Assembly: GCA_017461425.1 (NCBI GenBank)
Contig: JAFTXY010000011.1
Span: 186,001 to 250,000 of the forward strand
DNA: 64,000 bases
DNA from: Candidatus Gastranaerophilales bacterium
GTDB lineage: Bacteria; Cyanobacteriota; Vampirovibrionia; Gastranaerophilales; Gastranaerophilaceae
Direction: 5' to 3'
Position numbers and translations under genes: made by a program. Shown in pieces: positions 1 through 64,000 of the stretch. How positions within the stretch are numbered: the first letter of the stretch is position 1; every line of letters starts with the position of its first letter. The notes under the pieces were generated by a model that was given only the letters and a program-made list of their open reading frames with translations, ran no database searches and had not been told where the DNA came from.

Positions 1-1
1 A

Positions 2-1057
2 TCAAGAGATGATATAAAAGAAAAAAATGATTTCTTTAAAATTCTTCCTCTTGTAATTGCCCAAATTTCTATGTTAAGCGCGACATTAAAAAGCAATGAA
101 CAAATAAAATTAAGCTCTAAATTTCATCAAACTGTTAGAAATATAGCAAAAATAACAGAAACTCAGTATGAAATGGATTACATTTTGCCAATTATGGGTG
201 AAATGATTGATGGCTTTATACAAGAGCATTTAATTTATATATTTATTAAAAATAAAAATAAAAAAGAATATAAATTAATTTGGCCAAATAAATGTTCAGA
301 CAATAGAATTTACGAGTATTTAGAAGAAATAACTCCAAAATCTCAAACAATAATAAAGCAAGACGGGAAAATGGGCATTTTCCCACTGTCTGTTGATTCA
401 AAACCTTATGGTGCAATAGTTGCATATAATCATTTTGATAAAATTACTCAAAAAGAAATTGAATATTTAGAAGAAATTAAAAACCAAGCGCAAATTACAT
501 TATCTCGTGCAAAATCTTATATCGAGGTATTAGAATATGCAACTTTGGATGCTCTTACAGGATATAATAACAGACATCAATTTGAAAAAAGATTAAAAGA
601 AATGCAGGCCATTGCAAAAAGACAAAATCAACCATTATGTTGCATAATGTCTGATATTGATTTTTTCAAAAAAGTTAATGATACATATGGGCATGCTGTT
701 GGCGATTGTGTTTTGAAAAATGTAGCAAAAATAATAAAAAAAGAATTAAGAGAAGAAGATGTCGCTTCTCGTTATGGTGGTGAGGAATTTATATTTTTAT
801 TGCCACAAACTAATCTTGAAGAAGCAACAATTGTTGCACAAAGATTAAGAAAAGCAGTTGAAAATAAAAAAATAAATATAGAAGAATATAAAATAGATGG
901 AATAAAGGAAATTTCTGTTACGGTTTCAATCGGAGTGAGTGTTTTTGATAAGTCTGATAGAGATTCTCAAACTTTATATAAAAAAGCGGATTATGCTTTA
1001 TATGAAGCAAAAGAAACTGGCAGAAATAAAGTTGTTGTCTACCAAAACAAAAATTAA
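2..1057 (+). CDS. GAF-GGDEF diguanylate cyclase, 5' end outside window
   Basis: The protein likely makes the second messenger c-di-GMP from two GTP. The reading frame is open without a stop from base 2, so the gene begins before the window and the ATG at 71 is probably internal. The visible part has a GAF-like region (bases about 130-520), a short helical linker, then a GGDEF domain that opens with DALTGYNNRHQF and carries the active-site motif RYGGEEF near base 780. An RxxD inhibitory site (REED) lies five residues before GGEEF, so product feedback is expected. No membrane segment is visible in this part. The effector side in this window could be the PilZ protein at 13454-14098. I am confident of the GGDEF domain and less so of the GAF assignment. 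Confidence 0.9.
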   Translation, partial: SRDDIKEKNDFFKILPLVIAQISMLSATLKSNEQIKLSSKFHQTVRNIAKITETQYEMDYILPIMGEMIDGFIQEHLIYIFIKNKNKKEYKLIWPNKCSDNRIYEYLEEITPKSQTIIKQDGKMGIFPLSVDSKPYGAIVAYNHFDKITQKEIEYLEEIKNQAQITLSRAKSYIEVLEYATLDALTGYNNRHQFEKRLKEMQAIAKRQNQPLCCIMSDIDFFKKVNDTYGHAVGDCVLKNVAKIIKKELREEDVASRYGGEEFIFLLPQTNLEEATIVAQRLRKAVENKKINIEEYKIDGIKEISVTVSIGVSVFDKSDRDSQTLYKKADYALYEAKETGRNKVVVYQNKN

Positions 1058-1202
1058 TTCGCCAAAACACTTTGTTTAACAATATTTAAGGCGAAAAATG
1101 TTGTATGCTCTTTTAAACTTTTACCCAAAAACGAGAGTTTTTTTGAATAGTTTGTTATATTGAAAATAGCAATATTCAAGAAAGGGGTGGTGGTCAAGAA
1201 AG

Positions 1203-1883
1203 CTAATTTAACAAATCAGGGCGCCTTGTTTTTGTTCTTTTTAAACTTTCTTGTTTTCTATATTCTTCTATTTCTTTGTGATTGCCATTTAATAAAACAT
1301 CTGGAACTTTCATTCCTTCAAATTCTCTTGGCTTTGTATAATGAGGATATTCTAATAATCCATCTAAACCTTCAGAGAAGCTATCTGTGTGAGCAGAATT
1401 GTCTTTTCCAAGATAGTTTTCAAGATTTCTCGAAATGCTATCAATTAAAATTAATGCAGGCAATTCTCCGCCTGTTAAAACAAAATCGCCAATAGAGATT
1501 TCTCTTGGCTTTAAGCCTAGTCTTATTCTTTCGTCAAAACCCTCATAATGACCACAAAGCAGGATTATTTGCTCTTTTTTAGATAGTTCTTTTGCTAAAT
1601 TTTGGTTAAATTTTTCCCCTTGGGGAGTTAGCATAATAAATTCAAAATTTTCTTTTTTTTCAATGTTTCTATAGCAATCGAAAATTGGTTGGCATTGTAA
1701 TACCATTCCATCCCCGCCGCCATATGGGGTATCATCAACTCTTTTGTGTTTGTCTTTTGTAAATTCTCTTGGGTTATGAGTTTTTACTTCGATAATTTTA
1801 TTTTCAATTCCACGTTTTGTAATGGATTGAGTACAATAATTTTCAATAATTTCAGGGAATAGAGTTATAACATTGTAAATCAA
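1203..1883 (-). CDS. trmD: tRNA (guanine-37-N1)-methyltransferase TrmD
   Basis: TrmD uses S-adenosylmethionine to methylate G37 next to the anticodon and so prevents +1 frameshifting. The 226-residue length is normal. The knotted SPOUT core is seen in the segments LCGHYEGFDERI and IGDFVLTGGELPAL, which form the SAM site, and the N-terminus MIYNVITLFPE is typical. The start codon overlaps the last four bases of rimM, so the two are translationally coupled. In many bacteria rplS follows trmD. Here the downstream bases face the end of a GGDEF gene and no rplS is present. Confidence 0.97.
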   Translation of the reverse strand: MIYNVITLFPEIIENYCTQSITKRGIENKIIEVKTHNPREFTKDKHKRVDDTPYGGGDGMVLQCQPIFDCYRNIEKKENFEFIMLTPQGEKFNQNLAKELSKKEQIILLCGHYEGFDERIRLGLKPREISIGDFVLTGGELPALILIDSISRNLENYLGKDNSAHTDSFSEGLDGLLEYPHYTKPREFEGMKVPDVLLNGNHKEIEEYRKQESLKRTKTRRPDLLN

Positions 1884-2386
1884 GATAAAAGCCCCTCTAT
1901 TGGTTTTATTATGATTTTTTTATTTTCTATATCAACAACTGGGAAAAATTCGTTTACAAATGGAACAAGTGAAATTTGCCCGATAAGATTTTTAATGTTT
2001 AATAAATCTTGTGATGAATTATTTGAAATGTTAACAACTTCGCCGATTTTTTCATTGTTTTCATCGTAAATGATGCAACCAATTAAATCTTGAATTAGAT
2101 ACTCATCTTTTTCTAGTTTGTTTTTAGCTTCTTCTTTTGAAACAAAAATTCTTTGTCCTTTAAATTGGATTAAGTCGTTGATATCATCAATTCCCTCAAA
2201 TTTAACAATGGCAAAGTTTTTATGAAAACGAATATTTTTTATTTTTAATTCTTTTTTTGAAGCGTCGTCAAGCATAAAAACAACTTTTGCGGATTTAATT
2301 TGTTTTTCATTATCATATCCGACTTTTGCTTCGCCTTTTATGCCAAAGAAATTAACTATTTTGCCTATTGAAATATAATTTTCCAT
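1880..2386 (-). CDS. rimM: 16S rRNA processing protein RimM
   Basis: RimM assists 30S head assembly by binding S19 and 16S rRNA. The 168-residue protein has the N-terminal RimM beta-barrel (YISIGKIVNFFGIKGEAKV) and a C-terminal PRC-barrel (residues about 95-168, with LIGQISLVPFVNEFFPVVDI). The rimM-trmD pair with a four-base overlap is a conserved arrangement, which supports both calls. Twenty bases separate it from the preceding sigma-like gene, so the three are probably cotranscribed. Confidence 0.95.
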   Translation of the reverse strand: MENYISIGKIVNFFGIKGEAKVGYDNEKQIKSAKVVFMLDDASKKELKIKNIRFHKNFAIVKFEGIDDINDLIQFKGQRIFVSKEEAKNKLEKDEYLIQDLIGCIIYDENNEKIGEVVNISNNSSQDLLNIKNLIGQISLVPFVNEFFPVVDIENKKIIIKPIEGLLS

Positions 2387-2405
2387 AGCCGAATTATAGC
2401 ATAAA

Positions 2406-3071
2406 TTAAATATTTTCTCTTGTTAGTTTGATTAATTCAACAAATCTTTTAGATAGTTCAACTTGTGAAATTTTCATTTCACGTGCAATTTCGGTTTGGT
2501 TAAATCTTTTTATATATCTTAGAGAAAAAATTTCATAGTATCTTTTTTTAGGATATTGCATACTAATCATTTTTACAATTTGAATTAATTTATCAATGGT
2601 ATGTTCAGAAATTCTTTTTTGAGGACAAAATTCTAACGGATCGATTAGCATATCAGAAGAACTATATCTTTCGCTTCTTTGAATTTCTTCTTTTAAATTA
2701 ACAATATTTTTTTGATGTTTTTGTCTTTCAAATTCGTGTTCTAAATCTTCTTTTTCTTCAAGCGGAGTCTTTTTAACGCTAACAATTTCTTCTTGAAGTT
2801 TATAATTGTTTTCTATTTGTTTATAGAGTTTAGTTTCATCAAATTTTTGTTTTTCTTTAATGATTTGCTCCATACATGAATCACAAATCATTAGCAAATG
2901 TCTTCTAAGACGAGACATGTCTCTAATTGCATCCATTAATAGGTATGACTTTTTATAAATCGCATCACAAAAAATATCAATCAGTTCTTCATGTCCTCTG
3001 AATTTGGTACTTTCTCTGATGACGGATTCGATTAATGCTCTATGTTCTCTACTAATCTGTAATTTTTTCAT
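2406..3071 (-). CDS. Sigma-70 region-4-like helix-turn-helix protein
   Basis: I do not recognise a named family. The last 45 residues look like sigma-70 region 4: a helix ending in EIFSLRYIKRF, then NQTEIAREMKISQVELSKRF, a helix-turn-helix that would contact DNA. The middle (residues 75-140) is strongly charged and probably coiled coil. The N-terminal third contains a CDSC pair (residues 64-67). No region 2 is apparent, so it is unlikely to be a complete sigma factor. It is the first gene of the transcript that continues into rimM and trmD, and could regulate that unit. A TATAAT-like box precedes it on the minus strand around 3094-3099. Confidence 0.6.
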   Translation of the reverse strand: MKKLQISREHRALIESVIRESTKFRGHEELIDIFCDAIYKKSYLLMDAIRDMSRLRRHLLMICDSCMEQIIKEKQKFDETKLYKQIENNYKLQEEIVSVKKTPLEEKEDLEHEFERQKHQKNIVNLKEEIQRSERYSSSDMLIDPLEFCPQKRISEHTIDKLIQIVKMISMQYPKKRYYEIFSLRYIKRFNQTEIAREMKISQVELSKRFVELIKLTRENI

Positions 3072-3186
3072 ATTTTACTCTTAATAAAATACTATTATAA
3101 ATAACTACATTATGCCATGCGCTTAACAATTTTTGTAACAATTTATATAGAAAACTAAATCTTATTATTTATTTTGTTAATTATAT

Positions 3187-3215
3187 TTGGACTTAAGAGA
3201 TTTTAGATATATAAT
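3187..3215 (+). promoter_or_regulatory. Sigma-70 promoter of bamA
   Basis: TTGGAC at 3187-3192 is followed by exactly 17 bases and TATAAT at 3210-3215, close to the sigma-70 consensus. The predicted transcript start near 3222 leaves about 33 bases of leader before the bamA ATG at 3255. No strong Shine-Dalgarno is seen in that leader. Confidence 0.75.
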
Positions 3216-3254
3216 ATTCTTAGATAATTATCGTCTTAATTTAGCTTGAAATAG

Positions 3255-5465
3255 ATGAAAAATTTTTATATAAAATCTTTAGTTGTAATATTTGCATTTA
3301 CTTTGTTTTTAGGACAAAGAGGTTTTTGCGTTGAAGAATTTTCATCTCAAAGTCAAGCTCAAATGAATCAAGGGATAGATATTAAAGAACTAAAAAAAGT
3401 TAGTAAAGTTAAATCTATTTTTAAGAAAAAAGCTAAAAAAGACACCCCAAAAGATTTAAAATTAAAAGAAACTCAGCTTGATGATTCTGTTTTTTCTTCA
3501 TTTGAAGATGAAGAAAAGTCCTCTTTATCGCCATCTTTGGAGGATGTTGCTGAAAAAAATAAAAAAGAAGCGAAGAAAATTAAAAAGAAAAAACCAGCTT
3601 TTAGTTTCTTTAAAAGAAACAAAAAAGAAAAAGTTCAAGACGAAATTTTTCAAGAAGAAATATCTGAAGATTCGCCAATTACAAAAGATGAAGATGCGCA
3701 AACATATGTTAATGATACAAATATAGTTTACATTCAAGAAGTTGAAATTTTTGGAAATAATTTGCTTGATGTTAACTATATACGTGAACAAATCAAATCA
3801 AAAGAAGGCTATCAATATTTAAGAGGGGATGTTTCAAGCGATTTAAGAGCTTTATATAACACTGGTTATTTTACTCAAAACTTAAGAGCTCTGCCAATTA
3901 AAATTGACGATAATAATGTTAAATTAAGAATAATTGTCGAAGAAAATCCACCCGTAGTTGGTTTTGGAATTGTTGGCAACAATAGTATTTCAAATAGTGA
4001 AATTATTGGAATTTTAAACAGATATAAAGGAAAACCTCAAAATATTCTTGGAATAAATGATGCAATAACTGAAATTCAAGAATTATATTCTTCAAGAGGA
4101 TATATTCTTGCTAGAGTTGTAAAAGTTGCAGATGACCCAGATGGATATGTGAATTTATTAATAGACGAGGGTATTATTGGGGATATTATTGTTGAAGGGA
4201 ATAATAAGACAAAAGATTTTATTGTAAAAAGAAATATATTCTTGCAACCTGGTTGTGTTTATAACGAAAACACAATGCGCTCAGACATTCTTAGATTAAT
4301 GGGAACACAAGCGTTTAAAGATGTTCAAAGAGAATTAAAACAAGACGAAACAACAGGATTATATGATGTCCATATTGCATTAGAAGAACAAAGAACAGGA
4401 AAAGTTTCTTTGGGTGTTGGTATTGATTCTGCATCAGGTTTCTTTGGTTCTGTTGGCTTTAGTGAAAACAACTTTAGAGGTTTAGGTCAAAAATTAAACA
4501 TCAATTTATTAGCCGGTACCGGTATTTTAATGAACGATAGTTCTGTTGTTCAAAAAGCTAATTTGCAAGGTGAAATTAGCTTCTTAGAACCAATGTTTAA
4601 AAGCGAAAACCAATCTTTAGCACTTAGAGGTTTTGGCAGATATTATGGTAGTTATCAAGTACCTTTAGCTATTGAAAAAAGATTTGGAGCAGAAGCGACC
4701 ATTGCTCGTAGGTTTAAAACATATAAGAACTTATCTGGTTCAATTGGCTTTGGCGTAGAAAGTGTTAGCTTGTCTGATGGCGATGCGGCTGCTGTTAAAA
4801 GAAGATATGCTAAACATAATATAGCTTGGTCAAATCGTCAAAAAGAACTTGATGATGGTTTTTATGTAAAATTAACACCAGCCTTAACATATGACACAAG
4901 AGATAATTTTGTAAATGCCAGAAAAGGTGTTTTAGCAAGATTAGTATTTGAAGAAAATATTGCAATATCGGGTAACACATTTGGTAAATTGCATGGTATG
5001 TTGAGAAGATTTGCTCCTGTCGGTAAAAAATCTTCAATTGTCTTAACTGCAAAAGCCGGCGGAAAAATACACGGTGATATGCCTGATTTCGCTGGATTTT
5101 CGCTTGGTGGACCATATTCAATCAGAGGCTTCAATATATCTGAAGTTGGTGTAGGTGACGGATATATGATGGGAAGTGCAGAACTTAGAGTTCCAATTCC
5201 ATTTATCGATAGATTGACTTCAAATTCATTCTTAAATAATTTAAGACTTGCTGCTTTTGTTGATGCAGGTACATTATTTAATAAAACAATTGGTACTGAA
5301 ATATATGACAAACCTGGTTATGCAATTGCTGCCGGTGTCGGTTTAAGGATATTTATCCCAGGACTTGGACCAATTAACCTAGATTATGGTATTCCATTAA
5401 CTAATACTTATGGTATAGATAGAGGTTCAGGCTTCTTCACATTCGGTATGGGAGAAATGTATTAA
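3255..5465 (+). CDS. bamA: Outer-membrane assembly factor BamA/Omp85
   Basis: The protein inserts beta-barrel proteins into the outer membrane. A signal peptide covers about the first 26 residues (hydrophobic LVVIFAFTLFLG, then FCVEEF). Residues about 45-150 form a lysine/glutamate-rich, probably disordered linker that is unusual for the family. Three POTRA domains follow (about 155-380), the number typical of cyanobacterial Omp85. The barrel begins near 385 and has the conserved GGPYSIRGF loop-6 motif. The last residue is Tyr rather than the usual Phe. It has its own promoter and a strong terminator. At 736 residues it is shorter than E. coli BamA (five POTRAs), as expected. TamA is an alternative, but the three POTRAs and the context favour BamA. 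Confidence 0.92.
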   Translation: MKNFYIKSLVVIFAFTLFLGQRGFCVEEFSSQSQAQMNQGIDIKELKKVSKVKSIFKKKAKKDTPKDLKLKETQLDDSVFSSFEDEEKSSLSPSLEDVAEKNKKEAKKIKKKKPAFSFFKRNKKEKVQDEIFQEEISEDSPITKDEDAQTYVNDTNIVYIQEVEIFGNNLLDVNYIREQIKSKEGYQYLRGDVSSDLRALYNTGYFTQNLRALPIKIDDNNVKLRIIVEENPPVVGFGIVGNNSISNSEIIGILNRYKGKPQNILGINDAITEIQELYSSRGYILARVVKVADDPDGYVNLLIDEGIIGDIIVEGNNKTKDFIVKRNIFLQPGCVYNENTMRSDILRLMGTQAFKDVQRELKQDETTGLYDVHIALEEQRTGKVSLGVGIDSASGFFGSVGFSENNFRGLGQKLNINLLAGTGILMNDSSVVQKANLQGEISFLEPMFKSENQSLALRGFGRYYGSYQVPLAIEKRFGAEATIARRFKTYKNLSGSIGFGVESVSLSDGDAAAVKRRYAKHNIAWSNRQKELDDGFYVKLTPALTYDTRDNFVNARKGVLARLVFEENIAISGNTFGKLHGMLRRFAPVGKKSSIVLTAKAGGKIHGDMPDFAGFSLGGPYSIRGFNISEVGVGDGYMMGSAELRVPIPFIDRLTSNSFLNNLRLAAFVDAGTLFNKTIGTEIYDKPGYAIAAGVGLRIFIPGLGPINLDYGIPLTNTYGIDRGSGFFTFGMGEMY

Positions 5466-5470
5466 TAAAA

Positions 5471-5495
5471 AACCCAAGATGTATCTTGGGTTTTC
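5471..5495 (+). terminator. Intrinsic terminator after bamA
   Basis: AACCCAAGAT at 5471-5480 and ATCTTGGGTT at 5483-5492 form a perfect 10-bp inverted repeat with a very tight loop, followed by T residues. It lies directly after the bamA stop. Confidence 0.9.
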
Positions 5496-5519
5496 TTGAA
5501 TTGATTTTTGCATTTTGGA

Positions 5520-6263
5520 CTATATTTTCATATTGCCGTGCATTTGTGTAAAAGCCATATAGTTTTTCATATTCATTGGTTTATTGACTCCATTTATTTT
5601 TAAATGAGTCGGGTCAAAATATGGTCTATGTGGTTGTTCTCTTAAATCTGGATTATTTTTTTCCATTCTTTTTTGAATAAAATATGCGCTAACATCACGA
5701 ATAATTGGTGTTAAAACAGCACATCCTATAACAGCGCCTGCAAATGCTCCCAAAACACCTGCTGCTGCTTTTGTATTGTTTTTGTATAAAGCAATAGCAT
5801 CATCTGTTATATTTTTTACATCAATTATTCCGTCTTTAAATAAAGTAGATTTCATTGACGAAACAAGTTCTTTTGGTTTTTTAAATAAACCTGTTCCTAA
5901 AAAGCCAGTTTCAGCTTTAGTAATGGTTTTTTTTGCAAGTTCAGTTGCGTTTTTAGCAATGTCTGACGCTTCCATGCTTGAAACAAATGTATCAGCAGAA
6001 TTTTTTAAACTTTTAATCATTTTATCGGTCATAGCATAATATAAACCGATATTTGCAACACCTGTTGCAAGTCCTGCTGGAACAAGGAATTTTTTATCTT
6101 CTGCTGATGTGTTTTTATCAACAGCAGCAGCAAAAGTATTACTTGCAGCGGCTGCAATCATTCCTGCAGCATTTAAAACAAGAAGAGTCTTGCCTGCTTT
6201 TGATGGGTCTGGATTGCAAGCGTTTAAAATTTTTTCACCTATTTTTTGAAAGTTAAATGCCAT
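5520..6263 (-). CDS. Membrane protein of unknown function, second of a coupled pair
   Basis: No family is recognised. The 247 residues contain alanine/glycine-rich hydrophobic segments at about 26-48, 63-83 and 166-195 (AAGVLGAFAGAVIGCAVLTP), so it is probably an integral membrane protein without a cleaved signal. The N-terminus is MAFNFQKIGEKILNACNP, and the C-terminal 50 residues are polar and proline-rich. Its ATG shares one base with the stop of the preceding gene (TAATG at 6261-6265), and AAAGGAGG lies just upstream, so the two are coupled. Composition and layout resemble the membrane proteins at 18556-21815. Confidence 0.65.
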   Translation of the reverse strand: MAFNFQKIGEKILNACNPDPSKAGKTLLVLNAAGMIAAAASNTFAAAVDKNTSAEDKKFLVPAGLATGVANIGLYYAMTDKMIKSLKNSADTFVSSMEASDIAKNATELAKKTITKAETGFLGTGLFKKPKELVSSMKSTLFKDGIIDVKNITDDAIALYKNNTKAAAGVLGAFAGAVIGCAVLTPIIRDVSAYFIQKRMEKNNPDLREQPHRPYFDPTHLKINGVNKPMNMKNYMAFTQMHGNMKI

Positions 6264-6895
6264 TATTTAACCTCCTTTGCTTGGTTTTCTTGTTTATTGC
6301 CGCTAAACTTATCAACAACGCCTGTTACTTTTTTGTTAATCCAATTAATAAAAGGAGCATCAATTATAAAGTTTGTAACAAGCATTACCCCGATTGCAAT
6401 TGCACCACCAACGCTTTTACCCCAAGAAGACATTTTGTCTTGGAATTTGAATGCATCTTTTGCTTTGTCTAATTTATCCGGATTGATTAATTCAGAAACT
6501 TTAGTTGCAGCTTTTGAGCCTGCTTTAGCACCAATTTTTGCAATCATTGCAGTAGATGCACCAATGCATAAAGCTCTTATTATAACGCCAACAATTGTTC
6601 CGCCAGTAGATTGTGCAAAAGTTCTGATAGCTTGTGTTTTTGAACTTTCGTTTGTTCTTCCATCTGTTTCGCCTGAGATTTTTGTAATTGTTTTACCAAT
6701 TCCAACGTCCATTACAGGGCCGATAACTGCTTCAGAACCTGACATAACAATTTTTTGTGCAATAACAGAAGAACCTGCTAATGTAGCAATCGCTGCTGGA
6801 TGTTGTGCAATAAATTTTGTAGCTTTATTTGCTATATTTCCTCTGAAATTTTGTTTGTTATTTTGTTTTGTTTGTTGAATGTTGTTAATTTTCAT
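6263..6895 (-). CDS. Membrane protein of unknown function with N-terminal NFRG motif
   Basis: No family is recognised. This 210-residue protein opens with a glutamine/asparagine-rich stretch ending in QNFRG (residues 15-19). The GH13-like protein at 23772 has the same kind of start (LNFQG). Hydrophobic segments lie at about 33-50, 95-117 and 165-185 and are rich in Ala, Gly and Ile. The C-terminus is lysine-rich. It is cotranscribed with the next gene through a TAATG junction. It runs opposite to leuA, with 183 bases between the two start codons. Confidence 0.65.
   Translation of the reverse strand: MKINNIQQTKQNNKQNFRGNIANKATKFIAQHPAAIATLAGSSVIAQKIVMSGSEAVIGPVMDVGIGKTITKISGETDGRTNESSKTQAIRTFAQSTGGTIVGVIIRALCIGASTAMIAKIGAKAGSKAATKVSELINPDKLDKAKDAFKFQDKMSSWGKSVGGAIAIGVMLVTNFIIDAPFINWINKKVTGVVDKFSGNKQENQAKEVK
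6271..6278 (-). promoter_or_regulatory. Strong Shine-Dalgarno at the TAATG junction
   Basis: The minus strand reads AAAGGAGG about seven bases before the ATG at 6263. It contrasts with the many genes here that have no Shine-Dalgarno, and it fixes the start of the downstream membrane protein. Confidence 0.8.
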
Positions 6896-7000
6896 AAAAA
6901 CTCTTTTGCGTATAAAAATCCATTTTCTACAAATACTCTGAACATGTTTTTTTGTTAATTTTTATAGTTTAGTTTTACATTTTTTTACAAAAAAACTTTA

Positions 7001-7030
7001 TTGACCTAATGTCTTTTTATAGACTAAAAT
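7001..7030 (+). promoter_or_regulatory. Sigma-70 promoter of leuA
   Basis: TTGACC (7001-7006), 18 bases, then TAAAAT (7025-7030) closely match the sigma-70 consensus. The transcript should start near 7037, which supports a start codon at or after 7064. Confidence 0.7.
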
Positions 7031-7078
7031 TTATTATAACAAAAACACAAAAAAATAATTAGATTGGATATCAAGATT

Positions 7079-8596
7079 ATGCAAAGAAAACCATTTTTTT
7101 ATGACATCACATTAAGGGATGGAAATCAATCACTTAAAAAGCCTTGGAGCTTGGAAGAAAAACTTTTTATATTTGATAAAATAGTAGAGCTCGGCATTCC
7201 TGGTGTTGAAATTGGTTTTCCTGCGTCTTCTCAAATGGATTTTGAGGCATGCCAAACTTTGGCAAATCGTTCTAAAAATACTTTAGTTTCTGTTTTGGCA
7301 AGAGCTCATAAAGGTGACATCGATAGAGCAATTGAAGCTGTTAAAAATGCGTCTAAGCCTCGTTTACATACATTTATTACAATGTCGCCATTTCATATGG
7401 AATTTGTTTTAAATAAAAAACCTGATGAAGTGGCTAAAATTGCAATTGATGCTGTTGATTATGCTTATAAAAATCTTATTAAAGAAAACAATAATGCAGA
7501 TATTGAATTTTCAATAGAACATTTTGGGGATTGTTTTGAAAATCTTGATTTTGTTATTGATGTATTAAAAGAAATTGTTTCAAAAGGCGCTACAACTATT
7601 AATCTTCCAAATACTGTTGAAAGATATCGTCCGCAAAGATTTTTAGATATGTTGATTAAGGTAAAAGAAAATTTGCCTGAAAATACAATAATATCCGTTC
7701 ATAATCATAATGATTTAGGAATGGCAACAGCAACAACTGTTGAATCTTTCTTTAACGGTGCAACTCAATTAGAATGTTGTTTAAATGGCTTAGGAGAAAG
7801 AGCTGGAAACACCGATTTTAATCAAGTTGCTGTAGCTTTGAATAATTGTGGAGTTGAAACTGGGATTGATTTATCGAAAATCTATGAAACTTCTCTTGTA
7901 ATATCTCAAATGTCTTTAGTTAAAATATATGAAAAAGCTCCATTGATTGGACCAGAGGCTCTTGCACATCGCTCTGGAATACATCAAGATGGTGCTATTA
8001 AAACAAAAGATATGAATTTTGGTGCTTATAGGCCAATTCATCCAAGTTTGATTGGAAGATATGATGATGAAAAAATCGGTTTCACTTCTCAATCAGGTAA
8101 AACTGCTATATACGATATTATTAAAGCTCTTAAATATCCAATTACTATTCAAGAGTCAATATATTTAACTCCAATGGCAAAACTTTTAGCAGAAGAAAAA
8201 GGCGAATTAACAAATCAAGAAGTTTTGGATTTATATTTTGATAAAATTTGCAATATTAAAGGTGCGTTTGAGTTAATTTCATTCAAGCCTATTGAAAAAG
8301 GTGTGTTCGATTTATTCTTTAATTTTAAAGGAGAGAGAAAAGAAGTTATTGGACAAGGAAATGGACCTTTGGATGCTTGTTTGAATGCATTAAAATCATT
8401 AGGTTTTGAAATTAAATTATCTCATTATAAACAATATTCGCTAGATGGACTTGAAAAAGGTTCAAGCGCAAGCGCTATGAGCGAAATATTTGTTGTTGAT
8501 TCAAAAAATAATGAAATAATAGGTCGTGCTATAGATACATCAACTGCTTTAGCAAACGTAAAGGCAGTATTTAATATCTTAAATCAAATCTATTAA
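7079..8596 (+). CDS. leuA: 2-isopropylmalate synthase LeuA
   Basis: LeuA condenses acetyl-CoA with 2-oxoisovalerate, the first committed step of leucine synthesis. The HMGL-like TIM barrel opens with FYDITLRDGNQSL (metal and substrate residues). The metal-binding HNHNDLGMA and the GLGERAGNTD segment are intact. The C-terminal third (from about residue 380) is the LeuA regulatory dimer domain, ending in a G-S-S-A-S-A segment, so leucine feedback is likely. A TTG at 7064 would add five residues; I prefer ATG 7079 because the protein then starts five residues before FYDITLRDG. The close relatives citramalate synthase and homocitrate synthase cannot be fully excluded. No other leu genes are adjacent. 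Confidence 0.85.
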   Translation: MQRKPFFYDITLRDGNQSLKKPWSLEEKLFIFDKIVELGIPGVEIGFPASSQMDFEACQTLANRSKNTLVSVLARAHKGDIDRAIEAVKNASKPRLHTFITMSPFHMEFVLNKKPDEVAKIAIDAVDYAYKNLIKENNNADIEFSIEHFGDCFENLDFVIDVLKEIVSKGATTINLPNTVERYRPQRFLDMLIKVKENLPENTIISVHNHNDLGMATATTVESFFNGATQLECCLNGLGERAGNTDFNQVAVALNNCGVETGIDLSKIYETSLVISQMSLVKIYEKAPLIGPEALAHRSGIHQDGAIKTKDMNFGAYRPIHPSLIGRYDDEKIGFTSQSGKTAIYDIIKALKYPITIQESIYLTPMAKLLAEEKGELTNQEVLDLYFDKICNIKGAFELISFKPIEKGVFDLFFNFKGERKEVIGQGNGPLDACLNALKSLGFEIKLSHYKQYSLDGLEKGSSASAMSEIFVVDSKNNEIIGRAIDTSTALANVKAVFNILNQIY

Positions 8597-9681
8597 AAAC
8601 TAATTGTATCTTTGATTGGCTCTTGTGTTTCGATATCAAAAACGTGTATATCTTTTGGATCGATTGCAAAATTCATAGTTTCGTTGATTTGTGTTTGAGA
8701 ATCTAAAGTTGAACAAAATTGCGATTCTTCTATTTTGAAATAAATATTTTTATACGAACCTAAGTTTTCTTCAAAATCTACTTTTGCACTGAATTTTATA
8801 AGATTAAAATGATAATTTGTGTCTTTTTCGCTAATTATATCTTCAGGACGAACTCCAACAAGAACTTCACCTTTTTCTCTTATTAAATATGGAAAACCAC
8901 CAAGCCCTATTTTGATATCACCACAAACAATATAATCACCTTCAATTTTACCTTTAGCGATATTCATTGGGTTTGTGCCCATAAATGTTGCGCTAAAGAC
9001 ATTTTTAGGATGGTTATAGACATTATATGGCGTATCAACTTGTTGGATAATTCCATTATTTAAAACAACAATTCTATCACCCATTGTTAATGCTTCTGTT
9101 TGGTCGTGGGTTACATATATAAATGTTGTTTTAAGTCGCTTATGAAGTTTTTTAATTTCGGCTCTCATTTCGCTTCTTAATTTTGCATCAAGATTTGATA
9201 ATGGCTCATCCATTAAAAAAACTTTTGGCTCTCTGACGATTGCTCTAGCTAATGCTACTCTTTGTCTTTGACCGCCTGATAATTCTTTTGGTTTTGCATC
9301 TAGATAATCATCAAGCTTTAGAATTTCACATGCTCTATTAACTCTTTTTTTGATTTCTCCGTTTGGAACATTGCGCACTTTTAAACCAAGGGCAATATTT
9401 TCTCTTACGCTTAAATGAGGATAAAGTGCATAGTTTTGAAAAACCATTGCGATATCTCTATCTTTTGGATGGATATCATTAACAAGTCTATTATCTATAA
9501 AAATGTCGCCAGTGGTTTGTTTTTCAAGCCCTGCAATCATTCTTAGGAGAGTGGATTTTCCACAACCCGATGCTCCAACAAGAACAATAAATTCGCCATC
9601 GTTAATTTCTAAATCGATATTTTTTAAAATTTCTTTTTTACCAAAATTTTTAGAAATATTATTTAAAACAACTTTTGCCAT
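8593..9681 (-). CDS. MalK/UgpC-type ABC transporter ATPase
   Basis: This ATPase would energise a carbohydrate or glycerol-phosphate importer from the cytoplasmic face. It shows Walker A GASGCGKST, Q-loop VFQNYALYPH, signature LSGGQRQRVALARA, Walker B VFLMDEPLSNLD and the H-loop YVTHDQTEA. The C-terminal 120 residues form the MalK-type regulatory (TOBE/OB) domain with VGVRPEDI. The 362-residue length is normal. No permease or binding protein lies nearby, so it probably serves one or more importers encoded elsewhere. Its 3' end overlaps the end of leuA by four bases. Confidence 0.9.
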   Translation of the reverse strand: MAKVVLNNISKNFGKKEILKNIDLEINDGEFIVLVGASGCGKSTLLRMIAGLEKQTTGDIFIDNRLVNDIHPKDRDIAMVFQNYALYPHLSVRENIALGLKVRNVPNGEIKKRVNRACEILKLDDYLDAKPKELSGGQRQRVALARAIVREPKVFLMDEPLSNLDAKLRSEMRAEIKKLHKRLKTTFIYVTHDQTEALTMGDRIVVLNNGIIQQVDTPYNVYNHPKNVFSATFMGTNPMNIAKGKIEGDYIVCGDIKIGLGGFPYLIREKGEVLVGVRPEDIISEKDTNYHFNLIKFSAKVDFEENLGSYKNIYFKIEESQFCSTLDSQTQINETMNFAIDPKDIHVFDIETQEPIKDTISF

Positions 9682-9705
9682 AGGGCATATCCTCTCGAAT
9701 CCATC

Positions 9706-10857
9706 TTATCTTAAGGGTAGCACAAATGTAATCATTGTGCCAAAGTTTTGTTTAGAATAAACCCAAACATCACCTCTAAAATCTTTTGAGTATTTTTTAA
9801 GAAGATTTAAAGTTGCTTTTAAACCAATAGGACGTTTAATGGAGCCTTTGTAGTATGTGTCAAAGATATTTTCTAATTCATCTTGATTGAATACCAAATC
9901 AGTTATTTTTGCTTCAAATAAAACATATTTTTCAATATCATATGAATCATTTGCTTCAAATTCTCTTGTTTTTAGAAAATCGATAGGCGGATGTCCAATG
10001 TTAAGTTGACATTTTCCAAGATTAGAAAATCTTAAGAAAATATCCATAATGCATCTTAACATGTATTCAACTATTTCTCCGTCTAATAAACAATCTCTTT
10101 GAGTTAAATTTGAATAATCCAAATTAAAGATTATTTTCTTATCTTTGAAATCTTTTTGATAAACACGTTCAATTGATTTAATAAGGCTAATTAAATCAAA
10201 AAGCTTGTATCTGTATTCAACTTTGTTTGATTCTGCTTTAAATAAAGCAAAAAGTTTTTCTAAATCATAATTTAAGTCTTTTGAATTTGTATTTATAATG
10301 TTCAAATATTTTTCTTGTTTTTCAGATAATGCTCCGCCTATACCATCTAATAATGCTCTTGAAAAGCCTGTCATAGAAACAATATTAGATAAAATAGCTC
10401 CTGATGAATCTAAAAGAAAATCATTTTTTTCGTCTATAATTTTTTGAGCTATTTCAAATTTATCTGAAATAGTTTTTTGTTCTTTTTGTTTTGTTGTGAT
10501 ATTTCTAACACAAACAAAAACCTTTCCTGTTTCAGAATTTCTTGTAGCTGTAATATCAAGCAAGGTTTCTCTTGGTTCGTCTTCTTGATCAACAATTGCT
10601 TTAACAGTTGCAGACATACCTGTTTTTGTAATTTTGTTTAAAATTGATGTACCGTTTTCAATAAAATCTGAAAAATAATGACCTAAAATGTTGAAACGAT
10701 TTGTTCTGTATATATTTAGAACTTTATCATTTACGTCGATAATTTTTCCGTCTTGTTCCAGTGTAAATATTCCGTCTGGTAGAAGGTCAAAACTGATGTC
10801 TTCTTTTTGGCTTTTAAAATATTGTAATAATTTCATGTATCTTAATACTCTTCCCAT
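9706..10857 (-). CDS. PAS-domain histidine-kinase-like protein lacking the phospho-histidine
   Basis: Residues about 20-125 are a PAS domain (LLPDGIFTLEQDGKIIDVND and VCVRNIT). Residues about 130-210 align with a HisKA dimerisation helix, but the H-box position reads DSSGAILSN, so no phospho-accepting His is present. The downstream ATPase-like part is also eroded. The usual N-box Asn is not evident, the G1 box reads ITDLVFNQDELENIF, and only an end like the G2 strand (GTMITFVLPL) remains. It is likely a pseudokinase or scaffold. A GATAAT box sits six bases before the ATG, suggesting a leaderless message. ATG 10836 is an alternative start. Confidence 0.7.
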   Translation of the reverse strand: MGRVLRYMKLLQYFKSQKEDISFDLLPDGIFTLEQDGKIIDVNDKVLNIYRTNRFNILGHYFSDFIENGTSILNKITKTGMSATVKAIVDQEDEPRETLLDITATRNSETGKVFVCVRNITTKQKEQKTISDKFEIAQKIIDEKNDFLLDSSGAILSNIVSMTGFSRALLDGIGGALSEKQEKYLNIINTNSKDLNYDLEKLFALFKAESNKVEYRYKLFDLISLIKSIERVYQKDFKDKKIIFNLDYSNLTQRDCLLDGEIVEYMLRCIMDIFLRFSNLGKCQLNIGHPPIDFLKTREFEANDSYDIEKYVLFEAKITDLVFNQDELENIFDTYYKGSIKRPIGLKATLNLLKKYSKDFRGDVWVYSKQNFGTMITFVLPLR

Positions 10858-10863
10858 GCTTAT

Positions 10864-10869
10864 ATTATC
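10864..10869 (-). promoter_or_regulatory. -10-like box six bases before the PAS kinase start
   Basis: The minus strand reads GATAAT, then six bases, then the ATG at 10857. No Shine-Dalgarno is present. It fits the leaderless pattern seen at other starts in this window. Confidence 0.45.
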
Positions 10870-10949
10870 ATGGTTTTTTCTTAAACAAAAGTTATAGGAA
10901 ACTTATTCTTTGTAATAATTAACAATTGTTTAAAATTTTTTTATCATGT

Positions 10950-11303
10950 ATGGTGGAAAGCTTTCGGATGACAATGACATTTAATAGAATTAATTATAAA
11001 AATGAAGTTATTTTTGAAATCAATAATGAACTTATTGATGATGTTTGTGTGTCTGAAATTATTTCTGAGGTTTCTTTAAATAAAAAAATCGGGCTTGATA
11101 TGAGAAATGTTAAAGCAATTAATTCAAAATATTTTATTGAATATTTGCTTTTGGATAAATTTAAGTTATTTAATTTGAATAGTGAAGTTTTAGCATATCT
11201 TGCAATAATTTTAAAAGATGGATTTTTGAAATCACACATAAATTTTGGTGATTTTAGAGAATCAAAAAGAGAACTTATAAGAAGAAAACTCTATGTTGCA
11301 TAA
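10950..11303 (+). CDS. Small protein with possible STAS-like fold
   Basis: The family is not recognised with certainty. The segment IGLDMRNVKAINSKYFIEYL resembles the core of STAS domains (strand, Asp-containing turn, helix), which often act in phosphorylation-switched partner binding. The typical conserved serine is not clear. Three in-frame ATGs (10950, 10968, 10974) are possible. GGTGGAAAG at 10952-10960 would serve 10968, so the N-terminus is uncertain. The promoter of the next gene lies in its last codons. Confidence 0.5.
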   Translation: MVESFRMTMTFNRINYKNEVIFEINNELIDDVCVSEIISEVSLNKKIGLDMRNVKAINSKYFIEYLLLDKFKLFNLNSEVLAYLAIILKDGFLKSHINFGDFRESKRELIRRKLYVA

Positions 11304-11324
11304 AGCATAAATTTTGCTTAAAAT
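11296..11324 (+). promoter_or_regulatory. Promoter placing the GT-C gene start at or near +1
   Basis: TTGCAT (11296-11301), a 17-base spacer, TAAAAT (11319-11324), six bases, then ATG at 11331. The predicted +1 coincides with the start codon and no Shine-Dalgarno exists, so the transcript should be leaderless. Confidence 0.7.
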
Positions 11325-11330
11325 CTAAGT

Positions 11331-13409
11331 ATGCTTATATTTACAACTATTATAAATTTGATTTCATCTTATTTAATTGCATCAATTAGTTGTGAATTTT
11401 TGGTTATTTTTATTGCATTTTTTGCGCTTGTTGTATTAAATCTTGAAATCTTATCTTTATTTAATGCGATAAATCCTTTAAATATAACATTTTTGAGTAT
11501 ATTTTTTGCAATAGTAATAAGCTTGTTTTTCAAATTTAAAAAAGCAAAGTTTTTAAAAATAAAAATTAATTTTAAAAGAATAAAAAATTCATTTTTATTG
11601 GATAAGAGTTTGTTGATAATGTTTTTTGCTTTTTTGTCGTTATTACTTGTAAGTTTTTTTCTTGCAGTAGTAACGTCTGTTTTGGAGCCAGATAGTCAAA
11701 CTTATCATTTTTTAAGAGCATATGAGTATATAAAAAATAGTTCTTTAAATCATTTTGAAACAACAGATATTCGTGCTTTGATTATGCCAATTAATTCAGA
11801 AATTTTATATTCATATATGCTTGCATTTAAGAAAAATTTCTTTGGTTATGGAATTGTTTCTTTTGTTTCATATATAGTCTGTTTAATTTCTTCGTGGCAA
11901 ATATGTGAAATATTTAAATTTTCATATAGAAAAAGATTTTGGGCGATTTTTTTATTTTCTTCATTAAGTGCAATAATCGTACAAATTCCAAGCTTGCAAA
12001 CAGATATTCTTGTCGGGGCGTTGTTATTAACCTCTTTTTATCTTTATTTAAAAGAAAAAAATTATTTCTCATCCCTTTCTCTAGCGCTTGCGCTTGGAGT
12101 TAAAACAACAGGGTTTATCGCTCTTTTTGGTTTTTTTGTTTTGGTTTTTGGGTATGAAATTTTAATTAATAAAAAATTCAAAAATCTTATGAAGTTTTTC
12201 GGGTTTTTGGGTTTAAATTTTTTAATTTTTTCTTCTTATAATTATTTTTCCAATTTTATTCATTATGGAAATTTCTTTTCTAATAACGCAGCCTATATTG
12301 GACATTGTTTAGTTGGCGGTTTTAAGGGATATATTGCAAATATTATTAATTTTATATTCCAAGCTTTTGATTTCACGGGATTTAAATGGGGATATTATTT
12401 AAATTCAGAAATTATTGGTTTAAGGGAAAATGTATTTAACTTTTTAAATATAGAGGAGAATTTGCGAGGTAATGTTCCTATGCAAATTGTGAATATATTT
12501 ACAGATGAGCAATTTGTTGGGTTTGGAATTTTGGGTTTTGCTTTGTTTGTTCCGAGCGTTTTTATTGCTTTTGTAAAAGGGTTTTTAAACAAAAATAAAA
12601 AAACATTGTTTCTGGCTTTATTAGCATGCGTATTTCTAATTAATATTTTATGTTTAGCAGCATCAGTTGCCTATATGGTTTATTCAATAAGATTTGTTGT
12701 TGCTTTTGTTTGTTTAAGTTTTTTAGTACTTATTGTTACTTACAAAAAAAGATTTTTCTTAAAATCAATTATTGTTTTCTTTGCGCTTTTTTATATGATT
12801 TTTATTCCTTTAAATATAAAAAGAATGCCTGTTTTTAAGCTTTTTGCTTCTCTTAAGAAAAATAATTATAATTTAGAAAAATTAAGCCATGATTTATATA
12901 GAGGTGCTACTGTTTCTGTTTTAGAAATTACCCCTAAAGTTTATGATATTTTAGAAACCAAATATAAAAATTGCAAAAAAATAGCCTATATTAGAGGAAC
13001 ACAATCTTCTGTACTATATTTAAAATTATTGGAAAATAAAGAACGAAGAATTGATTTTTTGAATATTGCGTATTTAAATGATGAAAAATTAAAAGAATAT
13101 GATTTAGTTATTCTTGAAAAAGAAAAACAAGATGATAATGTTTTTGCTTTGAATGAAGTCAACCCCAAATACGAGATAAAAAATAACAATATTGTTTTTG
13201 ATTCTAATCAAGAATTATATTGTTATTATGAAAATCTTGAATTGAAAGCTACAATAAATCCTTATCTTGCAACAAAAAGAATTTGTTTTGGATATCCATA
13301 TTTAAAAATGAAAAAATATTTAAAATTAGATTATATAGATTCAACCTATGTAGAAGATTTTGATGAAACAGTAAATATATACTATTTTATAAATCAAATT
13401 AAGGATTAA
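11331..13409 (+). CDS. GT-C-fold integral membrane glycosyltransferase (GT39/GT83-like)
   Basis: This 692-residue protein has roughly ten membrane-spanning segments in its first 510 residues and a soluble C-terminal domain. After the early membrane helices comes EPDSQTYHFLRAYEY, then DIRALIMPINSEIL. This matches the first periplasmic loop of polyprenyl-phosphate-dependent glycosyltransferases of the ArnT/PMT type, where the acidic residue before the SQTYH stretch is catalytic. It would move a sugar from a lipid carrier to an acceptor in the periplasm. The acceptor is not deducible. The gene has its own promoter and is followed by PilZ, secreted-protein and engB genes in the same direction. 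Confidence 0.7.
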   Translation: MLIFTTIINLISSYLIASISCEFLVIFIAFFALVVLNLEILSLFNAINPLNITFLSIFFAIVISLFFKFKKAKFLKIKINFKRIKNSFLLDKSLLIMFFAFLSLLLVSFFLAVVTSVLEPDSQTYHFLRAYEYIKNSSLNHFETTDIRALIMPINSEILYSYMLAFKKNFFGYGIVSFVSYIVCLISSWQICEIFKFSYRKRFWAIFLFSSLSAIIVQIPSLQTDILVGALLLTSFYLYLKEKNYFSSLSLALALGVKTTGFIALFGFFVLVFGYEILINKKFKNLMKFFGFLGLNFLIFSSYNYFSNFIHYGNFFSNNAAYIGHCLVGGFKGYIANIINFIFQAFDFTGFKWGYYLNSEIIGLRENVFNFLNIEENLRGNVPMQIVNIFTDEQFVGFGILGFALFVPSVFIAFVKGFLNKNKKTLFLALLACVFLINILCLAASVAYMVYSIRFVVAFVCLSFLVLIVTYKKRFFLKSIIVFFALFYMIFIPLNIKRMPVFKLFASLKKNNYNLEKLSHDLYRGATVSVLEITPKVYDILETKYKNCKKIAYIRGTQSSVLYLKLLENKERRIDFLNIAYLNDEKLKEYDLVILEKEKQDDNVFALNEVNPKYEIKNNNIVFDSNQELYCYYENLELKATINPYLATKRICFGYPYLKMKKYLKLDYIDSTYVEDFDETVNIYYFINQIKD

Positions 13410-13453
13410 AAAGTTCTATACTTTTGGTATTATCAAGAAAAATAAGGATAAAT

Positions 13454-14098
13454 ATGGAAGAGTTATTAGAATATTTACAATCGAATAAAAAAATCGAAAT
13501 TGAAAAGTTGCTTCCAAATAAAAAAATCAAAAGATACAAAACAGCATTTTATCAAGTTTCAAAAGAAGATTTTCAATTTTTTAGACCAAAAGAAAATGAA
13601 TCTTTTGTTGATTTTCGTTTTAATGAGGTTGTGAGAATTTTGGTTTATACGAAAGATGGTGTTTTCACATTTAAAACAAAAGTTTTAAAATGCGGGATAA
13701 AAACATTCAAACTTCAAATACCTGAAAATTACAAAAAAATTCAAAGAAGAGGTCTTTTAAGAGTAGATTTACCTTTAGTTGCAAATATTGAATATGAGTT
13801 AGATTCCAAATTAATCAGAAAAGAATTAAAAATAATTAATATTTCAGGAAGCGGCGTTTCTTTTAATATTGATGATGATTTATCGAAAACAGACAATATT
13901 TTAATCGCTTTTAATATAGAGGAAAAAATTATAGAAGCAAGATTAAAAATAATAGAAATTAGAAAAAATTTAAAACAAAATATAGAAAAATACCGTATAA
14001 GTGCCCAGTTTGTGTCATTGAATAATCATGAAATTGAGCATATAATAAAGAGTTGTATAAAGTATCAAATTAAAATGAGAAAAAGTTCAAAGGGGTAA
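13454..14098 (+). CDS. PilZ-domain c-di-GMP-binding protein
   Basis: The N-terminal 95 residues look like a YcgR-type flagellar-brake domain (GVFTFKTKVLKCG). The C-terminal half begins with the PilZ arginine motif IQRRGLLRVDLPL, followed by IINISGSGVSF, a variant of the D/NxSxxG motif. Both c-di-GMP contacts are therefore essentially present. It could couple c-di-GMP from the GGDEF proteins here to flagella or pili. I chose ATG 13454 because AAGGATAA lies just upstream; an upstream TTG at 13424 is less likely. Confidence 0.8.
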   Translation: MEELLEYLQSNKKIEIEKLLPNKKIKRYKTAFYQVSKEDFQFFRPKENESFVDFRFNEVVRILVYTKDGVFTFKTKVLKCGIKTFKLQIPENYKKIQRRGLLRVDLPLVANIEYELDSKLIRKELKIINISGSGVSFNIDDDLSKTDNILIAFNIEEKIIEARLKIIEIRKNLKQNIEKYRISAQFVSLNNHEIEHIIKSCIKYQIKMRKSSKG

Positions 14099-14101
14099 AA
14101 T

Positions 14102-14800
14102 ATGTTTAAAAAAATGTTATCTTTAACTATTCTATCATCATTTTTGGCGCTAAATGTGCAAGTTGGAGCTTTTGCGAATTATAGCGATGTTGATATTGAA
14201 CATATGCAAACAATTGAAAATGCAAAAATTGATCTTGTAAAAATCACCCCAAGCGGAAATATTATTCAAAAAGAAAATAATATTGTTGTGAATTTTTCTC
14301 AAAATTTTAATTCAAAATACTACAAGCCTGGTGATTATGTGCAATTTTCATTTGATAATGATTTAAGAACACAAGAAGGTACCCTTTTAATACCTTGTAA
14401 CTCTTCATTAATTGCTAGAGTTGCATCAATTGAGGCGCCAAAATGGTTTTCAAGAAATGCAAAAGTATTCATGGAATTTACGCACATTTTGCTTCCTGAT
14501 GGAACAAATATTCCTGTTTGCGTAGAGTTGGCAAACAAAAAATATTTACAAGAAGGCGCTAAAGAAACAGCAGGAAAAATTGCAGCATATACTTTATCAA
14601 TTGGAGGTGTTGGCGCAGGTTTGGGTTCTGCAATTGGGGTAGCTGCAGGGAATACTATAACAGGTTTAATAATAGGTGGTTCTGTTGGTGGTGGTGTTGG
14701 ATTGGTTTCAGGAATTGTTTCTCCAGGACTTCATTTTAAGGCAAAAAAAGGCGAAGAAATTATTCTTGAATTGCAAGATAATTTGAAATTGCCAAACTAG
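14102..14800 (+). CDS. Secreted or envelope protein with C-terminal glycine-zipper-like segment
   Basis: No named family is recognised. A signal peptide spans about residues 1-25 (hydrophobic LTILSSFLALNVQV, then GAFA). The central region (about 75-145) is beta-rich and includes IPCNSSLIARVASI and EFTHILLPDGTNIPV. Residues 160-205 are very glycine-rich and hydrophobic, like a glycine-zipper membrane segment. It starts three bases after the PilZ gene with AAAGGGGTAAA as ribosome-binding site, so the two are cotranscribed. It is probably anchored in the envelope. Confidence 0.65.
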   Translation: MFKKMLSLTILSSFLALNVQVGAFANYSDVDIEHMQTIENAKIDLVKITPSGNIIQKENNIVVNFSQNFNSKYYKPGDYVQFSFDNDLRTQEGTLLIPCNSSLIARVASIEAPKWFSRNAKVFMEFTHILLPDGTNIPVCVELANKKYLQEGAKETAGKIAAYTLSIGGVGAGLGSAIGVAAGNTITGLIIGGSVGGGVGLVSGIVSPGLHFKAKKGEEIILELQDNLKLPN

Positions 14801-14808
14801 GATAAATT

Positions 14809-15387
14809 ATGAAAATAAAAAGTGCAAAATTTTTAATAAGTTCGCCAAATTTAAAATTATGTCCAGAATTAAATCTGCCAGAATTTGCCTTGTTGGGTAG
14901 GTCAAATGTTGGTAAATCAACTTTTATAAATACTTTGTGTAATCAGTTAAAACTTGCTAAAACATCAAATACTCCAGGAAAAACTAGATTAATCAATCTT
15001 TTTGAAATTACGACTGATTCAAAACCGTTTATTTTGGCGGATTTGCCTGGGTATGGTTATGCAAAAGTATCAAAAAGCGAGCAAGATTCTTGGCAAAAGA
15101 ATTTAGAACAATATTTATTAAAAAGAAAATTGGTTTCAACAATCCAATTTATCGATGCTCGTCATGAAATTCAAAAAAACGATATTTTAATGCAAGAATG
15201 GTTGAAATTTAACAATATTCCTTGCTTGAACATTCTTACAAAATGCGATTATATATCAAGAAACGAAGTTGCATCTAAATTAGCAAAAATTGAAAAAGAA
15301 TTTCAAAATAAAGCATTAGCTTTTTCATCTAAAAATAGAATTTATGTAGATGGCGTTTTATCTCATCTATCAAGCCTTATTGGGTGA
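14809..15387 (+). CDS. engB: Ribosome-biogenesis GTPase EngB (YsxC/YihA)
   Basis: EngB is an essential small GTPase needed for 50S assembly. All G motifs are visible: G1 GRSNVGKST, G2 Thr in the TPGKTR region, G3 DLPGYGYAKV, G4 TKCD, and a G5-like AFSS. The 192-residue length is normal. It follows the secreted-protein gene by eight bases with AGGATAA as ribosome-binding site. Its last 18 bases overlap the end of rsmG on the other strand. Confidence 0.97.
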   Translation: MKIKSAKFLISSPNLKLCPELNLPEFALLGRSNVGKSTFINTLCNQLKLAKTSNTPGKTRLINLFEITTDSKPFILADLPGYGYAKVSKSEQDSWQKNLEQYLLKRKLVSTIQFIDARHEIQKNDILMQEWLKFNNIPCLNILTKCDYISRNEVASKLAKIEKEFQNKALAFSSKNRIYVDGVLSHLSSLIG

Positions 15388-16014
15388 AAAAATTATTAAA
15401 TTGCGCTCGAAATTTTCTTTTAATGGAAGATTATATTTTATAACTTCAAATTTTGCATTTTTGTATTTTGATTTGAAGTCTTTGATTTCTTCTTCTAATA
15501 GTTTTGCTTTATAAATTAAAAATTTTCCGTCCTTTTTAAGATGAGATTTGGATAATTTCCAAACGTCTATCATTTTTCCAACTGCCCTTGAAACAATTAA
15601 ATCAACATTTTCGCATTGTGCTTCTTCAATTCTTGAATATAAAATTTCAAGATTATCAAGTTTCAATTTTTCTTTTATTTCTTTAATAAAATTAATTTTT
15701 TTAATCCTTGAATCATTGGCGATTATTTTAATTTCAGGAAAGCAAATAGCTAAAATTACGCTAGGAAATCCGCCTCCGCAACCAACATCTAATATTTTTT
15801 TATAATTTTTAAAATCGCTCCATTTTAAAATTGATAATGAATCAAAAACATGTTTTTCAAAAAGTACTTCTATATCGTTTTTGCTCATTAAATTTGTATG
15901 AGAATTATATTCGACAAAAATTTTTTTCCAAAGATTTAGTTTTTCTTTTGTTTCATTATCTATATCGAAATTTAATTCATCTTTTAAAATTTTGATTTTA
16001 GAATTGTCCAGCAT
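15370..16014 (-). CDS. rsmG: 16S rRNA (guanine-527-N7)-methyltransferase RsmG
   Basis: RsmG methylates G527 of 16S rRNA using S-adenosylmethionine. The SAM motif ILDVGCGGGFPSVILAICFP and the segment LIVSRAVGKM are diagnostic. The length (214 residues) is normal. Its start lies 17 bases inside the 3' end of the large NTPase-TPR gene, so it is translated from the same transcript. The usual gid/par neighbours are absent. Confidence 0.95.
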   Translation of the reverse strand: MLDNSKIKILKDELNFDIDNETKEKLNLWKKIFVEYNSHTNLMSKNDIEVLFEKHVFDSLSILKWSDFKNYKKILDVGCGGGFPSVILAICFPEIKIIANDSRIKKINFIKEIKEKLKLDNLEILYSRIEEAQCENVDLIVSRAVGKMIDVWKLSKSHLKKDGKFLIYKAKLLEEEIKDFKSKYKNAKFEVIKYNLPLKENFERNLIIFSPNKA

Positions 16015-18340
16015 ATTTTTCCATTATTATATTAAAACTATTCTCACTCAAGCGTATTTTGATATCTTTTATTCTAGAATTAATTCTTGCAATATTTTCT
16101 TCGTTGTTTGAATTTTTTAGAATTACTTTAGAATTCAAAAAGTTTACAAGAGCTTTTTCGTCTTCTTGTCTATCATAATAAAATTCGCCTGCCTCAAAAT
16201 GCACAAGAGCTTCCTTGAATATATCATTTAGTTTTTTAGCACTATCGAGCGCTTGTTTAAAGTATTTGATTGCTTGTGTTTCATCTGTTCTTGCGTATAA
16301 TTTTGCCAATTCTTTTTGGGCAAAATACATGTTTTCTAAATCATTATTTTCAGAATCAAAAATTAAAGCAAGTTTTAAATAATCTTTTGCATCTTTATAT
16401 TTCGATTGTTCGATATTAATTAAAGCAAGATTTGTCAAAGATGCGCTATAATATTTGTTTTCTTTTATATCGGAACTTGTTGTATAATTCTTCTGATAAT
16501 ATTTGATGGCATTTTGCGCATCTTGATTTTCGTCGTATAAGATTGCAAGTTTATAATAAGCGCAACATGCAACATTTTTATTTTTTCCAACGGAAAGCTC
16601 TAGCGCTTTTTCGTAATAGCCAATTGCTTTTTCGATTTGTGAGTTTGCTTCTTCTAGTTCGGCAAGTTCGATACAAGCTTTGGCTCTATAGTTTTGATGA
16701 TTTGCTTCATTGTTCACAATTTGCTTGAATTGAGATTTTGCAATATCTATTTTGTATAAATTTTTATTGATTAATGCAATTGAAAATTCGATTTCTGGTT
16801 TTCTTAAATCTCTTTTTTCTATCGCTAATTCAAGAGCTTTTTGATAATAAGTTAAGGCAATATCGGTTTTATTTATTTGTTCGTGATTTTTAGCTAACAA
16901 CGTTAAAATTTCAATATGAAATTCTTCTTTTGAATCCATTGTTAACGCTCTTGTTAGCTCGCTTATTGTTTCTTGGTATTTATATTCTTTTGCAAAATTT
17001 CTTGCAGAATTAATCAGGCTTATAATGTATAGTCTATTTTTTTCATTATTTTCATCAATTAAAGATTTTTGGTTAGACTCCTCTAATCTTTTTGCTATCA
17101 AAATATCGTTTTCTTCTTTTGAAATAGCTTTTTTTCTCTCTTTGATTTTGTTTAATTTTTCTGCAAGCTTAGATTTTTCTCTTAGTTTTTCATCATGCCA
17201 AGAAGAATTTGCTATTCCAAGATATGAAAATGTTTCTTGGTTTTTTTGCGTTGAATTAATGGATGGTATTAATGATTCAAGATATTCAATCTCTTTTCGT
17301 ATAGATTCTCTTGAAAGCCTTAATAGCCTATCTTTTGGGCTTTTTGTAAGTTCGTTTTGATATATTTCAATTAATCTATTATAGTAAGTCATTTTTTCTT
17401 TTATGGAAAAAGTTTTAACTATGTAGCTTTTAAAATAATCTTTAACATAATATTCATTTTTAAATTTATTAATTAAAAAGTTTTTTGATAAATATTCGAT
17501 ATAACTAGTATTTCCAAATTTATATTCGTTTATGAAATCCATATTAACAGGATGTGAAATTGAGCAAAATATTTTAAAGAAATCTTTGTAAATACTCGGC
17601 GTTATTGAGATAAATTTAGATATGATAAACTCTTCATAATCTGTGTGAATTGTTTCATTTTTTCTTTCAAATTCATTTATTAAATCTTCTATTGAAATAC
17701 CTGCCACAGAACAATATTTTATGCTCATTTTAAGATATAATTCTAAACCTTGGGCAACTGTGTAAAATTTTTCTTTTAAATTTTCTTCCATTGGTTCTGT
17801 TAAAACAGTTAGTTTAGATTTAAAATCTTCTTTTGAAATTTCTTTTAATTCAAGATTTTTAACTTTTATTTTTTTAAAGCTGAATAAATGTTTTTCATCA
17901 TTTCTTGAAACGATTATAACTTTTACATTTTCATAAGTTACAAGATGAGAAAGAAAATCAATAATTTCAACATTTCCATCAACTTTTTCAAAATTTTCGA
18001 TAACAACAATACAATTTGTTGAAATTGTTTTAAAATAATGACTAACTTTTTCTTTGAAATTATCAGAAGGATATTTTTTTAAGGAAATTTTTTGCGATAG
18101 TGAAAAATTTCTTAATGCGTCGTAAAAATTTAATAAAAAGTCGTCTATTACAGTATTTTCAAAGCAAAAATGTTGGAAAACTAGATTATTTTCTTGCAAT
18201 TGCGGGATTGTTTTTTCTATCGTCTCGCTTTTTGATGAGCCTTTTGGACCATGCATCAAGAGTAGGTCGAAAGAAGATGTGGCAAAATTTATAATTTCGT
18301 TTATAATAGAGTTATTAAATTGAAAAAAGCCTTGAGTCAT
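15998..18340 (-). CDS. STAND-like NTPase with C-terminal TPR repeats
   Basis: Residues 1-210 look like a P-loop signalling ATPase: Walker A MHGPKGSSKSE, a Walker-B-like strand CIVVIENFEKV, and a sensor-like VIIVSRND. A helical middle with a charged coiled coil (about 370-450) follows. The last 330 residues contain about seven TPR units (for example ALTYYQKALELA and AIGYYEKALELS). The layout resembles STAND regulators such as MalT, but no DNA-binding domain is visible. I chose ATG 18340 over the TTG at 18376 because a TACAAT box lies six bases upstream. It runs divergently from the GH13 operon and overlaps rsmG by 17 bases. Confidence 0.7.
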   Translation of the reverse strand: MTQGFFQFNNSIINEIINFATSSFDLLLMHGPKGSSKSETIEKTIPQLQENNLVFQHFCFENTVIDDFLLNFYDALRNFSLSQKISLKKYPSDNFKEKVSHYFKTISTNCIVVIENFEKVDGNVEIIDFLSHLVTYENVKVIIVSRNDEKHLFSFKKIKVKNLELKEISKEDFKSKLTVLTEPMEENLKEKFYTVAQGLELYLKMSIKYCSVAGISIEDLINEFERKNETIHTDYEEFIISKFISITPSIYKDFFKIFCSISHPVNMDFINEYKFGNTSYIEYLSKNFLINKFKNEYYVKDYFKSYIVKTFSIKEKMTYYNRLIEIYQNELTKSPKDRLLRLSRESIRKEIEYLESLIPSINSTQKNQETFSYLGIANSSWHDEKLREKSKLAEKLNKIKERKKAISKEENDILIAKRLEESNQKSLIDENNEKNRLYIISLINSARNFAKEYKYQETISELTRALTMDSKEEFHIEILTLLAKNHEQINKTDIALTYYQKALELAIEKRDLRKPEIEFSIALINKNLYKIDIAKSQFKQIVNNEANHQNYRAKACIELAELEEANSQIEKAIGYYEKALELSVGKNKNVACCAYYKLAILYDENQDAQNAIKYYQKNYTTSSDIKENKYYSASLTNLALINIEQSKYKDAKDYLKLALIFDSENNDLENMYFAQKELAKLYARTDETQAIKYFKQALDSAKKLNDIFKEALVHFEAGEFYYDRQEDEKALVNFLNSKVILKNSNNEENIARINSRIKDIKIRLSENSFNIIMEKYAGQF

Positions 18341-18346
18341 AATACT

Positions 18347-18376
18347 ATTGTACAAAATATAAGCATGTATTTGCAA
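18347..18376 (-). promoter_or_regulatory. Promoter of the NTPase-TPR gene, leaderless layout
   Basis: On the minus strand TTGCAA (18376-18371), an 18-base spacer, TACAAT (18352-18347), six bases, then ATG at 18340. No Shine-Dalgarno is present. Confidence 0.6.
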
Positions 18377-18555
18377 TAGAACAAATATTTGAAAATGGAA
18401 TTATAAATCGTAATTGCCATAGCCTGAAAATCAGATATAGTGTACTTTATACGGTTATTGTAATTATTAATAATTGTTAAGAATATTTAAATAAAAAAGG
18501 CAAAAAAAACAATTTAGTGTTGTTTATATAAGTGTGTTAGTTGTTTGGGGTAAAA

Positions 18556-19590
18556 ATGCAGCAAAATACAATTCCAAGTGTTGATAATCTTCCCAAAGTT
18601 GGATATTACGTTTCGCATAATGAGAAAAAAGAGAAGTTTTATCAAACAGAATCTCATATACATAAACAAAATGCTTTATCCGGTGTAAAAGCTGGAGCTC
18701 ATAAGCTTACAAATGATATTTTTACATATTTCCCAAAAGGATTTGCTGGTTCTAAAAACAGCGATTTTTATGAATTTTTATCTCTAGGAATGATACCATA
18801 TGCGGTAGGCAGTGCAATGCTTATCGCCTTATATAGTGCAACTAACTCAAAATTTAGTCCTCAACATGCAGCTGCAGCAGGTAAAGTAGCAAAAACTATG
18901 GGCGCAGGTGTTGTTTTATATGGACTTGGTAAATGGTTATCCCAAAAAATAGCACATAAAGGAATTAAGGCTTCTACAGGAATTGATTTAGATATGTTAT
19001 ATATTAACAAAATTAATGAATTACCTGAGCCTGGTCAAGAAAAAGGAATTGTAAGAACTCAATACCCCGGAGTTTTTGCATCAGTTGATTTTTATAGAAA
19101 AGATTTATTGGCAAAAGATTCTGAATTAAATCATGGTGATATTTATGCTTATGATGATAAAATCGCCAAAAAGGCAGGATTTAAAAAAGAATTAAATGCC
19201 CCAAACCAAACAATCGGACCAAAAATTAGAGAAGTTAAAGCCAGAGCTACCGCTATGGAGAACATAAGCAAATATGTTATGGCGGCAACTGGCGTTGCAA
19301 TGGGAGCTCAAAAATCATTTGAAAACATAAAAATGATTAATCCATTTAAAAACCCAAAAGAAATTCCAAGCATGTTTAAATCAATGCTAACTGCCGTTAA
19401 AGATGGTGCTGTTCAATTATGGAAAGGCACTGATAAAAATGTTTTAACAAGATATGGCGGAAAAGCTTTGATTATCGGAAGTGCAGTTACAACATTGTTG
19501 ACTTGGCTTGTTCCAACAATTGGATTTAAAACAAATCCAAATACAATGAAGTCAAAAGTCGACACAACAAAAGAATACGAGGTGTGCTAA
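18556..19590 (+). CDS. Multi-pass membrane protein heading the GH13 operon
   Basis: No known family is recognised. The 344-residue protein has a polar N-terminus and four likely membrane segments: about 82-102 (MIPYAVGSAMLIALYSA), 112-132, 236-252 and 311-331 (ALIIGSAVTTLLTWLVP). The region between the second and third segments is soluble. ATG 18556 is preceded by TTTGGGGTAA; the TTG at 18541 is unlikely. Its stop shares one base with the ATG of the next gene (TAATG at 19588-19592). The coupled chain with two alpha-glucan enzymes suggests a membrane platform or transporter for glucan metabolism, which is an inference from context only. Confidence 0.7.
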   Translation: MQQNTIPSVDNLPKVGYYVSHNEKKEKFYQTESHIHKQNALSGVKAGAHKLTNDIFTYFPKGFAGSKNSDFYEFLSLGMIPYAVGSAMLIALYSATNSKFSPQHAAAAGKVAKTMGAGVVLYGLGKWLSQKIAHKGIKASTGIDLDMLYINKINELPEPGQEKGIVRTQYPGVFASVDFYRKDLLAKDSELNHGDIYAYDDKIAKKAGFKKELNAPNQTIGPKIREVKARATAMENISKYVMAATGVAMGAQKSFENIKMINPFKNPKEIPSMFKSMLTAVKDGAVQLWKGTDKNVLTRYGGKALIIGSAVTTLLTWLVPTIGFKTNPNTMKSKVDTTKEYEVC

Positions 19591-21815
19591 TGACATATGT
19601 AAGCCCACTTTTGAATAGTTACTTAAATAACAAAACTAATAAACTTAATCATCATGACAAAGTCTACGAAGATTTAAAAAAACATGCTAATGATGTTAAG
19701 CCAAATGAAGCTAAAGCAAAATTAGTTAAACGTGGACCTGTAACAGATGCATTTAATGCAATTAAAGATACAGGAAAAGATTGTGCTAATTTTGTAAAAG
19801 CCGTTAGAACTGGCAAATTAAGCGATAATAACTTAGGAAGAATTAATGATTTAGGTTTAAAACTAGGTGCTGCATTAATTGCTGTATTTTTAGCAGGACA
19901 TGCAAAAACAAAAACAGATGCTATTAAACAATTTGTTTGTGGTGGCGGTTTCTTGGCAGCAATGACTTTGTGGCCAAAGCTATTTATAAATCTTCCTGCA
20001 AGATTAGTTCATGGTTTTAATATCGATCAAAAATATATCAATGCTCAAGGCGATAAAAAAGATTTCTTCCTAGATAATCAATTCCTTCCTTGGGATGCTT
20101 TTTCTAAAGAAGAATTAGAAAAAATCGGTAAACGTACAGGAATTGACTATAATAGCGAAAATGGCGAAGAAAAAATCAAAAGAAAAATGCAAAAAACTGC
20201 CCTTCAAAATAGAACTCTTTGGATGGCAACAGCAGGCTTTGCAACTCCATTAGGAAGTGCAATGTTAGGAAAAGCTGTTGGTCCAAAAATTCAAGAAGCA
20301 GTTACAAAACATGATTTTGAACAAGCAAAAGATTTATTAGAAAATCCAGAAAAATTAGAAGCATTTATTGCAAAGGCTAAGCCAGACAATAGTGGCGTTA
20401 AAGCCTTAAATAAAATTTTAAATTCAAATAATGGCAAAATGCCTGATGCTAAATATTTCAAGAGTATTTCTGAAAAACTTCAAGTTTCTGAATTGTTCCC
20501 AAGATTATTAAGCGAAGATGAATCTAAAATTATTTCTGGAATACAATCAATTGGATTAGAAGATAAATTAAAATCATTATATGAAGTGAATGCAACTGTT
20601 TCTAAAAATGGATTAGCTGATTTAATTGCAAATGCTAAACTTCCAATATTTAGTGCTGATATGCTATTAACAGGTGCTGAAGACGTGACAATTGATAAAA
20701 CTACGGCAACAAACATCTTAGCAAGTCTAGGTGATAATATTTCAATTTCATCGTTGAGAACTCTTTTAAAATCTCGTCAAGTTGCAGATGCTGATATTGA
20801 AAAATTCATAGCAACATTAGAAGTTGATGATTCTTCATTTAGAGAAAAAATTAAAGAATTTGCAAAAGGACCTTTAGCACAAGCAAAAGGAAGAATTAAA
20901 GCATATTTAAAAATCATAAATCCAATAGCAGGCTCAACTGCTGAATCAATGGCGACAAAAGAAATCACAGATATTATGCTTAATTATGCAGACGCTTTAG
21001 GAATTGATGAAAAAACTTTAGCTAAAGCAAAATCTGGTACACAAGATGCATCAAAAAATATCTTACAAGATTTGTTTGTTAATTTCTTCAAAAAACAAGA
21101 TACGCTACCTATTGATGAAAGAACAGCAAAATATACTGAATTATTGAATACACTATATCGTTCCCCAAATGCAGCTTTGACAGAAGCTATGGATAAAGCT
21201 GGAGCTACTGAAAATATCGCAAGAGTAGTTAAAACAGACGGAGACGCTTTACTAGAAGCTATATTAGGTGGTACTGATAAACAAGTTAATCTTGAAGGTG
21301 TTATTAAACAATCAATAAGAACTAAAAAAGTTGATATTGATGCAATAAGATTAAAAGGTCTATTATGCGCCAATATGGAAAGAAGAATTGCAGCTGGCGA
21401 ATTTAAGGGCGTTGAAGATATTGTCAGAGCAATAATTTATGATGGAAATATTTCATCATTAAATAATAAACTAGAAGTTCATGAGCCTGAAAAATTTGCA
21501 GATATTCTTAAACAAATGTTTAATAGAAATGCTTTCCAAAAAGAAAAAGAAGTTTGCGAAACCATAGGTGAACAAGTAGAAACTATACATAAAACATTAT
21601 TTAAAATTGGCGATGATACTGTTAAAAATTTAACATTTGCTAATTTCTCTTCAAGAATAAAAGAAATTTTGACAAGCAGATTTAATGATAAAGCTTGGAT
21701 GAAAAAATTTGGAACAATGTCAGCTGTTCTTGTGGCTGTAACATTGTTGGCTCAACCATTCTTTGGAAAAATCAAAAAAGAGTACCCAGAAAAAACTCAA
21801 GGAGGTGCTAAATAA
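19590..21815 (+). CDS. Large membrane-associated protein of unknown function in the GH13 operon
   Basis: No family is recognised. The 741-residue protein has hydrophobic segments near residues 86-107 (LGLKLGAALIAVFLAGH), 115-140 and 208-230. A long, mostly helical soluble region runs from 240 to 710 with repeated leucine-rich helices. A C-terminal membrane anchor lies near 717-733 (MSAVLVAVTLLAQPFF), followed by a charged tail. The start ATG 19590 overlaps the upstream stop and has GAGGTG upstream; GTG 19584 is less likely. The stop overlaps the start of the GH13 gene in the same TAATG fashion. It could be a scaffold that holds the two downstream enzymes at the membrane. Confidence 0.7.
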   Translation: MTYVSPLLNSYLNNKTNKLNHHDKVYEDLKKHANDVKPNEAKAKLVKRGPVTDAFNAIKDTGKDCANFVKAVRTGKLSDNNLGRINDLGLKLGAALIAVFLAGHAKTKTDAIKQFVCGGGFLAAMTLWPKLFINLPARLVHGFNIDQKYINAQGDKKDFFLDNQFLPWDAFSKEELEKIGKRTGIDYNSENGEEKIKRKMQKTALQNRTLWMATAGFATPLGSAMLGKAVGPKIQEAVTKHDFEQAKDLLENPEKLEAFIAKAKPDNSGVKALNKILNSNNGKMPDAKYFKSISEKLQVSELFPRLLSEDESKIISGIQSIGLEDKLKSLYEVNATVSKNGLADLIANAKLPIFSADMLLTGAEDVTIDKTTATNILASLGDNISISSLRTLLKSRQVADADIEKFIATLEVDDSSFREKIKEFAKGPLAQAKGRIKAYLKIINPIAGSTAESMATKEITDIMLNYADALGIDEKTLAKAKSGTQDASKNILQDLFVNFFKKQDTLPIDERTAKYTELLNTLYRSPNAALTEAMDKAGATENIARVVKTDGDALLEAILGGTDKQVNLEGVIKQSIRTKKVDIDAIRLKGLLCANMERRIAAGEFKGVEDIVRAIIYDGNISSLNNKLEVHEPEKFADILKQMFNRNAFQKEKEVCETIGEQVETIHKTLFKIGDDTVKNLTFANFSSRIKEILTSRFNDKAWMKKFGTMSAVLVAVTLLAQPFFGKIKKEYPEKTQGGAK
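21801..21805 (+). promoter_or_regulatory. Shine-Dalgarno of the GlgE-like gene
   Basis: GGAGG lies nine bases before the ATG at 21815 inside the end of the upstream gene. Together with the TAATG junction it indicates coupled translation of the membrane protein and the enzyme. Confidence 0.8.
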
Positions 21816-23722
21816 TGGAAAATAAAATTTTAAGCCCAATTTTGGCACAAACTTTGAAAATAAATACTCCAAAAATGAACAATTCTGAACCACAACAAGC
21901 GCAAGTTGTTCAAAATCAACCAGCAGTTGGCTATAGTCCATTGTTGACTCAAGCAGTTTTAGCTCAATCTAAACAAATTTTACCTAAAACTACACAAGTT
22001 GTTGGCGTGACAGATGCACACAGAAATGTTGTTGGCTATAAAAATGATTTAAAAGATATGCTAGTTGGAAATAAGGCTAATATTTTAGCTGTTATTCCAA
22101 GAATAATGAACGCTCAAGATAAAGACGGAAATGAATTAATTCAAGGTGATGAAATTCCAGGAAACCTTGTTAATGCAGTTGAACGTCTTGATGAAATAAA
22201 AGATTTAGGCTTTAATACACAACACGTTCTTCCAGTTCATCCACCAGGAAAAACAAAAGCTATGGGAACAGCAGGTTCGCTGTATGCGCCAGCATTATTT
22301 GTTGAAGATGATGGTTCGCTCGCAATAGATCCTGAATTAGTTGATGAAAATCCTCCTAAACAAGCAAGAAAAAGAATAGAAGAAATATATGAAAAAAGAA
22401 CTGGTAAAAAATTATCTAAAATGGATAAAAATGATGTAAATGTTCGTTTTTCACAATTTGCATATTATATTGAAGAATGTCATAAACGTGGTATTAGAGT
22501 TATGCTTGATTTACCATCTTGCGCTTCTGTTGATTTTGCAATGGCACATCCTGAAATGATGGCTGTTGGTCCAGATGGAAAAGAAAAAGTTCCTCAAGGC
22601 TGGCAAGACATCAGAATGTTTAAACCATTTGAGGATGAACAAACTCGTGAATTAAATCAAGCATTGTTAGATATGCATAGAAAATATGTTGATGCTTGTA
22701 TTGATTTAGGAATAGATGGCATTAGAGCAGACGTAGGCAGAGCAAAACCAGTTGAGTTTTGGAATGTAATAATCAGATATTCTCATGAAAGAGATCCTCA
22801 ATTTGGTTGGTTAGCAGAAACATATACCCATGAAGATGCTTCTCCTCAATTAAATATGCCATATGATAGACCAAAAGAATTATTAGAAGTTGGTTTTGAT
22901 AGTTATTATGGTCAATATCACATATATAATGATTGGACAAAAGCAGACCAACTATACGATTATGTTAAAGAAAATATCGATATGAGTAATGAAATCGGTA
23001 GACCAAAATCATTAATCGGTTCTTTTGCAACACATGATGATTCATCTCCGATGTTGTATGGTGGTGCTCCTTGGGTAATGTTTACAACAATACTTCAAAG
23101 TATGTTGCCTCAAGTTAATCCATATATGACAGATGGTGTTCAAACTGGTGATTATTATATTTTCCCATATGATCATGCATTGGTGAGAGATACTCAAACA
23201 GATAATAATGAATGCGTTGTTCATACTGGAAGAATGGATATATTTAACAAATCAAGAAAACCTGGTGGCAAGTTCCCAGAAATTTCTAATGTTGTTAAAA
23301 CAGCATTTTCTTTAAGAGATAACAAATACAATGAAGTTAATAAAAACTCTTCAGTTAAATTAGAAATGAAAAATGCGCAAGATGTAATTACTAAAGGTTC
23401 ATTTATTGTTTTACCAACAAACAACCCTGAAATAATAGCATTTGCAAGACATAAAGATGGCAAAACATTATTATTCATTGGTAATAGAAACGTAAATAAT
23501 ACTGTTGGTGGAAAAGTTCAAATTCCAGGCTTAAATCCAGAGCAAAAATTCCAGAACTTAATGCCAAATTATGGCGAAGAATGCAAGTTCCAAAATCAAA
23601 AAGATGGTTCTGTAGTTGTAGAATTGGGTGCTAGCAGAGCTTGTGTTTTTGAAATTGACAACAAAGAAATTGAAGCATTGTCAAAGAAAAATAATATTTT
23701 GCAACAACAATATCTTAAATAA
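21815..23722 (+). CDS. GH13 maltosyltransferase/GlgE-like enzyme
   Basis: This 635-residue GH13 protein acts on alpha-glucans. The catalytic residues are present: nucleophile D306 in GIRADVGRAKP, acid/base E335 in GWLAETYT, and D408 in ATHDDSSP. The surroundings (VLPVHPPG, then RAKPVEFW, then VGFDSYYGQYHIYNDW) resemble GlgE and bacterial maltosyltransferases, which move maltosyl units, more than ordinary amylases. Region I reads LDLPSCAS instead of the usual D-x-x-x-N-H. The C-terminal 130 residues form a beta-sandwich (LLFIGNRNVNNT). There is no signal peptide and the N-terminal 60 residues are Gln/Pro-rich, so a cytoplasmic site is likely. The exact donor and acceptor are not deducible. Confidence 0.75.
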   Translation: MENKILSPILAQTLKINTPKMNNSEPQQAQVVQNQPAVGYSPLLTQAVLAQSKQILPKTTQVVGVTDAHRNVVGYKNDLKDMLVGNKANILAVIPRIMNAQDKDGNELIQGDEIPGNLVNAVERLDEIKDLGFNTQHVLPVHPPGKTKAMGTAGSLYAPALFVEDDGSLAIDPELVDENPPKQARKRIEEIYEKRTGKKLSKMDKNDVNVRFSQFAYYIEECHKRGIRVMLDLPSCASVDFAMAHPEMMAVGPDGKEKVPQGWQDIRMFKPFEDEQTRELNQALLDMHRKYVDACIDLGIDGIRADVGRAKPVEFWNVIIRYSHERDPQFGWLAETYTHEDASPQLNMPYDRPKELLEVGFDSYYGQYHIYNDWTKADQLYDYVKENIDMSNEIGRPKSLIGSFATHDDSSPMLYGGAPWVMFTTILQSMLPQVNPYMTDGVQTGDYYIFPYDHALVRDTQTDNNECVVHTGRMDIFNKSRKPGGKFPEISNVVKTAFSLRDNKYNEVNKNSSVKLEMKNAQDVITKGSFIVLPTNNPEIIAFARHKDGKTLLFIGNRNVNNTVGGKVQIPGLNPEQKFQNLMPNYGEECKFQNQKDGSVVVELGASRACVFEIDNKEIEALSKKNNILQQQYLK

Positions 23723-23771
23723 TCGTTAAAAATGGTTATTTGAGGGGAAATAATAGAATAAGGGATAAGTT

Positions 23772-26700
23772 ATGGATTTATCAATCAATAAAGTCAAAAG
23801 AGCAAACAACTTAAATTTTCAAGGTGTAAAAGGTGCGTATAGCGCTTCTAATATTCCTGTTTTTAAGTTCGTTCCTCCTGAAATCAATAAAGAAATAGAA
23901 CAGCTTTCATTAGAGCTTGCTTTTTTGAGACGTGATAGCCAAACAGGGCAATTCGTTTCTCCATCAAAATCTGATTTAATGCTTATTCCATTTAAAGAAG
24001 ATGATTCTTTAGAATTGTTGCAAGAAAAAATGCAAAAATATGCGCAAGATGGAGCTTTTGCGTATAGATATAGAATAGATTTAAAATCTGGAAAATACCC
24101 AAATCCAGGTGAAACTTACCCAAAATATGTTGTTGATGAAGCAAATGCAATCAACATTAAAGCTTCAGAAGAAAAAGTTAATGTAATTGATATGGGCTAT
24201 AATTATGGAATTACCCCAAAAGGTGGTTCTATGCGTCATAGCTTTATTGATTCTGATGCAATTGTTGATACTCTTGGAAAATTAAACAAAACTCCAAATA
24301 AAGAATTTGTTAGAAACCATTTTAATAAACTTGGCGGTAGTATTAAAGGCTTAAATCTTCTTTTAGAAGAGGGTTATTTTGATTCCTACCGTTATATAAT
24401 TTCAACTCCTGATATTGGTGTTGACCCTACTTCTTCTCATAAATATTGGCCAAGTAACCAATATCAATGTTCAGACATGGAAGAATTTAAGAAATTTAAT
24501 TTTAATTTATTTGAAAAAGGTAAAGGCTATGTTGCAGACGGTGCTTTTACTTCTCAAGGTATACAATCTCCAATAGTGCAACATGTTTTAAAATGGGGTG
24601 AGCAATCTCCATACTATAATATGTTAAAAATTAATGGAAGATTGCAATTGGGAATTTTACCAGATAAAAACGCTGGTAATGAAACTCTTGGTTATGATGA
24701 AGTTGGCGTAAAAATTATAAATAGTCCAAAACATGACGGCTATGATTCTAAAAAACCTACATACATGCAGTTTTTCGATACTAAATTATCAAGTGAAGAA
24801 CAAAGAAATTCTAATGAATTAATTTCAAGTTATGATAAATTACCAGAAGACCATTATGATGTTGTTGATCATCAAGATGCTGTTCAGCCATATTATTTTG
24901 AGCTTGATCCAACAAATGCTCAAGAAGCAAGAAAAATTGCAATGTTTGGTGATAAAAAATCTTTAATATTAAATGATATTAAAGATGATTTAGGTGATTT
25001 TTTAACATTTGCAAATTATACAATTGCTCATAAACAACATGCAGCAGGAGCAGTTTTCTGGGATGGTAATCGTGATATTATCAAAATGAATTTATCAAAT
25101 CCTGAAAAAACTCCTGAAAATAGACAAGGCTTGAAAGATGCAAGAAATTATTTATTTAATGTTGCATCATTCTGGACAGAAGCAATCCAATCAGAATTGA
25201 TTTTAGAAACTGCTCGTAAACACAAAAGCGAACAAGAAAAGATTGCTCAAAATAATGATATTACAAAAGAGCAATTAGAAAATATTGAAAGAAGAATTGC
25301 AGATGGAACATTTAATTTGCCTGTGTTAAAACGTAATAAAACAGCAGCTGAATACATTCAAGAATTTCCATTGCAATCAATTGAAACAAGCCCTGAATTG
25401 AGTGCTATATTTGCACAAAAAGAATTTAATAATGAATTTTTAACAGAAGAAGTTTTGACTCATTTAGAAAAAACTGTTGAAGATGCAATTTTTGAAGCTA
25501 TACCTGACGAATATAAAAATATGGGCGCAGATAGCCAAGAATATCAAGAATATAAAACTTATGTGACAAAAACTTATTCTAATGAAATTATAAAAAATAT
25601 TTTAGTAGGCGCTATGTGTCCTCAACTTATAAATGACGATGCAAGTATAGATTTTGCTAAATTAAAAGATATTACCCTAAAATCATTCCAAAAAATTAAA
25701 CCTTCAACTCCTCAAGAAGAAAGAAAACAAATTGTTAAAGCATTACAAAATGGGTTAGATGATTCTAGCACAGCTCAAATCGTAGCAAAAATGAAAAAAG
25801 AGCTTGATGGTGTTTCTCTTAAAGATTTTAAATATGCTGAAGCAATTGTTGAACAAGGCAAAGGTGGTTTAAATTGGAGATTTGATGCTGCGAAAGATAT
25901 TGGCGATTTAGATGCTATTCGTGACGGTCGTGTTAGATTTTCAACAATTTGGGATGGCGGCGACATGGAAGGTGTTGTTGAATTTTGGGAAGAATTTATT
26001 GGTAGAGTACATGAATATAACCCTGCTTCTTATATAATTTCTGAAATTACTGATTTATGGAGCTTCTGGAAATACAAAGAAAAAGAAGGCATGAAAGAAT
26101 TCCCAGGAGAACACTTTGATAAAGGTTTACATGTACCTTTTGACAAAAAATATCCTACAGTTGATCAAAAAGACAAAGCTCCAGATACTGAAAAACCGCC
26201 TTATGTTAAAGAAATGCAATTCTTGAATAAGGTAAATTCTACAACAAGTTCAAATTATAATAACTATTTCAATAATTTAGCTTATTTTATTGGCGCTGAT
26301 GCTGAAAGTGCAAATGGAGATTGCATGGCCCGAAAAGGTAATTTAAACAGCTTAAAGGGTCAAATGGAAAATCTAACTACAGGTGCTCAACCTAATGTTA
26401 TAATTTTATCTCATATGTTTACTGATAACCATGATAAACCTCGTTTATTGCATTCATTGCCTATTGATATAACCTTGTATTTAAAAGGTACATTGAAAGA
26501 AGTTAATGTAGATGCAAGAGTAAAACAAGATTTGTTTTATGAAAAAAGCAACCCTAAAGAAATGTCTTCAAAAGCATATGCAGTTGCATTAAAAATGCGA
26601 GAAATTATAAATTCTAAATATAATCCTGGTTCTGATAAAAATAAAGCTTTAATGCAAGCTTTAAGAGAATTGTTGCATGGACAAAAATCAAAAGATTCTG

Positions 26701-27719
26701 AATATAATTTTAGAAGAGCAGAAGCTTTTGGTACATTGCCTTATGAAGTTACAATTAGAGATGTATTTAAAAGAGCAAAAGGTGGCGAATTAACAGAACA
26801 AGACGAAAAAGAAATTCAAGAAATGCATTGGACAATGGTTGGTGAATCAGCTTGGAAAGAAGAAAAATTAATTCAAGTTATGGGTGCATTAACTGGTGTT
26901 CCGACATTATATAATGGTGCCGAATATGCACAAACCGGCTACGAAAGCTCATCTAAAAATAAATATGTTGCAAACAGAGGACAAGTTCTTCACAATTTAA
27001 AAGATGAGGCAAATTATTCTGAATTTTACAAAAAAGTTAATGCAGATATTGGTTTGTATCAAAAAACTGGTTTGAGCGCATTAAGAAATGGCTTCCCTAT
27101 TTCTTTAGATGTTGTAGATAGAGATTTAAGAGGCGTTCATCCTGGTGCGTTTTCATATATTGTTGGGCAATTAAAACAATTGGATGCTACTCAATATGCT
27201 CAATTGAAAAAAGAAGTTGAAAGTTCAAAAACCTTGACTGATACCGCTAAAAACATATTAAAAAGCGCTAGTCTAGAAGAAGAACCATATAAAAATCAAA
27301 GCGCATTTGCAAAAATATCAGATGTTGTATTTGATGCAATTGATAATCCGGCTGGAACTATTCCTATGTGGCCAATATACAAATATGATGAACAAGGTTC
27401 AAAAGTAATTAGCGTTGTAACGGCATTAAAAATTGATGAAGCATACGGCGAAAGTGCTTCTGTAAGTTCTATTGCTTTGAAGAAGGATGGCAAATCACCA
27501 TTGCCAGATGGAACAAAATTAAGAAGATATGTGTATGATAAAAATGATTACACAATAGAAAAAAAAGACGGCGAAATAGTTGAATATATTGTTGAAGCTG
27601 GCGCAATTAAAAGAATAGATAAGCAAAAAATTGTTCTTAATGATACTGTTTCAACATTCTATGTTCCAAATGAAAAAGACCCTAAATATAGAGCAAGTGT
27701 TTTTAATCAAACGAAATAA
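23772..27719 (+). CDS. Giant GH13-like alpha-glucan enzyme with NFQG motif
   Basis: The 1315-residue protein is far longer than usual GH13 enzymes (400-700). Catalytic motifs lie late: GGLNWRFDAAKD with D705, YIISEITDLW with E758, and FTDNHDKPR with D888. A region like the last barrel strand reads GVPTLYNGAEYAQTGYES. Residues 1-650 include a segment VNVIDMGYNYGITPKGG and long helical stretches. Residues 1160-1315 form a beta-rich tail. The N-terminus carries NNLNFQG (residues 12-18), the same motif type as the membrane protein at 6263-6895. No signal peptide is seen. It begins 50 bases after the GlgE-like gene with AAGGGATAAG upstream and ends at a strong terminator. Confidence 0.75.
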   Translation: MDLSINKVKRANNLNFQGVKGAYSASNIPVFKFVPPEINKEIEQLSLELAFLRRDSQTGQFVSPSKSDLMLIPFKEDDSLELLQEKMQKYAQDGAFAYRYRIDLKSGKYPNPGETYPKYVVDEANAINIKASEEKVNVIDMGYNYGITPKGGSMRHSFIDSDAIVDTLGKLNKTPNKEFVRNHFNKLGGSIKGLNLLLEEGYFDSYRYIISTPDIGVDPTSSHKYWPSNQYQCSDMEEFKKFNFNLFEKGKGYVADGAFTSQGIQSPIVQHVLKWGEQSPYYNMLKINGRLQLGILPDKNAGNETLGYDEVGVKIINSPKHDGYDSKKPTYMQFFDTKLSSEEQRNSNELISSYDKLPEDHYDVVDHQDAVQPYYFELDPTNAQEARKIAMFGDKKSLILNDIKDDLGDFLTFANYTIAHKQHAAGAVFWDGNRDIIKMNLSNPEKTPENRQGLKDARNYLFNVASFWTEAIQSELILETARKHKSEQEKIAQNNDITKEQLENIERRIADGTFNLPVLKRNKTAAEYIQEFPLQSIETSPELSAIFAQKEFNNEFLTEEVLTHLEKTVEDAIFEAIPDEYKNMGADSQEYQEYKTYVTKTYSNEIIKNILVGAMCPQLINDDASIDFAKLKDITLKSFQKIKPSTPQEERKQIVKALQNGLDDSSTAQIVAKMKKELDGVSLKDFKYAEAIVEQGKGGLNWRFDAAKDIGDLDAIRDGRVRFSTIWDGGDMEGVVEFWEEFIGRVHEYNPASYIISEITDLWSFWKYKEKEGMKEFPGEHFDKGLHVPFDKKYPTVDQKDKAPDTEKPPYVKEMQFLNKVNSTTSSNYNNYFNNLAYFIGADAESANGDCMARKGNLNSLKGQMENLTTGAQPNVIILSHMFTDNHDKPRLLHSLPIDITLYLKGTLKEVNVDARVKQDLFYEKSNPKEMSSKAYAVALKMREIINSKYNPGSDKNKALMQALRELLHGQKSKDSEYNFRRAEAFGTLPYEVTIRDVFKRAKGGELTEQDEKEIQEMHWTMVGESAWKEEKLIQVMGALTGVPTLYNGAEYAQTGYESSSKNKYVANRGQVLHNLKDEANYSEFYKKVNADIGLYQKTGLSALRNGFPISLDVVDRDLRGVHPGAFSYIVGQLKQLDATQYAQLKKEVESSKTLTDTAKNILKSASLEEEPYKNQSAFAKISDVVFDAIDNPAGTIPMWPIYKYDEQGSKVISVVTALKIDEAYGESASVSSIALKKDGKSPLPDGTKLRRYVYDKNDYTIEKKDGEIVEYIVEAGAIKRIDKQKIVLNDTVSTFYVPNEKDPKYRASVFNQTK

Positions 27720-27720
27720 T

Positions 27721-27744
27721 AAAAGCACCCATTTGGGTGCTTTT
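27721..27744. terminator. Bidirectional terminator between the GH13 operon and the HCP-like gene
   Basis: AAAAGCACCCA (27721-27731) and TGGGTGCTTTT (27734-27744) are exact complements with a tight loop, and T runs exist in both directions. It sits between two convergent genes. Confidence 0.92.
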
Positions 27745-29209
27745 AAATTATTTCTACATTAAAATCTTCTTTAAGCGATTCAATTACATGTGGATTGATT
27801 AAAACAAAATAGCAATCATTTAAATATAATTTTACATCTTCATTTAAAAGTGAAAATATTGTTTCTAGGCTTTCTAGGTTGCAATGTGTGAAAAATAATG
27901 ATGCGCTTATGTTTTTTTCTTTTATAAGTTGCAATGTATCTATTAAAATATCAGTTTCGCAAGGGCATTCTATATAAATAATTTTTTTATCAGAATATTC
28001 ATTTATATTTTTATCTTTATTGCCTAAAATAATTAGGATTTCATCATTATTTTCTAAATTTTTTATGATTTTGTTTGCTTCTTTTGTATCGTATTTTAAT
28101 TCTTCTTCTTTTTTTTCAAAATTTTTTTTAAAACCTTCTAATTCGAAAGCTGATTTTATTAATGGTAAGTAATCATTGTTTTTAATATCAAAAAACCCAT
28201 CAAAAGAGATTGTTTTATTTGAAAAAATTTGTCCACGATATAGGCTATCGATTTTTTGAATAAAATTTTTAGTAATTAAAATTGACCCTGGAAAAGTTGT
28301 AAAATCATATTGTATATCGTCTGATTCAATGTGACCTTTTAAAAATTGATTTTGTTGAAAATATGGAAAAAGATGCGCTTTTAACATATTTCCATTCGTG
28401 TATACATTGATTTTTTCTTTAAAATCCGATTCTTCAAGAGTTTTTAAAAGTTTTTCAAGTTCGTTTAAATCATTGCCTGAAACTAAAATACAATGTCCTT
28501 TGCAAGGATTTAGCATTATTTTTGTATCTTGTTTTTCTTTGTACTTTGTTTTCTCGATTTCATATAATTGTTTTCTGATTTCTTTAGAAATTTCACAAAA
28601 TTCTTTTATTCGTCTTATTATTTTTTCATTTCTAATAGAATAACCATTGGTTAAAGCAAAAAATCTTAGAATTTCATAATCATATGAATTAAAATTTTTA
28701 TCATAATTTTTTATTTTTGTAATGTTTATTGCACAAAGTTTTGCATAAATTGTAATTAATTCGAACAGTCTTTGCTTTGTTTTATCTGCATTTTTTTGTT
28801 TGTTTGTTATATTTAATTCAGATTGTTTGATTAATTTTGTAATATTTGAAGTAATTTCAATATTATTTTCACTATTTATAATTTCGCAAGGAAATTTGTT
28901 TTTGGAACAATGTTCAAGATATTTTGTTTTAATTTCGAGTTTTTTTGAATTTAGTTCTTCGAATAAATTTAAATATTTTTTCTTGTTGTAGTTTGTATTT
29001 ATTAAAAATATTGATAATATTTCTATGCAAAAATTCATAGCATTTGCATTTGTTAAGCCAAATTCTTTTAATTTAACTAGATAAAATGAAATTTCCCTAA
29101 TTTCGTTTAAAAGAATTTCATTTAATGACACGATACTTGGATGAATTGAACATATTCCTTCAGATTTACAGGAATTTTTTTCTATTATATTTTTAAAAAA
29201 ATCATACAT
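27743..29209 (-). CDS. Diverged hybrid-cluster-protein (Hcp) relative without cluster ligands
   Basis: Hcp proteins carry an iron-sulfur-oxygen cluster and reduce hydroxylamine or NO. Homology is visible in CILVSGNDLNELEKLL (residues 240-255), INVYTNGNMLKAHLFPYF (267-284), TTFPGSILITKNFIQ, and the C-terminus FVLINPHVIESLKEDF. At the ligand positions, Hcp His in GHDL is Asn246, Glu in HGEML is Asn274, and Cys in TTNCI is Phe316. The GGCDG segment reads LGNKDK. Only Cys14 and Cys20 remain near the N-terminus. At 488 residues it is shorter than Hcp (about 540). It probably cannot hold the hybrid cluster. TAAAAT lies six bases before the ATG. Confidence 0.65.
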   Translation of the reverse strand: MYDFFKNIIEKNSCKSEGICSIHPSIVSLNEILLNEIREISFYLVKLKEFGLTNANAMNFCIEILSIFLINTNYNKKKYLNLFEELNSKKLEIKTKYLEHCSKNKFPCEIINSENNIEITSNITKLIKQSELNITNKQKNADKTKQRLFELITIYAKLCAINITKIKNYDKNFNSYDYEILRFFALTNGYSIRNEKIIRRIKEFCEISKEIRKQLYEIEKTKYKEKQDTKIMLNPCKGHCILVSGNDLNELEKLLKTLEESDFKEKINVYTNGNMLKAHLFPYFQQNQFLKGHIESDDIQYDFTTFPGSILITKNFIQKIDSLYRGQIFSNKTISFDGFFDIKNNDYLPLIKSAFELEGFKKNFEKKEEELKYDTKEANKIIKNLENNDEILIILGNKDKNINEYSDKKIIYIECPCETDILIDTLQLIKEKNISASLFFTHCNLESLETIFSLLNEDVKLYLNDCYFVLINPHVIESLKEDFNVEII

Positions 29210-29215
29210 ATTAAG

Positions 29216-29221
29216 ATTTTA
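29216..29221 (-). promoter_or_regulatory. -10-like box six bases before the HCP-like start
   Basis: TAAAAT on the minus strand, six bases, then the ATG at 29209, with no Shine-Dalgarno. No convincing -35 was found at the usual distance. Confidence 0.5.
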
Positions 29222-29358
29222 TGCGATTGTTTGGAAAATAAAATTGCCAAATAAGACAATAATCCACTACTACATTTATAGGATTAATTTGAAAAAAAAT
29301 AAAACATGAGAGATAATATAATTGTATATAAGATTTGCTACGACTTAAGGGGAATATT

Positions 29359-29640
29359 TTGTTTCATAATTACGATGTTATTTATGAAGATGATGAGCAT
29401 TTTGAATGTCAAACCAATGGTGTGATTTCGGATTCTATTGTACAAAATTGGACGCTTCAGGCTCTTGAATGTTATAAATTAAACTCAAGATGTGATTTGT
29501 GTCCAATAACCAAGGCAAGATATTCTTTTAAGTGTCAAATGAAACGCATTGTTGAAATTTTATTAAAAACACAAGGGCTGCCAGATGAAGCAGCTTTGGC
29601 GCCTGATAATCAAGAGATTTCTAGCGATATAGTTGCATAA
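29359..29640 (+). CDS. Small protein with a CxxC motif, unknown
   Basis: Not recognised. The 93-residue protein is acidic at the N-terminus (VIYEDDEHFE) and has the segment RCDLCPITKARYSFKC, three cysteines that could bind zinc or a metal. I chose TTG 29359 because AAGGGGAA lies upstream at the right distance; a TTG at 29335 has no such site. It is a monocistronic gene between two minus-strand units. Confidence 0.55.
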   Translation: MFHNYDVIYEDDEHFECQTNGVISDSIVQNWTLQALECYKLNSRCDLCPITKARYSFKCQMKRIVEILLKTQGLPDEAALAPDNQEISSDIVA

Positions 29641-29658
29641 ATGTCAGCCCTTTGGTTT

Positions 29659-30081
29659 TTATTTAGTTCTATTTAAAAAAGAATTTAGTGCTTCTTGCTT
29701 GCTGTTTGGGGTTGCAAGATTAAAAGATTCATAGCTATCGGCATCTCCTTCGATGAATGCGCTTCCATAAAATCTTTTAACAAATACAAGAATTACATAT
29801 AGAATGATTGCACTAAAAGCTACTCCTGCCATAACTTTTAAGAAAAGTCCTATTACTTTTTTGCCTTCCTTATTTGTATCAGGAACAACGCTTTGTTTAA
29901 CCTTTTGAGTGTTCAAAGGTTCTATATCTAAATCTTTTACATTTATATCAGAGTTAGCAAAATTAACCTCTTGTCCTGTTTGTATGTTGCTTGTTGGGTT
30001 TTGTGCAACAACAATAGGATTTAATGCTAAACAACATATTAAACATACGAAAAGAAATATTTTATGAAGACGTTTTAGCAC
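29659..30081 (-). CDS. Small exported single-pass membrane protein
   Basis: No family is recognised. The N-terminal hydrophobic segment (residues 8-26, IFLFVCLICCLALNPIVVA) looks like a signal peptide. A second segment (about 79-103, VMAGVAFSAIILYVILVFV) is followed by KRFYGS. The topology (signal, periplasmic linker, one helix, basic cytosolic tail) recalls FliO, but sequence support is weak. Its start lies 20 bases inside the end of the RNase E/G gene, so it is the last gene of that transcript. Confidence 0.6.
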   Translation of the reverse strand: MLKRLHKIFLFVCLICCLALNPIVVAQNPTSNIQTGQEVNFANSDINVKDLDIEPLNTQKVKQSVVPDTNKEGKKVIGLFLKVMAGVAFSAIILYVILVFVKRFYGSAFIEGDADSYESFNLATPNSKQEALNSFLNRTK

Positions 30082-31855
30082 TTTTTGTTCTCCTAACTCT
30101 TTTTTTAGGTTTTTCTTCTGTTTTTGTTTCTGTTATTTCTTCTGAAACATTTTCTGTTTCAGTTTCTTTTTTCTTTGTTTTTTTAGCTTTTCTTGATAGC
30201 TTTTTAGGTTCTTTTTCTTCCGTTTCTTTTTTGTTTTTTGTTTCTGTTATTTCTTCAATTACTTCTAGAGCAGCTTGTTCAATAACTTCTTTCATTTCTT
30301 TATCTTCTTTAGAAGGTTTTTTACTTATTTTTTTAGATTTATTTTTATTTTTATTTTCTTCTAAAGCTTCCATTGCTCCTTCAATAACAACGTCTTTAAT
30401 TAAATCATCAATCATTTCATTAACTTGAACTTTTGTTAGCTCTTGTTCTGGTTCTTGAGTTTTGTTTTCTTGATTTTGTTGGTTGTTTTGATAGTTGTTA
30501 TTTTGATGGTTTTTATGTTTATCTTTTTTCTGATTTTTGTCAAATTTATGATTTTTTTGATTTGGAGCACCATCATTGCTGAAGTTAGCGCTAAATGGAC
30601 CTTTAATTTTGTTCATTTTTGCTCTATTTTCGCCAACATTTGTTGGAGTTGCAAATTTTAAATCATCAATAATAAAGCCTTGACCTTGGCATTTATCACA
30701 TTTTTTTGTAAATATTTCAGATAAACTTTGTCCTTGTCTGTGTCTTGTTAATTCAACAAGTCCTAAGTCGGATAATTGTCCAATTTGCGGTTTTGCTTTA
30801 TCTTTTTCAAGAACTAATTCAAAATGTTCCAATAAAGCAAGTTTATCCATACGGGAAGCCATATCGATAAAATCGATTACAACCATACCGCCAATATTTC
30901 TTAGTTTTAATTGACGTGCAATTTCATCTGCTGCTTGTATATTTGTTTTGAGTATTGTTTCTGCCTGATTTGATGAACTTACAAATTTTCCAGAGTTAAC
31001 GTCAACTACGGTTAGAGCTTCTGTTTGCTGAATGAATAAATATCCGCCCAAAGGCAAATTGACTCTAGTGTTTAGAGAATTTACAATTTCTTTATTAATT
31101 CCTGTTGCAACTAGTAAAGGCTCGTTTCCTTTATGCATTGAAACATGCACTTGCATATTCCAATGTTGAAGCAATTGAGTTGTTCTATGAAGAGCAAAAG
31201 CTGTATCTACAACGATTTCTTCAACTTCAGAATCGCAAGCTTCTCTTATGACACGATATAATAAATCTTGGTCTCTATATAATAATGTTGGAGGATTTGC
31301 ACTATCTGCAGCATTTACGATAGAATTCCATTTTTCTAAAAGAATTTCTAAATCTTCTTGAATTTCTGCATCTGTTTGACCTTCTGCTTCTGTTCTTACT
31401 ATTACACCGACTCCAACAGGTTTTAATAAGCTAACGATAGATTTTAATCTTGCTCTTTCTTTTTGAGAAGTAATTTTTTTAGAAACATTAACACCTTTTT
31501 CATCAGGCAATAAAACTAAAAATCTTCCAGGTAAAGATAATGCTGTTGTAACACGAGGACCTTTGTGTCCTGTTGGTTCTTTAACAACTTGTACGATTAA
31601 TTTTTGATTAGGTTTAACCTTTTCTTTCAAAGAGCCTTTGCCCATAATATCATCAGTATGAATAAAACCCATTTTATCTGGCATACCAACATCAACAAAT
31701 GCTGCTTCAATTGATGGAAGAATATTATCTACACGAGATAAATATACATCTCCTAATAATACATCTCCTTTTGAAACGAAAAATTCGCAAACTTTGTTGT
31801 TTTCTAATAAGGCTGCAATATTATCCTTTTCAGAAATTATAATTTTTTTTGACAT
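30062..31855 (-). CDS. rng: Ribonuclease E/G
   Basis: This single-strand endoribonuclease starts mRNA decay and matures rRNA. An S1 domain lies at about residues 38-120 (GDVYLSRVDNILPSIEAAFV). The catalytic DNase-I-like subdomain has VVDVNSGKF and GGMVVIDFIDM, whose aspartates bind the catalytic metal. The zinc link CDKCQGQGF is present. Residues about 420-597 form a Gln/Asn then Lys/Glu-rich disordered tail that could bind RNA or partner proteins, as in RNase E. Short catalytic core plus tail is typical of cyanobacterial RNase E/G. AAGGA lies just before the ATG. Confidence 0.93.
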   Translation of the reverse strand: MSKKIIISEKDNIAALLENNKVCEFFVSKGDVLLGDVYLSRVDNILPSIEAAFVDVGMPDKMGFIHTDDIMGKGSLKEKVKPNQKLIVQVVKEPTGHKGPRVTTALSLPGRFLVLLPDEKGVNVSKKITSQKERARLKSIVSLLKPVGVGVIVRTEAEGQTDAEIQEDLEILLEKWNSIVNAADSANPPTLLYRDQDLLYRVIREACDSEVEEIVVDTAFALHRTTQLLQHWNMQVHVSMHKGNEPLLVATGINKEIVNSLNTRVNLPLGGYLFIQQTEALTVVDVNSGKFVSSSNQAETILKTNIQAADEIARQLKLRNIGGMVVIDFIDMASRMDKLALLEHFELVLEKDKAKPQIGQLSDLGLVELTRHRQGQSLSEIFTKKCDKCQGQGFIIDDLKFATPTNVGENRAKMNKIKGPFSANFSNDGAPNQKNHKFDKNQKKDKHKNHQNNNYQNNQQNQENKTQEPEQELTKVQVNEMIDDLIKDVVIEGAMEALEENKNKNKSKKISKKPSKEDKEMKEVIEQAALEVIEEITETKNKKETEEKEPKKLSRKAKKTKKKETETENVSEEITETKTEEKPKKRVRRTKSAKTSS

Positions 31856-31874
31856 AGTTAAATCCTTTTTAAAC

Positions 31875-32561
31875 TTAAATAACTCTCAAGTTGGTATCTA
31901 AAAACTCTACCCTTTTGATTTTAAATGCACTTGCATCCTCAAACAGTATTTTAATAAATTCATCTGCTCTTAACGAGGGAATTGCATCATTTTGTCCGAC
32001 TTTTAGGGTAAAAGTCAGTTTGCCATCATCCTTAATCTCAATGGATTTTAGGGAGTTTCGATAATTAATAGTTTTTTCTATACCTTTTTTCGTTTTCTTC
32101 GTGATTAAAATTTCATCCGAAGATAAACACTTTTCTATAATATATCTTATTTTTTCAAAATTGTAAACATGATTTTTTTCTTCAGGAACAATTGCCTCAT
32201 ATATTGCCCATTGAGCATAATTTTCAAGAGATTTAGGCTCGTTTGCGTCTTCTTTTATTTCATTAAAAGAGATAACTTTTATTCCATTTGGCGAATATTT
32301 TTTAAATTTTTCCAAAAAATTTTCATCTAAAGCTTCGTATGTTTGAAAATTCACCAATTCGCAATCTGATTCTATAAAAATTGGTAAAGCTGGTGAGTAT
32401 GAAACTTTGGGCATTTTATTGAAACCCTCAGATAAAACAAGTTTTATTTCGCAACGTCTAAATATTTTTAAAATTAAATTTTGCCAATCAAGATGGGAAA
32501 TAAAGCATAATTCTTTGTTTTTTGTAACTTTTAATCGATATTTATATATTTTATCTGCCAT
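31875..32561 (-). CDS. DUF2344 (radical-SAM-linked) protein
   Basis: Residues about 5-70 match the DUF2344/TIGR03936 family (KYRLKVTKNKELCFISHLDW, then LSEGFNKMPKVSYSPALP). These proteins are usually fused to or next to a B12-binding radical SAM enzyme and often lie beside RNase E/G genes, as here. The partner radical SAM gene is not in this cluster. The biochemical role is unknown. The gene is 19 bases upstream of rng and overlaps the preceding small gene by 11 bases. Confidence 0.85.
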   Translation of the reverse strand: MADKIYKYRLKVTKNKELCFISHLDWQNLILKIFRRCEIKLVLSEGFNKMPKVSYSPALPIFIESDCELVNFQTYEALDENFLEKFKKYSPNGIKVISFNEIKEDANEPKSLENYAQWAIYEAIVPEEKNHVYNFEKIRYIIEKCLSSDEILITKKTKKGIEKTINYRNSLKSIEIKDDGKLTFTLKVGQNDAIPSLRADEFIKILFEDASAFKIKRVEFLDTNLRVI

Positions 32562-32757
32562 TATTAAACCTGTTTATAAAGCTGGTTTTAGGTGCTTCTT
32601 TTGTCATGTATTCGCTTTTTGATGCAGTACGAATTTGAATTTCATTAAAGTTTGAAATTTCATCAATAGTTTTATCTAACTGTTCTTTTCTTATTTCTTT
32701 TGTTAGTCGCTTTAAAAGCCTTGAATTTATAAATTCATCTTGGAAAAACGTTTTCAT
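32551..32757 (-). CDS. Small basic protein upstream of DUF2344
   Basis: A 68-residue, lysine/arginine-rich helical protein that is not recognised. Support is modest: it starts with ATG, overlaps the DUF2344 start by 11 bases and fills the gap between that gene and recG. No clear Shine-Dalgarno is visible. It could be the leader of the DUF2344-rng operon or a spurious frame. Confidence 0.45.
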   Translation of the reverse strand: MKTFFQDEFINSRLLKRLTKEIRKEQLDKTIDEISNFNEIQIRTASKSEYMTKEAPKTSFINRFNNGR

Positions 32758-32812
32758 ATTTTGAATATAACATTGTAAAAATTTATTGGCTATTTTTTAA
32801 TCAAAATTAACA

Positions 32813-35206
32813 TTAACCTTTAAAGAAATTGTGCGATTGGACTGAGTTTTGAAGAATTGGAAAATCTTCAATGTTTTTATTTTCAACAAATTCTTTTGCG
32901 TAATTTCTTGCTTTCTCAATTAACTCAACATCATTTACAATATCAGCAACATTTAAATCAGGAAGTCCTGATTGCCTTGTACCTAGAAATTCTCCCGGAC
33001 CTCTCAATTCTAAGTCTTTTTGCGAGATTATAAATCCATCATTTGTTTTTGTCATTATTTCAAGTCTTTTTTTGACTTCATTGTTGCTTGTTTGTGTAAT
33101 TAAAGCACAATACGATTGATTATCGCTTCTGCCAACACGTCCTCTTAATTGATGTAGTTGTGACAAACCAAATCTTTCTGCGTTTTCTATTATAATAACT
33201 GTTGCATTAGGGTTATCAATTCCAACTTCAACAACTGTGGTTGCAACTAAAATATCATATTTTCCATTTTTGAAGTCTTTCATAACTTCGTCTTTTTCAT
33301 TGTTATCCATTTTTCCATGCAAAAGACCAATTTTGTATTGGGAAAATTCTCCCTCTTGAAGTTTTTGGGCTTCTAGAGTTGCAGCTTGAGCTGTTATTGT
33401 TTCTGACTCTTCAATTAATGGATAAACTATATAGGCTTGATGTTTGAAAAAAATTTCTTTTTTAATTAAATCATACATTTTTTTGCGTTCATTAGTGCCG
33501 CCTAAAGTTGTTATGATTGGTTTTCTTCCTTTGGGAAGCTCGTCTATTACGCTAACTTCTAAATCTCCATGAAGAGTTAGAGCTAAAGTTCTTGGGATTG
33601 GTGTTGCTGTCATATTTAGCATTTGAGGCATTTTACCTTTATTTAAAAGAGCATTTCTTTGCTTAACACCGAACCTATGTTGTTCGTCTATTACAATCAT
33701 CCCAAGATTGTTGAATTCAATTCCTTCTTGAATGAGCGCATGTGTGCCAACGGCGATATGGATTTGACCATTTTTAAGATTAGTTTTCATTTCTTTTTTA
33801 ACTTTTGCACCATTTTTTCCAACAAAAAGCCCTATGCTTAGTCCAAGAGGGGTTAACCAAGAAGAAAAGCTTCTAAAATGTTGAGTTGCGAGGATTTCCG
33901 TAGGCGCCATAATAGCGCCTTGATATCCATTTTCTATAGCGCACAATAGTGCAATACAAGCAATAACAGTTTTTCCTGAGCCAACATCTCCTTGCAATAA
34001 TCTTTGCATTGGTTCATTTGAATTTAAATCATTCATTATTTCGTCCAACGCTTTTTTTTGAGCATTAGTTAACTCAAAAGGAAGATTTTTTATAAATTTT
34101 TCTACAAGTCCATCTTTTTTAATTTCAAGTTTAATTGAAGCATTTTTTTGATTTTCTTTTCTTAATAATGCCAAATTTAATTGCATTGAAAATAATTCTT
34201 CAAAAGCAAGTCTTTGTCTTGCTGTGTCAATTTCTTCTTGAGATTTTGGATTATGCATATCCATAATTGCAAGTTTTTTTTCAATAAAATTTTCTTTTTC
34301 TGTAATATAGTTTGGAAGCGGTTCATGAATTTTATCTTGAAATTTTAATAATGCATTATGAATTGCATTTGTTAGGGTTTTTGGGTTTAAATCTTCTGTT
34401 AGAGAATAAATTGGCACAATAGTATTTTTATTAAGTTCAATTTCAGCCCCTTGCCCAAGAACTTGTATCTGTGCTTTTTCAAGCGTTGTTCTTGAGCTAT
34501 AATCGTCGAATTTTACTTTGCCTAAAGCCATAACTGTTGAATTAATTGGGTATGCTTGTTTGTAATGTTCAATTATTCTTCTGTTGTTGGTTTTAATGAA
34601 GAAATTAATTGGAATAACACCTGTTGAATCTTTTATGTAGACCGTTAAAACAGTTAATTTTTTAGGTGAAGTATAATGTTTAACCTTTATTATTGTTCCA
34701 TAAATTGTAACTTGTTCTCCAAGCTTTAAGTCTTTAATTTTGTTTTGTGATTTATAATCAACATATTTTCTTGGATAATATTCGATTAAATCTTTAACTT
34801 TAAAAATTCCCATTTTGTTGAATAATTTTGCAATAACAGGTCCAACCCCTTTTACATATGCAACATCAATTTCTTCTATTTCTTCTTGAAATTCTTTTGT
34901 TTCTTTTGAGGTTTCTTTTTTTGTTTTTGGTTTGATTTGTTTTCTTAGTCTTGCAAATGTTTCAAGGGTTTTATCAATAGTGAATTTGCGATTATTTATG
35001 CTGTCTATATGATAGCCTTCAAAAAGATTGATTAAGTATGCGATATTTTGTTTTTCGACCTTATTGATTTTTTTTAAAACATCATAAAGAGCGCCAATCA
35101 TAAATTTTGAAAAGTTTGTTTTTCTTCCGTCAAAATTTATGTATTGATATTTGATTTCAAGGCTTATTGCTTGTTTTACTTTTTCGTAAATTTCATCAAA
35201 GCTCAT
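32813..35206 (-). CDS. recG: ATP-dependent DNA helicase RecG
   Basis: RecG remodels stalled forks and Holliday junctions. The wedge/OB domain (about 120-330) is followed by helicase motifs: I LLQGDVGSGKTVIA, II VIDEQHRFGVKQR, III TATPIPRTLALT, and VI GRVGRSDNQSYC. At 797 residues it has an N-terminal extension of about 110 residues relative to E. coli, as in other cyanobacterial-type RecG. Its ATG shares one base with the stop of the CHASE2 cyclase gene (TAATG), so the two are coupled. Confidence 0.97.
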   Translation of the reverse strand: MSFDEIYEKVKQAISLEIKYQYINFDGRKTNFSKFMIGALYDVLKKINKVEKQNIAYLINLFEGYHIDSINNRKFTIDKTLETFARLRKQIKPKTKKETSKETKEFQEEIEEIDVAYVKGVGPVIAKLFNKMGIFKVKDLIEYYPRKYVDYKSQNKIKDLKLGEQVTIYGTIIKVKHYTSPKKLTVLTVYIKDSTGVIPINFFIKTNNRRIIEHYKQAYPINSTVMALGKVKFDDYSSRTTLEKAQIQVLGQGAEIELNKNTIVPIYSLTEDLNPKTLTNAIHNALLKFQDKIHEPLPNYITEKENFIEKKLAIMDMHNPKSQEEIDTARQRLAFEELFSMQLNLALLRKENQKNASIKLEIKKDGLVEKFIKNLPFELTNAQKKALDEIMNDLNSNEPMQRLLQGDVGSGKTVIACIALLCAIENGYQGAIMAPTEILATQHFRSFSSWLTPLGLSIGLFVGKNGAKVKKEMKTNLKNGQIHIAVGTHALIQEGIEFNNLGMIVIDEQHRFGVKQRNALLNKGKMPQMLNMTATPIPRTLALTLHGDLEVSVIDELPKGRKPIITTLGGTNERKKMYDLIKKEIFFKHQAYIVYPLIEESETITAQAATLEAQKLQEGEFSQYKIGLLHGKMDNNEKDEVMKDFKNGKYDILVATTVVEVGIDNPNATVIIIENAERFGLSQLHQLRGRVGRSDNQSYCALITQTSNNEVKKRLEIMTKTNDGFIISQKDLELRGPGEFLGTRQSGLPDLNVADIVNDVELIEKARNYAKEFVENKNIEDFPILQNSVQSHNFFKG

Positions 35207-37155
35207 TAATTTACCAGTCTTATAACTTCATAAAGATTGATTTTATTTGTTTTGCCACGAATAACAACATTCTTTATAGTTATAACATCAACATGGTCTT
35301 GAACCAACCTGTATGTTGATTCGCTTATTAAAAAGTTTGTTCTATATATTTTATTATAATTTTCTATTCTGCTAGCAGTGTTTACAGTGTCGCCTATGAC
35401 TGTGTATTCTAGTCTATTTTGCGAACCAATATTACCGATAAATACTTCACCTGATGATATTCCTATTCCTATTTCTATTTTTGGTTTACCTTCGTCCATC
35501 CATTTATCTTGTAAGTATTTAACTTTTTTAAGCATTTTATCTGCACAAGTAACGGCATCTAATGCGTGATTTTTACTTTTTTTGGGCTCTCCGAAAATTG
35601 CTAAAACAGCATCACCCATGAATTTATTTAAAACACCATTATGTTCTTCGATAATTGGAACTAAAGCACTAAAATATTCGTTCAAAATAGAGGTAACGGA
35701 ATTTGCGTCCATATTTTCTGAAATTGATGTGAAGTTTCTAATATCTGCAAAAAGAACGGTTATGTTTGTTCTTTTTCCGCCAAGTGAAATATTGTCTATG
35801 TTTTGAACAACATTTTGCATAACATCGTAAGACAGATATTTCCCCATGGCTTTTTGAATTTTTGCTTTTTTAGTGTCTTCAATCAAATATCTATAAGAAT
35901 ATGCACAAGCTATTGCGACAAGGATGAATAATTCAGGTAAAATTAAACTTACTGCAATTTTATGGTAGTACATGAAAAATGCAAATAATAAACACCCTAA
36001 CATTAAGCATACACTTGATAAAAGTGCATTGACAATAGGCATTGAATTAACCAATACAAAGACAAGAATAAATACAAAAACGCAAATTAAAAAATTATAC
36101 AAAGGGCTTGTTGCTCTATAAAAATTATTTGAAATTAAATTATCAAAATTGGTTGCTTGAATATCAAGTCCTGAAAAATTTTCACTAATAGGAGTTCTTT
36201 TAATATCTGACAAAGCCTGAGCTTGTGCATTTGCTCCAATAAAGATGATTTTATTATCAAAAATTTTAGAGTCTAAAATTGGTTTTTTGCCTGCTTTTAT
36301 TGCTCTGTATGAATTTATGATATCTGAAGCTGAATATTTTTTATGAGAATATACGTTATCTTGAGATTTATAGAAACAAATATAGTTTAAAATAAAACCT
36401 TGTGCATTTTGAATTGGGATTTTAAGAGTGTTGTTTTGAGAAAAACCATACAGGTATTTGTCGGTTAATAAAAATTCTTTAATTCCCGTGTATTTTGAAT
36501 AAATTGATAAAGCTAAAGATGGTATGTAGTTACCTTTATAATTTATTATTTGGCTTGCTTTTCTAATGTATCCATCTGAGTCTTCAGGAATATCTACAAA
36601 ACCAAGAGAAACAACGTTTTTAAAATATTCTTTTTGTAGGGCCGTAAAGCTTTTAAAATTGCTTTGTTGTTTGAATTTTTTAGAACGTTTATCAATTATT
36701 TTAATATCATTTTTTCCCAAAAGTAGATTATCGTATTCTTTGGCATTAATATTTTTTTCAAATTCGGAATATGAAAAAGCAAAACCTGCTGTTAATTTTT
36801 TAAAATCTTTTACTTTTGCAAAAAAGTTTTTATCGCTTTGCGGATGTTCTAAATCAGGCGCCATAACCAAGCCATCATAACCGATTAATTTTGCATTTGT
36901 GTACGATTCGAAATAATCAAACATTTCAAGATAATTTTCTCTTTTCCAAGGCCATCTTCCAATGTCTAAGAGAGATTTATCATCGATAGCAACTAAAACA
37001 ATATCGTCTGATGAAAGTTTATTGTTTATCGTTAGCTTGTTCATTATGTTATATGATTTAGCCTGTAAAAATACTGCGCTAAGCGCATAAACAACTATAA
37101 AAATAAATATAAATACTAAAAAAAGTATTTTTGTATTTTTTTGTCTAAACTCCAT
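35206..37155 (-). CDS. CHASE2-domain adenylate cyclase
   Basis: The protein makes cAMP in response to an extracytoplasmic signal. One N-terminal membrane helix is followed by a CHASE2 sensor (about 40-335, with IVLVAIDDKSLLDIGRWPW). Three helices (about 340-425) lead to a class III cyclase domain (465-640). Both metal aspartates (FADIRNFTS and FMGDAVLAIFG), a substrate-selecting Lys in LNKFMGD, and the Asn/Arg of DTVNTASRIE are intact, so activity is expected. The adenine-selecting position reads YTVIGD. TAAAAT lies six bases before the ATG. It is followed directly by recG. Confidence 0.93.
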   Translation of the reverse strand: MEFRQKNTKILFLVFIFIFIVVYALSAVFLQAKSYNIMNKLTINNKLSSDDIVLVAIDDKSLLDIGRWPWKRENYLEMFDYFESYTNAKLIGYDGLVMAPDLEHPQSDKNFFAKVKDFKKLTAGFAFSYSEFEKNINAKEYDNLLLGKNDIKIIDKRSKKFKQQSNFKSFTALQKEYFKNVVSLGFVDIPEDSDGYIRKASQIINYKGNYIPSLALSIYSKYTGIKEFLLTDKYLYGFSQNNTLKIPIQNAQGFILNYICFYKSQDNVYSHKKYSASDIINSYRAIKAGKKPILDSKIFDNKIIFIGANAQAQALSDIKRTPISENFSGLDIQATNFDNLISNNFYRATSPLYNFLICVFVFILVFVLVNSMPIVNALLSSVCLMLGCLLFAFFMYYHKIAVSLILPELFILVAIACAYSYRYLIEDTKKAKIQKAMGKYLSYDVMQNVVQNIDNISLGGKRTNITVLFADIRNFTSISENMDANSVTSILNEYFSALVPIIEEHNGVLNKFMGDAVLAIFGEPKKSKNHALDAVTCADKMLKKVKYLQDKWMDEGKPKIEIGIGISSGEVFIGNIGSQNRLEYTVIGDTVNTASRIENYNKIYRTNFLISESTYRLVQDHVDVITIKNVVIRGKTNKINLYEVIRLVN

Positions 37156-37161
37156 AAGAAT

Positions 37162-37167
37162 ATTTTA
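37162..37167 (-). promoter_or_regulatory. -10-like box six bases before the CHASE2 cyclase start
   Basis: TAAAAT on the minus strand, six bases, then the ATG at 37155. No Shine-Dalgarno. The -35 region is not convincing. Confidence 0.5.
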
Positions 37168-37197
37168 TAATATATTCAATTTATTTAAAATAAAATA

Positions 37198-37221
37198 AAA
37201 AGCGGATATTTATCCGCTTTT
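37198..37221. terminator. Terminator after the response regulator
   Basis: AAAAGCGGATA (37198-37208) and TATCCGCTTTT (37211-37221) form an 11-bp perfect stem. It directly follows the stop of the minus-strand regulator and has T-rich sequence on the minus strand. Confidence 0.9.
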
Positions 37222-37917
37222 CTACACCGACACAATCCCTTCTTTTATTGCTTTTACTGCAGCTTGCACTCTATCGTCAACACATAATTTTTGTAAAATA
37301 GAACAAACATGGGCTTTTGCCGTATGAACCGATACAATTAATTCTTGGGCTATTTGTGTGTTTGATTTTCCTTGAACTAATAATTTTAAAACCTCATTTT
37401 CTCTTTCTGTTAATTTAGATTTTGTATCTGTACAATTATTTGAGCCCATAATTTCCGTGTTTTCTGGTTTCGGGAAGAATTTTAGTGCTAAATGTGCAAC
37501 ATTAGAATCAATCCAACAAGCCCCTTTTGCAACATTTTTTATTACCCCAGATAAGGTTTGAGGATCGATATCTTTTAAACAATAACCACTAGCGCCAGAA
37601 CCCAAAGAAGCTATCACTTCCTCTTCTCTATCATGAGATGTTAAAATAATAACCTTTGTATTTGGAGAAATATTTTGAATTTTTGCTGTTGCTTCAAGTC
37701 CATTTATGCCTGGTAATCCTAAATCCATTAAAACAACATCAGGTTGTTCTTTTTTGATTAATTCCAAGCCAATTTCTGCGTTTTGTGCTTCTGCGATAAC
37801 ATTTATGTTTTCAATTTCATTTAATGCATATCTAAGACCTACTCTTGTTAATTTGTAATCTTCAACAATAATTACTCTAATATCTTTTGAAATTGGTTTA
37901 TTAACCGTCTGATTCAT
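37222..37917 (-). CDS. NarL/FixJ-family response regulator
   Basis: The receiver domain (residues 1-130) has the acidic pair VEDY, phospho-acceptor Asp in VVLMDLGLPGING, Thr/Ser switch IILTSHD and Lys in YCLKD. A LuxR-type helix-turn-helix (about 168-231) has LTERENEVLKLLVQGKSNTQ. It should bind DNA as a phosphorylated dimer. No kinase is adjacent; the orphan kinase at 39958-40584 is a possible partner. AAAGGAATTA lies upstream of the ATG. Confidence 0.93.
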   Translation of the reverse strand: MNQTVNKPISKDIRVIIVEDYKLTRVGLRYALNEIENINVIAEAQNAEIGLELIKKEQPDVVLMDLGLPGINGLEATAKIQNISPNTKVIILTSHDREEEVIASLGSGASGYCLKDIDPQTLSGVIKNVAKGACWIDSNVAHLALKFFPKPENTEIMGSNNCTDTKSKLTERENEVLKLLVQGKSNTQIAQELIVSVHTAKAHVCSILQKLCVDDRVQAAVKAIKEGIVSV

Positions 37918-38077
37918 TGGTAGTAATTCCTTTCGCTATATGTGTAGTTATTCAAATTTATGGCTTAATACTAACTTGTATAGAAATTAAAACCAATTAG
38001 TCTGCTGTCTAGTTTATGAATAGTCCGATTGGAGAATATGTTAAAAAATAAAATAACTACATGACCAATTTTTATAC

Positions 38078-38083
38078 TATAAT
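38078..38083 (+). promoter_or_regulatory. -10 box six bases before dnaX
   Basis: A consensus TATAAT, six bases, then the dnaX ATG at 38090. No Shine-Dalgarno is present, so the message is probably leaderless. No good -35 was seen. Confidence 0.6.
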
Positions 38084-38089
38084 ATTTTT

Positions 38090-39901
38090 ATGGAACAAAA
38101 TTATTTGCCGTTATTTAGAAAATATCGTCCGCAATCTTTTAAAGATGTTGTTGGACAAGAGAGTTTAGTTAAAGCATTGTCAAATGCTATTGAATTAAAT
38201 AGAATAGCAAATGCTTATTTATTTTGTGGTCCAAGAGGAACAGGTAAAACTTCTACGGCAAGAATTTTAGCAAAATCCCTAAATTGTGAACATGGTCCAA
38301 CATTAGAGCCTTGTCAAAAATGCGCAAGCTGTATTGATATTACAAATACTTCTGGATTAGATGTTATTGAAATTGACGCTGCGTCAAATCGTGGGATACA
38401 AGATGCAAAAGAGCTTATTTCTCAAGTTCAATATGCACCAATCAATGGCAAATATAAAATTTTCATTATAGATGAGGTTCATATGTTGTCTAATGATGCA
38501 TTTAATGCATTGCTAAAAACATTTGAAGAGCCTCCTAAAAACGTTATTTTTATTTTAGCAACGACAGAACCACATAAGGTTTTAGAAACAATAGTTTCAA
38601 GATGTCAAAGATTTGATTTAAGAAGAATTACAACAGATGACATTATCAAAAGACTAAGAGAAATTTCAGATATTGAAAATATTAAAATAAATGATGATGC
38701 CCTATTTACAATTGCAAAAAATGTTTCAGGCGGTTTGAGAGATTCTCTTGCTTTATTGGACCAAGTTAGTATTTTAGGCGTAAAAGAAGAAATTACAAAA
38801 GATTTAATTGAGGAGTTATTAGGAAAAATCAATTTTGATGTATTGTTGAATTTATTGAAAGATATAAATTCAACTGATATTGAAAAAACCTTGATTGATG
38901 TTGATGAAATATATACAAAAGGTAATGAACCAAGAAATTTGGCAGAAAATTTCATTGAATTTTTGAGAAATGTTATTTTAACTCTAAATTCAAACGATGC
39001 ACAAAATATTACTAAATTCAGCTCTTTAATTAATGATGATATAGAAAAAATTAAAGCTTGTAATTTTGATAAAGATAAAATAATTAAAATTTTAAATACA
39101 ATAATTGAATATTATAAAGAGATAAAGATTTCTACAAATCCATACTTGTGGATGGAACTTGCAGCAATTGCATCTTGCAAATTGGATTTATCGCAAACAA
39201 TAGTAATGTCGCAAGCTTCACAAAGCTCTAAAATGGCCGCTATGAATATTCAAGCGCCAATTACAAAACCACAAATACAACCAACAAAACAAGAACAAGC
39301 TATAAAGGTTGAACAAAATAAAATAGAACCAAAAGAAGAAATTGTTCAACAAGCAACAGAAATAAAGCAAGAAATTGCTGAAAATATTCAACAAGAAGTT
39401 GTTTCAAATGTAATTCCTCAAGAAGTTGCTCAAAATCAAGATGGTGCTCAAATTTGGATGAATATTTTATCTGCAATTCAATCATTGCCTGCAAGAGCAT
39501 TTTATTCTGGAGTTGCAAAACTTGTTGGAGTCGATGGAAATAAAATTAAACTTGGATTTTTGCATGAAAATGCTCTTGCTCAAGCAAAATCTGCAATGAA
39601 ATTAAGCCAGTTAGAAAATGCGCTTAAATCTACATATCAAGGTTATGAATTAGAATTTATAAAAATAAATACAGATACAAGAACAATTGAGGTTAAACCA
39701 AAATTTGCTCCAACCCCAAGACCACAAGTCCAACCAGCCCAGCAAATTCAACCTCAACAACAAACAAATCCAATAAATCAAAATTCTTCTAAACAAGAAG
39801 AAATTGAGGAAAATAAAGAAGAAGTAAAAGCCGAAAAAAGGCATTATAGCCCTAAGGTTCAGGATATGATTGAACAATTCAACGGAAGAATTGTTGATTA
39901 A
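38090..39901 (+). CDS. dnaX: DNA polymerase III subunit tau/gamma
   Basis: DnaX is the clamp-loader ATPase of the replisome. Walker A is GPRGTGKTS, the zinc module is CEHGPTLEPCQKCASC, Walker B is IIDEVHMLS and the sensor-1 region is ILATTEPHKV. The arginine finger lies in the SRCQRFDLR segment. Residues 1-370 are domains I-III. A Gln/Pro-rich linker (about 375-445) leads to a C-terminal tau-like domain (450-603) that would bind polymerase alpha and DnaB. No convincing programmed-frameshift site for a short gamma form was seen. Confidence 0.97.
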   Translation: MEQNYLPLFRKYRPQSFKDVVGQESLVKALSNAIELNRIANAYLFCGPRGTGKTSTARILAKSLNCEHGPTLEPCQKCASCIDITNTSGLDVIEIDAASNRGIQDAKELISQVQYAPINGKYKIFIIDEVHMLSNDAFNALLKTFEEPPKNVIFILATTEPHKVLETIVSRCQRFDLRRITTDDIIKRLREISDIENIKINDDALFTIAKNVSGGLRDSLALLDQVSILGVKEEITKDLIEELLGKINFDVLLNLLKDINSTDIEKTLIDVDEIYTKGNEPRNLAENFIEFLRNVILTLNSNDAQNITKFSSLINDDIEKIKACNFDKDKIIKILNTIIEYYKEIKISTNPYLWMELAAIASCKLDLSQTIVMSQASQSSKMAAMNIQAPITKPQIQPTKQEQAIKVEQNKIEPKEEIVQQATEIKQEIAENIQQEVVSNVIPQEVAQNQDGAQIWMNILSAIQSLPARAFYSGVAKLVGVDGNKIKLGFLHENALAQAKSAMKLSQLENALKSTYQGYELEFIKINTDTRTIEVKPKFAPTPRPQVQPAQQIQPQQQTNPINQNSSKQEEIEENKEEVKAEKRHYSPKVQDMIEQFNGRIVD

Positions 39902-39906
39902 TTTTT

Positions 39907-39929
39907 ATTACCCAACAAGGTAATTTTAA
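39907..39929 (+). terminator. Weak terminator after dnaX
   Basis: ATTACC (39907-39912), a six-base loop, GGTAAT (39919-39924), then a T-rich stretch. The stem is short, so readthrough into the kinase gene is possible. Confidence 0.5.
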
Positions 39930-39957
39930 TTTTTTATTGAAGCATTAGTTTAATATT

Positions 39958-40584
39958 ATGGAAAAAATATTAGATAAAGCTTCTTCTATTATTAATGAAA
40001 ATGAAAAAATAATAGCAAATATTTTGCATGATATTAAAAGCCCTTTATATAGTATAAAAATTTGTTTGCAAAATAAATTAGACAACGAATTAAATAAAGA
40101 TATATTTGAAACAACAATGGATGTTATTGAATATATTGAAAATTTTTTAGTAAATTATAGTTTCAAAATTGGCAAGTTTGAAAATAAAATTGCACCTTGC
40201 GATATTAAAAAAATAATAAATAAAAGAATAGAGAATTGTAAACATATCTTTATTAATAAAAATATTTATATTGATATGATTTATGAAGAGTCTGATTTTG
40301 TTTTAAACTCTGTTGAAATATTTTTATCAAGCATTATTGGAAATATTATTTCTAATATGGCTTTTCATGCTTCAAAAAACAAAGAAGCAAGCATTGAAAT
40401 CTATAAAAAACAAAATTGTATTTTTGTAGATTTTAGAAATTATTATGAAAATACTCAGAATAATTTTTCCTTAGGTTTGGATTTCTGTAAACAATTGGCA
40501 CAATTGACAAAAATTGAATTGAAATACACAAAAACAAAAGATAGTGTTTGTGTCAATTTAAAAATTCCAAATTTAAAAAGGTAA
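39958..40584 (+). CDS. Short orphan histidine kinase without sensor domain
   Basis: The 208-residue protein has an H-box IIANILHDIKSPLYSI with the phospho-accepting His and a Pro, as in active kinases. An N-box-like helix is FLSSIIGNIISNMAFHA and a G2-like segment is SLGLDFCKQLAQL. The Asp-Gly G1 box is not clear (VDFRNYYENT). There is no membrane or PAS domain, so any signal must come from a partner protein. It follows dnaX by 56 bases. Confidence 0.7.
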   Translation: MEKILDKASSIINENEKIIANILHDIKSPLYSIKICLQNKLDNELNKDIFETTMDVIEYIENFLVNYSFKIGKFENKIAPCDIKKIINKRIENCKHIFINKNIYIDMIYEESDFVLNSVEIFLSSIIGNIISNMAFHASKNKEASIEIYKKQNCIFVDFRNYYENTQNNFSLGLDFCKQLAQLTKIELKYTKTKDSVCVNLKIPNLKR

Positions 40585-40842
40585 ATTATCAGCGTTTAAA
40601 TCATTAGAAGCTTTGGCTGAAATTTCAGCAAGTAATCTTGAAACTTCGTAGCCTGAAACCATAACTTCTAAAATAAGTTGCGAATTAATTAAAATTTTGT
40701 CGCCGTATTCCATTGTATCTGGGTTTAATACTAAAAATTCAACAAAATCCTCACCAACGTATAAGATTTTGCCAAATTCAGCATCTGTTGCCCAACGGAG
40801 AAATACAACGGTTTGTTCAAATAGTTTTAGTTTTTGTATCAT
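40573..40842 (-). CDS. Small beta-rich conserved-looking protein
   Basis: No family is recognised. The 89-residue protein has a short-strand pattern (FGKILYVGEDFVEFLVLN, then GDKILINSQLILEVMVSG) that could be an Sm-like or SH3-like barrel, followed by a helix. I start it at ATG 40842, where a TATAGT box lies six bases upstream; longer frames further upstream are low-complexity. It converges with the orphan kinase (12-base overlap) and diverges from lipM. Confidence 0.5.
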   Translation of the reverse strand: MIQKLKLFEQTVVFLRWATDAEFGKILYVGEDFVEFLVLNPDTMEYGDKILINSQLILEVMVSGYEVSRLLAEISAKASNDLNADNLPF

Positions 40843-40872
40843 CCTCATACTATATATGATATGATTTATTTT

Positions 40873-41523
40873 ATGAAAGTCAATTTTATTGAAGAGAATT
40901 GTAACATTGTAAATTCGGGTCAGTTTAATATGGATTATGACCTTAAAATGCTTGATTTTGCAATAGAAAATAAAATAGATTACGCACTTGTTAGATTTTA
41001 TCAATGGTATCCAAAATGTATTTCTTTGGGTAGAAATCAAAAAGAAGAAGAGTATCAAATTTTTGATTGCGATATAGTTAGAAGACCTAGTGGTGGAAGA
41101 GCTTTATTACATGACAAAGAGTTAACATATTGTTTTGTTTCTCCGGTTTTTAAACCAAGTATTATGGAAAGTTATAAAGATATTTCTGATGCTCTAATTT
41201 TAGGGTTTAAAAAGCTTGGAATAGAACTAAATTATGGTAGCGGAGAGCATAAGAATCTTGCATATTGTATGAATATTTCTATGGGAGCTGATATTACCTA
41301 TAATTCAAAAAAATTTATTGGTTCTGCGCAATATAGAAAAGAAGGATATTTATTGCAACACGGTTCAATTCCATACGAATTAGATTATGATTTAATTGAA
41401 AAAATTTTTAATCAAAAAGTAGAAAAAGATAAAATTATAACCTTAAATGAAATTAATGATGCATTATCAACAAGACAAATAATTGATGCGCTAAAACAAG
41501 GTTTTAGTGAAAAATTTAAATAA
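40873..41523 (+). CDS. lipM: Lipoyl/octanoyl transferase, LipM-like
   Basis: This enzyme would transfer octanoate or lipoate to lipoyl domains of dehydrogenases or GcvH. The motif DIVRRPSGGRALLHDKELTY and the segment KKFIGSAQYRKEGYLLQHGS match the LipM/LplA family. A Cys in the loop before it (AYCMNISMG) sits where LipM has its catalytic cysteine, favouring octanoyltransferase over ATP-dependent ligase. It is 216 residues, shorter than LipM (about 280) because the C-terminal part is reduced. ATG 40861 is an alternative start. Confidence 0.75.
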   Translation: MKVNFIEENCNIVNSGQFNMDYDLKMLDFAIENKIDYALVRFYQWYPKCISLGRNQKEEEYQIFDCDIVRRPSGGRALLHDKELTYCFVSPVFKPSIMESYKDISDALILGFKKLGIELNYGSGEHKNLAYCMNISMGADITYNSKKFIGSAQYRKEGYLLQHGSIPYELDYDLIEKIFNQKVEKDKIITLNEINDALSTRQIIDALKQGFSEKFK

Positions 41524-41529
41524 GAAAAT

Positions 41530-41554
41530 GCTCTAGGAATGATATTCTTAGAGC
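41530..41554. terminator. Hairpin between lipM and the gene at 41594
   Basis: GCTCTAGGAAT (41530-41540) pairs with ATTCTTAGAGC (41544-41554), 11 pairs including one G-U, with a three-base loop. T tracts are weak on both strands, but it lies between two convergent genes. Confidence 0.6.
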
Positions 41555-41593
41555 TTCGATGTTATTGAAAGGAAAAGTATAGAAATAAGTTTT

Positions 41594-42103
41594 TTATGCA
41601 AACAAATTGAAAGAGTTGCTTTCTTTTTGTTCTTCTGATTTTTCTTCATTTGTGCTGAAAGGATTGAAGCTTTGAGCATTTGAAGAATTAGAGTTTTTAT
41701 CGGAAATATTGAACAATTGAACAATATTCGCTTGACGTTCTACTTTTGGCGCTGGGTTTAGTTCTGTTGCTTGAATAGATTGAGTTAATTCAACATTTTT
41801 TTGAACTGTTGCTGCTGAATATAAATTCGCTGCTGCTTTTGCATTTAAATTTGCAACATCGATTGCTTGTGCATACAAACCTGCTTGAGTTAATGCGATT
41901 TGTTTTTGCAATTCAACATTTGTTCTTGCTGAGTATAAATCAACTCCTAATGTTGCACGATTGAATTTTGAATAATCAATAGCTTGAACTTGGGGTGTGT
42001 GATTTTGTCCCGCTGATTTCAAGATTTGACTTGAGGTTGCTGCAACACTGTTTACGTCAACACCACTAGCACGATATAAAGCTGTATTTAAATCTAGGCT
42101 CAT
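41594..42103 (-). CDS. Alanine/asparagine-rich protein of unknown function
   Basis: Not recognised. The 169-residue protein has no signal peptide. An imperfect internal repeat is visible (GVDLYSARTNVELQKQIA and ANLYSAATVQKNVELTQSI), suggesting a helical repeat. The last 35 residues are Ser/Asn/Glu-rich with two N-P-F or N-L-F turns. AAAGGAAAA lies before the ATG. It is monocistronic. Confidence 0.55.
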   Translation of the reverse strand: MSLDLNTALYRASGVDVNSVAATSSQILKSAGQNHTPQVQAIDYSKFNRATLGVDLYSARTNVELQKQIALTQAGLYAQAIDVANLNAKAAANLYSAATVQKNVELTQSIQATELNPAPKVERQANIVQLFNISDKNSNSSNAQSFNPFSTNEEKSEEQKESNSFNLFA

Positions 42104-42261
42104 TTTTCCTTTGTTGCTCCACTTTATTGTCTAGTATTTTCCTTACAAACATGTATTCGACATTTTTAGTAGTCTCTTTAATGTTTGAGACCTATTTGTA
42201 ACATTTATTTACATATATTAATAATTTTTTTAAAACTATTTATTTAATGTTTTTGTTGGTT

Positions 42262-42267
42262 TATAAT
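42262..42267 (+). promoter_or_regulatory. -10 box of the pyrimidine operon leader
   Basis: A consensus TATAAT lies 21 bases before a short leader ORF and about 115 bases before pyrK. The -35 at the expected place (TTTATT) is poor. Upstream, 42104-42261 holds no gene. Confidence 0.55.
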
Positions 42268-42288
42268 TAAGAAAAATTCGGAAGAAAC

Positions 42289-42330
42289 ATGGATAACAAA
42301 AGATTAAAAAATATAAATATTGAAGTATGA
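42289..42330 (+). CDS. Putative 13-residue leader peptide of the pyr operon
   Basis: A short reading frame (MDNKRLKNINIEV, then TGA) has GGAAGAA five to eight bases upstream and ends one base before a terminator-like hairpin. The position between promoter and attenuator recalls the pyrL leader of enteric pyrBI, but no pyrimidine-rich codon pattern stands out. Function is inferred from layout only. Confidence 0.4.
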   Translation: MDNKRLKNINIEV

Positions 42331-42359
42331 AAAAGAAGGTATTTTTAGCCTTCTTTTTT
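42331..42359 (+). terminator. Attenuator-like terminator ahead of pyrK
   Basis: AAAAGAAGG (42331-42339) pairs with CCTTCTTTT (42349-42357), loop of nine bases, followed by a T-rich run. It lies between the leader peptide and the pyrK ribosome-binding site AGAGGAAG, with no complete gene upstream on this strand. Transcription of the pyr operon must therefore pass it. Confidence 0.7.
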
Positions 42360-42380
42360 CTTTTTTAATCAGAGGAAGAA

Positions 42381-43103
42381 ATGAAAAAACAATTTATAGG
42401 AAAAATAAATTTAATAGAAAAAGTTTCAATAGATGCATATAAAATGGAAATTTTTTCTGAATTAGAAGAAGCATATCCTGGGCAATTTATTTCAATTTTA
42501 TGTCCAACACAAACCCTAAGACGTCCTTTTAGTATTGCTGGTTTTGATAAAGAAAAACAGCTTACAACAATCATATTTAAACTAAAAGGAGATGGAACAA
42601 ATTATCTAAAAGATTTAAAAATTGGTGATGAAATAAATTTTTTAGCGCCTCTGGGTAACACTTTTGAAATTGAAAATAAAAACTGTTTGTTAGTAGGGGC
42701 AGGCATTGGAATTGCTCCAATGTTATTTTTGAAAAAAGAATTAGATAAGAAAAATATCAAAAATTACCTTGTGTCTGGCTTTAAATCAGATGATGAAGTA
42801 ATTTCTGGAAGTGATGAAAATGTTGTTGGCGGAAGTGTTTTAGATAATTTAGAACAAATTATAAAAGATAAAAAAATAGAAATAGTTTATTCTTGTGGGC
42901 CTCAAATTGTTTTAAAGAAAATTAGCGAAATTTGCTTGTCTTGTGATATAGAATCTCAAATAGCGATGGAAAAGGTTATGGCATGTTCAATTGGAGTATG
43001 CAGGGGTTGTGTTATAAGACTGGCAAAAGAAAATGAAGTTGTTTATGCTTCTGTTTGCAAGGATGGTCCAGTATTTAAAGGAAGCGAGATTGTATGGGAA
43101 TAG
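42381..43103 (+). CDS. pyrK: Dihydroorotate dehydrogenase electron-transfer subunit
   Basis: PyrK passes electrons from the PyrD FMN to NAD via FAD and a 2Fe-2S cluster. The FAD motif is LRRPFSIAGF, the nucleotide-binding motif is LLVGAGIGIAPM, and the cluster cysteines lie in MACSIGVCRGCVI and YASVCKDGP. Length 240 is normal. It is the first full gene of the UMP operon and overlaps pyrD by ten bases. Confidence 0.95.
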   Translation: MKKQFIGKINLIEKVSIDAYKMEIFSELEEAYPGQFISILCPTQTLRRPFSIAGFDKEKQLTTIIFKLKGDGTNYLKDLKIGDEINFLAPLGNTFEIENKNCLLVGAGIGIAPMLFLKKELDKKNIKNYLVSGFKSDDEVISGSDENVVGGSVLDNLEQIIKDKKIEIVYSCGPQIVLKKISEICLSCDIESQIAMEKVMACSIGVCRGCVIRLAKENEVVYASVCKDGPVFKGSEIVWE

Positions 43104-44038
43104 AAAATTTAAAAACAATCTTAAAAAATGAAAGAAATGATATTTCTTTTGAAATCAAAACTCCTATAATCTCTGCAAGCGGAACATATGGCTATAATAC
43201 AGAATTTGCTGATTTTATTGATTTAAATTGTTTTGGTGCGATATCAACAAAAGGAATAACTTTGGAAAAACGTCCTGGTAATTCTGGAGATAGAATTTTT
43301 GAAGTTCAAAACGGTATGATAAATAGAATTGGACTTGAAAATGTCGGCATAGATAATTTTATAAAAGAAAAATTACCTGTTTTAAGAGAAAAAAATATTG
43401 ATTTTCTTTTAAATATTGCTGGTTCAACAATGGAAGATTATGAAAAACTGGCAACTATTGCAAACGATAATGGCATAAAAGCGCTCGAGGTGAATGTATC
43501 TTGTCCAAATGTTAAATCAGGATGTTTAGAATTTGGTTTAAATCCGACAAGTTTATTTGAATTAGTTAAAAAAATAAGAAGAAGTTATAATGGCTTTTTA
43601 ATTGTTAAACTATCCCCTAATACAAGCGATATAAAACCTCTTGCAACCGCAGTACAAAGCGCTGGAGCAGATTGCATTAGTGCAATAAATACTCTAAGAG
43701 GTTTGGGTGTAAAAATAGATTTTGCAGGAAACAAATTTATTAAAAAATCAGTTCAAGGTGGATTATCTGGTACTTGCATAAAACCTGTTGCATTATTTAT
43801 GGTAAATCAAATTAAACAAGTTGTTGATATTCCAATAATAGCGATGGGTGGAATATCAAAATTATCAGATTTATTTGAATTTATTGCAGTCGGAGCTGAT
43901 GCTTTTCAAATTGGAACGATGAATTTTATTGATCCTGGAATTTGTACTAATTTAGCTTTAGAATTAAGCAAATTTATGGATGAAAATGGATTTAAAAATT
44001 TTGATGAATTAAAAGGAGCAATTAGAAATGACCAATAA
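43094..44038 (+). CDS. pyrD: Dihydroorotate dehydrogenase, class 1B
   Basis: This enzyme oxidises dihydroorotate to orotate. The catalytic Cys lies in LEVNVSCPNVKSG; FMN contacts lie in IAMGGISKLSDLFEF and IVKLSPNTSD. The adjacent pyrK confirms class 1B (NAD-linked, cytosolic heterotetramer). Length 314 is normal. It overlaps both neighbours by about ten bases, so translation is coupled. Confidence 0.96.
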   Translation: MGIENLKTILKNERNDISFEIKTPIISASGTYGYNTEFADFIDLNCFGAISTKGITLEKRPGNSGDRIFEVQNGMINRIGLENVGIDNFIKEKLPVLREKNIDFLLNIAGSTMEDYEKLATIANDNGIKALEVNVSCPNVKSGCLEFGLNPTSLFELVKKIRRSYNGFLIVKLSPNTSDIKPLATAVQSAGADCISAINTLRGLGVKIDFAGNKFIKKSVQGGLSGTCIKPVALFMVNQIKQVVDIPIIAMGGISKLSDLFEFIAVGADAFQIGTMNFIDPGICTNLALELSKFMDENGFKNFDELKGAIRNDQ

Positions 44039-44606
44039 TGTTGATATAAAAGAACTTTTATCTAGTGCGGGCGGTTTATTATCGGGGCATTTTTGTTTAA
44101 CGTCTGGTTTGCATTCGGATACATATTTTCAATGTGCAAAATTATATCAATATCCTGATGTTGTTGAAAAATTAGCGAAAGAATTGGCAAAAAAGCTTGA
44201 AAATATTGAATTTGATACAATAGTTGCTCCTGCGATTGGGGCTGTTATATTTGGATATGAAGTAGCAAAACAATCCAAAAAAAGAAATCTTTTTGTTGAA
44301 AGAAAAGATGGCGAAATGCAATTAAGACGTGGCTATACTTTAGCTAAAGGCGAAAAAGTTGTAATTATTGAAGATGTTATCACAACAGCAAGAACAATTT
44401 TTGAAACAAAAGAAGCTATAAAAGAATTCGGATGTGAAGTTGTTGGGGTTGGATGTATTGTTGATAGAACTCAAGGAAAATTAGAGAATGAATTCAAAAT
44501 TTATTCACTTTTGCAATCTTCCCCTGTAACTTATGAGCCAGATAATTGCCCATTATGCAAGCAAGGAATTGAATTAGTAAAACCTGGTAGCAGAGGTGGA
44601 AAATAG
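44028..44606 (+). CDS. pyrE: Orotate phosphoribosyltransferase
   Basis: PyrE joins orotate to PRPP to make OMP. The PRPP loop is KVVIIEDVITTART, and the Lys/Arg-rich loop RKDGEMQLRRGY is present. The C-terminal extension with DNCPLCKQGIELVKPGSR is seen in the longer bacterial PyrE subfamily. It overlaps pyrD by 11 bases and its stop abuts the pyrB start. Confidence 0.96.
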   Translation: MTNNVDIKELLSSAGGLLSGHFCLTSGLHSDTYFQCAKLYQYPDVVEKLAKELAKKLENIEFDTIVAPAIGAVIFGYEVAKQSKKRNLFVERKDGEMQLRRGYTLAKGEKVVIIEDVITTARTIFETKEAIKEFGCEVVGVGCIVDRTQGKLENEFKIYSLLQSSPVTYEPDNCPLCKQGIELVKPGSRGGK

Positions 44607-45497
44607 ATGAAACATCTTATAAATATTGAGGATTTGACGGTAGAGGAAATAAATAAAATTTATTTTAGAGCTAATGAATTTGAAAAAGGCATTAGAAAAT
44701 CTAATCATATTAATGCGCATTGTGTAAATATGTTTTTTGAAAATTCAACAAGAACAAAGTTGTCATTTGAAATGGCCCAAAATAAATTGCATATCAATAA
44801 GTACGATTTTAATGCAGATACTTCATCTTTAAATAAAGGTGAAGATTTATACGACACAATAAATAATTTATCTGCAATTGGTATGAATATTATTGTAATG
44901 CGTCATAGTGATAATAATTTAATAAAAGAATTATCTTCTAAAACATATTTTCAAGAAGTTTTGTTTATTAATGCTGGTTCTGGTTCTAATTCTCATCCAA
45001 CACAAGCATTATTAGATTTTTATACAATGAAAAAACATTTTTTAGATTTATCGCAAAAAACAATAACTATTGTTGGAGATATTGCACACTCAAGAGTTGC
45101 GCATTCAAATATTGCTTTGCTGAAAAAATATGGAATGAAAATCAGATGCTTGGCTCCTGAATATTTTATTGGAGAAAAAATTGATGGCGTTGAATATTTT
45201 ACAAATTTAAAAGAAGCATTTGAAAATGCTGATGTAATTATGGCATTGAGAATCCAAAAAGAAAGAATTCAAGAACACATAGACTTTGATGATTATATTA
45301 AAAATTATCAAATTACTAAAGAAAATCTTCCTTATGGAGCTTATTTAATGCATCCAGGTCCAATAAATAAGGATGTTGAAATAAAAGCTGATGTTTTGGA
45401 AACGCAAAATGCGAGAACAATTTTAACTCAAGCTCGAAATGGAGTTTATGTTAGAATGGCTATAATGGATATGATGCTTGCAAGCTGGGGTTTATAG
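44607..45497 (+). CDS. pyrB: Aspartate carbamoyltransferase catalytic chain
   Basis: PyrB makes carbamoyl aspartate. The carbamoyl-phosphate motif FFENSTRTKLSFEMA, the SHPTQALLDF segment and the MHPGPINKDVEI loop are intact. At 296 residues it is a standard catalytic chain. No regulatory pyrI is present, so feedback by nucleotides would have to act elsewhere, for example at carB or by attenuation. Confidence 0.96.
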   Translation: MKHLINIEDLTVEEINKIYFRANEFEKGIRKSNHINAHCVNMFFENSTRTKLSFEMAQNKLHINKYDFNADTSSLNKGEDLYDTINNLSAIGMNIIVMRHSDNNLIKELSSKTYFQEVLFINAGSGSNSHPTQALLDFYTMKKHFLDLSQKTITIVGDIAHSRVAHSNIALLKKYGMKIRCLAPEYFIGEKIDGVEYFTNLKEAFENADVIMALRIQKERIQEHIDFDDYIKNYQITKENLPYGAYLMHPGPINKDVEIKADVLETQNARTILTQARNGVYVRMAIMDMMLASWGL

Positions 45498-46490
45498 ATG
45501 AAAAAAGATTTTGAAGTAATTCAAATACCTTCTTTAATAGATATGCATGTGCATTTTAGGGAGCCTGGTTTTGAATATAAAGAAACAATTCAAACAGGCA
45601 TCCAATCAGCTATTGCTGGCGGATTTTCTGGTGTTTGCACAATGCCAAATACAAATCCTGTTACAGACAATTCAAAAGTAATTAAAGAAATTTTGTCTAA
45701 AGCTAAAAAATATCATTTTGAAATTTATCCCGTTGCTGCAATTACAAAAAATCTAGATAGTTTAGAACTTGTTGATTTTAAAGAATTAAAAAAAGCTGGT
45801 GCAGTTGCTTTTTCAAATGATGGATTACCTTTATTGGATAAAGATGTTTTTTTAGAAGCATTAAAAAGTGAAGAATTAATTTTATCACATTGCGAAAATG
45901 AAACAACAGAAGTTGAATGGCAAATAGAGCAATTAAAAAAAGCGCATGAATTAGGATATGATGCAAAACTTCATTTTTGTCATATTTCAAAAAAAGAAAG
46001 TATAGATTTAATTAGAAAAGCTAAAGCACAAAAAGTTAAAAATCTTACTTGTGAAACTGCTCCACATTATTTTACTTTTACAAGAGATGATATTGATACA
46101 ACAGGAACATTTAAAATGAATCCGCCATTGGGTTCAGAAATCGATAAAAGAGCAGTCATGGGTGGTTTAATTGATGGAACAATTGATGTTGTTGCAACAG
46201 ATCATGCACCACATAGTGATGATGAAAAACTAAAACCATATCTAGAAGCGCCAAATGGAATAACAGGATTAGAAACAGCATTTTCATTAACGTATGAACT
46301 TTTAGGATTAGAAAAAACATTAGAAAAAATGGCGTATAATCCAAGAAAAATTTTAAAAATAAATAATAAAAAAATGATTAAAGTTGCACTTGATGAAACT
46401 TGGGTCGTTTCGCCAAAACAATTTAAATCAAAATGCAAAATATCACCATATAAAGGAATGCAATTAAAAGGAAGAATAATTAATGGATAA
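45498..46490 (+). CDS. pyrC: Compact class I dihydroorotase
   Basis: Dihydroorotase closes the ring of carbamoyl aspartate. Metal ligands are intact: HVHFREPG, the Asp of AFSNDG, HCE, CHIS and ATDHAPHS. The protein is only 330 residues against about 420-430 for class I enzymes. The usual N-terminal 45-50 residues of the beta-sandwich are missing (HxH appears at residues 17-19), and a loop after HCE is shortened. The C-terminal strand region is kept. It likely remains active, perhaps needing PyrB contact as in Aquifex; that is an inference. Confidence 0.9.
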   Translation: MKKDFEVIQIPSLIDMHVHFREPGFEYKETIQTGIQSAIAGGFSGVCTMPNTNPVTDNSKVIKEILSKAKKYHFEIYPVAAITKNLDSLELVDFKELKKAGAVAFSNDGLPLLDKDVFLEALKSEELILSHCENETTEVEWQIEQLKKAHELGYDAKLHFCHISKKESIDLIRKAKAQKVKNLTCETAPHYFTFTRDDIDTTGTFKMNPPLGSEIDKRAVMGGLIDGTIDVVATDHAPHSDDEKLKPYLEAPNGITGLETAFSLTYELLGLEKTLEKMAYNPRKILKINNKKMIKVALDETWVVSPKQFKSKCKISPYKGMQLKGRIING

Positions 46491-47214
46491 TAATGAAATC
46501 AGAGAAAAGCTTGTACTAGCGCTTGATGTAGAAGATATAAATGAAGCAAAACAGCTCGTTAACGATTTAAGTCCTTATATTGGAACTTTTAAGGTTGGTC
46601 TGCAGTTATTCTGTGGGTATGGTTTAGAAATAGTAAATTACATTAAAGAAAAAAATTCTAACTTCTTCTTGGATGTAAAGTTTCATGATATTCCAAATAC
46701 GGTTGAAAAAGCTTCTTATAATGTGATTAAAAATGGGGCTAATTTCTTTAATGTTCATGCGACAGGCGGAATTGAAATGATGAAAGCTGCTAAAAAAGGA
46801 GCGATGGATGCAGCTTTAAAATATGACAGAAAGAAACCATTAATCCTTGCGGTTACAGTTTTAACAAGTATTAGCCAAGAAGTTTTAGAAAATGAATTAT
46901 CAAATAAAAAAACAGTTGAGGAATTTGTTATTCAATTGGCAAAAAACGCAAAAGAAGCAGGATTAGATGGTGTTGTTGCTTCTGCTCGTGAATTAAAAGC
47001 AATTAAAAAAGCTTTGGGTGATGATTTTGTTGTCTTAACTCCAGGTATAAGACCAAAATGGAGCTTAAAAGACGACCAACAAAGAATTGCAACTCCAACA
47101 TCTGCTCTTAATGATGGGGCTGATTACATAGTTTTAGGAAGAGCTGTGACAAGTGCTTCTGATAGAATTGAAGCAATAGAAAAGATTTATCAAGAAATTA
47201 AAGAGGGAATATAA
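46483..47214 (+). CDS. pyrF: Orotidine-5'-phosphate decarboxylase
   Basis: PyrF makes UMP, the last step. The catalytic Lys/Asp array is in FFLDVKFHDIPNTVEKA and the phosphate loop in VLTPGIRP and VLGRAVTSA. Length 243 is normal for the short family. It overlaps pyrC by eight bases and abuts carA. Confidence 0.97.
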   Translation: MDNNEIREKLVLALDVEDINEAKQLVNDLSPYIGTFKVGLQLFCGYGLEIVNYIKEKNSNFFLDVKFHDIPNTVEKASYNVIKNGANFFNVHATGGIEMMKAAKKGAMDAALKYDRKKPLILAVTVLTSISQEVLENELSNKKTVEEFVIQLAKNAKEAGLDGVVASARELKAIKKALGDDFVVLTPGIRPKWSLKDDQQRIATPTSALNDGADYIVLGRAVTSASDRIEAIEKIYQEIKEGI

Positions 47215-48321
47215 ATGGGAACATTGATATTACAAGATGGCACCGTATATAAAGGACAAAGCTTCGGAGCCTTGGGAGGATTTGAGGGCGAAGTTGTTTT
47301 TAATACTTCAATGGTAGGCTATCAAGAAATTCTTAGCGATCCAAATTATGCAAAACAAATTTTGGTTATGACATATCCAGAAATTGGAAATTATGGAGTA
47401 AATGATTTCGATTTTGAATCAGATAATACACATTTAGTTGGTTTAATTGTTAAAAATAATTGTCAACAAGAAAGCCATTACAAATCAAGAGAGTCATTAT
47501 CAAATTTCTTAAAAAAGAAAAATATCATTGCCCTAAGTAATATTGATACAAGAAGTTTAGTTAAAAAACTTACTCAAATGGGAACAATGAGTGGTTTTAT
47601 AACATCAAATGACCTTGATAGTGAATATATAAATGAAAAACTTGGCGAATTACAAAGTTTTAAAATAAAAGAAGATATTTTGGCTGAAGTTAGTTGCAAA
47701 TCTAGATTTGCATATAACCCACAAGGTAAAATAAATATTGCAATATATGATTATGGTATTAAAAAAGGAATTTTAAATGCTTTAGCATTAAGAAATTGCA
47801 GAATAACAGTTTATCCATACAATACGGAAGCAAAAGAAATATTAGAAAATGATTTTGATGCTGTATTTTTATCAAATGGACCTGGAAATCCTGCAAATTA
47901 TACTTATCAAATTGCTCAAATTAAGCAGTTAATGGGTAAAATACCGTTGTTTGGCATAGGATTGGGCTGCCAATTATTAGCATTGGCATCCGGCGCTAAA
48001 ACATATAAATTAAAATATGGACATAGGGGCTCAAATCATCCTGTTATTAATCTTGAAAATAATAAAGTAGTTATGACTGCGCAAAACCATGGTTATGCAA
48101 TAGATTTAGAAAATATAACAAAATTTATGCGCCCTACTCATAAAAATTTAAACGACGATACACTAGAGGGTTTTGAAATAACAAGTCTTGGTGTTTATGC
48201 AATTCAATTCCAGCCTGAAGGTAAACCAGGTCCAAATGATGCAGAGTTTATTTTTGATGAATGGGTAAATATTATAAAAAAAGATATCAATAGAATTAAC
48301 GAGGTAAAAAATGAAAGATAG
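47215..48321 (+). CDS. carA: Carbamoyl-phosphate synthase small chain, glutaminase residues lost
   Basis: CarA normally hydrolyses glutamine and passes ammonia to CarB. The N-terminal domain and the class I amidotransferase fold are complete (368 residues; FLSNGPGNPANY, KYGHRGSNHPV, TAQNHGYAID). The nucleophile elbow, usually G-I-C-L-G-H-Q, reads GIGLGCQ: Gly249 replaces the catalytic Cys and Cys252 the His. The catalytic His of the H-P-E motif is Gln333 (FQPEGKPGP), while Glu335 remains. Glutaminase activity should be absent, so the holoenzyme may use free ammonia or keep CarA for structure. It overlaps carB by 11 bases. Confidence 0.93.
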   Translation: MGTLILQDGTVYKGQSFGALGGFEGEVVFNTSMVGYQEILSDPNYAKQILVMTYPEIGNYGVNDFDFESDNTHLVGLIVKNNCQQESHYKSRESLSNFLKKKNIIALSNIDTRSLVKKLTQMGTMSGFITSNDLDSEYINEKLGELQSFKIKEDILAEVSCKSRFAYNPQGKINIAIYDYGIKKGILNALALRNCRITVYPYNTEAKEILENDFDAVFLSNGPGNPANYTYQIAQIKQLMGKIPLFGIGLGCQLLALASGAKTYKLKYGHRGSNHPVINLENNKVVMTAQNHGYAIDLENITKFMRPTHKNLNDDTLEGFEITSLGVYAIQFQPEGKPGPNDAEFIFDEWVNIIKKDINRINEVKNER

Positions 48322-51300
48322 AACGCTTAAAAAAATTCTTGTGATTGGTTCAGGACCAATCGTAATTGGACAAGCGGCAGAGTTTGATTATGCGGGAGTT
48401 CAGGCATGCAGAGCCTTAAAAGAAGAAAATATTGAAATTGTTCTTGTTAATTCTAATCCTGCAACAATAATGACTGACGAGGAAATAGCAAATAAAGTAT
48501 ATATCGAGCCATTAAATCTCGAAAGTTTAACTGAAATTATTAAAAAAGAACGTCCTCAAGGTTTAATTGCATCATTAGGCGGACAAACCGCATTAAATCT
48601 TGCTTGTGAATTATTTGAAGCAGGTGTTTTAGATAAATACAAAGTTAAACTTTTAGGAACAAATATTGATTCAATTAAAAAAGCAGAAGATAGAGAAATG
48701 TTTAAAAATCTTATGCAAGAAATTGGTGAACCTGTGCCTGAAAGTGAAATTGTTTCAAGTTATAATGAGGCAAGCGAATTTGCAAAAAGAATTGGTTTTC
48801 CTATAATTATTAGACCTGCTTTCACATTGGGTGGCGCAGGAGGCGGTATTGCTAGAAATGAAAGAGATTATGAGGAAATAGTTCATCAAGGTTTATCTCA
48901 ATCTCCAATTAACCAAGTTTTAGTTGAAAAATCTATTGCTGGTTATAAAGAAATAGAATTTGAAGTTATTAGAGATTCAAATGATACTTGTATAACAATT
49001 TGTTCTATGGAAAACATTGACCCAATTGGTATCCACACAGGGGACAGTTTTGTTGTTGCGCCAAGTCAAACATTAACTGCAAACGAAGCAGGAATGTTAA
49101 GAGCTAGTGCAATAAGAATAATTAAAGCACTAAAAATTGAGGGTGGGTGTAATGTTCAATTTGCGCTAGATACCGTTACAAATCAATATTATATAATTGA
49201 AGTTAATCCAAGAGTTTCTCGTTCTTCTGCTTTAGCTTCTAAAGCGACTGGTTATCCTATTGCAAAAATTACAACAAAAATTGCAATTGGATATAATTTG
49301 AATGAAATTAAAAATCCAATAACTGGTAAAACTGCTGCGTTTGAACCTACTATTGATTATATTGTTACAAAAATTCCTAAATGGCCTTTTGATAAATTTT
49401 CAACTGGAGATAGAATTCTTGGAACAAAAATGAAAGCTACTGGCGAAATTATGGCTATTGGAAGAACATTTGTTTCTTCATTTAAAAAAGCTATAACATC
49501 TTTAGAAGATAGATATACTGGGCTTTTGTGGCGTGGTTTTCAAGAAATGTCTAATGAGGAATTGTTAACTGAGCTTTATATACAAGATGACAGAAGAATT
49601 TTCCGTTTAGCTCAAGCTTTGTATAATGGTAATGAAATTAATAAATTATGTGCTATTACAAAAATTGATAAATGGTTTATTTCAAAAATCAAAGAAATTG
49701 TTGATTTGGAAAGAGAGTTATCAACAACAAAACAACTTGATAAAAAACTTTATCAAAAAGCAAAAGAATACGGCTTTTTAGATGATGAAGTTATGCATTT
49801 GACTCAAAATACAATAGAAACATTGAAAAACTTTAATGTTCAACCGGGTTTCAGATTGGTTGATACTTGTGCAAATGAATTTAGCGCTTCAACACCATAT
49901 TTTTATTCAGCATATGCAGAAGCAGATGAAGTTGAAGATTATAAAATCAAAAGCCAAGAATCCTATAAAAAACCAAAAGAAAACATTCTTGTATTAGGTT
50001 CTGGGCCAATCAGAATTGGTCAAGGTATTGAGTTTGATTATTGTTCAGTTCATGCATCTCAAGAGCTTATAAAGCGTGGATATGAATCTGTTATGGTTAA
50101 TTCAAATCCAGAAACATTATCAACGGATTTCGATATTGCTACAAGATTATATTTTGAACCAATGAATATCGAATATATAATGAATATCATTAGAAAAGAA
50201 AATCCAAAAGGTGTTTTGGTTCAATTTGGCGGACAAACAGCAATTAATTTAGCTGAAAAACTTGATCAAGAAGGAATAAAAATCTTAGGTACGAGTTTAG
50301 AAAGCATTAATGCTGTTGAAGATAGAAAAGTTTTTGAAAAATTGTTGAAAGAACTAAATATCTCGCAACCTAAAGGATGTGCAGTAACTTCTACTCCTCA
50401 AGCGTTGAATGCTGTTAAAGAACTTGGATATCCTGTTTTAGTTCGTCCAAGTTATGTTATCGGTGGTCGTGGCATGCAGGTTGTTTATAATGATGAAGAG
50501 CTTTTAACATATATTACAGAAGCCTTTAAATTCTCTAATGAACATCCTGTGCTTATTGATCAATATCTTGAGGGGCAAGAAGTTGAATTAGATGCGATTT
50601 CTGACGGTAGAGATATTTTAATTCCTGGAATATGTGAACATATAGAGCGTGCTGGAGTTCATTCAGGCGATTCTATGAGTATTTACCCAAGTCAAAATAT
50701 TTCAAGAAAAAATGAAAAAATATTAGTTAAATACGCAACAAAAATTGCTAGAAAATTAAATATTAAAGGTTTAATGAATATTCAATTTATCATCAAAGAT
50801 GATAAAGTTTATGTAATTGAAGTTAATCCAAGAGCATCTCGTACAGTGCCTATTATGTCTAAAGTAACAGGTATTCCAATGGTAAAAATTGCACTTAGCG
50901 CAATTTTAGGAAAATCGATTAGACGTGCTGGCTTTGGTGTTGGATTGTATAAAAAATCTAACTTGGTATCTGTCAAAATGCCAATTTTCTCTTGGCAAAA
51001 ATTAAACAGAATTGACCCTGCTTTAGCTCCTGAAATGAAATCAACAGGAGAGGTTTTAGGTATTGATACATCATATAAAAAAGCTTTATATAAAGCATTT
51101 TTAGCTGGTGGACATAAATTCTCTAAAGCAAAACAAAGAGTGTTGGTTTCTTTGAATGATCATAACAAAAAACCGGCTTTACCTGTTATTAAAAAATTAT
51201 TTAAACAAGGATTTTTCATAATGGCAACTTGGGGAACACATAAATTCCTTGAGAAAAATGGAATTCCATCAAAAATGATTGAGAAATTTATGATAGATAA

Positions 51301-51550
51301 GCTTCAAAAACGTATGAAAAATGGACGTTTGAGCTTTATTATTAATACTCCAACAACAGGTAAAAATTCTCAAAATGCAGGTTTTCAAATAAGAACAATT
51401 GCGCAAATGTATGGTATCCCAAGTTTTACATCAATAGATACTGCAAATGCCTTTTTGGTTGCGCATAAAGTATTTGATAAAAATACTGAGTTGACTTATG
51501 ATACTATAACAAATTATCGTAAGAAAAACTTTTTGGAACTATTTAAATAA
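48311..51550 (+). CDS. carB: Carbamoyl-phosphate synthase large chain
   Basis: CarB makes carbamoyl phosphate from bicarbonate, ammonia and two ATP. Two homologous ATP-grasp halves are visible, each starting with an ATP-binding motif (LVIGSGPIVIGQAAEFDY; LVLGSGPIRIGQGIEFDY) and carrying EVNPR strands. The C-terminal 140 residues form the MGS-like allosteric domain (FFIMATWGTHKFL). At 1079 residues it is full length. No catalytic residue loss was seen, in contrast to CarA. It is the last gene of the operon; no terminator was found after it. Confidence 0.97.
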   Translation: MKDRTLKKILVIGSGPIVIGQAAEFDYAGVQACRALKEENIEIVLVNSNPATIMTDEEIANKVYIEPLNLESLTEIIKKERPQGLIASLGGQTALNLACELFEAGVLDKYKVKLLGTNIDSIKKAEDREMFKNLMQEIGEPVPESEIVSSYNEASEFAKRIGFPIIIRPAFTLGGAGGGIARNERDYEEIVHQGLSQSPINQVLVEKSIAGYKEIEFEVIRDSNDTCITICSMENIDPIGIHTGDSFVVAPSQTLTANEAGMLRASAIRIIKALKIEGGCNVQFALDTVTNQYYIIEVNPRVSRSSALASKATGYPIAKITTKIAIGYNLNEIKNPITGKTAAFEPTIDYIVTKIPKWPFDKFSTGDRILGTKMKATGEIMAIGRTFVSSFKKAITSLEDRYTGLLWRGFQEMSNEELLTELYIQDDRRIFRLAQALYNGNEINKLCAITKIDKWFISKIKEIVDLERELSTTKQLDKKLYQKAKEYGFLDDEVMHLTQNTIETLKNFNVQPGFRLVDTCANEFSASTPYFYSAYAEADEVEDYKIKSQESYKKPKENILVLGSGPIRIGQGIEFDYCSVHASQELIKRGYESVMVNSNPETLSTDFDIATRLYFEPMNIEYIMNIIRKENPKGVLVQFGGQTAINLAEKLDQEGIKILGTSLESINAVEDRKVFEKLLKELNISQPKGCAVTSTPQALNAVKELGYPVLVRPSYVIGGRGMQVVYNDEELLTYITEAFKFSNEHPVLIDQYLEGQEVELDAISDGRDILIPGICEHIERAGVHSGDSMSIYPSQNISRKNEKILVKYATKIARKLNIKGLMNIQFIIKDDKVYVIEVNPRASRTVPIMSKVTGIPMVKIALSAILGKSIRRAGFGVGLYKKSNLVSVKMPIFSWQKLNRIDPALAPEMKSTGEVLGIDTSYKKALYKAFLAGGHKFSKAKQRVLVSLNDHNKKPALPVIKKLFKQGFFIMATWGTHKFLEKNGIPSKMIEKFMIDKLQKRMKNGRLSFIINTPTTGKNSQNAGFQIRTIAQMYGIPSFTSIDTANAFLVAHKVFDKNTELTYDTITNYRKKNFLELFK

Positions 51551-51564
51551 AACTATATTTGGGA

Positions 51565-51570
51565 TATATT
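51565..51570 (+). promoter_or_regulatory. -10-like box six bases before the Clp_N gene
   Basis: TATATT, six bases, then ATG at 51577, with no good Shine-Dalgarno. It suggests that the Clp_N gene has its own leaderless message despite following carB closely. Confidence 0.45.
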
Positions 51571-51576
51571 AAGACA

Positions 51577-52938
51577 ATGTTTGAAAAATATACACAAAAA
51601 GCAATAGACGTTGTACAAGCTGCGCAAAATTATGCCTTGCAATTCAATCATGATAAGGTTTTATCACAACATATTTTAATTGGACTTGTGTCACAAAGCA
51701 AAGGTGTGCAAGCGAAATTATTAGGTTTTGATAAAATCAATTTTGGTGAATTGACAATCGAAGTGCATAATAGTTGTGCAATTCACCCTGATAAAAAAAA
51801 TGAAAATATTATTTTTTCATCTGAAGCAAGAAATATTTTGAAAAAAGCAGTGGATTTATCTTCTGAATTAAATTCAAAGTTCGTTTTGCCTCAACATATT
51901 GCTTTAGCTATATTTTTATTAAATGAATATGGTTCATATCAAATTTTAAAGAAGTTTGATATAGACAATGAAAAAATTGCATATAACCTAAAAAGAATTT
52001 TAGACAAAAGTTCGGATATTGAAAATCTTCATCCAGAGATTACAATTGAAAATACACAATTAACTAATATAAATGACTTCTTTAAAGAAAAAATAATTTC
52101 TGATATTTTGTCAAATGCAAAAGCAAAATTATTAACAAAAGGCTATGAAATTGTCGGTAGCGAGCAAATTTTGCAATCCATTTTAGATAATGATGAATAT
52201 AAAATTGTTGAAATTTTGAATAAATATTCAATGAATTCCGAAGTATTTAATGAAAAATTAAATCAAATACCAACAAGAAACGCAGAGTTTGAAAATTCTG
52301 AAAAACAAATAATATTCACTCCAAATGCTTTTAATGCTTTATTATTAGCGCTTGATTATGCAAAAGAATCTGGAAGTGTTGGAATTTTGCCAGAACATGT
52401 CGTTTTGGGAATTTTAAAATCAAAAAAAGGTATTGCATATCAAATTTTATCTTCAACTATACCAAATTTTGTTGATTTTGAAGATATTGTTATGAAAAAA
52501 TTGAATGATAAAATTCCAGAAACTCTTGCAATTCTTAGATTGGCAAAAGAAGAAGCAAGAGCTCTTGATTGTGCCACAATCGGTACAGAGATGATACTTT
52601 TGGGTATTTTGTCATATGGAGCTGGAATTGCATCTGATACGTTAAGACATCTAGGAATTAATTTAAAAGATGCACGTAGCGAAGTTAAAAAGCTTATTAA
52701 GCCTGATAAAGTAGTTGAAACATTATCTTATAGTCCAAGAGCTAAAAAAATCCTTGAAGTTGCATATGAAACCGCAAGAGAGCATAAGCGTTCTAAAATA
52801 AAATCAGAAAATTTATTGTATGGAATTACAAAAATGCCAAACTGTGCCGCAATGCAGGTTTTATCAAATCTTGGAACGGATGTTTTAGAAATTCAACAAG
52901 GTATTAAACAGCAATTGCTTGGCGGTATGGATTTGTAA
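51577..52938 (+). CDS. Protein of three tandem Clp_N domains without AAA+ ATPase
   Basis: Clp_N domains recruit substrates and adaptors to ClpA/ClpC. This 453-residue protein consists of six Clp_N half-repeats (for example FEKYTQKAIDVVQAAQ, SSEARNILKKAVDLS, SPRAKKILEVAYETA, each followed by a PQHI/PEHV/SENL-type helix), so three full Clp_N domains. No Walker motif is present. It could be an adaptor, decoy or phospho-arginine reader that competes with ClpC. ClpS-like or AAA+ partners are not in the window. ATG 51577 is preferred over the TTG at 51559. Confidence 0.8.
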   Translation: MFEKYTQKAIDVVQAAQNYALQFNHDKVLSQHILIGLVSQSKGVQAKLLGFDKINFGELTIEVHNSCAIHPDKKNENIIFSSEARNILKKAVDLSSELNSKFVLPQHIALAIFLLNEYGSYQILKKFDIDNEKIAYNLKRILDKSSDIENLHPEITIENTQLTNINDFFKEKIISDILSNAKAKLLTKGYEIVGSEQILQSILDNDEYKIVEILNKYSMNSEVFNEKLNQIPTRNAEFENSEKQIIFTPNAFNALLLALDYAKESGSVGILPEHVVLGILKSKKGIAYQILSSTIPNFVDFEDIVMKKLNDKIPETLAILRLAKEEARALDCATIGTEMILLGILSYGAGIASDTLRHLGINLKDARSEVKKLIKPDKVVETLSYSPRAKKILEVAYETAREHKRSKIKSENLLYGITKMPNCAAMQVLSNLGTDVLEIQQGIKQQLLGGMDL

Positions 52939-52992
52939 TTTTGTTTTAATAAACTAATTCACTCGGATGATTAAAAAATGAATTAAAAATTA

Positions 52993-52998
52993 TATAAT
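52993..52998 (+). promoter_or_regulatory. -10 box six bases before a 38-residue ORF
   Basis: A consensus TATAAT, six bases, then ATG at 53005. The layout equals that of dnaX and of the GGDEF-HD gene. Confidence 0.5.
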
Positions 52999-53004
52999 TC
53001 ATTT

Positions 53005-53121
53005 ATGATTAAAACAACAATTCAAGAAATTTGGAACAATTTACACCCTATGACACACTTTTGGATTATCATTAGTTCTGTCGGAGTTTTAACTCTATAC
53101 GGGTTGATGTATTCCCTATAA
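53005..53121 (+). CDS. 38-residue single-pass membrane peptide
   Basis: A short frame encodes a protein with a polar N-terminus (MIKTTIQEIWNNLHP) and one hydrophobic helix (FWIIISSVGVLTLYGLMYSL). A consensus -10 box precedes it by six bases. Small membrane peptides of this shape are often components of larger membrane complexes. I cannot name it. Support is layout and hydrophobicity only. Confidence 0.5.
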   Translation: MIKTTIQEIWNNLHPMTHFWIIISSVGVLTLYGLMYSL

Positions 53122-53149
53122 TTCTTAAAGGAGAAGGTTAGAATATTTA

Positions 53150-53632
53150 TTATTCCTTAAATACCCAAAATTTGAAAATAAGGAATGATATAGATGCGAC
53201 CGCAGGTATTAATAATGCCTGCGCTAAGTATTCGTTTGCATTTAATTGTTCTACTAAAAGGTATAATAAAATACTATTTATTGTAAAAGTGAAGACATAA
53301 CTTAAAACAAATTTGAGTAATAATTTGTTGTTGTTATTTTTAAATACAATACTTCCTGTTGTTTTAAAATTCCATAAAACACCAATTATGTATTGCAAAA
53401 ATAGGGCTATATTCGCAATTAATCCTATTGCAATTAATATTGCATATATGCAATAGCTGAATGCTGCATTTATTATACCGACAAAGATAAATTTAAAAAA
53501 TTTTTCATCAATTTTTTTAAATAACCCCCAAAAAGATTTTTTGTGGATATAATGAAAAGAATTTGAAAGCACAGCCCTTGTATTTTTAAAGGCTGTGCTT
53601 TGCGTAATTTTATTGTTTAAATTAGCCAACAT
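53150..53632 (-). CDS. GtrA-family membrane protein
   Basis: GtrA-like proteins have four membrane helices and are thought to move lipid-linked sugars across the inner membrane. The family start [20 protein letters not shown] and the conserved basic-aromatic loop ([13 protein letters not shown]) are present, with an end FLIFKFWVF. The true start is unclear. ATG 53632 lies right after rplA, but the first 35 codons then span the rplA terminator hairpin (53566-53601). Relatives usually begin close to residue 33 of this frame, where no ATG exists. Confidence 0.7.
53566..53601 (-). terminator. Hairpin after rplA, inside the GtrA frame
   Basis: On the minus strand AAAGCACAGCC and GGCTGTGCTTT flank a 14-base loop, giving an 11-bp perfect stem 21 bases after the rplA stop. 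The T tract is interrupted. It probably ends the ribosomal operon and limits GtrA expression. Confidence 0.75.
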
Positions 53633-54347
53633 ATTCTTTAACTTCAGCAGGTGTATTTTTAGCATCTAATTTGATACCAGGACCCATTGTAGTTGAAAGA
53701 TATACTGATTTTAAGTATGTACCTTTAGCAGCAGATGGTTTTGCTTTGATAACTGCATCAGCCAAAGTTGCAAAGTTTTTCATTAAATCTTCTGTTGAAA
53801 ATTTCATTTTGCCTAGAGGTACGTGAATCATACCTTGTTTGTCAGCACGAAATTCAACTTTACCAGCTTTAGCATCTTTAACAGCTTTAGCAACATCAAC
53901 TGTAACTGTACCAGTTTTTGGGTTTGGCATTAAGCCTTTTGGACCAAGAACTTTACCTAATCTACCTAATTTAGGCATCATGTCAGGAGTTGCAATTAAT
54001 GTATCGAATTCAAACCAACCACCAGCAATTTTGTCGATGATTTCTTCTGAACCAGCTTCGTTAGCGCCAGCATCTTTTGCGGCAGCAACTAAATCAGCTT
54101 TTGCAATAACACAAACTCTAACATCTTTACCTAAACCAGCAGGTAAAACAGTTGTTGATCTAATTTGTTGATCAGCATGTTTTACATCGATACCTAAACG
54201 CATGTGGCATTCAAGAGTTTCATCAAATTTAGATGTAGCGCTTGATACTTCTTGAAGTTTTTTAATTGCTTCTAATGCGCTTGTTGGTTGTGTAAAATCA
54301 GCCAACATTTCGTTTATTTTCTTTTGTTTTTTGGTTAATTTAGCCAT
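53622..54347 (-). CDS. rplA: Ribosomal protein L1
   Basis: L1 forms the mobile stalk of the 50S subunit and is often the repressor of its own operon. The 241-residue protein has [18 protein letters not shown] and the [19 protein letters not shown] signature. AAAGGAGAA is placed correctly before the ATG. The usual rplJ-rplL-rpoBC continuation is absent; a GtrA gene follows. Confidence 0.97.
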
Positions 54348-54398
54348 TTCTTTTCTCCTTTGTGGTGTTTAGCGGTAGATTTAACTACCTCCCATCTA

Positions 54399-54836
54399 CT
54401 ATTGTTTAACTGTAACGCCCATAGCTCTTGCTGAACCTTTAATCATTTCAACAGCAGCTTCTAATGTTGTTGCGTTTAAGTCATTCATTTTGATTTTTGC
54501 AATTTTTTCAAGTTGTTCTTGAGTGATTTCAGCAACTTTGTTTTTGTTTGGAACAGCTGAACCTTTTGGTAAGTTTAATTCTTTTTTAATTAAAACTGCA
54601 GCTGGAGGTGATTTGATAACAAAGTCAAAGCTTCTGTCTTCATAAACATCGATTACAACAGGAATGATGTAACCTGCTTGAGAAGCAGTTCTTTCGTTGA
54701 ACTGTTTGCAAAAATCCATGATGTTAACACCTTTTTGACCCAAAGCTGGACCAACTGGTGGAGATGGATTAGCTTTTCCGGCTTCGATTTGAAGTTTAAT
54801 TTTACCGGTAACTTTTTTGTTTGATTTTGGTGCCAT
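54399..54836 (-). CDS. rplK: Ribosomal protein L11
   Basis: L11 binds the GTPase centre rRNA and is needed for the stringent response. The 145-residue protein has [20 protein letters not shown] and the C-terminal [11 protein letters not shown] strong AAAGGAG precedes it. Upstream is a 176-base gap containing a G+C-rich structured element. Confidence 0.98.
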
Positions 54837-54910
54837 TTTGTTCTCCTTTCGTGGTAATTACGGATTTGAAATCCTTCCACATTTTGCACTCATTTTCTAT
54901 TGTTTACTTG

Positions 54911-55014
54911 CGGCTTTCGCCTTTTGCTCCTGAGGGACTTCGTCCCACGTCGCTTTCGTAGTGCTATCGTCAAAGCTCATCGCTTCGCCGATTTAGCACC
55001 GGCTTTCGCCTTTT
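54911..55014 (-). repeat. G+C-rich structured element between nusG and rplK
   Basis: This roughly 104-base stretch has about 55% G+C against about 30% around it. CGGCTTTCGCCTTTT occurs at 54911-54925 and again at 55000-55014. Read in the direction of transcription, GGCGAAAGCC (a GAAA-capped hairpin) appears at both ends, GGGACGAAGTCCC lies within, and GTGCTA (54961-54966) is the inverse of TAGCAC (54994-54999). It could be a mobile repeat or a leader RNA that binds L1 or L11. The sequence does not decide between these. Confidence 0.7.
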
Positions 55015-55642
55015 ATACTTTTTGTATTTGTTTGTATTCAAGTTCTACAGGTGTCTCACGACCAAATATAGACACCATAGCTCTTAATTTTGATTTATCT
55101 GGGTAAACTTCTGTAATATCACCGATGAATTCAGCAAATGGACCAGAGATAATACGAACTTTATCGCCAACTTTAACATCAAGTTCAATTTTAGTTGTAG
55201 TTTGTTGACCCCTGTGGATGATTTTTTTGATTTCTGAATCTTTAGCAGGAATTGGTTTTTTAGCAGTACCAACGAATTTTGTAACACCTGCAGTATGTCT
55301 TACAACATACCAAGAGTCATCGTCCATAATCATTTCAACTAAAACATAACCTGGGAAAATCTTTTCTTCTTTTTTGGTCTTTTTGCCTGAACGAACTTGA
55401 GTGATAGTTTTTTGAGGAACTTCAATTCTGAAGATTTTTTCACCCATATTCATATATTCAATACGTTTTTCAAGGTTTACTTTAACTTTATTTTCGTAAC
55501 CTGAATAAGTATGAACTACATACCATCTTTTTTTAGGAGCTTTTTCTACATTGTGTGTAGGTTCATTGCTGATATAAATGTTTTCCTCAACAACTTGCTC
55601 ATCTAAATTTTGTTCTTTGATTTCGTTTTCTTTCTTTGTCAT
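55013..55642 (-). CDS. nusG: Transcription termination/antitermination factor NusG
   Basis: NusG binds RNA polymerase and links it to ribosomes or Rho. The NGN domain begins at KKRWYVVHTYSGYENKV (residue about 37) and the KOW domain has VGDKVRIISGPFAEFIG. A 36-residue acidic N-terminal extension precedes the NGN domain. Length 209 is slightly long. AAAGG precedes the ATG, and secE is ten bases upstream. Confidence 0.97.
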   Translation of the reverse strand: MTKKENEIKEQNLDEQVVEENIYISNEPTHNVEKAPKKRWYVVHTYSGYENKVKVNLEKRIEYMNMGEKIFRIEVPQKTITQVRSGKKTKKEEKIFPGYVLVEMIMDDDSWYVVRHTAGVTKFVGTAKKPIPAKDSEIKKIIHRGQQTTTKIELDVKVGDKVRIISGPFAEFIGDITEVYPDKSKLRAMVSIFGRETPVELEYKQIQKV

Positions 55643-55652
55643 TTTTCAACCT

Positions 55653-55871
55653 TTACTTAATAAGACCTAAAAGAGCTTTAAAAATTATATCCATAAAATA
55701 AACTACTAGAGTAAAGAAAGTTACAACTACAAGCACTATGCCAGTTTCAACAACAACCTGTTTTCTTGTAGGCCAAGATACTTTTGACCATTCTGTTTTA
55801 ACGCCTTTAAAATATGTTGTTGCGGCTTGTTTGAAATCGCTTTTTTGATTATTTTTTTCTGTAGTTGTCAT
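55653..55871 (-). CDS. secE: Preprotein translocase subunit SecE
   Basis: SecE clamps SecY in the inner membrane. The 72-residue protein has the conserved amphipathic helix (YFKGVKTEWSKVSWPTRKQV) and one membrane helix (TGIVLVVVTFFTLVVYFMDI). The minimal one-helix form is common outside enterics. It lies between tRNA-Trp and nusG, the usual place. Confidence 0.96.
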   Translation of the reverse strand: MTTTEKNNQKSDFKQAATTYFKGVKTEWSKVSWPTRKQVVVETGIVLVVVTFFTLVVYFMDIIFKALLGLIK

Positions 55872-55895
55872 TTTTTGCTTTCTTTTTATTTAATT

Positions 55896-55968
55896 CGCGC
55901 CCTGAAGGACTCGAACCCTCGACATCCGGTTTTGGAGACCGACGTTCTACCAACTGAACTAAGGACGC
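55896..55968 (-). tRNA. tRNA-Trp (CCA anticodon)
   Basis: The minus strand folds as a cloverleaf: acceptor GCGTCCT with AGGGCGC, a D arm with AGTTCAGTTGGTAGA, anticodon loop CTCCAAA (anticodon CCA), and the T arm GGTTCGAGTCC. The discriminator base is G. The 3' CCA is not encoded. It lies between rpmG and secE, a conserved location for this tRNA. Confidence 0.97.
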
Positions 55969-56056
55969 AAATTATTAAATTTTATATTATTGCGCAGTTG
56001 CAATTTGTGGGTCTTTTACTAAAAATATCCTAAACTGTTCTGTTAATTTCAGCTTA

Positions 56057-56224
56057 CTATTTTGTTTCTTTGTGAGCTGTATGTTTTTTACAAGTTGGAC
56101 AGTATTTTTTTAGTTCCATTCTTTCTTTGTTTGTTTTTTTATTTTTTGTTGTTGTATAGTTTCTTTCTTTGCAATCTTCGCAAGCAAGAACTACCATTTT
56201 GTCATTTTTACCTTTAATTCCCAT
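56057..56224 (-). CDS. rpmG: Ribosomal protein L33
   Basis: This 55-residue protein of the 50S subunit begins [18 protein letters not shown] and has two CxxC pairs (C15/C18 and C42/C45), so it is the zinc-binding form. The end reads [20 protein letters not shown] lies before the ATG. It heads the rpmG-tRNA-Trp-secE-nusG-rplK-rplA cluster. Confidence 0.96.
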
Positions 56225-56273
56225 TTTTCTGCCTTTCTTGGGGTCTAAATTAGTAATAGCTTATTTATTAATA

Positions 56274-56295
56274 GAATGTCCGACAAGGGACATTC
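56274..56295. repeat. Inverted repeat upstream of rpmG
   Basis: GAATGTCC (56274-56281), six bases, then GGACATTC (56288-56295), a perfect 8-bp inverted repeat about 50 bases before the rpmG start. It could be an operator or a hairpin at the head of the ribosomal operon. No T tract follows on either strand. Confidence 0.45.
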
Positions 56296-56397
56296 CAATT
56301 AATTTTATTTATACTTCTATCTTATCAGGAACATGTTTTTTTACAAATATTTAATTTGCAAAATTGTAACAGTTTCTTAACATAAAAAATTAGGTTT

Positions 56398-57483
56398 TTA
56401 TGTGCCTGGATAGTTTGCCATACCAATTGCACGTTTGAATTCTTCAGGTCTTTGAGATTTAACCAATGCGTCATTTGGATCAACTAATTTTTTAGCTACT
56501 AAGTCTTTTAATGCCATATCCAAAGTTTGCATACCCATTCCAGTACCTGTTTGAATTGCTGAGTATATTTGTGCAGTTTTTTGTTCACGGATTAAGTTTG
56601 CAATAGCTCCATTTACAATCATAATTTCTTGCGCCATTACACGACCTTTTTTGCTTCCATTTGGTTGTAATTTTGGTAATAAACATTGAGAGAATACCGC
56701 AACTAAGCTTATTGACAACTGTAAACGAATTTGTTGTTGTTGAACTTCTGGGAAAATATCAACAATACGGTCAATTGTTTGAGAAGCACTTGAAGTATGC
56801 AATGTTCCTAAAACTAAGTGACCTGTTTCTGCTGCAGTTAGGGCTAGACGAGTGGTTTCTAAATCACGCATTTCACCAACCAAGATAACATCAGGGTCTT
56901 CACGAAGAGCTGATTTAAGTGCATTTGCAACAGATTTTGTATCTTGACCAATCTCACGTTGGTGAATAACGCATTTTTTACTTTGGTGAATAAATTCAAT
57001 AGGGTCTTCAATTGTTAAAATATGTTCGACACGTGTTGAATTTATGTAATCAATCATTGCAGCCAATGTTGTTGATTTACCAGAACCTGTTGGACCTGTT
57101 ACTAAAATTAATCCACGTGGTCTATCAGAAATTGTTTTAACAATTTCAGGTAAGCCTAAATCTTCAAATTTTGGAGGTGTTGAATTGATGGTACGAAATG
57201 CTGCTGCATATGAACCTTTATCACGATATACGTTAACACGGAAACGACCTACGCCATGCAAACCATAACCAAAGTCTAATTCCCAATTTTGCTCTAATTC
57301 CCTTCTTTGGTCATTTGATAAAATTGGAAATATTATTGTTTCGACATCATCTGATGATAAAACAGGCAAATTTGTTCTAAATAATTTTCCATCTATCCTT
57401 AAAACGGGGGGTAAATTAGCTGAGATGTGTATATCACTTGCTTTTTTTGATACAGCTAATTCTAAAACTTCTTCAATTATCAT
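56398..57483 (-). CDS. pilT: Twitching motility ATPase PilT
   Basis: PilT retracts type IV pili. Features: N-terminal PAS-like domain with KKASDIHISANLPPVLRIDG, Walker A GPTGSGKST, Asp box TIEDPIEF, Walker B DVILVGEMRD, His box GHLVLGTLHTSSA, and the AIRNLIRE-like retraction motif AIANLIREQKTAQI. It is 361 residues and hexameric. GGAGCA precedes the ATG and a TATAAT lies just upstream. No pilB or pilin gene is in the window. Confidence 0.96.
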   Translation of the reverse strand: MIIEEVLELAVSKKASDIHISANLPPVLRIDGKLFRTNLPVLSSDDVETIIFPILSNDQRRELEQNWELDFGYGLHGVGRFRVNVYRDKGSYAAAFRTINSTPPKFEDLGLPEIVKTISDRPRGLILVTGPTGSGKSTTLAAMIDYINSTRVEHILTIEDPIEFIHQSKKCVIHQREIGQDTKSVANALKSALREDPDVILVGEMRDLETTRLALTAAETGHLVLGTLHTSSASQTIDRIVDIFPEVQQQQIRLQLSISLVAVFSQCLLPKLQPNGSKKGRVMAQEIMIVNGAIANLIREQKTAQIYSAIQTGTGMGMQTLDMALKDLVAKKLVDPNDALVKSQRPEEFKRAIGMANYPGT

Positions 57484-57611
57484 CTAATTGCTCCAAATTA
57501 TATTTGTACATAGCTTAGCATACAATATTTGCTTTTATTGTTAATCAATAATTTAAACTATTTTCTTGAGAAAAACAAAATAAATTCTTGTATTAATTTT
57601 TGAAATTAGGG

Positions 57612-57617
57612 TATAAT
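57612..57617 (+). promoter_or_regulatory. -10 box six bases before the GGDEF-HD gene
   Basis: TATAAT, six bases, then ATG at 57624. A TTGTAT lies 18 bases upstream of the box. No Shine-Dalgarno is present. This favours ATG 57624 over the TTG at 57600. Confidence 0.65.
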
Positions 57618-57623
57618 CAACAT

Positions 57624-59540
57624 ATGGGAATTTTAGATTGGATATCACAATCAACTAAAAAATTAAAAGATGTCGAAAGCCAGATTAGCGACGAAACAAA
57701 GGACGTTTATGAGGTTTATCAAAGAAACGTTGTCTTGGAGCGTGAAATTGCTCAACGTACCGAGGAATTGCGTCTTGCAAACCAAACGCTTCTTACTTTA
57801 GAGCAAGTTTGGGATATGATGAATAGCTCTCGACCATTATCAAGCGTTTTAGAAACAATCGTTTCAAGTTTGTATGGTGAATTTGGTTATATCTATAGTT
57901 TTATTGCCCAAAAACAATATGATTCAACAAATAGCTGTTATTCTTTAAGAACATATTTAGAAAACGATTTTTCAACAAATTTGTCAGCGCTTACAAATGA
58001 TACAGTTTTTGATTTTAAATTATATCCAAGTGAAAATAGCGCAATAGAAAAAGCGGTATCCAAAAAAGAAATTACATATTATATTTCTCTAAAACAATTT
58101 ATAGAAGAAAATATTCCAAATGCATCTGAAGAAAAAATAGAACAAATTGTTCAGGCATCAGATATTAAAACAATAATTATTATTCCGGTCATTGTTAATG
58201 AACAATTTAGCGGATTTTTATCAGTATTTTCTCCAAGAAAAGAATTAAAAGATGATGAATTAAGCTTTTTGAATTTATTTGCAAGACAAATAGAATTAGC
58301 GATTACTATTGCAAATCTTTTTGAAACAGTAAAAAAACAAGCTGTAACAGACCATTTAACAAATTTATTCAATAGAAGATTTTTTGAAGATGCTCTTCAT
58401 CGTGAAGCAACTCGTTCTTTGCGTACAAAACAACCATTTTGTTTAATTGGTCTTGATTTAGACCATTTAAAAAGAATAAATGATACATATGGCCATTCAA
58501 TGGGCGATAAAGCAATTGCCTCAATTGCTCATGTTATAACTAATACTTCAAGAAGTGTTGATGTGCCATCAAGATATGGCGGAGAAGAATTTTTTATAAT
58601 ACTTCCCGGAATTGATACAAAAGGAGGCTTGATTGCCGCTGAAAGACTTCGCTCTAAAATTGAAAATTATAAAGTTGAAGGTCTTGAAGAAGGAATTACT
58701 GCGTCATTAGGCGTTGCGAGTTTTATTGAACAAACAACAAATATTGATGAATTGTTTGAAATGTGTGATAAAGCAATGTATTCTTCAAAACAAAAAGGAA
58801 GAAATCAAGTTACTTTAGCAGATACTGATAATGTAACTTCTTGGCAAGATATTGCTATTGATGCATTTGTTGATATTTTGACTCAACACAGAATTCCATT
58901 TAATAAAAATCTTGCTCAAGATTTAATTGAAAAGCTTCAAATTAAACAACAAGATTCGTCTGGAACTTCCACCCAAGAAATGCTATATAGTATTGTGGAT
59001 TCTATTTCACAATCTTATTTCCCATTGTATCCTGATGGAAGCACTAAAAATAAAGTATTGTTAGCAACATTGATTGCAAAAAGAATGAATCTTTCAAAGG
59101 CTGATGTTGATAAACTTAAAATCGCTACATTGTTGTATGATATTGGCAATACTTTGATGCCAAAAGAAATAATGAAAAAAGCGGCACCATTAAATGAAAA
59201 AGAAAAAGACGAAATTCAAAAACACCCAATAGTTGGTGCGCAAGAAATTTTAAAACCAATTAGTTCAATTTCAAATATTATCCCAATTATCGAACAGCAT
59301 CATGAAAATTGGGATGGAAGTGGATATCCAAATAATAAAAAAGGTGATGAAATTCCTATAACATCACAAATTATTTTAATCGTAGATAGTTATTTTGCTA
59401 TGATTTCATTCCGTCCATATAGAAAAGCATATACAATTGATGAAGCAATTGTTGAGATTAAAAATTCAGTAAATAGCAAATATTCTCCAGAGCTTGTTGA
59501 TGCTTTTGTTCATGCAATTGAAGAGTTTAAAAAAATCTAA
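57624..59540 (+). CDS. GAF-GGDEF protein with degenerate HD-GYP domain
   Basis: A coiled-coil start (1-65) leads to a GAF-like domain (about 70-240), a GGDEF domain (about 255-410) with intact GGEEF (residues 319-323) and an RSVD inhibitory site five residues before it. Diguanylate cyclase activity is expected. The C-terminal 200 residues match HD-GYP, the c-di-GMP phosphodiesterase fold. The H-D pair is Y505-D506 and the usual Lys after it is Asn, while HHENWDGSGYP (from residue 559) is kept. The HD-GYP part therefore probably binds but does not hydrolyse. Confidence 0.88.
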   Translation: MGILDWISQSTKKLKDVESQISDETKDVYEVYQRNVVLEREIAQRTEELRLANQTLLTLEQVWDMMNSSRPLSSVLETIVSSLYGEFGYIYSFIAQKQYDSTNSCYSLRTYLENDFSTNLSALTNDTVFDFKLYPSENSAIEKAVSKKEITYYISLKQFIEENIPNASEEKIEQIVQASDIKTIIIIPVIVNEQFSGFLSVFSPRKELKDDELSFLNLFARQIELAITIANLFETVKKQAVTDHLTNLFNRRFFEDALHREATRSLRTKQPFCLIGLDLDHLKRINDTYGHSMGDKAIASIAHVITNTSRSVDVPSRYGGEEFFIILPGIDTKGGLIAAERLRSKIENYKVEGLEEGITASLGVASFIEQTTNIDELFEMCDKAMYSSKQKGRNQVTLADTDNVTSWQDIAIDAFVDILTQHRIPFNKNLAQDLIEKLQIKQQDSSGTSTQEMLYSIVDSISQSYFPLYPDGSTKNKVLLATLIAKRMNLSKADVDKLKIATLLYDIGNTLMPKEIMKKAAPLNEKEKDEIQKHPIVGAQEILKPISSISNIIPIIEQHHENWDGSGYPNNKKGDEIPITSQIILIVDSYFAMISFRPYRKAYTIDEAIVEIKNSVNSKYSPELVDAFVHAIEEFKKI

Positions 59541-59551
59541 CTCATTTATTT

Positions 59552-59577
59552 GATTGATTTTGTAGAAAAAATCAATC
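59552..59577 (+). terminator. Hairpin after the GGDEF-HD gene
   Basis: GATTGATTTT (59552-59561) and AAAATCAATC (59568-59577) form a perfect 10-bp stem with a six-base loop. The T tract is weak, so the terminator call is tentative. Confidence 0.5.
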
Positions 59578-59593
59578 TAAAGGTTTATAATAT

Positions 59594-59620
59594 AAAAAAA
59601 GCCTCTTTTAATAAGAGGGC
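59594..59620 (-). terminator. Intrinsic terminator of the flagellar operon
   Basis: On the minus strand GCCCTCTT, a short loop, AAGAGGC and then seven T residues. It lies 30 bases after the flgL stop. Confidence 0.85.
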
Positions 59621-59651
59621 AATGGTAAGTTAAAATATTTTTCAATGTTTC

Positions 59652-60563
59652 TTAGATATAGTCTAGTAAAGAAACACTTCCAAGAACTCTTGTTCCAACT
59701 AAATAGCTTGCTTGTAGAGCAGTTTGAGCATTGGCTAAATCTGATGCTGCTTTTGTAATGTCAACTTCCTCTAAATCGACTCTATCTTCAGTTAGATTTA
59801 ATATTGTATCGGTATTGTTTTGATGTTCTGTATCAAGTTTGGTTACATAAGCAGAAACTTTTCCATTTGTTTGCGTGATTTTATCTTGTGCTTGAGCTAT
59901 AACACCAATTTTTTCTCTAATTGCTTCATAATCAAGTGTGTCAGCATTTAATAATTCGCTTAATTCTTTCATTTGTGCAAAGAAATCATTAACGCCGTCT
60001 TGTTTACCAAAAATTTCTTCACCTGTAAAGTTGTATGTGAATGTTTTACCTTCAGCAACTGTAAGATTTCTATCGCCTGCTTTTTCGCTGCTACCTTGGT
60101 AAACTATATTTCCGTCGGTATCTGTTACATATGCCATATCTTGTGTGTATGTTCCTGCAAAAATATAGTTATCTAAGTATTTTGCATTCATTTTATCCAT
60201 TATCGTTGCAACTCTTTGGTCGATTTCAGTTGCTAATGCTTTTGCTGAACTTGGTGTAGTTGTAGCATTTGCCCCTTCTAAAACTAAGGAATTAATAGAA
60301 TTTAATTCATCACTAACTGCATTTAATGTATCCCAAGCTAAATTCATTTCGTTCATTGCAGCTTGGATATTGCTTTGAAAACCTTCAAGTTGAGCTAACT
60401 GGTCTTTTAATTTTAAAACTTTTGTTGCATCTGTTGGATTTTCAGACATTTTTGAAAAGTTTTTACCAGATGTTATTTTTTGCAAAATATCAGCATATAC
60501 GCTATTTGCGTTGCTCATTGAATTTGTTGTCATATTTGTCATTGCAGATGTTGAAATTCTCAT
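59652..60563 (-). CDS. flgL: Flagellar hook-filament junction protein FlgL
   Basis: FlgL joins the hook to the flagellin filament. The flagellin-like N-terminal helix (ILQKITSGKNFSKMSENPTD) and C-terminal helix (ASDLANAQTALQASYLVGTRVL) are present around a small variable middle. Length 303 is normal. It follows flgK by 18 bases with AAAAAAGGAA as ribosome-binding site. Confidence 0.94.
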   Translation of the reverse strand: MRISTSAMTNMTTNSMSNANSVYADILQKITSGKNFSKMSENPTDATKVLKLKDQLAQLEGFQSNIQAAMNEMNLAWDTLNAVSDELNSINSLVLEGANATTTPSSAKALATEIDQRVATIMDKMNAKYLDNYIFAGTYTQDMAYVTDTDGNIVYQGSSEKAGDRNLTVAEGKTFTYNFTGEEIFGKQDGVNDFFAQMKELSELLNADTLDYEAIREKIGVIAQAQDKITQTNGKVSAYVTKLDTEHQNNTDTILNLTEDRVDLEEVDITKAASDLANAQTALQASYLVGTRVLGSVSLLDYI

Positions 60564-60581
60564 AAAAAATTCCTTTTTTTA

Positions 60582-62126
60582 TTAGACTAAATTAACAATA
60601 GTTCCAAGTAATTCATTTACTGTGGAAAAAACTCTTGCTGAAGCTTCAAATGCTCTTTGATATTTAATCATATCAGCTAATTCTTCATCAAGATTGACAC
60701 CGACCATGTTTGCATAATTTGTTGCATCCATATCCGCTATATCTTGCGCTGTATCTGCTTTAGTTGCAATATTTGCTGCATCTAAACCAGTTTTAGCTGC
60801 GTTATTTCTTAAAAATTCTGATAAAGTAAACATATTTCCGTTTGCATCAGCACATATTTTTTCGTTTCTTAATGCAGAAATTCTTATTGCATTATCTGCA
60901 TTTCCAACGGATTTAACCCAATTTGGGTCAACGTTTCCGTTTTCATCTGTATATTTATCCAGATTAATTCTTGCTGCTGCAATATGGTATGGATTTTCAA
61001 TAATTTCAGGGTTGACTGTTAAATTTTTAGCGTTTATTGCATTGCCATCTGTTGTTGTAAACATTGGTTTTGTAGCTTGTTGAAGATTTAAACTACCATC
61101 CGCATTAGATATTAATGAAGCAGGGAAAGTGCCATCATCATCAACTTTTGTTTGGATATCATTTAATGCGTTTGCAAATGATATTGCTGCGGTGTTTAAA
61201 TTTTCTTTCATTGCGTTTATATTGGTGAAATTCTTGCTATCGCCGTTTAAAAACTCAATAAATGCTTTCATAGAACCTGTTGTAAAAGAATCGTTTACAC
61301 CATTTTCAATTACATAATCAGGGTTTTGTGTTGATTGCAATGAAAAACTTACCGCATTATCAGGATTTGTTGAATCAAATTCTGCGTTTAATTTAAAATT
61401 AACTTGGTTTCCTTCAACAACTTTGATATCGCCAATTTGAATGTTGTAGGTATTATTTTCGTTTTTTGTTGCTGTAACTTCCATATAATTTGAAAGTTCT
61501 TTTAAAATACCATCAATTTCTGATTCTGTTGCACTTGAACCACCATTTTTTGCATTGGCTTCATTTGCTTGTGCAAGATTTTGCAATAACGTATTAATTG
61601 TTGATACGTCATTTTGTATTATTTTGAACTTATCTTCTTGAATATCGTCAAATTTTGTTGATATTTCATTAAATTTTTCACATACGTTTTGCGCTGCAAT
61701 AACGTATTGCTGTCTTATAGACATATCTGTTGGGAATTGTTCTAAATTAACAGAAGCTTCAAAAAAGCTATTTAATAAAGCGTTTAAACCGTTGTCGCCT
61801 AAATCATCTGCAACATCTTCTAATTCACCTATGGCGCCTGCTAAAGTGTTAAAATATTGTGCGTCTGCATTTGAATCAAGAAGTCCTTTGAATGCACCTT
61901 CATCGATATAATCTGATAATGATGAAATGCTTGCACCATTCATTCCTCTTATTGTTGAAATAACGTTTTCGCAGTTTGTTGTATATTCGTTAGTAGCAAA
62001 GTTTACTCTTTGTCTATGATATCCCTCAACATGTAAATTCGCAATGTTTTGAGAAACAACAGTTAATGCGTACTGATTGTTTTTCATAGAACCAAGCGAA
62101 ATATTCATAGTTTGATTTAACGACAT
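60582..62126 (-). CDS. flgK: Flagellar hook-associated protein FlgK
   Basis: FlgK caps the hook before filament growth. The N-terminus with ALTVVSQNIANLHVEGYHRQ and the C-terminus GVNLDEELADMIKYQRAFEA are the signature parts. At 514 residues it has an average-sized central domain. AAAAGGA precedes the ATG. It is preceded by its export chaperone gene flgN. Confidence 0.95.
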   Translation of the reverse strand: MSLNQTMNISLGSMKNNQYALTVVSQNIANLHVEGYHRQRVNFATNEYTTNCENVISTIRGMNGASISSLSDYIDEGAFKGLLDSNADAQYFNTLAGAIGELEDVADDLGDNGLNALLNSFFEASVNLEQFPTDMSIRQQYVIAAQNVCEKFNEISTKFDDIQEDKFKIIQNDVSTINTLLQNLAQANEANAKNGGSSATESEIDGILKELSNYMEVTATKNENNTYNIQIGDIKVVEGNQVNFKLNAEFDSTNPDNAVSFSLQSTQNPDYVIENGVNDSFTTGSMKAFIEFLNGDSKNFTNINAMKENLNTAAISFANALNDIQTKVDDDGTFPASLISNADGSLNLQQATKPMFTTTDGNAINAKNLTVNPEIIENPYHIAAARINLDKYTDENGNVDPNWVKSVGNADNAIRISALRNEKICADANGNMFTLSEFLRNNAAKTGLDAANIATKADTAQDIADMDATNYANMVGVNLDEELADMIKYQRAFEASARVFSTVNELLGTIVNLV

Positions 62127-62141
62127 AAATAAATCCTTTTA

Positions 62142-62537
62142 TTATGCTTCTTCCGTGATAGACGAAATATTTAGACTTTCCTCGTCTTTTTTTGTTTCGC
62201 CTTTTGAATTGTACGAACATTTGTCGCTCTGTGCTATATTTAATATGCCAGATAATATACCATTTATAACATCTAGAGAGTGTTTTATTAATATTTCGTT
62301 ATTTTCTTGAATAACTTTTATTTCACTTCCAAGATTTTTTAGGTTTTCTTTTTGTTCTTGAGTAAAATTGTTTTGATTATTTTTTATATCAAATTTTGCA
62401 ATTTTTTCGCAAAGAACAATACAATGTTCATCTGTCTTGTTGATTTCTTCAAGATTTTTTTTCATTATAGCATCTTTTTTAAGAATTAATGTTTCTTTCA
62501 AATCTTGATATGTTTCATAAATTTCTTGATAATTCAT
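62142..62537 (-). CDS. FlgN-like export chaperone
   Basis: A 131-residue, almost fully helical, charged protein located just before flgK and flgL, the substrates of the FlgN chaperone. Helix pattern and size match FlgN, but there are no diagnostic residues to quote. I chose ATG 62537 (AGGTGA upstream) over GTG 62543. Confidence 0.7.
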   Translation of the reverse strand: MNYQEIYETYQDLKETLILKKDAIMKKNLEEINKTDEHCIVLCEKIAKFDIKNNQNNFTQEQKENLKNLGSEIKVIQENNEILIKHSLDVINGILSGILNIAQSDKCSYNSKGETKKDEESLNISSITEEA

Positions 62538-62543
62538 GTTCAC

Positions 62544-62858
62544 CTATGCAATAAATTCTGCTATAACACTTCTGCCATACATTAGACCATAGTTTATATC
62601 TTCTATTGTAAGGTTTTCGCCCATTTGGCTTGCATATTTTTGAATGTCATTGACATCTATCGGACTTTTTACTTTATTTTTTACATCATTTTCATCAATT
62701 AGCGCAACATCCTCTTGTTTGATTTTTTCAATTTCTTGAGAATTTTCTTGATTAGATTTTTCCGTTGCCCTAAATGCTCTTTGTGCTGTATTTAAGTTCA
62801 ATTTTGAAATAGATTGAGCTATTTGAGATGTAATATTTGTGTTGTTATTTATATCCAT
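62544..62858 (-). CDS. Small flagellar-operon protein, FlgM position
   Basis: Not recognised with certainty. The 104-residue acidic protein begins with a likely disordered N-terminal half and ends in a helix (TIEDINYGLMYGRSVIAEFI). Its position between flgJ and flgN is where FlgM anti-sigma factors occur, and the size fits, but the FlgM signature is not clear. Confidence 0.6.
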   Translation of the reverse strand: MDINNNTNITSQIAQSISKLNLNTAQRAFRATEKSNQENSQEIEKIKQEDVALIDENDVKNKVKSPIDVNDIQKYASQMGENLTIEDINYGLMYGRSVIAEFIA

Positions 62859-62859
62859 T

Positions 62860-63195
62860 TTATTCCCTTACGGTTTTTTCTAATTGAGTGTACATTTGTT
62901 TTGCAATTCCCAAATTGCTTCTTGGGTCTTGCGCAATTTGACGAGCAATATCGTTATACATAAATGATTTTAGGTTATCCAAGTATTTCGATTCTTGGAA
63001 TAAAGAACCCTCTTTATCAACAGTTTTGTCCATTTCGTTTAACATTTTTGAGATAAAAATTGATTCAAATTCTTGTGAAACTTTTTTTAATTGTTCTTTT
63101 TGGGATTTTGCTCCTCTTTTAATTTGTTCGATTTCTGCTAAATCTGAACTGTTTTGCATATAACTTTGGCCAATATTTCCAACAAAATTGTTCAT
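62860..63195 (-). CDS. flgJ: Rod-binding protein, FlgJ N-terminal type
   Basis: The 111-residue protein corresponds to the rod-binding domain of FlgJ (KKVSQEFESIFISKMLNEMD, then LGIAKQMYTQLEK) and lacks the muramidase domain, as in many non-enteric bacteria. It helps the rod assemble in the periplasm. It follows flgI by one base, in the common flgI-flgJ order. Confidence 0.88.
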   Translation of the reverse strand: MNNFVGNIGQSYMQNSSDLAEIEQIKRGAKSQKEQLKKVSQEFESIFISKMLNEMDKTVDKEGSLFQESKYLDNLKSFMYNDIARQIAQDPRSNLGIAKQMYTQLEKTVRE

Positions 63196-63196
63196 A

Positions 63197-64000
63197 TTAT
63201 ATTACCTCTAATTCTGCTTGCAAACTGCCTGCGCTTGATAATGCTTGTAATATTGCAATTAAATCTAATGGAGTTACGCCAATATTATTTAATGCTGCAA
63301 CTAAATCTGAAAGGCTTGAATTAGCTTCCATTTCGATTAAAGAGCCTTTTTTCTCTTCAATTTCAATTTGAGTGTTTTGTTGAAGAGCTGTTTGTCCACC
63401 TGCCATTGGGTTTGGCTGAATAATTTCATTTTGTGGCTGGATTGTAACTGTTATTCCGCCATGGGCAACTGCTGCTGGCATTAATTTTGTATTTCCGCCA
63501 ATAACAACTGTTCCTGTTCTTTCATTAATTATAACTTTTGCTTTTTCTGATGTTATTCCAACAATTTGGTTTTCAATTAATGATAAAAATGTTACTCTGT
63601 CATCTTGATATTTTTGAGGAATTGTTATTTCAACAGCTCCGCCATCAATAGCACGGGCTGGTGCTAGGCGTGTAGAGATTGTTTTAGAAATTCTTGAAGC
63701 CATTGTATAGTCAGCTTTGTCTAATAATAAAGTTAAAGATGTTTCATCGCCAATTGTTGATAAAATATCTCTTTCTACAATTGCTCCATTTGGAACTCTT
63801 CCTGTTGTTGTAACGCCTTTTGATGCACTTGCGCCACCCTGGGAAGCTCTAATACCGCCAACCGTTACAGGACCTTGTGCAACGGCAACAATTTCGCCAT
63901 TAGGTGCTCTTAATTGAGTTTGCACTAAAACACCGCCTGCTAAACTTTTAGCATCTGCCATTGCAGAAACTGTTACATCTAATTTATCCCCTTCTTTTGC
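63197..64000 (-). CDS. flgI: Flagellar P-ring protein FlgI, 5' end outside window
   Basis: FlgI forms the periplasmic ring around the rod and so indicates a diderm cell. The frame is open to the last base of the window; the segment before MADAKSLAGGVLVQT reads EGDKLDVTVSA, which is internal FlgI sequence, so the Met at 63961 is not the start. The C-terminal part (DLVAALNNIGVTPLDLIAIL) is complete. About 268 of roughly 350-370 residues are seen. Confidence 0.95.
   Translation of the reverse strand, partial: AKEGDKLDVTVSAMADAKSLAGGVLVQTQLRAPNGEIVAVAQGPVTVGGIRASQGGASASKGVTTTGRVPNGAIVERDILSTIGDETSLTLLLDKADYTMASRISKTISTRLAPARAIDGGAVEITIPQKYQDDRVTFLSLIENQIVGITSEKAKVIINERTGTVVIGGNTKLMPAAVAHGGITVTIQPQNEIIQPNPMAGGQTALQQNTQIEIEEKKGSLIEMEANSSLSDLVAALNNIGVTPLDLIAILQALSSAGSLQAELEVI

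Follow-up and report, generated by a model that had tools for sequence, protein, structure and literature searches.

The window analysed in this work is a stretch of 64,000 nucleotides from a Candidatus Gastranaerophilales bacterium (contig JAFTXY010000011.1 of assembly GCA_017461425.1, which is 77.7% complete with 1.45 Mb in 18 contigs). It contains a complete pyrimidine operon in the order PyrD-E-B-C-F-CarA-CarB, in which the small and large subunits of carbamoyl-phosphate synthase (CPSase) are paired and the gene of the former, carA, lies between pyrF and carB. The names pyrD, pyrE, pyrC and pyrF are those that we presume for the corresponding frames. The features are as follows.

43094..44038 (+): pyrD (order common to relatives), presumed name
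44028..44606 (+): pyrE, presumed name
44607..45497 (+): pyrB, aspartate carbamoyltransferase, sole PF00185 match of the window genome (profile search)
45498..46490 (+): pyrC, presumed name
46483..47214 (+): pyrF, presumed name
47215..48321 (+): carA, CPSase small subunit with a putatively dead glutaminase site (Gly249, Gln333, Asn44; open frame, family match and alignment to E. coli CarA)
48311..51550 (+): carB, CPSase large subunit, 1079 aa, complete (frame, profile and column comparison)

The completeness of CarB and of the operon had already been stated in the first-pass annotation and is borne out by these features. Directly 3' of carB, a frame of 459 aa (51559-52938, +) displays a Pfam match to Clp_N (PF02861) only, with no ATPase domain. 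In three other genomes (G039, G047 and G097, belonging to genera g13, g21 and g61), a single open frame of 613-631 aa covers both PyrF and CarA, apparently through gene fusion (L047, L038 and L170). Most carA frames of genus g70, including those of G368, G400 and G409, are similar to these fusions, the likeness being one of length alone.

The carA frame is free of stops and encodes 368 aa. Both PF00988 (CPSase_sm_chain) and PF00117 (class I GATase) are matched above their cut-offs, and TIGR01368, a model named 'glutamine-hydrolyzing carbamoyl-phosphate synthase small subunit', is matched with 440 bits for a cut-off of 307. The protein was aligned to the E. coli CarA chains of the PDB. The nucleophile elbow reads FGIGLGCQ and places Gly249 at chain position 269 (Cys in 1bxr), and the later motif reads QFQPEGKPGP and places Gln333 at position 353 (His353). 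The codons concerned are listed below.

47344..47346 (+): codon 44, AAT, Asn (E. coli Ser47); Ser in 142 of the 142 intact relatives with a letter at this position (column survey)
47959..47961 (+): codon 249, GGA, Gly, at the position of the catalytic Cys (E. coli Cys269; alignment, codon reading)
47968..47970 (+): codon 252, TGC, Cys, three residues past the lost nucleophile; present in 6 of 11 relatives with a damaged triad, the window included, and in 0 of 144 intact ones
48211..48213 (+): codon 333, CAG, Gln, at the position of the catalytic His (E. coli His353; alignment, codon reading)
48217..48219 (+): codon 335, GAA, Glu, third triad residue, retained (alignment, codon reading)

The Cys-His-Glu triad used for glutamine hydrolysis is incomplete in the window CarA, in agreement with the first-pass annotation, which had reported the loss of Cys and His and the retention of Glu335. 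The replacement of Ser44 by Asn is a third active-site change that was absent from its list. E. coli Ser47 and Gln273 (positions 44 and 253 of the window CarA) are taken here to be glutamine contacts and E. coli Pro360 (Pro340) to line the ammonia tunnel. Since the presumed pocket residues Gln253, Asn291 and Gly293 and the PGP loop are all retained, the window CarA looks like an earlier or milder stage of loss than the other proteins described below. The label 'glutamine-hydrolyzing' is probably wrong for this protein because the catalytic Cys and His and the conserved Ser are missing. A second, intact CarA, a possibility raised at first reading, was not seen in the 77.7%-complete assembly.

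In order to place these changes among relatives, CarA was read in 158 genomes drawn from the genus, the family, the order and the class, and the triad was readable in 155 of them (G083, G305 and G121 were unreadable; G119, outside the 155, was found intact on separate reading). Cys, His and Glu are all present in 144 of the 155, and at least one of them is lost in the remaining 11, referred to hereafter as losers. All the losers belong to the window's family, with 11 of 125 readable CarA there and 0 of 30 outside. The 114 intact members, the 11 losers, G119 and two unreadable genomes make up the 128 family genomes with a CarA match. The letters at the Cys, His and Glu positions of the losers are as follows.

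G000 (window): G, Q, E
G017: S, D, E
G011: S, N, E
G015: G, E, Y
G005: G, Y, E
G107: G, T, D
G104 and G133: S, L, E
G400: G, H, D (Cys lost, with Glu to Asp)
G409: G, H, E (Cys only lost)
G368: C, Y, E (His only lost)

None of the 11 losers shows more than one CarA match, and the eight that were scanned all match TIGR01368, a comparison of score and cut-off being made for the window protein. A reading in which loss of Cys always accompanies loss of His (8 of 8 at first) was dropped because the wider survey found the partial losses of G409, G368 and G400. The first-pass annotation had named relatives keeping Cys and His, together with a sequencing error, as grounds for rejecting its claim. Most relatives do keep both residues, but ten other genomes lack at least one triad residue and the claim is not overturned. 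A close relative, the Candidatus Gastranaerophilales genome RGIG1837, comes from goat cecum and has a CarA 73% identical to that of the window. A CarA match at 1e-30 is absent in 255 of 383 family genomes sampled, some of them listed as 99% complete, so that the enzyme seems to be often lost outright in this family.

The residues changing along with the triad were then delimited by column comparison. Sixty-two CarA columns are invariant in 49 intact relatives, and the window breaks exactly three of them (S44N, C249G and H333Q). The other seven losers in the alignment break 7 to 16, and intact genomes left out singly break a median of 0 and a maximum of 5 (G003). Ser44 is changed in 8/11 losers and in 0/142 intact CarA with a letter there, Gln253 in 6/11 and 0/144, and Pro340, which the window CarA keeps, in 7/11 and 1/144; the Fisher p-values for these three counts ignore relatedness. 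Cys252 follows the losers as well, with the exception of G005, G015, G368, G400 and G409, which have no Cys at that position. The intact members of the genus that were read at this position carry a Tyr codon (TAT or TAC), one step from a Cys codon.

The number of separate losses was estimated on trees built with FastTree and a quick IQ-TREE run, from which genomes with cut operons and, for IQ-TREE, seven distant ones were omitted. On the IQ-TREE topology (six operon proteins without CarA, 44 genomes), six changes are required to account for the eight losers, each of them imposed by starred branches, and the grouping of the five losers from the window's genus into one clade fails the AU test (p 0.002). 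FastTree joins G000 with G005 (0.987), which gives five losses for the same eight genomes. The placing of G000, G005 and G015 differs between trees: G005 pairs with the intact G009 under IQ-TREE, and G015 with G000 in the CarA-only tree. Both programs recover G011 and G017 as sisters with the intact G003 beside them, and G107 as sister to the intact G029. In another genus, G368 and the G400/G409 pair appear as two further losses on the CarA-only tree. The operon trees are therefore read as five or six separate losses, and the family as a whole would have undergone seven or eight, although a count of changes on a tree cannot by itself separate loss from gain.

The fate of the remainder of the enzyme was examined at the level of gene content, column conservation and rate. 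The operon check covered the eight losers outside genus g70. In all eight, CarA and CarB are of full length and no other pyr gene within contig reach is missing, the contig of G133 ending in pyrB. The window CarB breaks 2 of 358 invariant columns (K269R and I494V) and the CarB of the eight losers break 0-11; three intact genomes break 9 to 14. A codon-likelihood script of our own was run on CarA, PyrF, PyrC and PyrB. With synonymous sites near saturation, the omega of CarA amounts to 0.050 on loser branches vs 0.041 elsewhere, a rise that is not significant (p 0.16), and omega = 1 is rejected on loser branches with a likelihood-ratio statistic of 876. Amino-acid rates, expressed relative to the pyr genes, were compared between branches leading to losers (10) and intact ones (26), on genomes whose operons are not cut. 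In losers, evolution of the glutaminase half of CarA is about 2.4 times faster (2.04 vs 0.85, p 0.001), the N-terminal half reaches 1.67 vs 1.23 (p 0.03) and CarB 0.75 vs 0.55 (p 0.10). Because the rise in omega is not significant, the claim of relaxation is drawn solely from these amino-acid rates. Taken together, the low omega, the accelerated glutaminase half and the few CarB breaks indicate that the synthase is conserved, that the body of CarA is under purifying selection and that its glutaminase half is partly released. A catalytic Cys lost from a protein kept under selection is expected of an ammonia-dependent CPSase, and it is found in the window CarA.

The use of the product was addressed with the carbamoyltransferase profile PF00185. 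Exactly one match was obtained in 14 of the 17 genomes searched, that of the window genome being PyrB, and no ornithine carbamoyltransferase was seen in these 17 genomes. Carbamoyl phosphate therefore probably serves pyrimidines alone.

Other amidotransferases and the nitrogen supply were surveyed in parallel. Besides CarA, the class I GATase matches of the window genome are CTP synthase (536 aa) and a protein of 203 aa that we take to be HisH-like, both with Cys and His, and the genome as a whole accordingly still uses glutamine. Of this class, the eight losers searched contain, apart from CarA, only CTP synthase, HisH-like proteins and, in G107, a presumed GMP-synthase-like protein; the Cys is kept in six of the HisH-like proteins and in the latter. 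The sequence of CTP synthase was examined in 48 genomes (18 + 30), the losers among them lying outside genus g70, and its Cys and His are kept in 46. The two exceptions are CarA losers of different genera that share C379S and G352V (E. coli numbering):

L207:688-2301 (-): CTP synthase of G107, with C379S and G352V
L210:1495-3096 (+): CTP synthase of G133, with C379S and G352V

In G029, the sister of G107, both CTP synthase and CarA are intact. Since the HisH-like and GMP-synthase-like proteins keep their Cys, only two of the class I enzymes that were read are affected, both of them in pyrimidine synthesis. The E. coli CTP synthase variant G352P is described as making no CTP from glutamine and retaining nearly all of its activity with NH4Cl (PMC9138612). 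The search of loser genomes found no CTP synthase in G015 and G104; G015 is listed as 99% complete, and the absence there may be an assembly gap or a real loss. The class II glutaminase domain PF13522 is present in 5 of 8 losers, probably as GlmS. Glutamine synthetase was found in 32 of 32 genomes searched (genus and near relatives) and an ammonium transporter (PF00909) in a single one, with an intact CarA. Neither the transporter nor a missing glutamine synthetase separates losers from intact genomes, and both were discarded as correlates.

The interpretation that we favor, with a probability of about 0.77, is that CarA is a pseudo-glutaminase kept as the partner of CarB and that carbamoyl phosphate is made from free ammonia. 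Its first element, namely that the glutaminase has been lost with the rest of the CPSase kept, as the first-pass annotation proposed, is strongly supported by the comparisons above: the loss is recurrent, pocket and tunnel residues are lost as well, CarA is under selection and CarB is conserved. According to this scheme, the window CarA, devoid of Cys and His and with a conserved pocket residue changed, would no longer hydrolyze glutamine. It would still fold, as its retained domains suggest, and would remain attached to CarB, where its role would be structural and possibly regulatory. Bicarbonate, 2 ATP and free cytosolic ammonia would then serve CarB as substrates for carbamoyl phosphate. 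In the several relatives where the tunnel-wall proline is lost, the old ammonia tunnel may open to solvent, and the replacement of Pro340 in 7 of the 11 losers points to one route by which ammonia could enter. The supply would come from an ammonia-rich gut, a habitat taken from one relative (RGIG1837).

The use of ammonia is plausible because a CPS1 without the Cys uses only ammonia and because E. coli tunnel variants work with external ammonia: human CPS1, with Ser294 in place of the catalytic Cys, takes ammonia as its only nitrogen donor, and blocking or perforating the tunnel of the E. coli enzyme leaves it active when ammonia is provided externally (PMC4655335). The E. coli enzyme is stated in PMC6245113 to need very high ammonia, a use judged 'likely physiologically irrelevant', and the native enzyme of the losers would therefore need a better Km for ammonia. 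A broader version of the same interpretation can be put forward tentatively, at somewhat less than even odds. The family would have switched repeatedly to free ammonia, with loss of the triad and pocket Ser, entry of solvent ammonia through the dead glutaminase at the opened Pro340 wall, CTP synthase following in some lineages by means of C379S and G352V, and CarA persisting as an obligate pseudoenzyme.

Several other explanations were weighed. The operon could be decaying, with pyrimidines obtained from salvage and CarA as the first gene to go. This is unlikely, even though it would agree with the frequent absence of a CarA match in the family (including the genus member G020, 93% complete and without a match at 1e-30) and with the faster evolution of CarA in losers. 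Decay is opposed by the full-length CarA, CarB and other pyr genes retained in eight losers, by an omega of 0.05 with neutrality rejected, by the concentration of changes on the glutaminase half and by the sharing of a dead form within two pairs of losers, G011/G017 and G104/G133. Delivery of ammonia to a dead CarA in trans, by another glutaminase or deaminase in place of the bulk pool, is judged slightly less probable still; the universal presence of glutamine synthetase in the genomes searched is compatible with such a donor, but no extra class I GATase was found in the eight losers searched.

The first-pass annotation had mentioned Cys252 as a possible relocated nucleophile that would still cleave glutamine. 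The distribution of this residue (6/11 losers, 0/144 intact) fits the suggestion, which is nevertheless judged very improbable: none of the six losers concerned retains the catalytic His (its place is taken by Gln, Asp, Asn, Thr or Leu), five of them have a changed Ser44 and five a changed Gln253, and 5 of the 11 losers have no Cys there. As for an error of sequencing or assembly in one metagenome-assembled genome, the incompleteness of the assembly and the failure to find a second assembly of the window's species in the searches made would allow for it. Three active-site residues are nonetheless changed in frame, and related losses with different letters occur in ten other genomes. A single misread base is excluded by the difference in letters between lineages and by the GGA codon, two steps from any Cys codon. 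The loss of the glutaminase residues is not a sequencing error, and the chance of such an artifact is negligible.

The pseudo-glutaminase reading has its closest precedents in vertebrate CPS1 and in the frog and Alcolapia intermediates. The mitochondrial CPS1 of vertebrates retains a small-subunit region without glutaminase, as the window CPSase probably does, and it uses ammonia. It is however one chain, dependent on N-acetylglutamate and feeding urea, and does not share the loss of both Cys and His. The window CPSase falls outside that family: carA and carB are distinct genes within a pyr operon, and the only PF00185 protein of the genome is PyrB. In bullfrog and Alcolapia CPS, the triad is kept and glutamine-binding residues are lost (PMC7657897). 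E. coli CarAB (TIGR01368) resembles the window enzyme in its two CarA Pfam domains, its full CarB and a score well above the cut-off, and differs from it in possessing the catalytic Cys and His and the conserved Ser. Chain 1c30_B of E. coli CarA carries Ser at position 269 in the PDB alignment; this variant and the tunnel mutants have the glutaminase or tunnel altered likewise, but they are laboratory-made, whereas the changes described here are natural and recurrent. Some bacterial and archaeal NAD synthetases use ammonia only, a form thought to be ancestral and without a glutaminase domain (PMC3376133). In the CarA described here, the glutaminase appears lost with its body kept. No bacterial CarA without the triad was found in the titles and abstract beginnings of the open-access literature, among the matches listed, which is weak evidence of novelty.

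The loss of glutaminase in this bacterial CPSase is real and recurrent, and probably functional. It is hidden by automatic annotation, as the eight losers scanned all match a 'glutamine-hydrolyzing' model. A review gives glutamine as the preferred, physiological donor for the E. coli enzyme, and a family of bacteria that has naturally lost the glutaminase several times would go against this rule. The losers would provide independent staged replicates (His only, Cys only, both, and both with pocket and tunnel) showing how a channelling amidotransferase becomes an ammonia enzyme, and the supply of ammonia in the gut could perhaps be read from genomes by this loss.
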